This document shows, one piece after another, positions 1-35,796 of a stretch of DNA of 35,796 nt. Origin of the DNA: Sulfurimonadaceae bacterium (lineage in GTDB: Bacteria; Campylobacterota; Campylobacteria; Campylobacterales; Sulfurimonadaceae). Both the position numbers and the translations under genes were made by a program. The notes under the pieces are model-generated. The model was not told the origin of the DNA. It saw nothing but the letters and a program-made list of their open reading frames with translations, and made no database searches. The first letter of the stretch is position 1. Each line of letters begins with the position of its first letter. The DNA lies in contig JADGEC010000022.1 in NCBI GenBank assembly GCA_016744575.1, forward strand, positions 1-35,796, given 5' to 3'.

Positions 1-9
1 ACGTGCATA

Positions 10-1563
10 TTAAAAGAAGTAGTTAGCCTCAAGACGATAGTCACCGTATGAACCGACATCTATCTTCTCTCCATTGATGATATACTCATCAGCAAAGACC
101 TGTCCCAAACGAAGTTTCAGTTCCAGATCAGGTAGGGAGTCGAATGTCTTCCAGATATCTATATGTGCGATAGCGTGGTCTGTAAAGGATACCGTGCCTG
201 CGTCGATCTTCTTCTGGTCATAATCCATATAGGCGACATCTGCCACGATCCGTACTCCCGGAAGTATGCCTGCTTTTCCAAAGTGATAATAAGCTTGGAC
301 CATATAGGAGTCCGTTCCTGCCATCCAGTTGTATTGTCCCATGGATCGGGTGTAACCACCTGTAGGGAAGCCGCGCCATGGTGCGATGATATCGCCGGCA
401 TCTTCTACCGTCGAATAGCCTGCCATGATAGAGCCGTTCTCACTATATAGCTTTAGTCGCACAGCGAGCATACTACCATCGACACTGTCTGGGTCTGTAT
501 AGGAGGCACTTTGAGTAAGAAGTGGTTCACTCTCAGAAGCAAGTCTTCCTGTCAATGAGGCACCACCTATCTCACCAGCACCTTGGTCATACTGTCGCAT
601 GTAACGGATGCCCGGAGTAAGTCTATAGCCATTGCCAAGCAAGATATCGTAGTTCATCTCCGGGATGAGAGAAGCGACAAAGCCATCGATGTACATAGTG
701 TCGAGATCGACTCGAAGGTTTGGTATTGAGCGGTTTTCCGCGGTGAAGATGAACATACTCGGGTCGATTTTTTCGCCCGCTGCTTCGATATTTGCGACAC
801 TTAGACCTTTGTGGGATACTGCATCATCATTTTCCAGACCTACACCTCTATTTGGGACATAGATGCCATCACTGTCTTGGAGCCGGTATGAGCCGTAGGC
901 GATGACACTGTGAAACTCGCGATGGTCACGTAGTTTCTGACGGTCGAAATAGGCGAGTCGAAGCCATGTGTCCTCTATATCGCCATCACTATCAAGGCTC
1001 ACTCCCTGAAATGTGTTGGGGACCATCTTTGTATCATTTGAACGTATGAGTACGCTTTCAAATTTTTGACGACCATATTTAAGTGATGTCTGAGCGATCC
1101 TATATTCGGCATAGGCTATGGCCAGGACATCGAGTGAAGCACCATGCCCGTATGCCCTTGAATAGGTGTCTTTAGCCGCTTTACCCGCATCAAAATAACC
1201 GATAGTACCATCACGATCGGTATCGTCTACCGTGACATGACTGGAGTAATAACCTACACTGGTTCCAAATCCTTTGAAGAAAGCTGTGGAGTAGAGCAGA
1301 CTACCACCGACGCCCCATGCATAGTTGTCATCATTACGATCGAGCACGCTCTCTGCCCAGTCCCAGTAGAAGAGGTTGCTACGAAGACGACCCTCAAAAC
1401 GGCCCTCTTGAAACATACTCTGGACATCGTCGACATCTTTTAATGATCGTTTATACTCGAGGATACCATTGTTCTTAAGTGTTATGGTCTCTGTCTCAAG
1501 GGCAGATGCGGTAGTAAATAATAGTAAGGATATAAGGATAGAAATAGATAATAACGGTTTCAT
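10..1563 (-). CDS. OprD-like outer-membrane porin
   Basis: 517-residue protein with an N-terminal signal peptide (hydrophobic core about residues 4-20, likely cleaved near ALE at 20-22) and a long beta-rich body with alternating polar and hydrophobic strands. It ends in two phenylalanines, the C-terminal aromatic signature recognised by the BAM machinery. Length and the tyrosine/glycine-rich strand pattern fit the OprD-like porins that are abundant in Campylobacterota, which pass small solutes or acids through the outer membrane. The substrate cannot be read from the sequence. The gene is monocistronic as far as the window shows and faces away from the DUF3754 gene across a 426-bp gap. The family call is by pattern recognition. 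Porin is quite sure; OprD class is likely. Confidence 0.8.
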   Translation of the reverse strand: MKPLLSISILISLLLFTTASALETETITLKNNGILEYKRSLKDVDDVQSMFQEGRFEGRLRSNLFYWDWAESVLDRNDDNYAWGVGGSLLYSTAFFKGFGTSVGYYSSHVTVDDTDRDGTIGYFDAGKAAKDTYSRAYGHGASLDVLAIAYAEYRIAQTSLKYGRQKFESVLIRSNDTKMVPNTFQGVSLDSDGDIEDTWLRLAYFDRQKLRDHREFHSVIAYGSYRLQDSDGIYVPNRGVGLENDDAVSHKGLSVANIEAAGEKIDPSMFIFTAENRSIPNLRVDLDTMYIDGFVASLIPEMNYDILLGNGYRLTPGIRYMRQYDQGAGEIGGASLTGRLASESEPLLTQSASYTDPDSVDGSMLAVRLKLYSENGSIMAGYSTVEDAGDIIAPWRGFPTGGYTRSMGQYNWMAGTDSYMVQAYYHFGKAGILPGVRIVADVAYMDYDQKKIDAGTVSFTDHAIAHIDIWKTFDSLPDLELKLRLGQVFADEYIINGEKIDVGSYGDYRLEANYFF

Positions 1564-1989
1564 CTGAACGTCTGTTCCCTTGTGCTATGTATAAGTATTT
1601 AAGACTTTGATCAGTGTAAAGTCCAAGGAAAGGCACTGATGTCTTTAGTATTTAGATCTGTTTTGCGAATTATATCAAAATATAATGCTTTGTATAAGTA
1701 AAATTGTTAATATCTTGCTCTTTCCGTAACATGATATAAGTCAAAAAAAGGGCTCTTTTAGGAGCAAGGGTGAGATGAGAGCTTCTCCTCGTCATATTGT
1801 GGGAAGATGTAGCCTGCGTAGAAGAGATGGTCTTTGTGGGTTCTTCTAGCATTATCGATGTCCATTTTGGAATAGACCCTGGTCATGTATATCTATAAAG
1901 ATGGGAAGGGTATAATCTTTCTACCAAACTAAATAAAAGTGCTATAAGATCGATATTGGATCTTACGGAGTGCTCTAAAGCTGACCATT
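1564..1989. other. 426-bp divergent intergenic region
   Basis: Non-coding gap between two divergently transcribed genes, so it should hold both promoters. A 60-codon minus-strand frame inside it (1670-1852) has no domain-like composition and I did not accept it. A short GCTC/GAGC stem (1752-1755 with 1762-1765) lies beside a run of seven A's at 1743-1749, so it reads as stem plus T-run on the minus strand. The stem is only 4 bp and the resemblance to a terminator is weak. The clearest element is the dyad at 1945-1965, listed separately. Confidence 0.5.
1945..1965. promoter_or_regulatory. Perfect 7-bp dyad upstream of the DUF3754 gene
   Basis: TAAGATC, a 7-base spacer, then GATCTTA: a perfect inverted repeat ending 24 bases before the ATG at 1990. 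It could be an operator for a dimeric regulator or a small hairpin in the 5' leader. A TATAAG hexamer overlaps its left edge (1943-1948), which would suit an operator over a -10 box. The regulator is unknown. Confidence 0.35.
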
Positions 1990-3312
1990 ATGAACTTTGA
2001 TGACCAAATACTTGAACGCTTTATTCCTGTAGCGTATGATGAACTGTTGGAGGATGCACTGGAGCATCTCTCTTTTGAAGAAGAGGATATAGAGGGTTAT
2101 CGTAAGTTCTCACTACTCTTAGAACAGTTTTATCATGCAAAGTTCTATGGGCGACTTAAACGGCTTAAGAGGCTCTATCATCCTTTTAACCCGGACACGG
2201 ATACCGTGACGCGTCAGAGTTATTCACCAGAAGCTTACCTCGAGATGAAAAGTGACCTTGTCAAAGAGATCCGTCCCTTATTAGATAATGCGAACTATGA
2301 GGAGTTGACCGAAGAAGAGCTTAATATTGCTTTGTCAAAGACCTCGCCGCATGGAGTGGAAGTGACAGTTGATTTTGACGATTTTGACGATATCTCTCTT
2401 TTCTATCGTGGTGAAGCCTATAAGTATGAGGATAAGCGTGACTGGAAGAGCTTTTATTTGAAAAAAGAGCAGGTAAGAGTCAATATCTATCGCCGTCTTT
2501 TTTTACTGCTTAAACCAAAGACATTGACACAGCGTGCCCAGGAGATAGCGACCCGTGATGGTCAAGAGCTTGAGAAGGTCATCAAAAAGCTGCGTAAAGA
2601 CAATAAAGTCCTGATCGATGGTGAGAAGAACGAGCGTATTTTTATCAAACTCTTTAAAGATATACCACACCCAGATCTTGAGATGCTCTTTCCCAATACT
2701 AAAGTCCGTATGACGCTACAGGATAAATTGAAGATCGGCGTTACCGGAGGGGGCGGAACAGTCGGTGGAGCCATTACTATGATCGGTAAGATCGGTGCAG
2801 TGATCGAACCGTTCTCACTACTTATGGCTATCGGAGGCTTTGGCGGCGTACTCTGGCGACAGATCAAAAATGTCTTTACCCAGCATACACGCTATATGGC
2901 GACACTGGCAAAACATCTCTATTACTATAATCTAGATAATAATGCAGGTGCACTGGCTTATATGGTCAATATGGCGGAGATGGAGGAGAGTAAAGAAGCA
3001 CTGCTTGCCTACTTTTTTATCGTCCATGACAATGGCAGGCTCGATCGGAAGGAACTTGATGAAGCTATTGAAGCTTATATGGCAGCGACTTATGAGCTAC
3101 CTATGGACTTTGAGGTGGATGATGGTGTTGAGAAACTGTTGAGACTGGGATTGATCGAAGAGAGAGAGACGCTTTTGCATGCAGTCGCTATCACAGAAGC
3201 ACTCAGCCGTCTTGAGCAGAGTTGGGGTGAGATCATAGCGTCAGGCACGACTAAAAAAGAGTCTAAGGAGTCTGTTCGGTCTGTATTGAATTGGCTGAAA
3301 AACTCTTCGTGA
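1990..3312 (+). CDS. DUF3754 (TMEM143-like) membrane protein
   Basis: 440-residue protein I recognise as DUF3754, a family shared between bacteria and the eukaryotic mitochondrial protein TMEM143. Its molecular function is not established. Visible family marks are the acidic central stretch followed by FYRGEA (about residues 137-142), the KEQVRVNIYRRL segment (about 158-169), and the IFIKLFKDIPHPDLEMLFP block (about 220-238). A glycine-rich hydrophobic pair of likely membrane segments follows (about 249-290), then a soluble helical C-terminus with several tyrosines. No signal peptide is seen. The start has no strong Shine-Dalgarno; the GGAG at 1967-1970 is too distant. The gene converges with the small-protein pair, with only 3 bases between the stops. 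Confidence 0.8.
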   Translation: MNFDDQILERFIPVAYDELLEDALEHLSFEEEDIEGYRKFSLLLEQFYHAKFYGRLKRLKRLYHPFNPDTDTVTRQSYSPEAYLEMKSDLVKEIRPLLDNANYEELTEEELNIALSKTSPHGVEVTVDFDDFDDISLFYRGEAYKYEDKRDWKSFYLKKEQVRVNIYRRLFLLLKPKTLTQRAQEIATRDGQELEKVIKKLRKDNKVLIDGEKNERIFIKLFKDIPHPDLEMLFPNTKVRMTLQDKLKIGVTGGGGTVGGAITMIGKIGAVIEPFSLLMAIGGFGGVLWRQIKNVFTQHTRYMATLAKHLYYYNLDNNAGALAYMVNMAEMEESKEALLAYFFIVHDNGRLDRKELDEAIEAYMAATYELPMDFEVDDGVEKLLRLGLIEERETLLHAVAITEALSRLEQSWGEIIASGTTKKESKESVRSVLNWLKNSS

Positions 3313-3315
3313 TCA

Positions 3316-3552
3316 TCAGCTCTTCTCTTTTTTATCCTCGAGTGGCTCCTCGTCGGAGTGCTCTTTAGCGCTTCTCTTTTTTCTTTCATGATAGTTATCT
3401 AGGCGATCCCAGACTTTTTTATCCGATCTGAACTTTTTGCTCGATCGGTAGGCTTCCATGTCTGGATCGTCTATTGCATGAAAGGTATCTAGAAGACCCC
3501 AGAGGGAATCATCTGCTTTTTTATCTTTTTTGAAAAAGGAGAAGAGTCTCAT
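3316..3552 (-). CDS. Small LW..LD repeat protein A (78 aa)
   Basis: I do not recognise a named family. The 78-residue, highly charged protein begins with a short hydrophobic start (MRLFSFF) and then carries the same short motif twice: LWGLLD at residues 17-22 and VWDRLD at 47-52, so the two tryptophans are exactly 30 residues apart. The C-terminus is lysine/glutamate-rich and likely disordered. The ATG is well supported by an AAGGAAG ribosome site a few bases upstream. The downstream neighbour in the same operon (protein B, transcribed first) has the same layout. This argues that both are real genes and are paralogs. Two-motif small proteins of this type could be peripheral membrane or adaptor peptides, but that is a guess. 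Confidence 0.75.
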   Translation of the reverse strand: MRLFSFFKKDKKADDSLWGLLDTFHAIDDPDMEAYRSSKKFRSDKKVWDRLDNYHERKKRSAKEHSDEEPLEDKKEKS

Positions 3553-3561
3553 GTCCTTCCT

Positions 3562-3789
3562 TTATATGGAACATCGAACGGAGAGATTGTTTAGCTTTCT
3601 CTCCTGTTTTTCGTAATAGTCGTCAAGTTTACCCCATAAGTCTATCTCAGACTTTTTTTGCTTGCCTTGAGTAGGATGACTCTTATTAGACTCCAGTCTT
3701 TCATAGTCTTTATCGAGAGTGTCCCATAGTGATCGAGGTGTAGGTTCGTCGACTTTTTTACTTAGTCCTAGAAATGAGAAAAATGACAT
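3562..3789 (-). CDS. Small LW..LD repeat protein B (75 aa)
   Basis: Paralog of the protein encoded at 3316-3552, and the first gene of the pair. It has the same short hydrophobic start (MSFFSFLG), a KK-D segment, then LWDTLD at residues 21-26 and LWGKLD at 51-56. The tryptophans are again exactly 30 residues apart, and the second motif is followed by D-x-Y-x-E as in protein A (DNYHE versus DDYYE). Outside the motifs the two proteins are strongly diverged, which suggests an old duplication held by selection. A GAAGGA ribosome site precedes the ATG. The stop codon lies just before the ribosome site of the next gene, so translation is probably coupled. Function is unknown. Confidence 0.75.
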   Translation of the reverse strand: MSFFSFLGLSKKVDEPTPRSLWDTLDKDYERLESNKSHPTQGKQKKSEIDLWGKLDDYYEKQERKLNNLSVRCSI

Positions 3790-4014
3790 CGGTGTCCTTC
3801 ATATACTATTAAGATAGGTAAACAAGATTATATATAGTTTGATATTGTTATATAATATTTATTATGATTTGCTTAAGGCAAGAAGTCATTGATTACTATA
3901 TAAGTTTTTTTAAAGAGTGATTCTCTTTGTGAGTAGAGGTGATGTCGTTTTCCGTAGATTATCAGGCCCATCGCTAAAACACTTGTCTGAGTGCATGAGA
4001 ATCTATAAATAAGT

Positions 4015-4020
4015 TATACT
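4015..4020 (+). promoter_or_regulatory. Candidate -10 box for the beta-propeller gene
   Basis: TATACT lies 33 bases before the ATG at 4054 in an AT-rich region. No convincing -35 hexamer is visible, which is usual for the housekeeping sigma factor of Campylobacterota. A second candidate, TATAAA at 4004-4009, is close by. Inferred from motif match only. Confidence 0.35.
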
Positions 4021-4053
4021 GCTGAAATATTTATTTGTTTCGTCAGGATACCG

Positions 4054-5010
4054 ATGTTCATTTCACGACTCTTTTTGATCGTCTCTTTATTGCTCTTGTC
4101 ACTCAACGCTAGAGATATCAAGCCTCTTTTTCGTCTGCACGCTACTGGACTGGTGACAGACTTCGTGATAGACGGTTTTGAACTCTATGCATCTACCGAT
4201 ATGGGTAGCATCGATATCTTTGATATCAGGACACGAAAGATGATCAGGCAGATAACACTGGAGCCTTTAAAAGACTTTAAAGGAGAGCTCATCCCGGCAA
4301 AGGTCTTCAGTGTCGATCGGCATAATGGAAAGACTTTGATCGTCAGTGCTAGTGCGGATGGTTACCGTGATGTATGGGTCCATGATGGAAGAGAGTTGCA
4401 GAACATCATCACCCCCGCCGATAAGCTTGTCATCCAGGAAGCCCGTTTTATCGATGATGAGAAAATCCTCTTTGGGACGCTGGATTACGATGTGATCTTG
4501 TATGATACCCAGGAGAAATATCAAGCCTATAAACATCATGTGGCGCAGGGTTCTTTTTCCGACATAGACCTCAGTGCGGATCATACCAGGATGATCACAG
4601 CGGACGAGAGTGGAGAGGTGACACTGAGTGATGTCAAGACATCTGAGGTCTTAGAGGTGTTCTCAACGCAAAATGTCGATAAGGTCTATAAGATAGCATA
4701 CCGTAATGGTACGGTGATCACTGCAGGACAGGACAGACGAGTCGGTGTCTACCCAAAAGATGGAGAGCCGTATCATATAAAAAGTGATTTTCTTGTCTAC
4801 TGTGCGGGACTAAGCCCTGATGGTTCTATCGGTGTCTATGCCAGCGGTGTGGATAATGATCTGCAGACCTTTGATGTGAGAAATGGTAAGAAGCGAGACA
4901 GACTCATAGGCCACTTCGCCACTTTGACGACCATCCATTTTCTAAATGAGAATGAACTCTTCAGCGCTGGTGATGAGAACGATATCTTCTTCTGGAGCCT
5001 AAGAGAGTAA
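4054..5010 (+). CDS. Periplasmic WD40-like beta-propeller (NapL-like)
   Basis: 318 residues with a signal peptide (hydrophobic core about 5-18, cleavage likely after LNA near residue 19) and a body of repeated blades of the WD40/YVTN type. Blade-like units include the T-DMGSIDIFDIRTRK segment (about 49-63) and the later pattern GQDRRVGVY, SGVDNDLQTFDV and SAGDENDIFFWSL at the C-terminus. The overall shape and length resemble NapL, a periplasmic propeller found in the nap nitrate-reductase operon of Campylobacterota. No other nap gene is in this window, so the symbol is withheld. It could equally be a generic propeller scaffold. It converges on the DUF445 gene with a 23-bp gap. Ribosome site CAGGA precedes the ATG. 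Confidence 0.65.
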   Translation: MFISRLFLIVSLLLLSLNARDIKPLFRLHATGLVTDFVIDGFELYASTDMGSIDIFDIRTRKMIRQITLEPLKDFKGELIPAKVFSVDRHNGKTLIVSASADGYRDVWVHDGRELQNIITPADKLVIQEARFIDDEKILFGTLDYDVILYDTQEKYQAYKHHVAQGSFSDIDLSADHTRMITADESGEVTLSDVKTSEVLEVFSTQNVDKVYKIAYRNGTVITAGQDRRVGVYPKDGEPYHIKSDFLVYCAGLSPDGSIGVYASGVDNDLQTFDVRNGKKRDRLIGHFATLTTIHFLNENELFSAGDENDIFFWSLRE

Positions 5011-5033
5011 AGAGCCCTCCAGAGCAGTCTGAC

Positions 5034-8000
5034 TCAATACGAGAACGCTACCGGTATCCCGAAGACCGCTCCATATCCTCCATAGAGGATGAGCCGGTTA
5101 AAATAGACTTTTGCAAAGGAGTTGAGCATCTCTTCGAGTTCACTTGGATGCATGGCATTGATCTCGCGTTCGATGACCTCTTTGAAATCTATGGAACCGA
5201 TAAGCCCATCCATGTTAGCGATGACTGTGTCATAGGTGGCATCGAACCCATTGTCGAGTAGATACTCTTTAAGCCGTGTATCGATAAGACCGTTGAGTGA
5301 ACGAAGTGTCGTTGCCATAAGTGGGATTATCACGTGTGCGATCGAATCCCGGAACGCATCATCACCCAGAAGTGTAGTGATGGTCTGCTCAAGTGACTGC
5401 TGGAGTCTGCTCTCGTCTACTAAAGAAGCTATTCCTTCGCTATCGAACCCATCAAGTAATATAGTGACTAGGTGTTGTTCGAAAAGTGCATATCCTGATG
5501 AGTCAAAGAGCTGCTGAGAACTAAAGCGTATCTGTTCTTCAATATCCTGATGTGTCAGCCCTGCAAGTAAGGTATTGAGTGTGTTATGGCTGAAAAACTC
5601 ATTGCGGGTGTGCTGGATGAACGAGGAGAGTTGCTTTACGAGGATGTCGTGCTCTTTTTTAAGGGACTCTATTATCTCCGCTCTGGCAAAGTCGATCTCC
5701 TCATCTACCGTTTCGAGTATCACTCTTACGGAATGAAACTCCATGACCTCTAGCTGTTCACCGAGTGTAGCGGTATAGGTGTCTTCGACCATCATCACAC
5801 CGATCCTCCCTATTCCAGAAGCGACATCGGCATGACTTAGGACCTCATTGACGATGGGGGTGAATGCGTGAAGGTCAAGTAGTTCGTCTTTGATCCCAAA
5901 GCTACTTAATTCTTTCTCCTTAAGCTCTTCAAGGAAATGATGGGTGACAGACTCGACCTCTGCTTTACGCTCATTCAAAAAGATCGGCATCTCTTTGTCG
6001 ATCAAGATCGTGATAAAACGCCTGATATCGCCAAAGACGCCGCTGGCTCTAAAGAGTGCGTTGGTCGCAAAACTGTTGTGTGATTTGACTGCTCGCCTGA
6101 TCTCGGTGATGATGCTTCTTTTCTCATCTTGAAGCTGTTCGATGATCCCGTCGAGACCGTGATCGAAAAGAAGGCGCAGGTTCTCCTCGATGGTCTCGGT
6201 CAATGCACCATTGAACATCTCACCGATGTTTTTATCTGTCTTTACGGTCTCCTCTATTAACATACTCTGAAGAAAGTCGATGACTTCATGTTGTACACGT
6301 TCACTTTGGAGACGGCTTACGACATACTCACTTAGACGAGTACTAAAGAGATCTTGCATCGGTGGTGTCAATAGAGAACTGATGGGACGGTCCTGCCACT
6401 GCTCGAGAATGGGTTTGCCCAGTGTATCGATCATCTCCAGGAGAAACTCTTTCTCTTCAAGTCGTTGATGAGCATAAGTCAGTGTATGGTCGACTCCGAT
6501 GGTGATCAGTCGGTCTGCCAGCTCTGAGACCTCCGTTGGCAGTGCATGCTCAAAAGTCTGTGTGCCATGATCATCAAGCCACTGCTGCGCACGCGCTGTA
6601 AGACCATTTTCTAGACGTCTTTGTCCTCTCTCTCTGAGGGTCTTTCGGTTGGAGGACTCACGAAAATAGGATAGATCTGTGCCATTGGCAGTAAGAAGTG
6701 CTTTCTCTGCCATAGCTTCTGTATCGAACTGCTTGGCGGCCATGCCATATGCAGAGAAGAATATCTCCGTAGAGAAGTATTCAGCGTGGCGATCGAGAAA
6801 AGCCTCAGCGACTCGGTAGTCATCGGCTGTGATATAGGCTTTGAGCGTATCGATAAGGTGAGGTCTGAGTGTGATGATCTTATCGTGGATAGCATCCTGT
6901 GTCAGCAGGGTCTCATCCACGAACTTGGACATGTTCTTCGCAAAGAAAGGTTTTCGCTTCCCTACGATCCCGGGGGTGAAGGGGATGTTCATACCAAGTA
7001 GACTTTTTCGCTCATAAGGTCTGAAAAGCATCTTTAACGCAAGCCAGTTAGTCAAGACCCCTGTTGCACCATAGACAATAGGGATGGCGGCGAAAAGATA
7101 AGGACCGCTCAGGGCACCAGTCAGTTGCTGTACACCATAGAGTACGCCTCCGACACCAGCACCCAGACCGGCACCTAACCAGGTGATAGGACCGAGTTCT
7201 GCTCCCATGAACTCTTCGACCTGCTCTTGTAGTTTGGTCGGTCCCATTGCGAGTAGTTCGTTTTTGACTGTCATGGAGACATTTTTTTCCAGAAGTAGGG
7301 GAAGGTTGTCATTGATACCCATGACTGCGATATCACTCAGGCGTTTGGCACTGCTCTCATGTCCGGCGACTATGTCGAAGAGTGTATGTAGATGTGTTGT
7401 CTCGGCCTTAAGTGAGAACGCAGATTTTTGTTCCTGCAAGAGATGCTGTATCTTAGGACGGATGAAGGTGAGTGTCTCTTTGTCCAACAATGTCGAAAGG
7501 GGCAGCCTTTGCACACGCTTTTGCAGACGTTCCGTAAAGAGTGTCTGCATCTGTGCCTCATGTTTAGAGAGCATCTCCAGGACTGTTTTAGGACTTTTTT
7601 CGTTTATAAAGCTTCCAAGTGGTCGTTGGATCGTCTTGCGTATCTGAGAGGCCGCAAGCTTTTTCAACTGTCTGTTCTTTTGAGCATCTTTAAGCCAGAG
7701 ACTTAACCTTTGTGGCTCGAGCAGTGATTCGACTTGCTCAAGAAGCTGTCCTTGCCAACTGCTGTTAAAGAGTGATGAGAGCGGCCGAGCGAAGAGCTCA
7801 CCGAACATTAGGCGTTCGATGAAAGGGGCGGCTCTGGGAAGGTTGAGCTGTATAAGTCTTGCGACTAGCAGTGGTGTGAGCCAGTTTCGTGATGTAAGTT
7901 CCGTGATGACATGGCCGATGCTTCGTTTACTGATGGCATCGAGAACGAGGTCAAGTCCTTTGCGGACGTGGGCTTCTCTGGAACTCTCATCATCAAGTAT

Positions 8001-9119
8001 CCCGGTAAGCCGGTCTATTAAGCGAAAACGTTCTGTGACCTTACCCAGAAAGACTGCTTTGAAGGAGTATTTCATCTTACCAAGCGGACCGCCGCTTTTT
8101 AACGAAGCATCGATAAGGCGTTCTATGAACACCTCCAGATCACCGCTGTTGGCTTCAAGCCAGTCGATCATCAGTGCAAGTAGACGAGGCAGATGCGTCT
8201 CGACGAGACCTACTATCTCCTGTGTGGTCTGCTCGCTAAGAAGATCGCTAAGCGGTTCATCGACACCTTTGAGGCTTTCGAGTATCGCCGCGGAGAGATG
8301 GGTGAGTTCCTCTCTGCCCTGAGGGCTCTCCATCAAGAGAAGAAAGCGTCCCATGAGGTGTTGAGAGAGTGCTGTCGTGCGCTCTTCTCCCAAGCGATCC
8401 TGGATACTTTTGGTGAATAGCATCTCCAGAAGGGCCGGGATAAGGGTGTCCAGTCCTAAAGAGTCTCTGACATCATATAACATCGTCTCAAAAGCAAGAG
8501 GGTCTATACTTCGCAGCAGCATGTCAAGCAGGGTCTCAAGCTCTCCATCTAGCAAGATCATCATCCGTTTTGTTAAGAGCTTTTCGATGCTGATGTCACT
8601 GTGACGCAACTGTTCCATCATCTCAGGTGTCAAAGCGATTATAGTCTTATAGAGATAGGAGAAGAGGGCTTGACTCAACTCCTTTTGTAGGTCTTCAGGC
8701 AGCAGTGCATCGATATTGATGTGTGCGGCAGTGCGCTCTAACAAAGCATCGATAAGATCAGCTTCCATGGGCTCAAGAAAATCGAGTACAGCATCAAGCG
8801 TCTCTTTTAGCCCCTCGATGTCGCCGAGTCTAGTGTCGGGGAAACGCTTATAGAGAGCTTGTCTAAGAAGGTATTCCACAGCTTTTTGCAGCTCTGTCTT
8901 AAAAGCGTCGCTGGAGAACTCATGCTCTAGTGTGGCATGGTTGATAAGGTCACGTTCGACCAGTTTACTGATATTCTCCACAAACTCCTCAAAATTACTT
9001 GCGAGTACGCCCCCTCCGACGATGGGGTACTTCTTAAAGAGCATCTTGATAGCCATAGTATTGGTGATATAGCCGGTGATACCGCCTGCGACCAGATTGG
9101 ATAGGAGTTGTGTAAGCAT
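5034..9119 (-). CDS. Giant tandem DUF445 membrane protein
   Basis: 1361 residues, far longer than usual DUF445 proteins (about 400-450 residues). The N-terminus shows the family signature, a first membrane helix with GGITGYITNTMAIKMLFKKY (about residues 12-31). The signature recurs near the middle with a second membrane region (about 645-700) containing TGVLTNWLALKMLFRPY, followed by PFTPGIVGKRK, the most conserved family block. The C-terminus ends in a third hydrophobic helix (about 1338-1361). Between these lie long helical, probably coiled-coil, soluble stretches. So two DUF445 modules are joined in one chain with several hundred residues of helical linker. DUF445 proteins (YheB-like) are envelope proteins without a firmly known function. 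The frame is unbroken over 4 kb, so the gene is intact. The ATG lies 80 bp downstream of the rubredoxin gene on the same strand. Confidence 0.85.
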   Translation of the reverse strand: MLTQLLSNLVAGGITGYITNTMAIKMLFKKYPIVGGGVLASNFEEFVENISKLVERDLINHATLEHEFSSDAFKTELQKAVEYLLRQALYKRFPDTRLGDIEGLKETLDAVLDFLEPMEADLIDALLERTAAHINIDALLPEDLQKELSQALFSYLYKTIIALTPEMMEQLRHSDISIEKLLTKRMMILLDGELETLLDMLLRSIDPLAFETMLYDVRDSLGLDTLIPALLEMLFTKSIQDRLGEERTTALSQHLMGRFLLLMESPQGREELTHLSAAILESLKGVDEPLSDLLSEQTTQEIVGLVETHLPRLLALMIDWLEANSGDLEVFIERLIDASLKSGGPLGKMKYSFKAVFLGKVTERFRLIDRLTGILDDESSREAHVRKGLDLVLDAISKRSIGHVITELTSRNWLTPLLVARLIQLNLPRAAPFIERLMFGELFARPLSSLFNSSWQGQLLEQVESLLEPQRLSLWLKDAQKNRQLKKLAASQIRKTIQRPLGSFINEKSPKTVLEMLSKHEAQMQTLFTERLQKRVQRLPLSTLLDKETLTFIRPKIQHLLQEQKSAFSLKAETTHLHTLFDIVAGHESSAKRLSDIAVMGINDNLPLLLEKNVSMTVKNELLAMGPTKLQEQVEEFMGAELGPITWLGAGLGAGVGGVLYGVQQLTGALSGPYLFAAIPIVYGATGVLTNWLALKMLFRPYERKSLLGMNIPFTPGIVGKRKPFFAKNMSKFVDETLLTQDAIHDKIITLRPHLIDTLKAYITADDYRVAEAFLDRHAEYFSTEIFFSAYGMAAKQFDTEAMAEKALLTANGTDLSYFRESSNRKTLRERGQRRLENGLTARAQQWLDDHGTQTFEHALPTEVSELADRLITIGVDHTLTYAHQRLEEKEFLLEMIDTLGKPILEQWQDRPISSLLTPPMQDLFSTRLSEYVVSRLQSERVQHEVIDFLQSMLIEETVKTDKNIGEMFNGALTETIEENLRLLFDHGLDGIIEQLQDEKRSIITEIRRAVKSHNSFATNALFRASGVFGDIRRFITILIDKEMPIFLNERKAEVESVTHHFLEELKEKELSSFGIKDELLDLHAFTPIVNEVLSHADVASGIGRIGVMMVEDTYTATLGEQLEVMEFHSVRVILETVDEEIDFARAEIIESLKKEHDILVKQLSSFIQHTRNEFFSHNTLNTLLAGLTHQDIEEQIRFSSQQLFDSSGYALFEQHLVTILLDGFDSEGIASLVDESRLQQSLEQTITTLLGDDAFRDSIAHVIIPLMATTLRSLNGLIDTRLKEYLLDNGFDATYDTVIANMDGLIGSIDFKEVIEREINAMHPSELEEMLNSFAKVYFNRLILYGGYGAVFGIPVAFSY
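9063..9076. other. Placeholder for N-terminal membrane helix coding of DUF445 protein
   Basis: Not a separate gene: this short stretch encodes the glycine-rich start of the first membrane helix of the DUF445 protein. It is marked because it matches the mid-protein helix coded near 7040-7100 and shows where the two modules begin. Confidence 0.3.
9063..9076. other. Module boundary note (DUF445 copy 1)
   Basis: Same location as the preceding note. The corresponding start of copy 2 is around 7040-7100. Confidence 0.1.
9063..9076. other. Duplicate of the preceding note; ignore
   Basis: No additional information. Confidence 0.01.
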
Positions 9120-9162
9120 GCGTGATTATAGCTATGCAAAGATATGAAAAGCTTGTAGCGTA

Positions 9163-9176
9163 TCACCCAAGGGTGA
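9163..9176 (-). terminator. Small hairpin after rubredoxin gene
   Basis: TCACCC AA GGGTGA is a perfect 6-bp inverted repeat in the 80-bp gap between the rubredoxin gene and the DUF445 gene, both on the minus strand. There is no T-run directly after it on the minus strand, so it may only weaken read-through or stabilise the short rubredoxin message. Confidence 0.3.
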
Positions 9177-9199
9177 AGTCGCGTCAGATAGTACGGATT

Positions 9200-9364
9200 T
9201 TACTCATCCATTGGCTCGAAGGACTCTTTAGGTTCAAAACAGTCAGGACATTCCCAGTCCTCAGGAAGCTCTTCAAAGGGTGTACCCGGAGCTATGTCGT
9301 TTTCCGGGTCACCGATGGCTGGATCATAGATATAACCACAAGAGGGACATTCGTAGCGCCTCAT
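9200..9364 (-). CDS. Rubredoxin
   Basis: Small electron-transfer protein that holds one iron in four cysteines. The two CxxC knuckles are visible as [12 protein letters not shown] and WECPDCFEP, with the family stretch [20 protein letters not shown] between them. I chose the ATG at 9364 (54 residues), not the upstream ATG at 9391. An AAGGAG ribosome site sits 6-7 bases before 9364, and MRRYECP matches the normal rubredoxin N-terminus. Rubredoxins in microaerobic bacteria often serve in oxidative-stress defence or as electron donors; the partner is not visible here. The gene is divergent from the T2SS operon and may be co-transcribed with the DUF445 gene downstream. Confidence 0.93.
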
Positions 9365-9544
9365 CTCACTCTCCTTTATGGGGACGATCATCTACAGAGT
9401 CTAGAGCATGGATGATTAAAGAGATATAAGATCTATTGATAGATGTAGGCAGTTAGACCTTGATAGAAGCTAGATTAGGAATGAGATGTGCTTTTATGTG
9501 ATAATCGTATGGTAAGTGTTAACTGTTTATTTAGTTTGAGAGAC

Positions 9545-9550
9545 TATAAT
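9545..9550 (+). promoter_or_regulatory. Candidate -10 box of the T2SS operon
   Basis: A consensus TATAAT lies 35 bases before the gspG start, in an AT-rich region with no clear -35 box. It is the best promoter candidate for the 11-kb secretion operon. A ribosome site AAAGGG follows at 9573-9578. Confidence 0.5.
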
Positions 9551-9584
9551 CATAGATTAAATCATCTGCATAAAGGGTAAATGA

Positions 9585-10049
9585 ATGATGTATAAAAATA
9601 GCGATCGATCGAGAGAGGCTTTCAAAGCCTCAAGAGCAGGTTTCTCATTGATCGAACTTATGATCGTCATCGTCATACTTGGTCTCCTGGCATCATTGGT
9701 AGTGCCTAATATCATGGGCAAAGGGGAAGAGGCGAAGCAGAAGCTTGTCTGTGTCCAGATGAAGAATATCGCTGAGACATTGAAGATGTTCAAGCTTGAT
9801 AACGGTATCTACCCGACTACTGAGGAAGGCCTGGAGTCTTTGACAGCTAACCCGGATGCCTCAAAGTATCCGTTCTACTCCAAGTCAGGTTATTTTGAGG
9901 ATGAGAAGATGCCTCTGGACTCATGGAGAAACGGCTTTGTCTATATCAATAAAGATGGACGCTTCGATCTGGTCTCGATGGGTGCTGATCGTAAAGAGGG
10001 CGGCAAGGAAGAGTATGCCGATATCCGTTTTAGTGAGTGTAAGTTCTAA
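9585..10049 (+). CDS. gspG: T2SS major pseudopilin GspG
   Basis: 154-residue major pseudopilin, the main subunit of the short periplasmic pseudopilus that pushes substrates through the secretin. The prepilin motif AGFSLIELMIVIVILGLLAS (residues 22-41) shows Gly at -1, Phe at +1 and the essential Glu at +5. It continues as the hydrophobic N-terminal helix. The NIMGKGEEAKQK segment and the YPTTEEGL and DSWRNGFVYINKDGRFDLVSMGADRKEGG regions match GspG, the last being the calcium-binding loop of the family. Start: ATG 9585 or 9588 (both close to the ribosome site); the ATG at 9581 runs into a stop at once. First gene of the operon. Confidence 0.95.
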   Translation: MMYKNSDRSREAFKASRAGFSLIELMIVIVILGLLASLVVPNIMGKGEEAKQKLVCVQMKNIAETLKMFKLDNGIYPTTEEGLESLTANPDASKYPFYSKSGYFEDEKMPLDSWRNGFVYINKDGRFDLVSMGADRKEGGKEEYADIRFSECKF

Positions 10050-10055
10050 GCAGGC

Positions 10056-10574
10056 ATGAAAAATCGGGGATTCACCCTTATTGAACTGATGTTAGTGGTG
10101 TTGATCATTGGACTGGTCTATGGGCTGGCATCTAACAATATGAAGCGTTTCAGTGACAAGAGTGAGATGGTCGATCTTATGAGCTTACCTGGTTTTGTGG
10201 CTAGTCAACAAGATCATGATCACCTCTCAGTCATCTGTATCGACCGCTGTAAAGAGTGTGCACTGTATAGAGGTGAGAAGATGCTCAAAGAACTCATTCC
10301 ATTTGTGGATGAGAAGGCAGAGTATTTTCATTTTGATCGGCATCTGCTTACCCGTGAAGTACAGTGGTTACCGCTATTTCGTGAGAATGGTGTAGAAGAG
10401 CCGGTCTGTTTCCGTTATGATCTTTATAGTGATGGTAGCAGCAGTGAGATGATCATCAAGACGAAGGAGATGGTCTTAGACTATCCCGGTTATTTTGGTA
10501 CAGTAGGACGTTACACCTCGGTCGAAGAGGTCGTTGACGCAAAACAGGCTCTTATCGAGGAGGTACTGCAGTGA
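10056..10574 (+). CDS. gspH: T2SS minor pseudopilin, GspH-like
   Basis: 172-residue pseudopilin beginning MKNRGFTLIELMLVVLIIG, with the prepilin peptidase site after Gly5 and Glu at +5. This is likely the minor pseudopilin H, which sits near the pseudopilus tip. The rest shows two CxxC-like cysteines (CIDRCKEC, about residues 66-73) that are not typical of GspH and may form a disulfide or bind metal. It lies 6 bases after gspG and overlaps the gspF start by 4 bases. Assignment as H rather than another minor pseudopilin rests on position and on the IELM motif. Confidence 0.75.
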   Translation: MKNRGFTLIELMLVVLIIGLVYGLASNNMKRFSDKSEMVDLMSLPGFVASQQDHDHLSVICIDRCKECALYRGEKMLKELIPFVDEKAEYFHFDRHLLTREVQWLPLFRENGVEEPVCFRYDLYSDGSSSEMIIKTKEMVLDYPGYFGTVGRYTSVEEVVDAKQALIEEVLQ

Positions 10575-11785
10575 TCTTTGCCTATAAAGGGATCGATAGT
10601 AGTGGTCGAAGGATCAAAGACAAGATCGAAGCAGATTCGATCGAAGAGGCCAAGAAGAAGCTCAAAGCACAGAAGATCATCTATGAGCATATCAAGGAGG
10701 ACTCTCCCTCGGTCTTTGAGGGAGTCAGTCTTAGTCGAAAATATCATATTTCGACCAAAGAGCTGGCCCAACTGAGTCGTGAATTGGCGATGTACATACG
10801 TTCGGGAATCTCCATCGTCGGTGCTTTACAGGTCGTTCAGACTCAGTATACCCACAATAAGAAACTCAATCTTTTCTTGAAATCGATGAACACCTCTTTG
10901 GATGAAGGTAAGAACTTCTATGCTGCCCTGGAGGCACAAAATGTCGTCGTCCTTCCCGAGTTCTTTAAACAGTCCATCAAAGTCAGTGAGTCTGGAGGGA
11001 TACTTGATGAGGTATTGCTGGAGCTCTCACGCTTCTTAAAAGAGCAGGACCGAATAGCCAAAGATATCAAAGGGGCCTTCGCTTATCCGCTGTTCATGGT
11101 AGTCATCTCTTTGTTCATGGTCGCGTTCATGCTTGCTTTCGTAGTGCCTCAGATCACCGGTATCTTCACCAGTATGGATCAAGAACTTCCGAAGATCACC
11201 CAGGTCGTCATAAGTGCCGGTGATTTTTTCAGTGAGAACTATGCCCTTCTTCTGGGCATACTCTTTCTTAGCATCACAAGCTATTCGCTCGCTTATAAGT
11301 ATAATGCTCCTTTTCGCTATCTGATGGATGGTACGTTGCTTCGGCTCCCTCTTTTTGGTGATATCGCTACTAAGAACGAATTGGGACGTTTTGCTTTTAT
11401 CGGAGCGTTGTTGGTGCGTTCAGGTGTCCCGTTCGTCCAGACTATCGACCTCTCATCGAAGATACTTGAGAACGATGTATTGCGAAAAGCTTTCCGGGAA
11501 GCTGCTAACAAGGTCGTCGAGGGTAAACGGCTCTCAACAGCATTGAAAGAGTCACATCTTCGTCTCAACGAGGGTTTTATCCAGTCGATCGCATTGGGTG
11601 AGGAGACTTCTCAGGTCGAGCCGGTATTGGTCAATATCGCGGAGCTATATGTCGAAGAAAACCGTGACAAGATGGGTATCTTGTTGACACTTCTTGAACC
11701 TGCATTGATGCTTTTTGTAGGTGGTATGATCGGCTTTATCGTCGCAGCGATGCTTCTTCCGATCTTCAGTATGAGTATCAGTTAG
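10571..11785 (+). CDS. gspF: T2SS inner-membrane platform protein GspF
   Basis: 404-residue platform protein that couples the ATPase GspE to pseudopilus growth in the inner membrane. It has the family's duplicated cytoplasmic domains separated by membrane helices: first domain about residues 60-165, helices about 168-195 and 215-240, second domain about 265-370, and a final helix about 373-397. Characteristic features are the SRELAMYIRSGI stretch, the ESGGILDEVL segment, and near the C-terminus the LEPALMLFVGGMIGFIVAAMLLPIF helix with conserved EP. The start is GTG at 10571, overlapping the gspH stop by 4 bases (GTGA), so translation is coupled. Confidence 0.95.
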   Translation: MIFAYKGIDSSGRRIKDKIEADSIEEAKKKLKAQKIIYEHIKEDSPSVFEGVSLSRKYHISTKELAQLSRELAMYIRSGISIVGALQVVQTQYTHNKKLNLFLKSMNTSLDEGKNFYAALEAQNVVVLPEFFKQSIKVSESGGILDEVLLELSRFLKEQDRIAKDIKGAFAYPLFMVVISLFMVAFMLAFVVPQITGIFTSMDQELPKITQVVISAGDFFSENYALLLGILFLSITSYSLAYKYNAPFRYLMDGTLLRLPLFGDIATKNELGRFAFIGALLVRSGVPFVQTIDLSSKILENDVLRKAFREAANKVVEGKRLSTALKESHLRLNEGFIQSIALGEETSQVEPVLVNIAELYVEENRDKMGILLTLLEPALMLFVGGMIGFIVAAMLLPIFSMSIS

Positions 11786-11786
11786 G

Positions 11787-12728
11787 GTGAGCATGATGAG
11801 AGAGGACTTACGAAAGAGAAGAGTCTATCCATCGATGCGTCCTGCGATCGCATTGATGGTGACCGTCTTTTTTATCATGGCGATAACGATCGCAGTCGGT
11901 CTAAGTCTCTCTCAGCTTCAAAAAGGGAACCAGCAGTTGCAGGAGGGGCGCTTTCTGGTACAAGGTAGTGCCGTGATGGAAGATGTCCTTGTCCTTTTGA
12001 AAAGAGCTACTGAGGTGATGCCTGTCGAAGATACGATGACACTGCGGATATTCCTTGACAGTGCTGCTTTGATCCCGTTCGAGATGGAAGACCTTCGTGT
12101 GAAGATCGCTATGGGAAGTGCCAGAGGCAAGTTCAATATAAACTTGTTGGCGGCTTCTGAAGTATTACAAGAATCTATGAAGCGTTATCTGATCGACTTT
12201 AATATTCAGGATGCCTCCTATTTTGTCGATATACTCATCGACTCGATGAGTGGGATCAGTGAGGTCTACCGGACAGAGTTGTATGATGAGATGCCATGGA
12301 TGTATAGAGATCGTGTCATGGATAGTGAGCATTTTACTCAGTTGCTCGACTTCTATGTCTTGATGCGGCATGATAATGGTATAAAAAGTGTACCGTGGGA
12401 AGAGCTGATAAGTTTTGGTGACCCCAAGAGGGCTCAGCTTGATGCGAACTATTTGACACCAGCCCTATGGAGATTGATGCTGCCTGATGCCAGCCGTGAT
12501 CAGATAAGGGCACTTGTCGAAGGTGCTTATGAAGTGGGTTATCTAAATGAGGCTGATCTTGGTCTCAGTGATGATGAGTTGGCACTGATAGCACCGTTTG
12601 ATATCATCTATTTTATTCCAGTGGCAGAAGTAAGTGTGATGATAGAAGAGAATAACAATACGGCTGAGATCATATTTCAGTATGATATTGCATCTAAACA
12701 GGCAAAAGAGTTCAGTTATGATATTTAA
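11787..12728 (+). CDS. gspK: T2SS minor pseudopilin GspK-like
   Basis: 313 residues, the large minor pseudopilin size. The N-terminus has basic residues followed by a hydrophobic helix (about residues 20-43) with no Glu at +5, as is normal for GspK, which caps the pseudopilus tip. The KFNINLL segment (about 112-118) matches the GKxNIN signature of the family. Compared with Escherichia coli or Vibrio GspK the sequence is strongly diverged. Start: GTG at 11787, one base after the gspF stop; ATG at 11793 or 11796 are alternatives and the choice changes only the first residues. Context in the operon supports the call strongly. Confidence 0.8.
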   Translation: MSMMREDLRKRRVYPSMRPAIALMVTVFFIMAITIAVGLSLSQLQKGNQQLQEGRFLVQGSAVMEDVLVLLKRATEVMPVEDTMTLRIFLDSAALIPFEMEDLRVKIAMGSARGKFNINLLAASEVLQESMKRYLIDFNIQDASYFVDILIDSMSGISEVYRTELYDEMPWMYRDRVMDSEHFTQLLDFYVLMRHDNGIKSVPWEELISFGDPKRAQLDANYLTPALWRLMLPDASRDQIRALVEGAYEVGYLNEADLGLSDDELALIAPFDIIYFIPVAEVSVMIEENNNTAEIIFQYDIASKQAKEFSYDI

Positions 12729-13644
12729 ACCCAAGACACGTATTGTCTTATTCGATACGCGATCACCTATGATAGAGATGGACGAGATGTTTGATATCAT
12801 CCTCTCTCCAAGTTTCTACTGGGTGAAGCGCATCGAACTTCCTGTGAAGTATCTTCATGAAGCCAGAAGACTGCTGCCTTCGCTTTTTGAGGATACCCTG
12901 CCAAAAGGTGGTGAGTACAGTTATAGTACATACCGTGATGGTGATGCCTACATGATCTTTGCCTATGATGACAAAGCTATTGTACGTGCACTTAATGAGA
13001 AAGGGATAAAGACAGCACATATCAACAAAGTCTATCTTGCTCAAAGTGAGTTTGGCTCTTTCGAGAAGGCGATCTCTCTGGGAGGTGACTCCGTGATGCT
13101 GGTCCAAGATGGAGTATTGATCAAGTTGCCTTCGACCTTCTCTGATGATACGATGCTAATCGATCTTGACCAGCATAAATTCTCATCACACCATATTCCT
13201 CTGGCCCGATATTCACATATCGCTGATAAGAAGAGTATGACGTTGTTCGCCTCCTTTATGCTTATTCTTATCATCTCACTTGTGGCTGAGTGGAGTATCG
13301 TTCATACAAAGACGACAGGTATCGACGAGAAGCGAGCAGAGCTTTTTGAGAAGTATAAGCTGAAAAGTACCATGATGCAAAACCGTGCTATTTTAGAGCG
13401 TCTGGAGAGCCGTTTCGGACTACAGACCAAGATCCGCTTCATCAGTACCTCGTTGTTCGATCTTAAACTGGATGAAGCTGAGAAGATGACCCATCTTGAT
13501 ATAGCCCCAGAAAGAGTGAAGACTGCGTTCTTAGTCGCTTCTGTCGAGCGGGTAAAGATCATCACTACCCAACTCAGGAGTGCAGGGCACATCTTTACCA
13601 AAAAGTACAGCAATGGGGTACTGGATCTGGAGTTTGCCTTATGA
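12718..13644 (+). CDS. gspL: T2SS GspL-like assembly protein
   Basis: Taken from the ATG at 12718 (308 residues), which overlaps the end of gspK. A longer in-frame start at 12682 would overlap gspK by 47 bases and is less likely. Layout: cytoplasmic N-terminal region (about 1-175), one membrane helix (about 180-200, FASFMLILIISLVAEW), and a periplasmic C-terminal part with a helical stretch and a small mixed fold. This is the GspL topology. GspL recruits the ATPase GspE to the inner-membrane platform. The cytoplasmic part is shorter and strongly diverged from the actin-like domain of other GspL, so the name rests on topology and gene order (between K and M). Confidence 0.65.
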   Translation: MIFKPKTRIVLFDTRSPMIEMDEMFDIILSPSFYWVKRIELPVKYLHEARRLLPSLFEDTLPKGGEYSYSTYRDGDAYMIFAYDDKAIVRALNEKGIKTAHINKVYLAQSEFGSFEKAISLGGDSVMLVQDGVLIKLPSTFSDDTMLIDLDQHKFSSHHIPLARYSHIADKKSMTLFASFMLILIISLVAEWSIVHTKTTGIDEKRAELFEKYKLKSTMMQNRAILERLESRFGLQTKIRFISTSLFDLKLDEAEKMTHLDIAPERVKTAFLVASVERVKIITTQLRSAGHIFTKKYSNGVLDLEFAL

Positions 13645-14048
13645 GACAGATCAATCCGCTCTATATCTCACTACTGTTCTTTGTGGTACTGCTGATCGTG
13701 TTCATCAAATTAAATGGTGCGAAAGCTGAACATAATGAGGTCAAGAACGATCTTATCAAGACCGAGATGATGGCAAAGCGTATGGTCGCGCTAAAGCGTA
13801 ACTGGGGAGAGGATAAAGGCAGAGAACGTGCTCTGGAGAGAATGCTTAAAGCCTCACTGTTACGTGACGCTGCTCTGGTAAAGAAACGAGAAGGAAAGAT
13901 GATCACAGTCACTTCCAGAAAAGTCGATGCGAAAGCGCTTGAATTTCTGATCAACAAACTGTTTAACGGGACCTTTGCCATAAAGACCCTACAGCTTAAA
14001 CGGCTTGATGATGAGTATGCATCACTGCGGATGGAGATCGAACTATGA
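13641..14048 (+). CDS. gspM: T2SS GspM-like assembly protein
   Basis: 135 residues: short cytoplasmic start, one membrane helix (about residues 7-24), a charged helical stretch (about 30-70), and a small C-terminal fold that ends with alternating strands as in the ferredoxin-like domain of GspM. GspM pairs with GspL and GspC in the inner membrane. It overlaps the stop of gspL and the start of the next gene by 4 bases each. The call is by topology and order, not by sequence identity. Confidence 0.65.
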   Translation: MRQINPLYISLLFFVVLLIVFIKLNGAKAEHNEVKNDLIKTEMMAKRMVALKRNWGEDKGRERALERMLKASLLRDAALVKKREGKMITVTSRKVDAKALEFLINKLFNGTFAIKTLQLKRLDDEYASLRMEIEL

Positions 14049-15253
14049 GGTCTTTATTCCTGCCAATATTGATACTTCCAATACTGCTTTCTGCTTCGAC
14101 CATCGTCAATTATGAGGTACTTACCCATAGTGACAGAGTCGATGTGATGATCAGCTTTGACCAGCCCTATAGTGGAGAGGTGAGAAAAAGTAGAGCGGAA
14201 GATGAGATAATGCTGATCTTCGATGACGCTTCGATCACTACTCCAAAACTCCGAGATGTCAGCTCACCATTCCTTTCGCGCTTTGTGCTAACGCCACTTG
14301 ATAATACGACAAAGTTCATAGCTGATGTAGCTACGGATGTGACTCTGCACACCTCTAAGAGTGGTGATTCTCGTACACTGCAGTTACGTTTTGTCGGTCC
14401 AAAAGGGCTCAAGGCAGTAGAGCCAGTGAAAAAAGCTGCTCCCGAACTCCTCCAGGATGACGAAGTCGAAAAGAGTGGGGATCCGGCACCTGCGGCTCTT
14501 CTTAAGATAGGGACGGTCGTAGCCATTATCTTACTAGTGGGTGGCTGGATAGTCGTAAGACGTCGCAAGGACAAAAACAGTGACACCGTGAAGAGTGGTT
14601 CGCAGACGACGCTCTCAGGATATATAGCTGCTCTCAAAAGCAGGTTCCCTGCCCTGACCAGAAGTAGTGGTTCAGGTGATAGCAGAAATAAGAAAGAGCT
14701 TTCACGGTCTAAGTATCTAAAAGCCTTTAATCCCAAAAACAAGTTGATGACACTGCTCGCAGGTCTGGTCATCATCGCACTACTTGTGCCGAAGATCAAC
14801 CTCTATTATCAGCTTGAACATCTTATCAAGCCCTATGGGGTCATCCTAAGTGGTGAGGAGATGGAGGATAAACGTCTCTGGCTCAGCATCAAAGATGGTG
14901 TACTTTTTTATCAGCAGATAGAGAGTGCGAAGATCGAGACTATAGATGTCATGCTCTTTGTACTGTACGATCGGATAAGGGCAGAGAACATCCGTTTATC
15001 ATCTACACTAGAAGGTTTTTTACCTCCTGATATAGAACATATCACATTGCGTTACTCGGTACTGGACCCTTTGAGAGTGACATTGGAAGGGGTAGGTGAC
15101 TTTGGTGAACTAAGCGGTGAACTGTTGTTGCGTGAGAGAAGTGTGAAAGTGACATTGAAGCCTTCACTACTGATGACAAAACGTTTCGCATCGACATTAA
15201 AGACACTTAAACGCGATAATACGGGAGGTTACTATTATGAATCCCGTTTTTAA
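14045..15253 (+). CDS. AMIN-like domain fused to GspN-like domain
   Basis: 402 residues with an unusual layout. A signal peptide (about 1-18) leads a beta-rich periplasmic domain (about 19-120) that resembles AMIN, the peptidoglycan-linked domain seen in PilQ and AmiC. A linker (120-150) and a first membrane helix (about 152-171) ending in VRRRK follow, then about 60 residues of basic, Ser/Gly-rich, probably cytoplasmic loop. A second membrane helix (about 233-249) leads to a C-terminal beta-rich domain (250-402) that resembles GspN (layers such as LWLSIKDGVLFY and FGELSGELLLRERSVKVTL). So one chain seems to join an AMIN envelope anchor to GspN, with two membrane spans. It overlaps gspM by 4 bases and gspC by 17. 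The AMIN and GspN calls are by pattern; the fused chain is directly visible and unbroken. Confidence 0.7.
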   Translation: MRSLFLPILILPILLSASTIVNYEVLTHSDRVDVMISFDQPYSGEVRKSRAEDEIMLIFDDASITTPKLRDVSSPFLSRFVLTPLDNTTKFIADVATDVTLHTSKSGDSRTLQLRFVGPKGLKAVEPVKKAAPELLQDDEVEKSGDPAPAALLKIGTVVAIILLVGGWIVVRRRKDKNSDTVKSGSQTTLSGYIAALKSRFPALTRSSGSGDSRNKKELSRSKYLKAFNPKNKLMTLLAGLVIIALLVPKINLYYQLEHLIKPYGVILSGEEMEDKRLWLSIKDGVLFYQQIESAKIETIDVMLFVLYDRIRAENIRLSSTLEGFLPPDIEHITLRYSVLDPLRVTLEGVGDFGELSGELLLRERSVKVTLKPSLLMTKRFASTLKTLKRDNTGGYYYESRF

Positions 15254-16106
15254 ACAGTGGTTACTCTCTTTACTGACACGTCTGCTGGTCATCGTGATCA
15301 TAGCCAACATCATCTCCTTGACCATGTTATGGTTCCTACCTGGAGAAGGGGTGGAGTACTTCTCTACGAAGTCCACCCAGGCTGAGTACCATCGTTATCG
15401 CGTTGCGATCATGATTGAAAAGCACAAAGCCGGAAGTGATGGAAAGCGTGCTGGAAGCGCCTCAAAAGATGGTTCATATCAAAGTGGACCGGGAGGTTCA
15501 TCTGCTCCTGCTAAAAAGATCCCGAGCCTGGTCCTTACCGGGCTCTATGGTACCGATAAGGCAGCGATCATCGTCATTGCGATGAAGTCATCACCGACAA
15601 AGACTGAGGTGGTAGGTACAGGTGAGGAGTATAGCGGTTATACTCTCATGGGGGTAGATAACAACAGTGCTATTTTTGACCGTAACGGACAAGAGTATAG
15701 ACTCTATCTGCAAGATGCGGATAAAGCTCCGGTTTACACACCGACAAAGCCTATGGCAGAGAACGACTTCCCCGATAGTGCAGATATGCCGACAACTAGG
15801 GTCTCACGTGAAGAGGTCGTAGATTATGCGAAGAACATGGATCGCATATGGAAAGATATCAGTATTATCGAGGTGAAAGAGAACGGGACACTTAAAGGGT
15901 TCAAGGTGACGCGTATCAAACCTGATACTCCGTTGGCACGATTGGGGCTAAAACGTGGTGATATCATCATCAAGGCTAATAACAAAAGAATTAGGTCCTA
16001 CGCAGATGCGCTGGATATCTATAAAAAAATAGGCTCGATTCAGGCACTGCAGCTTGTTGTGCTTAGAAATGATCAAGAGAAGGAGCTAGTCTATGAGATC
16101 TATTAG
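15237..16106 (+). CDS. gspC: T2SS GspC with PDZ domain
   Basis: 289 residues. A short cytoplasmic start is followed by one inner-membrane helix (about 11-34), a Gly/Ser-rich linker (about 60-95), and a small beta domain (HR, about 97-160) beginning PSLVLTGLYGTDKAAI. This domain contacts the N0 domain of the secretin. A C-terminal PDZ domain (about 215-289) carries KVTRIKPDTPLARLGLKRGDII, the usual PDZ signature, and may read substrates. GspC links the inner-membrane platform with the outer-membrane secretin. It overlaps the gspD start by 14 bases, and placement just before D is the canonical C-D order. Confidence 0.93.
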   Translation: MNPVFKQWLLSLLTRLLVIVIIANIISLTMLWFLPGEGVEYFSTKSTQAEYHRYRVAIMIEKHKAGSDGKRAGSASKDGSYQSGPGGSSAPAKKIPSLVLTGLYGTDKAAIIVIAMKSSPTKTEVVGTGEEYSGYTLMGVDNNSAIFDRNGQEYRLYLQDADKAPVYTPTKPMAENDFPDSADMPTTRVSREEVVDYAKNMDRIWKDISIIEVKENGTLKGFKVTRIKPDTPLARLGLKRGDIIIKANNKRIRSYADALDIYKKIGSIQALQLVVLRNDQEKELVYEIY

Positions 16107-17982
16107 CATACTGCTATTACTACTGCTGTTAAATACGGGGTCGCTTGTGGCACGTCAACAGGTAAACGTCAATTTTTCAAACATGCAGATCAATGACTTT
16201 ATCAGACTTATAGGAAAGGTCAGTAAGAAGAACATACTGGTCAATCACAAGATCAATGGTACAGTCAACCTGATAACGACTACCCCTGTCTATGATGATG
16301 AGGTGATGGGTATTCTGATCTCCGCACTCGATGCTAAAGGTTTCACCCTGATCGAGAAGGGTTCTGTCTATGAAGTCGTCCGTTCGACAGAAGCGGCTAA
16401 ACATAACCTTCCAGTCGTCACACAGGGCAAGCGTGCGAATGGCTCGCTGATGGTGACACAGGCGGTAGTCGTCAAGGCAGAGAACGTGGATATCGTTGCT
16501 GCCAAGGTACGTTATCTTATCTCTAAGACAGCCAAGCTGATGACGATGAAAGAGTCTAACACACTGTTGATAACGGATTATCCGGGTAACATCGAGACCA
16601 TCAAACGAGTCATCAGAGATATAGATAAACAGAATATCGTCATAACCGATATCGTCACACTCCAGTATGCACAGATACTTGAAGTCCATACACAGATGAC
16701 AGAGATCGCGAAGAGCCTTTTCAATGCAAAAGTGGAGTCCGAGCAGGTAAAGATCTTGATGAACAAAGCCATCAACAGTCTTGTCCTGGTAGGTAAGCGA
16801 AAAAACATCCAGAGACTTAAAGTGGTGATAGCGAAACTCGACAGGGAGCAGAACCTCAATGAGGTGGTACAGATATTCAACCTTAAGAACTCAGATTCCA
16901 AAAATGTTCTGGCTTCACTGAAAGAGATCACGGAGAAACAGACGTTTGCGGATCCTGCGATGAAACCAAATGTCTCTGCGAATGAGGAGATCAACTCGAT
17001 CATCATCGTTGGAAATCCTCTTATCATCAAAGGTCTCAGTCGCATCATCAAAGAGCTTGATAAAGAGAAGTTCCAGGTCTATGTACAGGCTCGGATCGTC
17101 GAGATCAACAATGATGAGTCTGAACAACTTGGTCTTAAATATGGCATGGAGGGTGGTGTTGTCAACTCATCAGGTCTCTACACGATGGCGGCCAACTTTG
17201 GCGGTGATTCAGTCGCATCCCCACTTATCGGTGCAGCGCTGCAAGATGCCCTGGGTGATCTTACGAGTGCATTGGCGATAGGTGCGACACTTGACTTCCT
17301 ACAGTCAAAAGGGGCATCTCAGACGATCTCCAATCCTTCCATCTTATGTGTGAACAATCAGGAGTCTTCCATCTATGTCGGTAAGACCCTCTCTTTTCAG
17401 ACGGGTGAAGCGACTAATGCTGCCGGTGGTACGACCAACTCGTTTCAGCGTCAGGATGTCGGTCTGACACTAAAGATCAAACCACGTGTCTCCGCAAAAG
17501 ACAAGGTCACACTTGATGTAGAGAGTATCTTGGAGAACGTCATCCCCGTAGCCGATACCAATGGTCAGCCCGTTACGACCAAACAGACGGTCACTACGCA
17601 GGCCATCTTACGCCATGGAGAGAGTGTCATCATCGGTGGATTGGTCAAGACCTACGATACTGAGGTAGTGACTAAAGTGCCATTACTGGGAGATATCCCT
17701 TGGTTGGGTGCACTGTTCACGCATACTGAGACCGTCCAGCAGCAAGATAATCTAATGGTCCTGCTGACACCTTATGTCGTCCATAAAAGCGAGGAGCTCT
17801 CTAAGTTACAAGAGAGTCTGGGTGAGTTTGGACTCATACAGAGTAACTATAATGCAGAGGTGTTCAAGACTATTGAGGCCAGAGCAGCGATAGAAGAGAT
17901 CCAAGAGTCAGATGAACTCAAAGAGAGATCTGGACATCGAGATACGATGGATGCTTTTATCAAAGATGAGGAGTATGAGTGA
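16093..17982 (+). CDS. gspD: T2SS secretin GspD
   Basis: 629 residues. Signal peptide (about 1-20), then N0 (beginning VNVNFSNMQINDFIRLIGKVS, about 24-95), then the N1, N2 and N3 ring-building repeats (about 120-330; recurring NTLLITDYPGNIETIKRVI-type units). The secretin barrel domain follows (about 340-575), with the signature VPLLGDIPWLG at 529-539. The C-terminal tail is acidic and charged; no pilotin-binding S-domain can be recognised. GspD forms the 15-fold outer-membrane channel. Order C-D-E with overlaps of 14 and 4 bases matches other T2SS operons. Confidence 0.97.
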   Translation: MRSISILLLLLLLNTGSLVARQQVNVNFSNMQINDFIRLIGKVSKKNILVNHKINGTVNLITTTPVYDDEVMGILISALDAKGFTLIEKGSVYEVVRSTEAAKHNLPVVTQGKRANGSLMVTQAVVVKAENVDIVAAKVRYLISKTAKLMTMKESNTLLITDYPGNIETIKRVIRDIDKQNIVITDIVTLQYAQILEVHTQMTEIAKSLFNAKVESEQVKILMNKAINSLVLVGKRKNIQRLKVVIAKLDREQNLNEVVQIFNLKNSDSKNVLASLKEITEKQTFADPAMKPNVSANEEINSIIIVGNPLIIKGLSRIIKELDKEKFQVYVQARIVEINNDESEQLGLKYGMEGGVVNSSGLYTMAANFGGDSVASPLIGAALQDALGDLTSALAIGATLDFLQSKGASQTISNPSILCVNNQESSIYVGKTLSFQTGEATNAAGGTTNSFQRQDVGLTLKIKPRVSAKDKVTLDVESILENVIPVADTNGQPVTTKQTVTTQAILRHGESVIIGGLVKTYDTEVVTKVPLLGDIPWLGALFTHTETVQQQDNLMVLLTPYVVHKSEELSKLQESLGEFGLIQSNYNAEVFKTIEARAAIEEIQESDELKERSGHRDTMDAFIKDEEYE

Positions 17983-19502
17983 TGCTTTCGCATGAGACGA
18001 TACATGATCTTTACCTTGAAGCTTATGAGCCTGTAGAGATAGATGTCGATCTGAGTGTCCGAAACTATCTATTGTTCACACTGCTTGATAAGGTCCCTAC
18101 GGCTATCACAGGTGAGAACTATCTTGTAGAAGCGAGTAATCACTACAGTAAACTACCTTACGACCTTCCACTTGCTCTGCTTGATGAAGACTCCTATGAG
18201 CGACTTTATAACCGTTTTCTTGAGATCCGTACCGACAAAGCGATAGAGAACATGCATGATGAGGGAGAAGGGGATGAAGGTGCTGAAGACGACCTCTCTT
18301 TGACGGAGTTCCTCAGGACATCATCTGATATCCTCACCTCAGAAGAGTCTGCGCCGATCATCAAGTTTGTAAATGCACTCTTCTATCAGGCTATCAAGAA
18401 AAAGGCATCCGATATTCATATCGAGGTGCATGAGAAACGCGGAGAAGTACGCTTTCGTATTGACGGGATGCTGTCAAAGAACGTCGATCTCGAAAAGAAG
18501 ATCATCACGCTTATCGTCAGTAGGATCAAGGTCATCTCAAATCTTGATATCTCAGAAAAACGTATACCGCAAGATGGTCGTACCCAGGTGAGGATCGCCG
18601 GAGAGACGCTCGATATCCGGGTCTCTGTCTTACCTTCGTTCTACGGAGAACGGGTGGTGATGCGTCTGTTGATGCAGAGTGACCAGATCCCTGATATCAA
18701 TGATCTCGGTTTTTCTCCTGAACTTATTACCGGGGTCAAGGGACTACTGAAGGCTTCACACGGCATCATCCTGGTGACAGGCCCTACTGGTAGTGGTAAG
18801 ACCACATCTTTGCACTCCTTTTTACGAGAGGTCGAGTCTCCAGAGAAGAACCTGATCACGGTCGAAGACCCGGTAGAGTATAAGTCTGAGTCCATTGCGC
18901 AGATACAGGTAAACGAGAAAGTCGGACTGACCTTTGCTGCGGCATTGCGTTCGATCTTGCGTCAAGACCCAGACATCATCATGATCGGTGAGATACGGGA
19001 TGAGGAGACGGCGCAGATCTCTGTTCGAGCTGCATTGACCGGGCACCTGGTCTTCTCGACGCTGCACACTAACTCATCTGCAGCGACTATATCGCGTTTG
19101 GCAGATATGGGTGTCGCACCATTTCTAATATCCTCATCACTGCTGGGCATCCTGGCACAGCGGCTGGTAAGACGTCTGTGTAATAGCTGTAAAGAGGAAG
19201 ATGTCATCTCTGGAGAGTACCTTGAAGAGCTAGAGCTCCCTGAAAAGGCAAAGATCTATAAGGCAAAGGGGTGTAGGAGCTGTAACTATACCGGCTACAG
19301 TGGCCGCCAATCTGTTGGTGAACTTCTGATCATGAACGATATGCTTAAGGACCTTCTTAAAGAGACTACGGATGAGCATACGATTCAAAAAGCACTTGAG
19401 AACGAGGGTGTCCAGACCTTGAACTCACAATTACGGACGATGTTGCTCGAAGGTGGGACATCGATGGAAGAGGCGATCCGTATTGGGTTCACACAGGCAT
19501 AA
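17979..19502 (+). CDS. gspE: T2SS ATPase GspE
   Basis: 507-residue cytoplasmic motor ATPase. Walker A is GPTGSGKT at residues 268-275. The Asp-box region is ITVEDPVEY (about 298-306), Walker B is in DPDIIMIGEIRDEET (about 329-343), and a His-box stretch TGHLVFSTLHTN follows. A zinc site is formed by two CxxC pairs (C401/C404 and C432/C435), as in GspE and PilB. The N-terminal region (1-110) is acidic and reduced relative to classical N1E/N2E, fitting the diverged GspL it should bind. The start is GTG 17979 or ATG 17982 next to the gspD stop. It drives pseudopilus assembly through GspF and GspL. Confidence 0.97.
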   Translation: MMLSHETIHDLYLEAYEPVEIDVDLSVRNYLLFTLLDKVPTAITGENYLVEASNHYSKLPYDLPLALLDEDSYERLYNRFLEIRTDKAIENMHDEGEGDEGAEDDLSLTEFLRTSSDILTSEESAPIIKFVNALFYQAIKKKASDIHIEVHEKRGEVRFRIDGMLSKNVDLEKKIITLIVSRIKVISNLDISEKRIPQDGRTQVRIAGETLDIRVSVLPSFYGERVVMRLLMQSDQIPDINDLGFSPELITGVKGLLKASHGIILVTGPTGSGKTTSLHSFLREVESPEKNLITVEDPVEYKSESIAQIQVNEKVGLTFAAALRSILRQDPDIIMIGEIRDEETAQISVRAALTGHLVFSTLHTNSSAATISRLADMGVAPFLISSSLLGILAQRLVRRLCNSCKEEDVISGEYLEELELPEKAKIYKAKGCRSCNYTGYSGRQSVGELLIMNDMLKDLLKETTDEHTIQKALENEGVQTLNSQLRTMLLEGGTSMEEAIRIGFTQA

Positions 19503-19534
19503 ATAGTGCCGAGAGTCATTTTAGGAGAGAGCAT

Positions 19535-20002
19535 ATGTCGCATCGTGATGAGTCTGCTGGTTTTACACTGATAGAGGTGATGATAGCCGTCATGATAATC
19601 AGTGTGGTCATCGCGGCTCTATTACAGCTTTTTGCTACCAATACGCGGCTCTTTAGTACACTTGAGCAGAAGATCAGACTCTCTACAGAGGGAAGCCTCT
19701 TACTTGGAGTCGAGAACATGGGTTTTGAGAAAGAGAGTATTCATCTTGACGAGCTGGTAAAGGATTTCAGGATAGACGATGATCTGCGAAGAAGACTCAA
19801 AGACACCAAGGCTGAGGTGTTCTATCAGGAGTTGATGGTCATGGACAGTGCGGACATCATGGAAGAGGTAGAGGAGTTGGCGGAAGAGGATAATCGTACC
19901 GTCACCGATACTGGTACCGGTGCGGTCCGACTTGAGATTGGACGTACCGGTCTGCTCGTCGGTGATATACAGGCTTCGTTCATGCGGTTACGTCTACAAT
20001 GA
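19535..20002 (+). CDS. gspI: T2SS minor pseudopilin, GspI-like
   Basis: 155-residue pseudopilin. Prepilin motif AGFTLIEVMIAVMIISVVIA (residues 8-27) with Gly at -1 and Glu at +5; the IEVM-A version is typical of GspI. GspI nucleates the tip complex with J and K. The body is short, with an acidic stretch (about 112-124). A good ribosome site TAGGAGAG precedes the ATG. The gap of 32 bases after gspE is the largest inside the operon. The ORF overlaps gspJ by 4 bases. Confidence 0.8.
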   Translation: MSHRDESAGFTLIEVMIAVMIISVVIAALLQLFATNTRLFSTLEQKIRLSTEGSLLLGVENMGFEKESIHLDELVKDFRIDDDLRRRLKDTKAEVFYQELMVMDSADIMEEVEELAEEDNRTVTDTGTGAVRLEIGRTGLLVGDIQASFMRLRLQ

Positions 20003-20508
20003 GACCGTCTGGAAGCACAAGGGCCTTTACTCTGCTTGAGATGCTGATCGCCATTGTGATCTTTACCCTCATCTCTGTTTATCTTTATAAGAGTCTTGCG
20101 ACACTGAACAGCACCAACAGGTTTTATGGCGAGAAACTACGCAGTATCTCTCATGACCATAAGATCCTCAAGACCATCTATCTGGATCTCTCTCTCGCAG
20201 TCATCCGCTCTGTCTTTGTTGTCAGTCAGGATGAGCATTTTGATGTCATATTGATGCAGACAAAAAACTCGGTACATCGAAGGACTATGCCCTATGTCGC
20301 ATATCTGGTACTGGAGAACAAGTTCTACCGCATTGAGTCCTCACAACAGTTGAGCTACCCTTTTAATGAGGATCAGGAGATGATCGTAGACGAACTAGGC
20401 GAGATGGAGCACTTTAGGCTCTATAGCAGTAAGACGCATTTTCTGCTCGATTATGAACCAAAAGACGAAGACCCGCAGTTGATGAAGATACGGGGTCTTA
20501 ACTACTGA
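19999..20508 (+). CDS. gspJ: T2SS minor pseudopilin, GspJ-like
   Basis: 169-residue pseudopilin and last gene of the T2SS operon. The prepilin stretch reads AFTLLEMLIAIVIFTLISV (from residue 9): Glu at +5 is kept, but the residue before the cut is Ala instead of the usual Gly. It is thus processed with an Ala at -1 if at all. The LLEMLIAIVIF pattern is typical of GspJ, a tip-complex subunit with I and K. The last 44 codons are present a second time at 22949-23080, in a broken copy. Confidence 0.8.
   Translation: MRPSGSTRAFTLLEMLIAIVIFTLISVYLYKSLATLNSTNRFYGEKLRSISHDHKILKTIYLDLSLAVIRSVFVVSQDEHFDVILMQTKNSVHRRTMPYVAYLVLENKFYRIESSQQLSYPFNEDQEMIVDELGEMEHFRLYSSKTHFLLDYEPKDEDPQLMKIRGLNY
20375..20506. 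repeat. Direct repeat, copy 1 (3' end of gspJ)
   Basis: 132 bases that recur in the same orientation at 22949-23080 with two differences (C20466 versus T23040, G20475 versus A23049). Weaker similarity continues upstream to about 20332 with the same spacing (offset 2574). The match ends inside the gspJ stop codon (TGA here, TAA in the copy). The repeats flank the PKD lipoprotein gene. Confidence 0.95.
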
Positions 20509-20686
20509 CGTATAAAGCTCAATAGGTCAATGAAGTATTTTTAAGATAGACAATTTGACCAATAGTACTTATTGAAGTCTGGTCAAATATCTGATAGATG
20601 TGCAGTTACATGTATATTCTTTTAGTCATCAGTGTCTTCTTGATCCAATAAGTGGTGACAGTTACTTTTACTGGATCTCTATATAC
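20509..20686. other. Non-coding gap between gspJ and PKD gene
   Basis: 178 bases between the converging ends of gspJ and the PKD lipoprotein gene. It contains the inverted repeat ATTTGACC (20553-20560) and GGTCAAAT (20581-20588) with a 20-base loop, which may be the transcription stop for one or both genes. An 85-codon plus-strand frame (20600-20857) is mostly antisense to the PKD gene and I do not accept it. Confidence 0.5.
20553..20588. terminator. Inverted repeat between converging genes
   Basis: 8-bp perfect arms ATTTGACC and GGTCAAAT around a 20-base loop that itself contains AATAGTACTTATT, a partly self-complementary stretch. No T-run follows. Location between two converging stops is the main reason to call it a terminator. 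It could also be an element boundary of the inserted segment. Confidence 0.35.
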
Positions 20687-22603
20687 TTACTTAATAAGTC
20701 CACTGCTCAAAAGAGCATCTTCTGTCTGCATGATAGTGATCATGTATGGATCACTATCAATAGTCCCATCATTTACTATCAATTCAACTACATAGTCACC
20801 TTTGGAGCTTGTAGCGATATAAGTACTTCCCGCGTCTCCATCAGCTCCATCATATAGCTCCTGAGTACCTACAGGTGATGAGACAAGTCTCCATCTGTAG
20901 GTAAGTTCATCTCCATCAGGGTCATAACTATCGTCAGCATAAAGATATACATTCTCATCAGAGTTGTATACATCAGGTCCAGCATCAGCTATAGGAGGAG
21001 TATTTGTATAAGGATCAGTAACATAGATAGCTAAGCTCTCTGCGTTACTATTAGCAGTTCCATCATTAGCTACGACCTTGATGATATAGTCACCTCCGAC
21101 ATCTGCTGTGAAACTCGTATAAGAAGTGCTTGTCTGGGAAGTCAATGTCGTGAGCTTACTGGCTGCGGGCTTTTTAGTAATCGTCCAAGTGTATTTTAAC
21201 GGGTCGTTATCAGCATCTGAAGCAATGGCTTCAATGTCTGTATCATCGCCTACATAGATATCAGATTTAGTATAAACATATGGATCTACAAATCTTATCT
21301 CTTCCATAACAGGTGCCGAGTTAGTCTTGGAGGCTTTTATCTTCATAGAGTCAGCTGTACTGGAGACACCATGGCTGTCCTTGACAGTCAGCTTGATGAT
21401 ATAGTCGCCTGCTATATCAGGTGTCAGGCCTGCTTTAGAGGATGTCCAGTCTGTGAGATCTGCACTACTTCCCGTGGGCTTGAAAGTGATGAACCAACTG
21501 TAAGTGAGCTTGTCTTCATCGGCATCAGAACTTTTGGTACCATCTAGCGTGACCTTCGTACCTACTTGGATGTTTTTGTCTGCTCCCGCATTAGCTTTAG
21601 GAGCAGAGTTTGAGGTCGATACTGTGACGTTGATCGTATCGGAACTACTATTGACAGTGCCATCATTTACGACAAGAGTCATCCTATAGGTACCATCTTT
21701 ATCAGCAGTAAAAGTAGGTTTGACAGCAGTTGGGTTAGAAAGTGTGGCACTACTACCTCCGGGCTTGGAAGTCATAGTCCAACGAAATGTGATGTCATCT
21801 CCATTGGCATCAGTACTTTTGCTTCCATCAAGTGTGATCTTGGAACCGGTGTTCTTGTTTTGGTCTGATCCTGCTTTGGCAATGGGCTTAGCGTTGGATG
21901 TAGTGGCAGTGATACGTACTTTATCGACACTACTATCAAGGCTTCCATCATTGACGGTCAGTTCGATATCATAGATCCCGTCTTTGTCAGCAGAGAAGGA
22001 TGGAGTAGCACTGGTGGTACTCGTTAGTGAGGCACTGCTACCGTTTGGCTTAGATGCGAGATTCCAACTGTAAGTCAGTCTATCATTGTTGGCATCAGAA
22101 GAGTCACTTCCGTCAAGCGTGACTTTAGTCCCTTTGTTGATGTTCTGGTCAGACCCGGCGTCGGCATTTGGTCTGATATTTCCAGTAGAAGCGATGATGA
22201 CTACGGTATCTGTCTTGGTCTCTTGACCAGAGTTGACAGTCAATAAGACTTCATAGTCACCGTCTAGGTCTGCAGTGAAACGTGGTGCGACTGAAGTCTC
22301 ACCAGCCAAGACAGCGCTACTTCCTCCTGGTGTGGATTTGAATTCCCAATAGTATTCAAGTCTATTATCTGATGCTTGACTTTCACCACCATCAAGGGTG
22401 ACCGAAGAGGGTGTCAGAACGTTCTGGTCTGGACCTGCATCAGCAGTCACACCGACTACTACCTCGACAGGATCAGGAGCAGGGTCATTGGAGTCATCTA
22501 CTGGAGGATTTTCACCGCCGCTGCTGCTTCCGCCGCAACCTGTGAAAGCTAAGAGGAGGGTAAGCAATAAAGCGCTGAAGAGTGATTTTGTCTTGTTCTG
22601 CAT
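20687..22603 (-). CDS. Lipoprotein with about six PKD/Ig-like repeats
   Basis: 638 residues. Lipoprotein signal peptide: hydrophobic core about 9-20 and lipobox FTGC with Cys23, followed by a Gly/Ser- and Pro/Asp-rich spacer (24-46). Then come about six repeats of roughly 90 residues of the PKD/REJ type. Each begins near ADAGxDQN and has TLDGS-S-D-(N/D)-D-L-Y-W, K-PxGSSA-L, P-F-AD-DG-Y-L-V-NDG. The last two (from about residue 425 and 530) are more diverged, with PYVY and TPPIADAGPD starts. Such domains make rigid rods in adhesins and secreted enzymes, and Asp-rich loops suggest calcium binding. No enzyme domain is present. The gene lies between the two gspJ-end repeats and next to the T2SS, which can export folded lipoproteins, so it is a candidate substrate (inference). 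Ribosome site AAGGA precedes the ATG. Confidence 0.85.
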   Translation of the reverse strand: MQNKTKSLFSALLLTLLLAFTGCGGSSSGGENPPVDDSNDPAPDPVEVVVGVTADAGPDQNVLTPSSVTLDGGESQASDNRLEYYWEFKSTPGGSSAVLAGETSVAPRFTADLDGDYEVLLTVNSGQETKTDTVVIIASTGNIRPNADAGSDQNINKGTKVTLDGSDSSDANNDRLTYSWNLASKPNGSSASLTSTTSATPSFSADKDGIYDIELTVNDGSLDSSVDKVRITATTSNAKPIAKAGSDQNKNTGSKITLDGSKSTDANGDDITFRWTMTSKPGGSSATLSNPTAVKPTFTADKDGTYRMTLVVNDGTVNSSSDTINVTVSTSNSAPKANAGADKNIQVGTKVTLDGTKSSDADEDKLTYSWFITFKPTGSSADLTDWTSSKAGLTPDIAGDYIIKLTVKDSHGVSSTADSMKIKASKTNSAPVMEEIRFVDPYVYTKSDIYVGDDTDIEAIASDADNDPLKYTWTITKKPAASKLTTLTSQTSTSYTSFTADVGGDYIIKVVANDGTANSNAESLAIYVTDPYTNTPPIADAGPDVYNSDENVYLYADDSYDPDGDELTYRWRLVSSPVGTQELYDGADGDAGSTYIATSSKGDYVVELIVNDGTIDSDPYMITIMQTEDALLSSGLIK

Positions 22604-22632
22604 GGATGAGTCCTTATTATATTAGATCATCG

Positions 22633-22650
22633 TATTGATTTGTATCAATA
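22633..22650. promoter_or_regulatory. 7-bp dyad upstream of the PKD lipoprotein gene
   Basis: TATTGAT, 4 bases, ATCAATA: perfect inverted repeat 30 bases upstream of the start codon. It is either a leader hairpin or an operator. Unassigned. Confidence 0.3.
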
Positions 22651-22683
22651 GGAATAAGTTGCATCTTGAGAGGGGGCTCTCCC

Positions 22684-22727
22684 TTATCCTAAAATGTCAT
22701 AGCGAGAAGCTAGACGAGATAGGATAA
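22684..22727. repeat. Nested inverted repeat
   Basis: Outer arms TTATCCT and AGGATAA (7 bp, perfect) enclose a second stem TAGC/GCTA with loop GAGAA. An A-run follows on the plus strand (22726-22730), which is a T-run at the start of the minus-strand reading. It might be a terminator for something transcribed leftward from the right, a structured RNA, or the trace of a mobile-element end. I cannot decide among these. Confidence 0.3.
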
Positions 22728-22905
22728 AAACTTACAATAATGTACATCAATTACGTTATAAAATGTGTCATATATGTAGTAAATCGATATATTTATTATC
22801 ATTATGAGTATTTTTGTAATTTAGTACAATATTAATAAACATAAATAGTTTTTAAATATTATAAAACTGTAATATCGATAGTGCTTTTATGATGAAGGCT
22901 TCTTT

Positions 22906-23083
22906 ATTGAGTCCTCACCGTGTTTTAGTTATTCTTTCAATGAAGACTAGGAGATGATCGTAGACGAACTAGGCGAGATGGAGCACTTTAGGCTCTATAG
23001 CAGTAAGACGCATTTTCTGCTCGATTATGAACCAAAAGATGAAGACCCACAGTTGATGAAGATACGGGGTCTTAACTACTAAA
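22906..23083 (+). pseudogene. Broken second copy of the gspJ 3' end
   Basis: Remnant that aligns with gspJ 20332-20509 without gaps. Its first part translates as IESSPCFSYSFNED followed by TAG, against IESSQQLSYPFNEDQ in gspJ. In that part many changes are transitions that leave the residue unchanged (AGC/AGT, TAC/TAT, TTT/TTC, GAG/GAA, GAT/GAC) and the CAG of gspJ is TAG. From 22949 on it is nearly identical to gspJ up to the stop. There is no pseudopilin N-terminus, so the copy cannot make a working protein. The mosaic pattern suggests an older diverged homolog partly overwritten by, or recombined with, the intact gene. Confidence 0.85.
22949..23080. repeat. Direct repeat, copy 2
   Basis: Partner of 20375-20506 (130 of 132 bases identical, same orientation). 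With copy 1 it brackets the PKD lipoprotein gene and its AT-rich upstream region, about 2.4 kb. Confidence 0.95.
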
Positions 23084-23167
23084 AGCCACATTCACACCCT
23101 TTTATTACGATTTGTTTTAATTTCTTATGCTAATCCTTCCTTGTTATATTTATATTTCTTATGCACC

Positions 23168-23186
23168 GTTACAATGCTTATGTAAC
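23168..23186. promoter_or_regulatory. Dyad upstream of the KCG-repeat peptide gene
   Basis: GTTACA, 7 bases, TGTAAC: perfect 6-bp inverted repeat about 67 bases before the start. Spacing and symmetry would suit a dimeric metal- or stress-responsive repressor, but no regulator gene is near and the match is short. Confidence 0.35.
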
Positions 23187-23252
23187 AAGCATCACAGACA
23201 TCCAGGTCATAAGGATGTTAGAATGTCTGTAAATAAAGAGAAAAAAGGAAGA

Positions 23253-23564
23253 ATGATGAAAAAGATGAACTTGATGGCGCTACTTGTTGGAGCAGCACTC
23301 TTCACAGGTCTTGGAGCTACCTCTGCATTTGCAGCAGACGGTAAATGTGGTGCAGGAAAATGCGGTAGTTCAAAACCTGCCAAGTGCGGTGCCGATAAAG
23401 CTAAAGATATGACCGCTGGCAAGTGCGGTGCTGACAAAGCTAAAGAGATGACTGCAGGAAAATGCGGCGCTGATAAAGCTAAAGAGAAGGCTGCAGGCAA
23501 GTGCGGTGCAGATAAAGCAAAAAAAGCTGTCAAAGGCAAGTGCGGCGCAGGTAAGTGTGGTTGA
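23253..23564 (+). CDS. Secreted KCG-repeat peptide, HvfA-like RiPP precursor candidate
   Basis: 103 residues from ATG 23253. ATG 23256 is better spaced from the GGA at 23247-23249 and may be the true start; the longer frame from 23127 lacks a ribosome site and places an unsuitable stretch before the signal peptide. A clear Sec signal peptide ends at AFA-AD (residues 25-29). The mature part is almost only repeats: eight Lys-Cys-Gly motifs, cysteines at 32, 37, 45, 58, 71, 84, 97 and 102. The five from 45 to 97 are exactly 13 residues apart (unit AGKCGADKAKEMT), and GKCGAGKCG occurs at both ends. Repeat units use different synonymous codons, so the pattern is held by selection. It resembles HvfA/bufferin-type precursors, whose EGKCG motifs are modified to bind copper; here the residue before GKCG is Ala, Asp or Lys rather than Glu. 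Without modification it could be a metal-binding buffer peptide. The DoxX gene follows. Confidence 0.75.
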   Translation: MMKKMNLMALLVGAALFTGLGATSAFAADGKCGAGKCGSSKPAKCGADKAKDMTAGKCGADKAKEMTAGKCGADKAKEKAAGKCGADKAKKAVKGKCGAGKCG

Positions 23565-23568
23565 TCGT

Positions 23569-23590
23569 TCGGGCAGTCTTCACTGCCTGA
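23569..23590 (+). terminator. Hairpin between peptide gene and DoxX gene
   Basis: Stem of 9 pairs (one G-T) with loop CTTC: TCGGGCAGT and ACTGCCTGA. It starts 4 bases after the peptide stop codon and has no T-run behind it. More likely a message-stabilising or partial stop that lets the peptide be made in excess over the DoxX protein, as in many small-peptide operons. It could also be a weak terminator. Confidence 0.5.
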
Positions 23591-23666
23591 TCTGATGGAG
23601 TATCTTTGAATATCTGATTGGGTCTTGAGAGATATTAATATCTATGATATTTACAGGAGGTGTGTT

Positions 23667-24110
23667 ATGTTTGTCAAATGTGAGAAGATCGACGCACTGT
23701 TAAATAAAGGTCAAGACGTCGCTTTACTACTACTGCGATCTATCCTTGCCTATGGGTTTTTCAGTCCGGCTATGCATAAGTGGGATGATATCGGGGCGGT
23801 AGCTGAGTGGTTTGGCTCTATGGGTATTCCGCTTCCTACGCTGAACGCTTATATGGCAGCATCGACTGAACTTGCCGGTGTGGTCTTGTTGACTATCGGT
23901 CTGGCAGTACGCTATATCAGTGTTCCATTGATGTTTGTGATGGTCGTCGCGATCACTACCGTGCATTTGGCTAACGGCTTTAGCGCCGGAGACAATGGTT
24001 TTGAGATCCCGCTTTACTATATGCTGATGCTTTTTGTCCTTGTCACCTTTGGCGGCGGCAGGTTCAGTGTCGATGGCTACTTAGCTAAGAAAAAAGAGAC
24101 AGAAGTCTAA
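23667..24110 (+). CDS. DoxX-family membrane protein
   Basis: 147 residues from the ATG at 23667, which has a perfect AGGAGG ribosome site 6 bases upstream. A longer TTG-start version is unlikely. Four hydrophobic helices are visible (about residues 15-33, 52-75, 79-99 and 108-128). DoxX motifs include LLLLRSILAYGFFSPAMHKW near the start and the later FGGGRFSVDGYL. DoxX-family proteins are small membrane proteins linked to thiol and redox metabolism; in HvfABCD loci one of them (HvfD) accompanies the modified peptide. Following a KCG-repeat peptide makes that role plausible, but DUF692 and DUF2063 partner genes are absent here. Confidence 0.85.
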   Translation: MFVKCEKIDALLNKGQDVALLLLRSILAYGFFSPAMHKWDDIGAVAEWFGSMGIPLPTLNAYMAASTELAGVVLLTIGLAVRYISVPLMFVMVVAITTVHLANGFSAGDNGFEIPLYYMLMLFVLVTFGGGRFSVDGYLAKKKETEV

Positions 24111-24121
24111 ACTGCTATAAA

Positions 24122-24144
24122 AGGAGATCACTCTAGGGTCTCCT
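24122..24144. terminator. Bidirectional terminator between DoxX gene and chemoreceptor gene
   Basis: AGGAGATC, 7-base loop, GGTCTCCT with one T-G pair: eight-pair stem between converging stops. An A-run precedes (24117-24122) and ATTT follows, so it can serve transcripts from both sides. Confidence 0.6.
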
Positions 24145-24175
24145 ATTTCCGAAGTATCTCATGGATACGTCAATA

Positions 24176-26269
24176 TCAAGTACGGAAAGTCTCCAGTTTG
24201 CTGTTGAGTGCTTCAGTAAGTGTGTTTAGATGCTCAGCTGCAGTCGCGATCTCTTCGACACTACGAGCATTTTTGGATGAGATAGTATTGATCTCTTCTA
24301 CTTTCTCAACTATCATCTCTACCTTATGTCCCGTATTCTCAAAATCTTTTACAGATGATTCACTGGCCCGGACTGCATCATTGACTATGTCGACTGTCGA
24401 GTTTATCCTATCTTCAACATCTTGAGCAATATTAGCTAACTCTTGGATGTCTTCCGAGTTGGCACTCATCTTTGATGATGCCTCGATGATAGACTGGACG
24501 ACGACATTGATCGTTGCGTTTATCTCGGCTAATGATCTTTGGGTCCTCTCTGCCAGTTTTCTTACTTCATCTGCGACAACAGCAAACCCACGTCCATGCT
24601 CACCGGCTCTTGCCGCTTCAATGGCCGCGTTAAGTGCAAGCAGATTAGTCTGATCTGCGATATCTGCTATTACCGTCAAGATAGTCTTGACTTCACTCGC
24701 CTCATGCGATAGTGTCTCCATGTTATGTGAGAGTTCAGATTCGATCTCAGCGGTGGTCTGGACCTTTGATGTCAAGGTGATGATATCGTCTCTTGCCGTC
24801 TCCAGGTTCTTATTGGCTTTGACTATGTCACCTTTGCTCTCTTGTGCATCAGCTATGGCATTGGTGATCTCACCTTGGATGTCCTTGGCCTGTATGGTCG
24901 CTTCTTCTACTATTGTGACAGAGCGTTCGACATTACTGCCCACGCCATGTGATGTCGTGGATAGTTCATGAGAGATAGCAGCGTTCTCAGTAGAGGAGTC
25001 CTTGGAGGTCGTTATTAACTCCTGCAAGGAGTCCATCAATGTGTTGAAACTGTTTCCCATATCTTTGATCTCTTGAGGCGCATCAGTATCTACTCTTTGT
25101 GTCAGATCATGTTTGGAAGATATCTCCAGCATCTTCGATCTAAACTGAGTGATCGGCTTTGAGACACTGTTGTTTGTGAGTAGTACAGAGATGAGAGAGA
25201 GTATGACAGTCGCTATCAAAGCGATGATGATTATCTTGATGACCATGGACTCGATGTTCTTTGAAGCTTCCTCTTTCATCTTCAAGACTTTTTTGTCTAT
25301 ATCATCTACATAGACTCCTGTCCCTATCATCCACTTCCACTCAGGAAGGTACTTGATGTAGGATATCTTTGGTTCATACTTGCTGGAACCTGCTTTGGGG
25401 AAGTCATATTTAGCAAAACCCTCACCTGTGGTCTTTGCTATATCGATACCCAATTGGACAAAAGGGACTTTTTTATCATTGGCGAAGCTCTTACCTTCAA
25501 GCTGACTTTTTGGATGTGATACCATCTTCCCATCAATATCATTTATCCAAAAGTAGCCACCATCTTCATAACGTAGATGGTTTATGAGCTTTTTTGCCTC
25601 TTTTTTTAGTTTGTCTTCCAGATGGCTTTTGTAAGCTCCCGTTCCGATGACCCACTGATAAGGTTCAAAGATAAACACATTGGAGACCTTGGCTTCATTC
25701 TGCTTGCTCTTTGGGTTTAAGAACTCATAACTTATCACAGCACTCTTGCTCCCAGACTTTTTGAGCGCATCGACTCCTAATGCTACAAAGGGTACGTTCG
25801 GAGTATTGAGAAAGACTTTTCCATCTAGACTCGGCTTGATAGGGTGCATCACCATCCTATAAGAGAGATCATTGATCCAGTAATAACCTATTCCAGAGTC
25901 ATATCTATAGGAGTTGATGAAACGTAACAGTTCATCTTTTATCTGCTCATCCGTATAGCTCCCTTTGTTGTCATCATAATATTTCAAGAGAGTCTCTTTG
26001 AACTCCATACTGGTGGTCTCGACAGATCTCGATACATTTTCCATCTTAGAGTCTTCATAAAAGCTATCTATGGCTTTTGAAGCTGTTTCGACCTGACTTT
26101 TTATCTCAGACTTTCTAGATTCTAAAAGATCATCATGGTATTTTTTGATGTCCTCTGTATTTAGCGAGAGAATACTGTTCGTAGACAATAGTATGAGCAA
26201 GATCGATATAGCTAAGATAGAGAGTACGTTTAAGGCGATCACTCTGGTCCTGATCGAGAGGTTTCTCAT
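24176..26269 (-). CDS. Methyl-accepting chemotaxis protein with two Cache domains
   Basis: 697-residue chemoreceptor. First membrane helix about residues 9-30, then a periplasmic sensor made of two similar Cache modules. Each has G-YYWIND / [29 protein letters not shown], and ends in WVIGTGAYK / [13 protein letters not shown] (about 115-218 and 230-325). A second membrane helix (about 345-366), HAMP (about 367-420) and a long cytoplasmic helical hairpin follow. The conserved tip is [26 protein letters not shown], with E-E-A sites likely methylated. No response regulator or CheA gene is near, so it must feed the general pathway. Cache pairs usually sense small carboxylates or amino acids; the ligand is unknown. 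Confidence 0.93.
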
Positions 26270-26546
26270 GAGGGTGTCCTTTAAGATGCTCGACTGATGA
26301 TCCTAGCTAGATAAGGTAGCTGTCTATTCGTGTTTTGGATCACTGTTCGAAGATAGATCATGAGTTGAATAAAAATGGGAGAAGAGTCAATCTCATAATG
26401 CACTTATATTGTATGGATTAACATTTTATAATATTGTTAAATATTTTAATAGGCATTCACTATATTTGGATCCGTGTCGAATATACACAGTTGTCAGGAT
26501 GGAGATGTGAGTAGGTCTTACTAGGGGATCGAAGAGACTCTAGTTA
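26270..26546. other. AT-rich gap after small unknown gene, upstream of chemoreceptor
   Basis: 277 bases between two minus-strand genes. It should carry the chemoreceptor promoter. It has A+T-rich runs near 26420-26460 including AATATTGTTAAATATT (a small near-palindrome). Nothing else is seen. Confidence 0.4.
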
Positions 26547-26774
26547 TTAGTCTTCTCGATATTTTGAGATCCCGCAAGCCTGATTTGGTGCAGGGGGATG
26601 CTCTTTGAGATAAGTGAGGTCTTCGAGGGTCTGGGTGAGGACTCTTTTTTGTTGCAGGAGTGGCAGCATCAGGTTGTCTTTCTCCGTCAGGTTGATCGAC
26701 CAGTCTATGAGGATGTTCTGGACCTCGTCATCAAGGTCTTTAAGGGCATTGTTGATATGTTCGATTGCTTTCAT
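26547..26774 (-). CDS. Small hypothetical protein (75 aa)
   Basis: 75 residues with no signal peptide and no known family. The sequence is helical and amphipathic: residues 1-20 are acidic, then DWSINLTEKDNLMLPLLQQK is followed by a Leu-rich heptad stretch and a Pro-rich tail with one Cys. It follows the metallophosphoesterase stop by 15 bases on the same strand, so it is likely co-transcribed. No good ribosome site precedes the ATG, which lowers confidence. A longer frame on the other strand across this place is antisense and not taken. Confidence 0.5.
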   Translation of the reverse strand: MKAIEHINNALKDLDDEVQNILIDWSINLTEKDNLMLPLLQQKRVLTQTLEDLTYLKEHPPAPNQACGISKYRED

Positions 26775-26789
26775 GGGTGCGATTATAGA

Positions 26790-28832
26790 CTATTTCTTCA
26801 GCATTTCCCAATCACCAGAACTATACTTTTGACTCTTCAGCTCTTTTTTTGTCTTTGGGAGCTCTTTCAAGATGACCTTTTCGACGATGTTAAGTGTGTC
26901 TGGATTGATGACCTCCAGTCGTACGCCTTTACCGTTGATGTGAAAAAAGACGACAGCGTTCTCAGTCGTAAAGTTCTTCAGATACCTGCCATCGGCCTTT
27001 TGGCCTTTTGTGACATCACGGTTCCACGGGGCATCTTCTTTCGCGTAGTAGGGTGCTCCAGCGGCCCCGTTATGGATCTGCCAGATAGTCCGTGTGATAG
27101 AGAGCTTCTCTTTTGGGAGGTATTGGTCGGCATTGTACAGTGGCATGCCCGGGCTCACCTCAAGCCTTGCGTAGTTGTGTTCGTCTCCGGTAAGTACGGC
27201 GATGACTTTGTCATATTTCATCAAAAGTCTCCAGTACTCGTCTCTACGTTCGATGATCCCTTTTGGATGGGCTTTAAGTGAGCCATCGGCATCAGCGATA
27301 TAGGGGCGGATGGTATTGTTCCCATCATAGAACATATCATCATGGACATGCCCACCGTTGGGAAAGACCGGGGTGTGCTGAGTGATAAAGATATGGTCGA
27401 TCTTCTCATCGCTTTGAAGCTTCTCAAGACTGCTTTTTAACCAGCGCAGTTGATTATCCATCAGATAACCGTGAGGATTGCCACCTACGATGAACTGTCC
27501 ACGCTGGATGGTAGGCGAATACCAGTAGTTGGAGTTGAGTGAGACCATAGCGATGTTGTCGTAGATGTAGTAAAAGACACTCTCTTTATAACTTGGAAAA
27601 TCGATGCTACTCGGGTCAGGGTCATAAGGTGCACCATCCTCACTTATGGGACCGTTCTCCGGATTGACAAAGGCTTGTGCGAAAACAGCTTCTGCGGACT
27701 CGGTGGCATAAGGAAACCTGTCTATGTTCACACCACGTCGCTCCGTGGTATCAAAAGAGTAGAGTAGGGCTTCATGATTGCCCATGGAGGTGATGTAGGG
27801 TATATGTGAGGCAAAGGGAGAGATGGAACGTTTCCAGTTGGTATACTCCAGCTCCTGCATCTTTGGTGCATTATTATACCCGTCGATCATATCGCCGGTG
27901 AACTGCATAAAAACAGCATCTTTGTAGGAAGCAAGAGCGGAGATGCGACGCATCATATAGGCATTGACGCCAGCGATGTCACGTTCACCGCTGGCTATTC
28001 CATTTCGTGAGTCACTGGCAAAAGCAAAGGTAAAAGGCTCTCTGCTTCCGGGGGTAGGGACTGTCTTAAAAGTGTACTGCTCTTTGTGGAGACCACCACC
28101 ATCGATCGTATAGTCGTAGTGTTCATCTGGACTCAGTCCAGTGAGTGTGATCTCATGGTGGGAAGTCCGTGTAGAGTCCTTGAAGCTACCGACCCCTTTT
28201 ACGAAAACAGAGCCTCTCTTTTTTTTCAAGGTCTCAAAAGAGATAGTGACAGACTCATGTGTCATCTTGTTGACAAAGGGACCTTCACAGATCGTGCCAG
28301 AGTCCACATGAAAACCGCTCTTGTTATGAGAGAAGTAGAGTTTACCTTCATAGATGATGGCACCATGTTTGTCAGTAAGACGGTAGAAGAGCAGACCCTC
28401 ACCTTTGCCTTCCCAGTCAATAAAGTCATATTTTCCCTGAAGAACACCGATTAGGGGTACCATAGCTTTACCATCGCTGTCGATCGCTGAACTGACTTTC
28501 CATTTTGCTCTGGGGTACTTCTCTCTAAGATCAGCCAGAGCATAAAAGAGTCGACCAGCCGAGAACTTTGGTCGGGTCTTGTCATCTTTAAATGTGAAGA
28601 TAAAACCATCTTTAGTCCCAATGGGTTCACCCCGGACCATAGCCAGTGTATACTTTGGTGTCTCGTCTCTGAGAGGGTAGTGCGCAGAGCTGTTAAGTTC
28701 GGCGATCAGTTCTTCTCCATCAAAGTGGAGCTGGGTATAGGCTCCGGGGATCTTTAGTGCAAAAAGATCGAAAGCAGCCAGAAGTAGTAAAAATGCAGGG
28801 ATATAGAGACGGATGTGAGACTCCTTAGTCAA
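26790..28832 (-). CDS. Secreted metallophosphoesterase, purple-acid-phosphatase-like
   Basis: 680 residues with a signal-like N-terminal helix (about 9-24). An FN3-like segment (about 190-260; LTGLSPDEHYDYTI is typical) precedes a calcineurin-like phosphoesterase domain. Metal and catalytic motifs appear in order: D in FASDSRNG (about 275), GDMIDG (about 315), GNHEA (about 352), H in FITQHTPVFPNGGH (about 482-495), and LTGDEHNYAR (about 553-562). The first motif reads D-S instead of the usual D-x-H. It should hydrolyse phosphate esters in the periplasm or outside; the substrate is unknown. Its start overlaps the stop of the patatin gene by 4 bases, so they are translationally coupled and may act together on lipid or released phosphate. 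Confidence 0.8.
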   Translation of the reverse strand: MTKESHIRLYIPAFLLLLAAFDLFALKIPGAYTQLHFDGEELIAELNSSAHYPLRDETPKYTLAMVRGEPIGTKDGFIFTFKDDKTRPKFSAGRLFYALADLREKYPRAKWKVSSAIDSDGKAMVPLIGVLQGKYDFIDWEGKGEGLLFYRLTDKHGAIIYEGKLYFSHNKSGFHVDSGTICEGPFVNKMTHESVTISFETLKKKRGSVFVKGVGSFKDSTRTSHHEITLTGLSPDEHYDYTIDGGGLHKEQYTFKTVPTPGSREPFTFAFASDSRNGIASGERDIAGVNAYMMRRISALASYKDAVFMQFTGDMIDGYNNAPKMQELEYTNWKRSISPFASHIPYITSMGNHEALLYSFDTTERRGVNIDRFPYATESAEAVFAQAFVNPENGPISEDGAPYDPDPSSIDFPSYKESVFYYIYDNIAMVSLNSNYWYSPTIQRGQFIVGGNPHGYLMDNQLRWLKSSLEKLQSDEKIDHIFITQHTPVFPNGGHVHDDMFYDGNNTIRPYIADADGSLKAHPKGIIERRDEYWRLLMKYDKVIAVLTGDEHNYARLEVSPGMPLYNADQYLPKEKLSITRTIWQIHNGAAGAPYYAKEDAPWNRDVTKGQKADGRYLKNFTTENAVVFFHINGKGVRLEVINPDTLNIVEKVILKELPKTKKELKSQKYSSGDWEMLKK

Positions 28833-31120
28833 AACGAATGTCCAAGTGAGAGGTAGATACTATAATATTTGTTATCTGCTGACCCTACACCTAAATAGAG
28901 CGGTCCGAGTGGGGTGTCTGCAGCCAGATAGACACTTCCTGCGTAGATGATGTCTTTATTATCGAAGGTCTGCGCATACTCTTCATACCAGGTGTCTCCG
29001 GCTTCAAGGGAGAAACCGGCAAAGATCGGGACACTTAGTGTCCCAAAGAGGTCGTCTTCACTCAGACGGTAGCGATACAGAAGTGAGCCAAAGAGCATAT
29101 GGTCACCTGATATCGCATTTGTCGGCAGTCCTGAAAGGTCGAACAGTCCTCCAAGTGTATAAAAGACCGAAAGGTCCTCTGACTCATCAAAAGCCTGTTC
29201 ATCGAATGTCTGCCCTGTCTTGATAAGTGGCATCAAGGTGTGATGATCGATGGTATAGGCTGCTGAGATCTCGCCATAAAACCGTGAGAACTCTGTCTGA
29301 CTTCCCCACTCAGGCATCTGACGGATGTACTCCATCTTTGCGATGTATCCTTTTGTCGGAAAATAGGCATCATCGAATGTATCTACGTTTATTCTGGCAT
29401 AAGCCTCGATGACATTTTGTCTGACATGTACTGACCTGTATTCGACATCACCGGCAGCGTCTTCTATTATCATATCTATTCTAGGTTCTACGATCTTGGC
29501 GACCACACCGGCCTCAGCTTGAAGATAGTTGGTGAGGTTGACGCCGACCCCGATTCCAGCACCATACTCTTTGACCTGTATTGGGTGTGACTGGTCAAGA
29601 TCGGCTTTTATAGTGTGGTTGCCGAGGATGGTGGGTGAGATGTAGGTCTTTTTATCCTTGTAAAAGATATTTGGACGGAGATAGTACTTTTGTGAGATAC
29701 CGATGGGTTGATAGAGTTCACTATAAAGCAGCTTTTCAACACCGATGGTAAAACGATTTCTCCACTCACCGCCAAAACTGTTTAGTCCAGACATGATGTG
29801 TTCAAACTTGACGGAGTAGTCACTATGACCGTCGAAATTATCTTCAAAACCAAAAGCAAACCTTATCTGTCCGTTTATATCCCAACTTGGTGTCGTGATG
29901 ATGGTCAAGGTCGTAATGCCGTCTATGGTCTTGATGGCATAGCTGACATCATCAAAATACATAAGTGCATGGATCGCTTTGATGTCTTGATCAAGCTGGT
30001 TAAGATCTAGTGCTTCACCGGTCTTGATATTTAGATGGTAGCGAATAGTCTCGTCATCGAGAAAGGTAGGGTTGTCTATCTCTATTTTGTCGATGACAGG
30101 GTAAGTGTAGAGATCTACTCTCCTGATATCCTTCAGGTACTGCCCATACTCTTGTTTGTCCAGAGATAATGATGCCAGCGTAGAGTCATACACTTCAGTG
30201 ATAGTCTCTTCTCCTATCTTAATGATCTCCGGGTACTTATCTGAGTCCAATGGTGTGTAATCGTGTAGCTTAGGAGTGATCAGTATCTCATCCTCTCTCA
30301 TAGAGTCTATGGTCTGTTCTACGTTTTTGCGCATCAGGATGTCGCTTAACTGGCTTAATACCGAGAGGATATGCTCAAATCTCGGGTCTTTTTGAAAGGG
30401 TGTACTGATGTCGACGACGACGATGATGTCCATTTTCATCTCATCACGCATCACATCAAGGGGAAGGTTGTCGGCGACGCCTCCATCGATGAGTGTCTTG
30501 CCGTCGATCACAATGGGTTCAAAGCCGCCCGGGATCGCGATGGAAGCGTAGATGGATTCGGCAAGTGAACCTGAGCGTAACACGACTTTGTTACCGTTTT
30601 TCAGATCACTGGCTACGGCGCGAAAAGGGATGGAAAATCGGTCGAAATCTATGATGTTAGCGGTGTGATGTGTCTTTTTTATCAGAAACTGAAGCATGGA
30701 CTGTCGTTTAAAGAGACCCGTCCCAAGCATTATCTCATCATGCTCATTGACGCCTACTTTTAATTTTCCGGGAAAGTCACGCTGTAGAGTCTTTTGGCGA
30801 AAAGAGATCTGTTCACGGTCATAGTCGATGGTGATGTATCTCTCCCATTGTGTTGTCACTAGCATCTTCTCTATCTCGTCTGAAGGGATGCCACTGGCAT
30901 AGAGACCTCCGATGAACGCACCCATACTTGTACCGACGATCGCATCGATGGGAATATGATGTCTCTCAAACTCCTTGATGACGCCAAGATGTGCGCCACC
31001 ACGTGCTCCGCCGCCGCTTAGTACAAGTCCTATCTTTGGACGCTCAGCTGCATAGAGTGATAGTGATAGAAGTAAGATCAAGGTGAGTCTTAAGATCAAT
31101 GTCGTCCTTTTATAGATCAA
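28829..31120 (-). CDS. PlpD-like patatin phospholipase with beta-barrel
   Basis: 763 residues. Signal peptide (about 7-24), patatin domain (27-320) with oxyanion loop GGGARGG at 36-42, catalytic Ser65 in GTSMG and catalytic Asp212 in DGG. A single POTRA-like repeat (about 345-415, VIDKIEIDNPTFLDDETIRYHL) and a BamA/TpsB-type outer-membrane beta-barrel follow (about 420-763) that ends SLGHSF with a final Phe. This is the layout of PlpD and FplA, type Vd self-translocating phospholipases. Cleavage is of phospholipids, at the cell surface or on other membranes. It overlaps rnhB by 11 bases and the phosphoesterase by 4. Confidence 0.92.
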   Translation of the reverse strand: MIYKRTTLILRLTLILLLSLSLYAAERPKIGLVLSGGGARGGAHLGVIKEFERHHIPIDAIVGTSMGAFIGGLYASGIPSDEIEKMLVTTQWERYITIDYDREQISFRQKTLQRDFPGKLKVGVNEHDEIMLGTGLFKRQSMLQFLIKKTHHTANIIDFDRFSIPFRAVASDLKNGNKVVLRSGSLAESIYASIAIPGGFEPIVIDGKTLIDGGVADNLPLDVMRDEMKMDIIVVVDISTPFQKDPRFEHILSVLSQLSDILMRKNVEQTIDSMREDEILITPKLHDYTPLDSDKYPEIIKIGEETITEVYDSTLASLSLDKQEYGQYLKDIRRVDLYTYPVIDKIEIDNPTFLDDETIRYHLNIKTGEALDLNQLDQDIKAIHALMYFDDVSYAIKTIDGITTLTIITTPSWDINGQIRFAFGFEDNFDGHSDYSVKFEHIMSGLNSFGGEWRNRFTIGVEKLLYSELYQPIGISQKYYLRPNIFYKDKKTYISPTILGNHTIKADLDQSHPIQVKEYGAGIGVGVNLTNYLQAEAGVVAKIVEPRIDMIIEDAAGDVEYRSVHVRQNVIEAYARINVDTFDDAYFPTKGYIAKMEYIRQMPEWGSQTEFSRFYGEISAAYTIDHHTLMPLIKTGQTFDEQAFDESEDLSVFYTLGGLFDLSGLPTNAISGDHMLFGSLLYRYRLSEDDLFGTLSVPIFAGFSLEAGDTWYEEYAQTFDNKDIIYAGSVYLAADTPLGPLYLGVGSADNKYYSIYLSLGHSF

Positions 31121-31664
31121 ACAGTGTAGGCTCGAGAGCTTTTAGTCTAAAACTCCGACGATGGATCTCACAATAGCCGAACTCTTTGATGGCATCGATA
31201 TGTGCTTTGGTCCCATAGCCTTTATGTCTTTGCAGACCATACTCCGGGTACTCTTTGGCGAGCTCGACCATCTCTCGATCTCTTGTGACTTTTGCAAGGA
31301 TAGAGGCGGCACTCACTTCGGGGATCTCGGCATCAGCTTTGACCATGGTGCGAAGACCTTTGACTCCAAAGGTGGAGTTGCCATCAAAGAGAAAGTCTGC
31401 ATCTCCTATAGCCTGCATGATCTCACGCAGACCCTGGGCAAGACAGCGAGAGATGCCATCATCATCTATCTGCTGCGCGGAGAACCTTACGATGTGGTAG
31501 TCTGCACTGAGTAAGATAAGCTCAAAAAGTGCTTCACGTCTCTTCTCAGTCAATTTTTTAGAGTCGTTTAGTCCATCAATAGGCCTGTGAAGGATTACAC
31601 CTGCCATTAGCAGAGGGCCGGCTATTGGTCCTCTTCCCGCTTCATCGATCCCGCAAAGTGCCAT
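31110..31664 (-). CDS. rnhB: Ribonuclease HII
   Basis: 184 residues, the usual length. It removes ribonucleotides from DNA and RNA from RNA-DNA hybrids. Family motifs are CGIDEAGRGPIAGP near the start (catalytic Asp7 and Glu8), LNDSKKL (about 32-38), FDGN with Asp94, and ASILAKVTRDR with Asp129, followed by KGYGTKAHI. A ribosome site CAGGAG stands upstream of the ATG. It is first in a three-gene overlapping set with the patatin and phosphoesterase genes, a neighbourhood with no clear functional link. Confidence 0.97.
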   Translation of the reverse strand: MALCGIDEAGRGPIAGPLLMAGVILHRPIDGLNDSKKLTEKRREALFELILLSADYHIVRFSAQQIDDDGISRCLAQGLREIMQAIGDADFLFDGNSTFGVKGLRTMVKADAEIPEVSAASILAKVTRDREMVELAKEYPEYGLQRHKGYGTKAHIDAIKEFGYCEIHRRSFRLKALEPTLFDL

Positions 31665-31806
31665 GCCGCGCTCCTGTTTTTTGAGGTCTTACTGCTAGAA
31701 AAAAAGTATAGTTCCCGCCCATAATATGACCTTAATAAAAGATATTCTCATTGTAGTATGTCCCACTGCATAGTTTGCTAAAATGCAGTATCGCCTACAC
31801 TTCTTA

Positions 31807-31869
31807 ACTCTTAACTCTTAACTCTTAACTCTTAACTCTTAACTCTTAACTCTTAACTCTTAACTCTTA
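31807..31869. repeat. Tandem array: nine copies of a 7-bp unit
   Basis: ACTCTTA repeated nine times without a mismatch (63 bases), preceded by TTCTTA at 31801-31806 which is a partial unit. A 7-bp unit changes spacing by 7 when copies are gained or lost, so copy number could vary between strains by slipped-strand mispairing. It lies about 230 bases before the 32103 start and 140 bases before the rnhB start on the other side, outside both coding regions. Confidence 0.97.
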
Positions 31870-31904
31870 GTTCTCCCTGCACCAGCTTTATATCGCTATC
31901 GACC

Positions 31905-31926
31905 AAATATCAGTAAAATATCAGTA
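31905..31926. repeat. Adjacent pair of 11-bp repeats
   Basis: AAATATCAGTA twice in direct succession, exact. Could be a double binding site or the trace of a small duplication. Confidence 0.8.
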
Positions 31927-32014
31927 ATCACTGTTACGAAATGACCACTTTTGAGGTCAGACTTATCACTCTTGTTCTCCCTGAGCAGCCCCGTGTAGGG
32001 TCTAAGCAGGCTTT

Positions 32015-32044
32015 TTGACAGCTCAATTCGAACAGAGATGATAT
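32015..32044 (+). promoter_or_regulatory. Candidate promoter for the CsgG-like operon
   Basis: TTGACA (32015-32020) and TGATAT (32039-32044) with an 18-base spacer, about 60 bases before the ATG at 32103. Ribosome site AAGGAG at 32090-32095. Motif match only. Confidence 0.4.
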
Positions 32045-32102
32045 CGATTAACAGACTCGCTTTATGCTAGACTGCGTATAAAACAGAATAAGGAGTTTAA
32101 AT

Positions 32103-32696
32103 ATGAAAGATTATTTTAAGAACCTTGGAGCACTTTTCCTTTTGCTGGTCTCCTTGTCTCAGGTGATGTCTGCTGATGATGTGACTGAGACTATCGAAGA
32201 GGCTCTGGAAGCCTATAAAGAGGGGGAGTATACAGAAGCCATCGAGAGCTTGACGTATGCCTCGCAGGTGATCGGACAGAAAAAGGGGGAACAGCTGACC
32301 GCTTTTCTACCTGAACCTCTTGATGGATGGGATGTGAAAGATAAGAAGAAGTCATCGGGCAGTACTGTCTTTGGTGGTGGCTCTTCTTCGGAACGTACTT
32401 ATAGAAAAGAGTCCTCTTATGTGACCGTCACTATCGCAGCTGACTCGCCTGCCATGCAGAGTATGATGATGATCTTTACCAACCCGATGTTTGCAGCTTC
32501 CGGCGGTGGGAAGATGGAGAAGATCAAGCGACAAAAAGCAATAGTCATCTATGATGAGATCAAGAAAAAAGGTGATATCAAGATCGTAGTCAAAAAACGA
32601 TTTTTTGTCTCTATTGAAGGACGAGGCGTCACTAAAGAGGAGCTTGTCGATTTTGCAAAAGAGATAGACTACAAAAAGCTCTCTAAACTACCATAA
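32103..32696 (+). CDS. Secreted hypothetical protein paired with CsgG-like protein
   Basis: 197 residues. Signal peptide (hydrophobic core about 8-20, cleavage near MSA-DD at 22-25). A helical stretch (about 27-57, EALEAYKEGEYTEAIESLTYA) looks like a single TPR-type unit. A Ser/Gly-rich loop, a beta-rich part with the hydrophobic Met-rich stretch PAMQSMMMIFTNPMF (about 118-132), and a basic C-terminus follow. I do not recognise a family. A strong ribosome site supports the start. The CsgG-like gene follows 13 bases later, so they are one operon and the protein probably acts with it in the periplasm or outer membrane. Confidence 0.75.
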   Translation: MKDYFKNLGALFLLLVSLSQVMSADDVTETIEEALEAYKEGEYTEAIESLTYASQVIGQKKGEQLTAFLPEPLDGWDVKDKKKSSGSTVFGGGSSSERTYRKESSYVTVTIAADSPAMQSMMMIFTNPMFAASGGGKMEKIKRQKAIVIYDEIKKKGDIKIVVKKRFFVSIEGRGVTKEELVDFAKEIDYKKLSKLP

Positions 32697-32709
32697 TACA
32701 AAAAGGAAG

Positions 32710-33663
32710 ATGATGAAAAATGGATTGATGAAAACCGCTATCTTTATGTTAAGTGCCATCTTGTTTCAGACAGCAATGTTGCAAGCAGAGGAGACCACCA
32801 TCCCGGCACCGCCGGAGGGAAACCTGCGTTACTCTGTCATGGTAAAACAGTTTAAGAACGAGTCTAACTGGAGTGGAAGGTATAGCCTTGGCGAGGGCAT
32901 GACGACGATCATGACCGACATGCTGCATGAGTCGGGATGGTTTATCACACTGGGCGATGACCAGATGCGTGAAGCAGCGATGCAGGAGCAGGACTTTGCT
33001 GCAAGCGGTCGAACTGCCAAAGGTAAAAAATCGGCGAAGATGGGGCGTATGACTCCAGCACAACTACTCGTACGTGGTTCTATTACCCATGTTCAGGAGG
33101 TCGGGAGCAAAAAAGCCGGTTTTAACTACATGGGGGTCTCCCTTGGCGGTGATACGGGTTCAGCTGAGATGAACTTTACCATCTACCTTGTCAGTTCCGA
33201 GACTGGGCAGGTGGTCGCATCGACTAAAGTCGTCGGAGAGTCTGGAAGTAAAGGCTACAAGATAGGTTATTCAGGAGCAGACCTTGGTGGACTGCGTGGT
33301 GCTTTTGGTGGAGAGGATATGGACAATGTCGGTAAAGCTGCAGAAGATGCAGTAGGCAAAGCAGTCCAGTTTCTGGTCCAACAGCTTGAGTCCATCGCCT
33401 GGGAAGGTTCAGTCATCATGGCTAAGGGCAGTAAGATCATCATCAACCGTGGTTCACGTGATGGTGTAAGTATCGGTAAGAAGTTCCAGGTGGGAGAGAT
33501 CGAAGAGTTAGTCGATCCTGACACCGGGGAAGTACTAGACGTAGATATGACGATGGTCGCCAAAGTAGAGGTGACGAAGGTCAAAGAGAAGATCGCCTAT
33601 ACTAAGATCATCGATGGTGATGATGGTGTTCGTAAAGGGATGAGTGTATTTGAGGACAAGTAG
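32710..33663 (+). CDS. CsgG/HfaB-family protein without lipobox
   Basis: 317 residues with a signal peptide (about 7-26) but no Cys at the cleavage site, so not a lipoprotein, unlike classical CsgG. CsgG-family pattern: YSVMVKQFKNES (about 41-52), LGEGMTTIMTDMLHESGWF (about 60-78), LLVRGSITHVQE (about 117-128), VYLVSSETGQVVASTK, and GKAVQFLVQQLE (about 221-232). The C-terminal region (about 235-317), containing IIINRGSRDGVSIGKKFQV, resembles a FlgT-type C-terminal domain and is extra compared with curli CsgG. No curli subunit genes are near. It may assemble a periplasmic or outer-membrane channel or ring. Start: ATG 32710 or 32713, the latter better spaced from GGA at 32705-32707. Confidence 0.8.
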   Translation: MMKNGLMKTAIFMLSAILFQTAMLQAEETTIPAPPEGNLRYSVMVKQFKNESNWSGRYSLGEGMTTIMTDMLHESGWFITLGDDQMREAAMQEQDFAASGRTAKGKKSAKMGRMTPAQLLVRGSITHVQEVGSKKAGFNYMGVSLGGDTGSAEMNFTIYLVSSETGQVVASTKVVGESGSKGYKIGYSGADLGGLRGAFGGEDMDNVGKAAEDAVGKAVQFLVQQLESIAWEGSVIMAKGSKIIINRGSRDGVSIGKKFQVGEIEELVDPDTGEVLDVDMTMVAKVEVTKVKEKIAYTKIIDGDDGVRKGMSVFEDK

Positions 33664-33668
33664 CAAGT

Positions 33669-33684
33669 GAGTCGCTTGCGACTC
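33669..33684. terminator. Terminator between converging genes
   Basis: GAGTCGC TT GCGACTC: perfect 7-bp inverted repeat with a very short loop, 6 bases after the CsgG-like stop and 6 bases before the end of the next minus-strand gene. TTAG then a T-rich stretch follows. Confidence 0.6.
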
Positions 33685-33689
33685 TTAGA

Positions 33690-34049
33690 CTATCTGTTTC
33701 GTTCTTTTTCGATGATGAGAGTGCTGGAGTTTTCGAGTGCATTTCGTCTGGCTTTCATGTAGAGCTTCATGTCACTTATGACGGTCTTTGATTCCTCTTG
33801 AGTGAGGGTAAGGGTGTCATAACTTCCGCTGCCGTTTTTGATGAGGATCTGCTTGAGTTTCTCAAAGGCTTTCCCCCCGGGGTTATCACAACCAGCATTC
33901 TCGATCTTATAGATATCTTCGACTACTGCTGTCGAGAATCCCGTCTCACCATCACAGCTTGTCGTCTCGAACATCACCTGATAGTCGCTGCTCCATGCGG
34001 GCAGGCTTAGTGCCAGGATAAGCAGTGTGCTCTTTAAAACATCTTTCAT
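33690..34049 (-). CDS. Small secreted protein with Cys pair (119 aa)
   Basis: 119 residues with a signal peptide (about 6-20, cleavage near SS-DYQ). The mature part has two cysteines (about residues 32 and 54, in TTSCDG and NAGCDN) that could form a disulfide in the periplasm. It has alternating beta and helical segments and a basic end. No known family. Ribosome site AAGGAG five bases before the ATG supports it. It faces the CsgG-like gene end-on and the LolA-like gene start-on. Confidence 0.75.
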   Translation of the reverse strand: MKDVLKSTLLILALSLPAWSSDYQVMFETTSCDGETGFSTAVVEDIYKIENAGCDNPGGKAFEKLKQILIKNGSGSYDTLTLTQEESKTVISDMKLYMKARRNALENSSTLIIEKERNR

Positions 34050-34225
34050 GTGTACTCCTTAGTAGGATAGATATTGTCTGTTTTTACCATTATAGCGAGA
34101 TCTGTTTTGACCGTTTTTTTGAGTATCGAAGGACTTTTTAGATAGAGGGCTTATCAATTTGGAATCTGCGTTTTGTTACTATAGGTCTATGACTATAAGA
34201 TAGGTCATGAGATGGAGCCAAAAAG

Positions 34226-34954
34226 ATGAAAAAGATCTTTATCGTGTTACTAGCGGTCATTGCAATACTAGGTGCCGATGAAGCCCATGACATCATGAAA
34301 AAAGTCGACAATAACATGCGTGGTAAGAATGTCTATATGAAGATGCAGATGAGCATCACCTCACGCGGGCATACACGGACAATGAAGATGGAGACCTGGG
34401 CAGAGGGAAACAAGAAGAGTTTTGTGAAGACACTCTATCCGCCTAAAGACAAAGGCATCACGTTTTTAAGTCTCGATGGTCAGATGTGGCAGTATGTCCC
34501 CAAGATTGAACGCACCATAAAGATCCCACCTTCGATGATGCTGCAAAACTGGATGGGTAGTGATATCACCAATGACGACATGGTCAAACAGAGCTCCATC
34601 GTGGATGATTATGATGCCAAGATCTTGAAAAAAGAGGGCAGTGTCGTGACCATCGAGCTTACGCCGACAGAGGATGCGGCGGTCGTGTGGGGCAAGATAG
34701 TCTCCATGATCGACATCTCCAACTATACCAATATCAAAGATGTCTTTTATGATGAGGATGGCGAAGAGGTCCGGGTCTTCAGTTATGAGAAGATCAAAAA
34801 GTTTGGGGAGTACTACACGCCTACTTACTGGAAGATCCAGCCGGTAGATAAAAAAGGGAACATGACCGAGATCACCATCGAGGATGTGAAGTATGACACG
34901 GACATCTCTGGGCAGTATTTCAAAAAAAGTGCCCTCAAACGATTTTCTAGATAA
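34226..34954 (+). CDS. LolA-like outer-membrane lipoprotein-sorting protein
   Basis: 242 residues with a signal peptide (about 3-16). The body has the LolA-like fold pattern of the outer-membrane lipoprotein-sorting proteins: KKVDNNMRGKNVYMKMQMSI (about 25-44), METWAEGNKKSFVKTLYPPKDKGITFL, MWQYVPKIERTIKIPPSMMLQNWMGSDITNDDMV (about 92-125), and a beta-rich C-terminus. It should bind lipid or a lipidated protein and carry it across the periplasm. The stop overlaps the start of the ABC permease gene, so the two form a transport unit. Ribosome site ATGGAG stands before the ATG. Confidence 0.85.
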   Translation: MKKIFIVLLAVIAILGADEAHDIMKKVDNNMRGKNVYMKMQMSITSRGHTRTMKMETWAEGNKKSFVKTLYPPKDKGITFLSLDGQMWQYVPKIERTIKIPPSMMLQNWMGSDITNDDMVKQSSIVDDYDAKILKKEGSVVTIELTPTEDAAVVWGKIVSMIDISNYTNIKDVFYDEDGEEVRVFSYEKIKKFGEYYTPTYWKIQPVDKKGNMTEITIEDVKYDTDISGQYFKKSALKRFSR

Positions 34955-35796
34955 TGTTCTCTTTAGCGCTCAAAAACATCTTTTTCTATAGAGGCCGCTC
35001 TATCACGACCTTTATACTTACCTTTATCTCTGCACTCTTTTTCATCGTCTATGTCGCGATGATGGATGGCTCACACAATTCGATGTTGGAAAATGCACTT
35101 AAGGTCTATACGGGAGCCATAGAGATCTATAAAAAAGGTTATCGTGACATAGGGGGTAACGAGTACCTGATAGAAGATGCTCATGAGATCGAAGGCAAGT
35201 TGGCTAAGGTTGAAGGAGTAAGGGCATTCACCTCACGATACGAGACCTATGGGCTGCTATCACATGCCAATTACTCAAGTGCCGCTATGGTTGCAGGGAT
35301 CGAACCGCTTAAAGAGCAGAGGATGAGTCAATTACAAGATGCTCTTATCGAAGGATCATTTTTAAGCGATGAGTCTGGGAACTGTCTTTACGCCGGTACT
35401 GATCTGACAAAGAAGTTACATCTGAACGTGGGAGATGAGGTCAGTTTTATAGGTGCTGCCAGTGATAACTCTTTTGCAGCAGACATCTTTAGACTTTGCG
35501 GTGTCTTTAAGACTGGTTCGTTCGAGTTCGATTCATCTGCCTCTTTTATCTCTAAGACCTATTTCGATGAGCTGATGTATGCTCAAGGGTTGGCCTCTTA
35601 CATCACCATAGAGGTAGAAGAGCTAGGAGAGGTGGATGCTATACAAGCCAGGATAGAGGCACTTTTATCTAATGACGTTGAAGTCCTTACCTGGAAGACA
35701 TTGATGAAGGCTATGGTCGAGATGATGCAGGTGGATAGTATCTTTGGTTACATCTCGATGAGCCTCTTTTTTGTCGTGATCTTCTTTGTCATCATG
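34954..35796 (+). CDS. ABC-transporter permease, LolCE/MacB-type (partial)
   Basis: 281 codons of a longer gene; the window ends inside it. The ATG overlaps the stop of the LolA-like gene (TAATG). N-terminal membrane helix (about residues 12-36, ITTFILTFISALFFIVYVAMM) is followed by a MacB-PCD-type periplasmic domain (about 40-250), and the first helix of the FtsX-type core begins at about 262. Small-residue and acidic patterns match LolC/LolE-like permeases that extract lipids or lipoproteins from the inner membrane. The ATPase subunit is expected further downstream. Confidence 0.85.
   Translation, partial: MFSLALKNIFFYRGRSITTFILTFISALFFIVYVAMMDGSHNSMLENALKVYTGAIEIYKKGYRDIGGNEYLIEDAHEIEGKLAKVEGVRAFTSRYETYGLLSHANYSSAAMVAGIEPLKEQRMSQLQDALIEGSFLSDESGNCLYAGTDLTKKLHLNVGDEVSFIGAASDNSFAADIFRLCGVFKTGSFEFDSSASFISKTYFDELMYAQGLASYITIEVEELGEVDAIQARIEALLSNDVEVLTWKTLMKAMVEMMQVDSIFGYISMSLFFVVIFFVIM

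Follow-up and report, generated by a model that had tools for sequence, protein, structure and literature searches.

Insertion of foreign DNA with duplication of a gene end is a mechanism already known from experiments. According to the excerpted text of Amarir-Bouhram et al. (2011, PMC3240628), 56 of 60 selected Escherichia coli integrants of linear DNA carried a partial duplication, which measured 109-950 bp in 14 sequenced clones, and this was read as recircularisation of the DNA followed by a single crossover. The same excerpt states that homology-facilitated illegitimate recombination (HFIR) typically deletes about 1 kb of recipient DNA. In HFIR, known from naturally competent bacteria, homology anchors one end of the incoming DNA, an illegitimate joint forms the other, and no integrase takes part. 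In the displacement of T6SS/Rhs gene ends, as the excerpted PMC5361080 describes it, a new end is inserted together with cargo and the old part becomes a downstream orphan. Finally, the transformation-made merodiploids of Johnston et al. (2013, PMC3784515, in excerpt) contain repeat-bordered duplications of about 100-900 kb that arise by recombination of incoming DNA. What is new here is a natural case with a readable crossover tract, together with the bracketing of PKD lipoprotein genes; we found no description of the locus or of the pattern in the open-licence literature.

The window, which is the whole stretch of DNA analysed, is one complete contig of 35,796 nucleotides (JADGEC010000022.1; G000:C3) from the draft genome of a Sulfurimonadaceae bacterium (GCA_016744575.1; 3.59 Mb, 228 contigs, 3.63% contamination). 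Near its middle, the 3' end of a gspJ-like gene occurs twice around a PKD-repeat lipoprotein gene, in the following arrangement.

19999-20508, plus strand: intact minor pseudopilin gene (gspJ-like; Pfam N_methyl), ending in TGA and closing the type II secretion run
20332-20374, plus strand: diverged block of copy 1, differing from copy 2 at 13 bases
20375-20506, plus strand: core of copy 1, differing from copy 2 at 2 bases, with an exact run of 91
20509-20686, no strand: AT-rich insert DNA that separates gspJ from the PKD gene, GC 0.32, unmatched in the native downstream DNA
20687-22603, minus strand: PKD-repeat lipoprotein gene that converges on gspJ, 638 aa, GC 0.45
22604-22905, no strand: AT-rich part of the insert lying upstream of the PKD gene, GC 0.27
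22906-22948, plus strand: copy 2, diverged gspJ block with the TAG change at its end
22949-23083, plus strand: copy 2, core and ancestral stop TAA (orphan gspJ end)
23084-24110, plus strand: native downstream region, with a KCG-repeat small protein gene (23256-23564) and a DoxX/HvfX gene (to 24110), adjoining gspJ in the empty site

The gspJ-like gene matches NCBIfam gspJ with an E-value of 5.6e-7, but at 29.6 of 64.85 bits, which is below the equivalog cut-off; the name GspJ is supported because the gene comes after GspD-, GspE- and prepilin-like genes. The upstream GspG and GspD are over their NCBIfam cut-offs, and GspE and GspF match below theirs. The PKD protein matches Pfam K319L-like_PKD with five stretches, as well as PKD_4, and has a lipobox-like LAFTGCGG motif, recognized by eye. 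Apart from overlapping or antisense frames, the insert (20509-22905) contains no other ORF of at least 80 aa. The PKD gene is its only long ORF and the only one of recombinase size, and accordingly no recombinase gene is seen in it.

The core at 20375-20506 is present again at 22949-23080 with exactly two differences (20466 C/T and 20475 G/A), both of which are synonymous, and the longest exact run extends over 91 bases (20375-20465). The adjoining blocks (20332-20374 and 22906-22948) align in register and differ at 13 of 43 bases, and the whole repeat (20332-20506 and 22906-23080) comprises 175 bases with 91% identity at a spacing of 2574. The match between the two flanks, with an E-value of 5.5e-67, is not due to chance, and a search of the cell's own genome found the gspJ end at these two places only. 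Upstream of 22906, the DNA match between the copies is not above that of shuffled controls; the frame of copy 2 reads DEGFFIESS there, where the intact protein has ENKFYRIESS. The earlier note had described this recurrence, its diverged continuation to 22906 and a CAG to TAG change in copy 2, and all three are present. Its further statement that the block changes are largely transitions also agrees with the data (10 of 13), while the claim that they keep the amino acids is only half right: among the 10 changed codons, five changes are synonymous, four are missense and one makes the stop.

Does selective constraint explain why the core is so much better preserved than the block? The mismatches between the copies are clustered, as a 91-base run was reached in 0 of 2000 permutations (p 0.0005), and the contrast of 13/43 in the block against 2/132 in the core has p 1.8e-7. 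In comparison with the contig of the nearest relative, a Sulfurimonadaceae bacterium of the same genus (L033; JAUWRZ010000317.1, taken to be G001:C71), copy 1 differs at 8/43 bases in the block and 23/132 in the core (p 0.82). Block and core are thus equally diverged from the nearest relative, and therefore constraint does not explain the contrast between the copies. A crossover or conversion tract accounts for it, and the core must have been recombined or converted, that is, made the same in both copies, rather than specially conserved, which agrees with the earlier proposal. Among the sites of the block that vary between copy 1, copy 2 and the relative, seven are changed only in copy 2, four only in copy 1 and two only in the relative, and two are different in all three. 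In the core, 23 sites set both copies apart from the relative, and two are changes of copy 2. The block is an old separate allele, with the pattern that three separate lineages would give, and the core is shared. The left 43 bases of copy 2 lie about as far from the cell's own gspJ as the gene of another species does.

The ancestral arrangement is found in the same relative. There, gspJ is contiguous with the KCG-repeat gene, followed by DoxX/HvfX, without the PKD gene. The gspJ-side alignment stops at position 20506 of the window and the downstream-side alignment begins at 22906, and the two (85% and 80%) meet at the repeat, overlapping on the relative's single gspJ end. In the outgroup G013, which belongs to a different genus, gspJ is likewise followed first by a KCG-repeat peptide and then by DoxX, without the PKD gene; therefore, the insertion is derived and the PKD-less arrangement is ancestral. 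The stop TAA and the downstream DNA are common to copy 2 and the relative but not to copy 1, which has the changed stop TGA followed by insert DNA unmatched in the native downstream region. No native DNA was lost at the insertion, as the relative aligns through gspJ into the downstream genes and the window keeps both. The proposal that the PKD gene and its AT-rich flanks are inserted cargo is supported by this empty site, the very check that the earlier note had suggested, and by the gene order of the outgroup, and its remark that no integrase or transposase is visible also holds. In contrast, its view of copy 2 as the end of an old, diverged gspJ is right for the left 43 bases only, the right part being the ancestral gspJ end with its TAA and downstream DNA. 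Copy 2 is therefore a hybrid with the native end and more than a leftover gspJ, and repair of a broken gene is too simple an account of the insert.

Homologous recombination that inserted DNA and duplicated a gene end explains the locus well. This suggests that the DNA of a relative came in through ordinary recombination and not through a mobile element that brings its own enzyme. For the route, we propose the following model, to which we give a roughly even chance. DNA of a related bacterium, containing its gspJ 3' end, the PKD lipoprotein gene and AT-rich DNA, would have entered the cell and closed to a circle through a joint, near 22890-22906, between its AT-rich end and the cut gspJ fragment. 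A single RecA-type crossover within gspJ would then have integrated the circle. The resulting copy 1 would consist of the native gspJ up to the crossover, followed by the donor stop and the insert, and copy 2 of the donor gspJ block, followed by the native core, stop and downstream genes. The 132-base core may have been equalised by repair of the crossover heteroduplex, or by later exchange between the copies. With a diverged donor gspJ, copy 2 is expected to start as donor and finish as native sequence, copy 1 to show the opposite order, and a repaired, identical tract to mark the crossover. The locus agrees with this: copy 2 has a foreign-looking block on its left, copy 1 has a changed stop on its right, and the core between them is near-identical. 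A point against the model is that the block differs at 30% of its sites, a divergence at which gspJ would not recombine easily; either the donor core was more similar than the block, or it was fully overwritten. Natural competence of the host is an idea prompted by one ComEC-family match, a ComEC-type competence gene in the genome. The model is also favoured by further partial-gene copies around unrelated cargo in this genome, described below, and by the identical GspJ that the predicted excision product encodes.

As in the Campbell-type insertion-duplication of the excerpted PMC3240628, a gene end is partly duplicated (109-950 bp there, 175 bp here), foreign DNA lies between the copies, and an illegitimate joint is located at the truncated copy. 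In the present case, a full and a truncated gspJ copy bracket the insert in direct order, and the empty site exists with no native loss, as expected from a single crossover. The locus differs from the integrants in that excerpt in being natural instead of selected, in having diverged alleles with an identical core, and in lacking a plasmid backbone. It resembles HFIR in the homologous anchor, the illegitimate joint and the absence of an integrase, whereas here no native DNA was lost and a segment was duplicated. Simple HFIR does not fit, because it would delete native DNA and would leave no third allele at the left of copy 2; divergence obscures the left edge of copy 2, where HFIR would show 3-10 bp of micro-homology at the illegitimate joint. 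The new gene end, the cargo and the downstream orphan recall the T6SS/Rhs displacement, but in comparison with the excerpted account the affected gene here is a part of a secretion machine, its protein is hardly changed, and there is no toxin or immunity gene. The merodiploids share the repeat-bordered duplication via incoming DNA, on a scale very different from the 175 bp of this locus. Silent-cassette pilin variation was rejected, since the genome contains one partial copy and not several, and so was a diversity-generating retroelement, as only 3 of the 13 block differences fall on adenines of copy 1.

The main rival of the circle model is an older duplication with later conversion, which yields the same pattern. 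In this explanation, which we consider unlikely but serious, an insertion-duplication by any route is old, copy 2 decays as a pseudogene, and a recent gene conversion has renewed only the 132-base core. Decay is consistent with the C to T changes at five of the seven copy-2-only block sites, one of which makes the stop; exchange between close direct repeats is expected, and the core is common to both copies in this lineage at the 23 sites given above. However, the block is nearly star-like with the relative, which has just two sites of its own, and the duplication would therefore date from roughly the time when this lineage and G001 separated. Neither G001 nor G013 has it, and a precise loss in G001 would thus be required. 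Alternatively, the whole arrangement may have come by homologous replacement from a strain that already had it, so that the mosaic marks the limit of the donor DNA and the original event happened elsewhere. Either edge of the core could be such a recombination edge, but this merely shifts the origin to an unseen strain and would need the single native core to be used twice; we regard it as very improbable.

An assembly chimera, in which gspJ alleles of co-occurring strains were stitched together, is suggested by the 228 contigs and the contamination of the draft genome, and a strain switch would show at the block/core boundary. Nevertheless, we consider it improbable: the exact repeat is at most 91 bases, and the order of both flanks agrees with one contig of the relative. 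In addition, the join between the AT-rich DNA and the block needs no shared sequence, and is therefore probably real DNA. The 3' ends of genes are targeted by many phages and islands, and a site-specific mobile element might likewise have targeted the gspJ 3' end, bringing a replacement end, with its recombinase located elsewhere or lost. The gene end on both sides, the core bracketing the cargo and the convergent cargo gene would agree with such an element. Against it, the insert has no ORF of at least 80 aa besides the PKD gene other than overlapping or antisense frames, the diverged gspJ homology continues to the left of the core, the other bracketed loci described below have different target genes with no 8-base junction word in more than two of nine loci, and no viral contig matched. 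This explanation is highly improbable in our view, and an integrase-driven element at the gene end does not fit, as no recombinase gene is seen among the long ORFs of the insert and gspJ homology extends upstream of the core.

Where did the insert come from? No donor sequence was found under the circle model. Among 14 loci compared, 11 have a gspJ-like protein, and by eye none is closer to the diverged block than the nearest relative's. No second strain carrying the insertion was seen. Viral contigs, searched with both proteins (PKD and gspJ) and with a pattern of 42 bases from the core, contained no relatives, and plasmids and phages, searched with the PKD protein, gave only distant PKD proteins, all below 60% identity (59 plasmid and 3 phage records). 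The insert flanks gave no alignment above the best of 100 shuffles against native DNA, the G001 PKD locus or the C81 paralog. The nearest relative of the PKD protein in G001 is 59% identical over residues 5-345 and 43% over 428-630, and its gene is located elsewhere, between rpsB and bcp (both names by eye). With the proteins only this similar in parts, a move of the gene from the rpsB-bcp spot cannot be claimed. The G000 genome has rpsB at the end of a contig and bcp next to an integrase-like ORF, with no PKD gene there.

We also looked for similar loci in a sample of the G000 genome (1,148,948 of 3,591,442 bases in 70 pieces). The sample contained 32 dispersed repeat pairs, mostly paralogs or internal repeats, from which we picked by eye five loci where a partial gene copy brackets other genes; gene names in the next three of these after the window are also by eye.

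Window: gspJ end around the PKD gene
L068: VF530-like 77-aa gene beside a PKD lipoprotein
L118: gltD-like 3' end
L125: chimera of a 3' end and an ogt-like 5' end
L122: 5' end

In two relatives, 400,000 bases gave no partial-gene bracket among six pairs, where 1.7 would be expected at the G000 rate (P(0) 0.18). Another 475,743 bases, a set that was selected in part, yielded 17 pairs, of which one around a PKD lipoprotein in G163 (L073) is striking. Relatives gave matches to this G163 locus. The search of G001 for the empty sites of the other loci found only the VF530-like gene, near a contig end.

For each of 698 ORFs with at least 300 aa, the 1.5 kb to the left was then compared with the 1.5 kb to the right, in a test made after the cases had been seen and with the window among the PKD-like genes. 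Of the 12 PKD-like genes, 6 have a direct flank repeat, compared with 14 of the 686 others (p 2e-7), in a small sample whose comparison genes include core genes. With the window left out, the proportion is 5 of 11 (p 3.6e-6). In G000 itself, the repeats flank 4 of 5 PKD genes and 8 of 401 others, and outside G000 they flank 2 of 7 and 6 of 285 (p 0.013, weak alone). The count omits ORFs less than 300 bases from a piece end, including the G013 PKD gene (L070), and the second lipoprotein with a flank repeat in L074, being below the PKD threshold, is counted among the 14. The short flank pairs are locus-specific, matching only themselves in the sampled DNA, and dispersed repeats are not supported as their cause. 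However, the 50-base pair at C197 forms a palindrome as well, and weaker relatives exist for the gene end of 361 bases in L073. No common junction motif was found across the bracketed loci. A mosaic test on eight other repeat pairs gave p 0.09 to 0.75 in seven and 0.014 in the ogt-like pair; since the other pairs mostly have no mosaic, it is not a general signature. That the PKD lipoprotein genes in this family of sulfur bacteria are "naked" cassettes, which repeatedly insert beside unrelated genes and leave flank duplications of 50-360 bp without an element-encoded recombinase, is a doubtful generalisation at present.

The locus is a natural record of a gene added beside a conserved machine, with the machine unbroken and no mobile-element enzyme, and its crossover region can still be recognised, as the edges are diverged and the 132 bases of core between them are near-identical. 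The segment could be cut out precisely if the 91-base exact repeats recombined with each other, returning the locus to the empty site with the GspJ protein unchanged; the calculated excision removes 2574 bp and leaves the encoded GspJ identical. Should PKD lipoprotein genes prove to be bracketed in further genomes too, the spread of surface-protein genes by repeat-bracketed insertion would become measurable, and recombination can cleanly undo such an insertion.

Duplicated or fused gene ends were also found elsewhere in the genome that carries the window, together with an integrase-like ORF; two other genomes have a duplicated segment and a noncoding repeat.

Same genome, contig C16 (L118), 766-1132 and 2517-2882: gltD-like 3′ end present twice, once on each side of a 418-aa ORF
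Same genome, contig C6 (L125), 8366-8733: 5′ end of an ogt-like gene joined to the 3′ end of a neighbouring gene
Same genome, contig C73 (L088), 340-1134: integrase-like ORF adjoining bcp (named by eye)
Genome G163, contig C30 (L073), 3930-4660 and 7699-9986: a deletion-compressed copy and the 2.3-kb segment it derives from, flanking a PKD lipoprotein gene
Genome G025 (L089), 4316-4525 and 8745-8954: noncoding direct repeat of 210 bases, 93% identical

The gltD-like duplication matches the gspJ locus of the window in layout. The fused fragment in L125 is of the kind that a tandem duplication would create where its two copies meet, yet the genes to its left and right are different ones. In G163, which belongs to a different genus, the compressed copy lies on the opposite side of the PKD lipoprotein gene from the 2.3-kb segment. 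By eye, the integrase-like ORF occupies the counterpart of the site that holds the PKD gene in the nearest relative, G001.

Each copy of the G025 repeat lies at the 3′ side of a gene, two genes in all. An intergenic stretch of ~100 bases (L065, ~440-553) has more than 10 similar places over the contigs of the window's genome, and is a member of a dispersed intergenic repeat family.

Downstream of gspJ (23256-24110 of the window), a gene for a small protein with KCG repeats, built of 39-base units, lies immediately 5′ of a DoxX-type gene, which scores above the cut-off for HvfX copper-binding RiPP maturation. No further maturation gene was recognised adjoining the pair. This adjacency is common to the window, G001 and the outgroup genus (G013), and the small protein may be a precursor of a copper-binding peptide.

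Follow-up and report, generated by a model that had tools for sequence, protein, structure and literature searches.

The window analyzed here is a stretch of 35,796 nucleotides from a Sulfurimonadaceae bacterium (contig JADGEC010000022.1, assembly GCA_016744575.1), in which a gene for a KCG-repeat peptide is followed by a gene for a DoxX-family membrane protein. The HvfABCX/oxazolin system of Haemophilus, fontiphorin and gonophorin (EGKCG captophorins) share with this locus a Sec-exported (G)KCG-repeat peptide and HvfX in one operon; in contrast to these systems, no MNIO (HvfB) or PME1 (HvfC) was found in the window genome. The question is what such a pair does when its modification genes are missing. 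The first-pass annotation had offered two answers, namely, that the enzymes are encoded elsewhere in the genome, or that the peptide works unmodified.

Gene pair and sequence families

The two genes are on the plus strand, 102 bases apart, with the following features:

23253..23564, plus strand: gene for a KCG-repeat (HvfA-type) exported peptide, 103 aa, 8 KCG motifs (translation, NCBIfam, orthologue in the sister species G397)
23253..23333, plus strand: predicted Sec signal peptide, about residues 1-27, MMKKMNLMALLVGAALFTGLGATSAFA (read from the sequence; strongly conserved in the sister species)
23655..23660, plus strand: AGGAGG ribosome-binding site of HvfX (sequence; conserved in the sister species)
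23667..24110, plus strand: HvfX, DoxX-family inner-membrane protein, 147 aa (NCBIfam, Pfam, confident helical model)

The unit had initially been drawn from 23168 to 24110; both genes proved to be real, but position 23168 is upstream of the coding region, which starts with the peptide at 23253. The translation of 103 residues agrees with the initial reading of a signal peptide followed by eight KCG motifs. The cysteines are at positions 32, 37, 45, 58, 71, 84, 97 and 102; repeat analysis confirmed the exact spacing of 13 residues from Cys 45 to Cys 97 and the GKCGAGKCG motifs at both ends of the repeat region, and identified the 39-nt repeat of the gene as a real DNA periodicity. The synonymous codon differences between repeat units noted at first inspection are also present: there are 23 synonymous and 18 non-synonymous differences, whereas about 21% of random single changes in the repeat codons are expected to be synonymous. 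Since the units differ by synonymous codons, they are not recent copies, and an explanation by concerted copying or a repeat-driven artefact was rejected.

The assignment to an HvfA/HvfX-like unit is upheld by model matches for both proteins. The peptide exceeds the cut-off of the NCBIfam model KCGExKCG_twice (NF050137; 48 bits, cut-off 19.5), and does not reach that of the HvfA equivalog model NF050188 (24.4 bits, cut-off 95). No Pfam family was matched by the peptide at E-values up to 10, and thus the DUF2282 domain of Buf1 was not found. Its structure model, made without an alignment, is disordered (pLDDT 45) and uninformative. HvfX, called “HvfD” in older usage (PMC13419390), exceeds the cut-off of the NCBIfam HvfX model NF050144 (123.4 bits, cut-off 80). 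The match to Pfam DoxX (PF07681; 64.4 bits) and the AGGAGG seven bases 5' of the ATG substantiate the DoxX gene with a perfect ribosome site described earlier. The AlphaFold2 model of HvfX is helical, with a mean pLDDT of 95.9. Twelve residues are invariant in 39 relatives (R24, Y29, K38, W48, Y62, E68, R82, H100, N110, E113, Y117 and Y118), and no cysteine is conserved among them; therefore, HvfX itself is not a dithiol enzyme. Neither the fold search of the model against PDB nor the sequence search of PDB returned anything significant, the plasmid search returned distant DoxX proteins only (best 41% identity), and nothing relevant was found in the literature on DoxX in Sulfurimonas or Sulfurovum.

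As the first-pass annotation had stated, no B (HvfB) or C (HvfC) gene lies beside the pair; in this window, no metal-related gene adjoins it either. Two possible regulatory elements were found:

23194..23230, plus strand: inverted repeat ACAGACATCC...GGATGTTAGAATGTCTGT 5' of the peptide gene (arms conserved in the sister species, loop differs)
23568..23591, plus strand: stem-loop CGGGCAGTCTTCACTGCCTG immediately 3' of the peptide gene, lacking a T run (the stem is kept in the sister species; z -1.61)

The inverted repeat, which folds only weakly better than shuffled sequences (z -1.29), is a possible operator or regulator site, or a hairpin of the 5' UTR, and the stem-loop may set the ratio of peptide to HvfX expression. 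Further upstream, a 175-bp direct repeat (91% identity; 20332-20506 and 22906-23080), which is the 3' end of a pseudopilin gene, flanks the gene of a PKD-domain lipoprotein (20687-22603). The KCG gene of the sister species directly follows the pseudopilin gene (L236), and thus the PKD gene appears to have been inserted in a process that involved duplication.

Purifying selection on the pair

The sister species (G397), the second genome of the genus, is 83% complete and contains no detected MNIO; it keeps the peptide and HvfX beside the same pseudopilin genes. The two peptides are identical at 84 of 102 residues, including all eight cysteines. The dN/dS ratio is 0.127 for the whole peptide, 0.086 for the signal peptide, and 0.055 for the available HvfX fragment. 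In the 24 KCG codons, there are 10 synonymous and no non-synonymous changes; thus, the KCG motifs are under purifying selection. The ribosome sites and the 5' region of the pair are conserved as well. In ten peptide pairs from MNIO-free lineages, dN/dS ranges from 0 to 0.22, and 57 of 58 cysteines are kept.

Modification enzymes and related genes in the same genome

The assembly of 3.59 Mb is a 228-contig draft, scored as 100% complete. It contains no match to the HvfB-type MNIO/DUF692 family (PF05114) and none to HvfC/DUF2063/PME1 (PF09836). It should be noted that PF09836 scores some PME1 proteins of Campylobacteria only weakly, and therefore the DUF2063 negatives are weaker than the MNIO negatives. 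Of the two answers proposed at the outset, enzymes encoded at another site are not supported by these searches of the whole assembly and the unmodified peptide is favored, and the RiPP interpretation, which had been tied to a DUF692 homolog in the genome, loses support.

The genome has a second KCG gene, with its 5' end missing (contig C7; L009, G000:C7, 2-2372), followed by genes for an OmpR-type response regulator, a histidine kinase and an FGE-sulfatase-domain protein; it is related to the lipoprotein-type KCG peptides of Sulfurimonas-type genomes (L066, L070, L243). Two further HvfX genes, on contigs C75 (L060, 4429-6623) and C167 (L061, 5790-7987), have no KCG gene, and each directly precedes a gene for an FMN glutamate-synthase-like protein of about 583 aa with a hydrophobic stretch at the N-terminus. 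This protein is a second recurrent partner of HvfX. Gluconate_2-dh3 and GMC genes of the same genome are on another contig, away from the peptide-HvfX pair.

The enzyme-less pair among relatives

Among 347 genomes of Campylobacteria, HvfX exceeds the cut-off in 51 and MNIO is present in 19, with both in 13; HvfX is found without MNIO in 38 of the 51. A KCG/KC-repeat peptide gene lies less than 1 kb from HvfX in 26 of these 38 MNIO-free genomes (eight genera, six families, many single-contig assemblies), and within 2.5 kb in four more. In the family of the window genome (228 genomes), the corresponding numbers are 107 with HvfX, 16 with MNIO and 13 with both, so that 94 of the 107 genomes have no MNIO. 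Most loci of 80 named relatives (Sulfurovum, Sulfurimonas, Sulfuricurvum, Hydrogenimonas, Nitratifractor, and Bacteroidota or Chlorobiota bins) are likewise peptide-HvfX without MNIO. Thus, in Campylobacteria the enzyme-less peptide-HvfX pair is the rule, and this conservation, which the first-pass annotation had proposed to look for in related Campylobacterota, strengthens the operon idea.

PF05114 had no match in 49 of 50 other genomes with an MNIO-less peptide-HvfX locus; these are bins, so that single absences are weak, and three of them (G037, G186, G332) are also in the class survey. True MNIOs in the same searches gave E-values of about 1e-80 to 1e-96. PF09836 matched nothing in 39 MNIO-free genomes, the model being not fully sensitive for this class, and among the neighbors of the pairs in the surveyed loci there is no recurrent gene for another modification. 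One genome (G348/G583) has an enzyme-less pair and an MNIO elsewhere. An apparent second, stop-containing MNIO in G461 was rejected as a pseudogene relic: the match, which adjoins a KCG gene, is truncated by the end of the contig.

Loci of HvfX without a KCG gene comprise 26 with the FMN protein only and 23 with neither. The order HvfX, Gluconate_2-dh3-like protein, GMC oxidoreductase occurs in four families (L104, L118, L015, L096, L102, L173), here only in enzyme-less loci. In Bacteroidota/Chlorobiota bins with no MNIO in the genome (L181, L184, L193, L203), longer KCG proteins are encoded beside HvfX.

Phylogeny of HvfX and drift of the motif

In a tree built from 140 HvfX proteins, which are short sequences with many unresolved forks, the MNIO label changes 10 times (mean for shuffled labels, 17), and at least four of the changes are forced by strongly supported branches. 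B-C thus came or went several times. The window HvfX lies closest to copies from Sulfuricurvum that are linked to MNIO (72% identity); its locus may represent a fairly recent loss of B-C, which would fit its still strict KCG motifs. The Sulfurovum branch (36 rows of the tree) contains no MNIO at all, and the cysteines of its peptides are followed by Gly in 39% of cases, compared to 94% in MNIO loci. Lys before Cys stays at 94% in this branch, a figure that, unlike that for Gly, is biased because peptide detection required KC motifs. FonBC is known to favor Cys-Gly, and Cys followed by a charged residue is not processed (PMC12668002). In several Sulfurovum loci (L142, L147, L165, L185), KC peptides are encoded on either side of HvfX, and a lipobox-like TGC is often present in the upstream one; genes for a lipoprotein and for a fusion of ferredoxin:thioredoxin-reductase and rhodanese come next.

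Matched loci with and without the enzymes

In two cases, loci with the same neighbors occur with and without the B-C genes. In the first, L132, from a Campylobacterales bin (genome G347) without MNIO, has the order peptide-HvfX-metallo-beta-lactamase, whereas L239 has peptide-MNIO-PME1-HvfX-metallo-beta-lactamase; 64 of 82 residues, including the full set of six cysteines, are common to the two peptides. The second case is the operon of family f7 (Arcobacter-like by content; L271-L276), which encodes a YtkA-like protein, an outer-membrane channel, a CusB-like adaptor, a CusA/CzcA pump (match of 999.6 bits), YceI and a terminal KCG peptide, and adjoins a two-component system. In L275 and L276, MNIO-PME1 follow YceI-KCG. 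In L271, L272 and L274, nothing lies between the KCG gene and the next, opposite gene, and MNIO is missing from the genomes; L273 has a rearranged operon in which YceI-KCG is kept, likewise without MNIO. None of these six Crd/Czc-type loci contains HvfX.

The layout of the f7 operon resembles that of the CrdAB-CzcBA operon of Helicobacter pylori, which exports copper under the control of CrdRS (PMC12319023, PMC9182242), and the HvfA and fontiphorin peptides are copper binders (PMC13419390, PMC12668002). Judged from gene order, this context is the best evidence here that KCG peptides may act in metal handling both with and without modification.

Interpretation and alternative explanations

The explanation that we favor, with slightly better than even confidence, is an HvfA/HvfX-type pair with unmodified cysteines that most likely serves as a periplasmic buffer for Cu(I) or another soft metal, with HvfX as the membrane partner. 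We infer the following steps: (i) the locus would have lost, or never had, HvfB (MNIO) and HvfC (PME1); (ii) Sec would export the peptide, which would act in the periplasm with unmodified cysteines; (iii) the mature peptide, a flexible, Lys-flanked poly-thiol, would bind Cu(I) or another soft metal; and (iv) HvfX would be the inner-membrane partner, which might either anchor the peptide or hold its thiols reduced via the quinone pool. Since the enzyme is missing from this genome, and selection keeps the same reduced form of the system in dozens of relatives, the peptide probably acts without modification. Against the metal reading, the link to copper comes from the loci of relatives and from modified peptides; compared to these, free thiols would bind less strongly or be oxidised more readily.

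More generally, the peptide and HvfX might be a widespread system of two genes that functions autonomously with free thiols, MNIO-PME1 being an optional add-on; we judge the case for this proposal to be evenly balanced. If MNIO-PME1 is an add-on that was repeatedly gained and lost, HvfX would be the functional partner of the peptide rather than a maturation factor; that most genomes with HvfX have no MNIO argues against an exclusive role in RiPP maturation.

An improbable alternative that nevertheless deserves weight is that the peptide carries thiol-redox equivalents or sulfane sulfur (persulfide) instead of buffering metal, with HvfX passing electrons to quinone and flavoproteins as partners. 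The hosts are largely sulfur-associated Campylobacteria, and Gluconate_2-dh3 and GMC genes follow HvfX in 16 of 73 enzyme-less peptide loci versus 0 of 18 MNIO loci (Fisher p 0.035, loci counted regardless of kinship). The FMN glutamate-synthase-like protein follows HvfX in other loci, including two in the window genome, the FTR-rhodanese fusion is found further along many Sulfurovum loci, and DsbD follows in three MNIO loci. Recurrent flavoprotein neighbors thus fit a membrane redox role of HvfX, and a thiol/sulfur function is the main rival. However, HvfX has no conserved cysteine, the window pair adjoins none of these neighbor genes, those in Sulfurovum may reflect plain synteny (mutS2 follows too), and the Arcobacter-type loci indicate heavy-metal efflux.

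We consider it quite improbable that the peptide is still modified, either by an MNIO that the draft assembly failed to capture or by a different class of enzyme encoded elsewhere. The KCG motifs are perfect in the window species and its HvfX is nearest to MNIO-linked copies, so that an enzyme recently lost, or unseen in the 228-contig draft, is a possibility; the pair with a distant MNIO in G348/G583 implies that some species could modify the peptide in trans. Conversely, the assembly without an MNIO match is scored as complete, MNIO is also missing from the second genome of the genus and from many single-contig genomes with the pair, and no alternative modification gene recurs beside the pairs.

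That HvfX and the peptide are functionally unrelated neighbors is very improbable: HvfX often occurs without a KCG gene, and Arcobacter-type KCG genes occur without HvfX, but their adjacency is kept in six families and in some Bacteroidota, where the other neighbors differ. A decaying remnant of an HvfABCX cluster is hardly credible and was rejected, because decay is contradicted by the substitution pattern of both genes, by the conservation of the ribosome sites and the 5' region, and by the existence of large branches without MNIO, such as Sulfurovum, even though the HvfX tree shows B and C to be variably present and lost expression or function has been offered as an explanation for MNIO-free precursors (PMC12452194).

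Relation to known systems and implications

Compared to EGKCG captophorins, the window peptide has A/D/K-GKCG motifs with 13-residue spacing, and 5-thiooxazole is not to be assumed. Since no MNIO enzyme was found, we do not place the pair among the thiooxazole RiPPs; it may well work like them. Bufferins (Buf1 with DUF2282, and Buf2) are likewise exported cysteine peptides, with DoxX in many clusters, and act in copper buffering, whereas the window peptide is of a different sequence family without a Pfam match. DoxX/DoxD, a subunit of thiosulfate:quinone oxidoreductase, shares with HvfX the Pfam DoxX family and the form of a small helical membrane protein; however, the HvfX branch has its own invariant residues, and HvfX is not known to react with thiosulfate. 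Periplasmic metal sponges and thiol-rich metallothionein-like proteins are flexible multi-site metal buffers. PcoE, which is such a buffer (PMC9182242), resembles the proposed working of the peptide without sequence relation, PcoE being Met-rich and the window peptide Cys/Lys/Gly-rich.

Precursors without modification genes in the genome, the same situation as here, have been described: in 67 of 2583 complete genomes, Buf_EGKCG precursors occur without MNIO and, according to the authors, might either not require modification or lack a function (PMC12452194). Thus, the parts (HvfA-type KCG repeats and HvfX) and MNIO-free precursors are already known. What appears to be new is that the enzyme-free pair, rare in that survey, dominates in a bacterial class, retains HvfX, is kept by selection, and comes with matched loci with and without the enzymes.

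KCG-type exported peptides have been studied as thiooxazole RiPPs, in which metal binding depends on MNIO. The large enzyme-free branch shows that selection can keep the peptide and its DoxX partner without MNIO chemistry, which puts in doubt the NCBIfam title “RiPP maturation protein” for HvfX. Natural pairs of loci with and without the enzymes make it possible to ask what is gained by the modification, and the pair is a candidate for a thiol or metal system of the envelope in abundant, sulfur-associated Campylobacteria.
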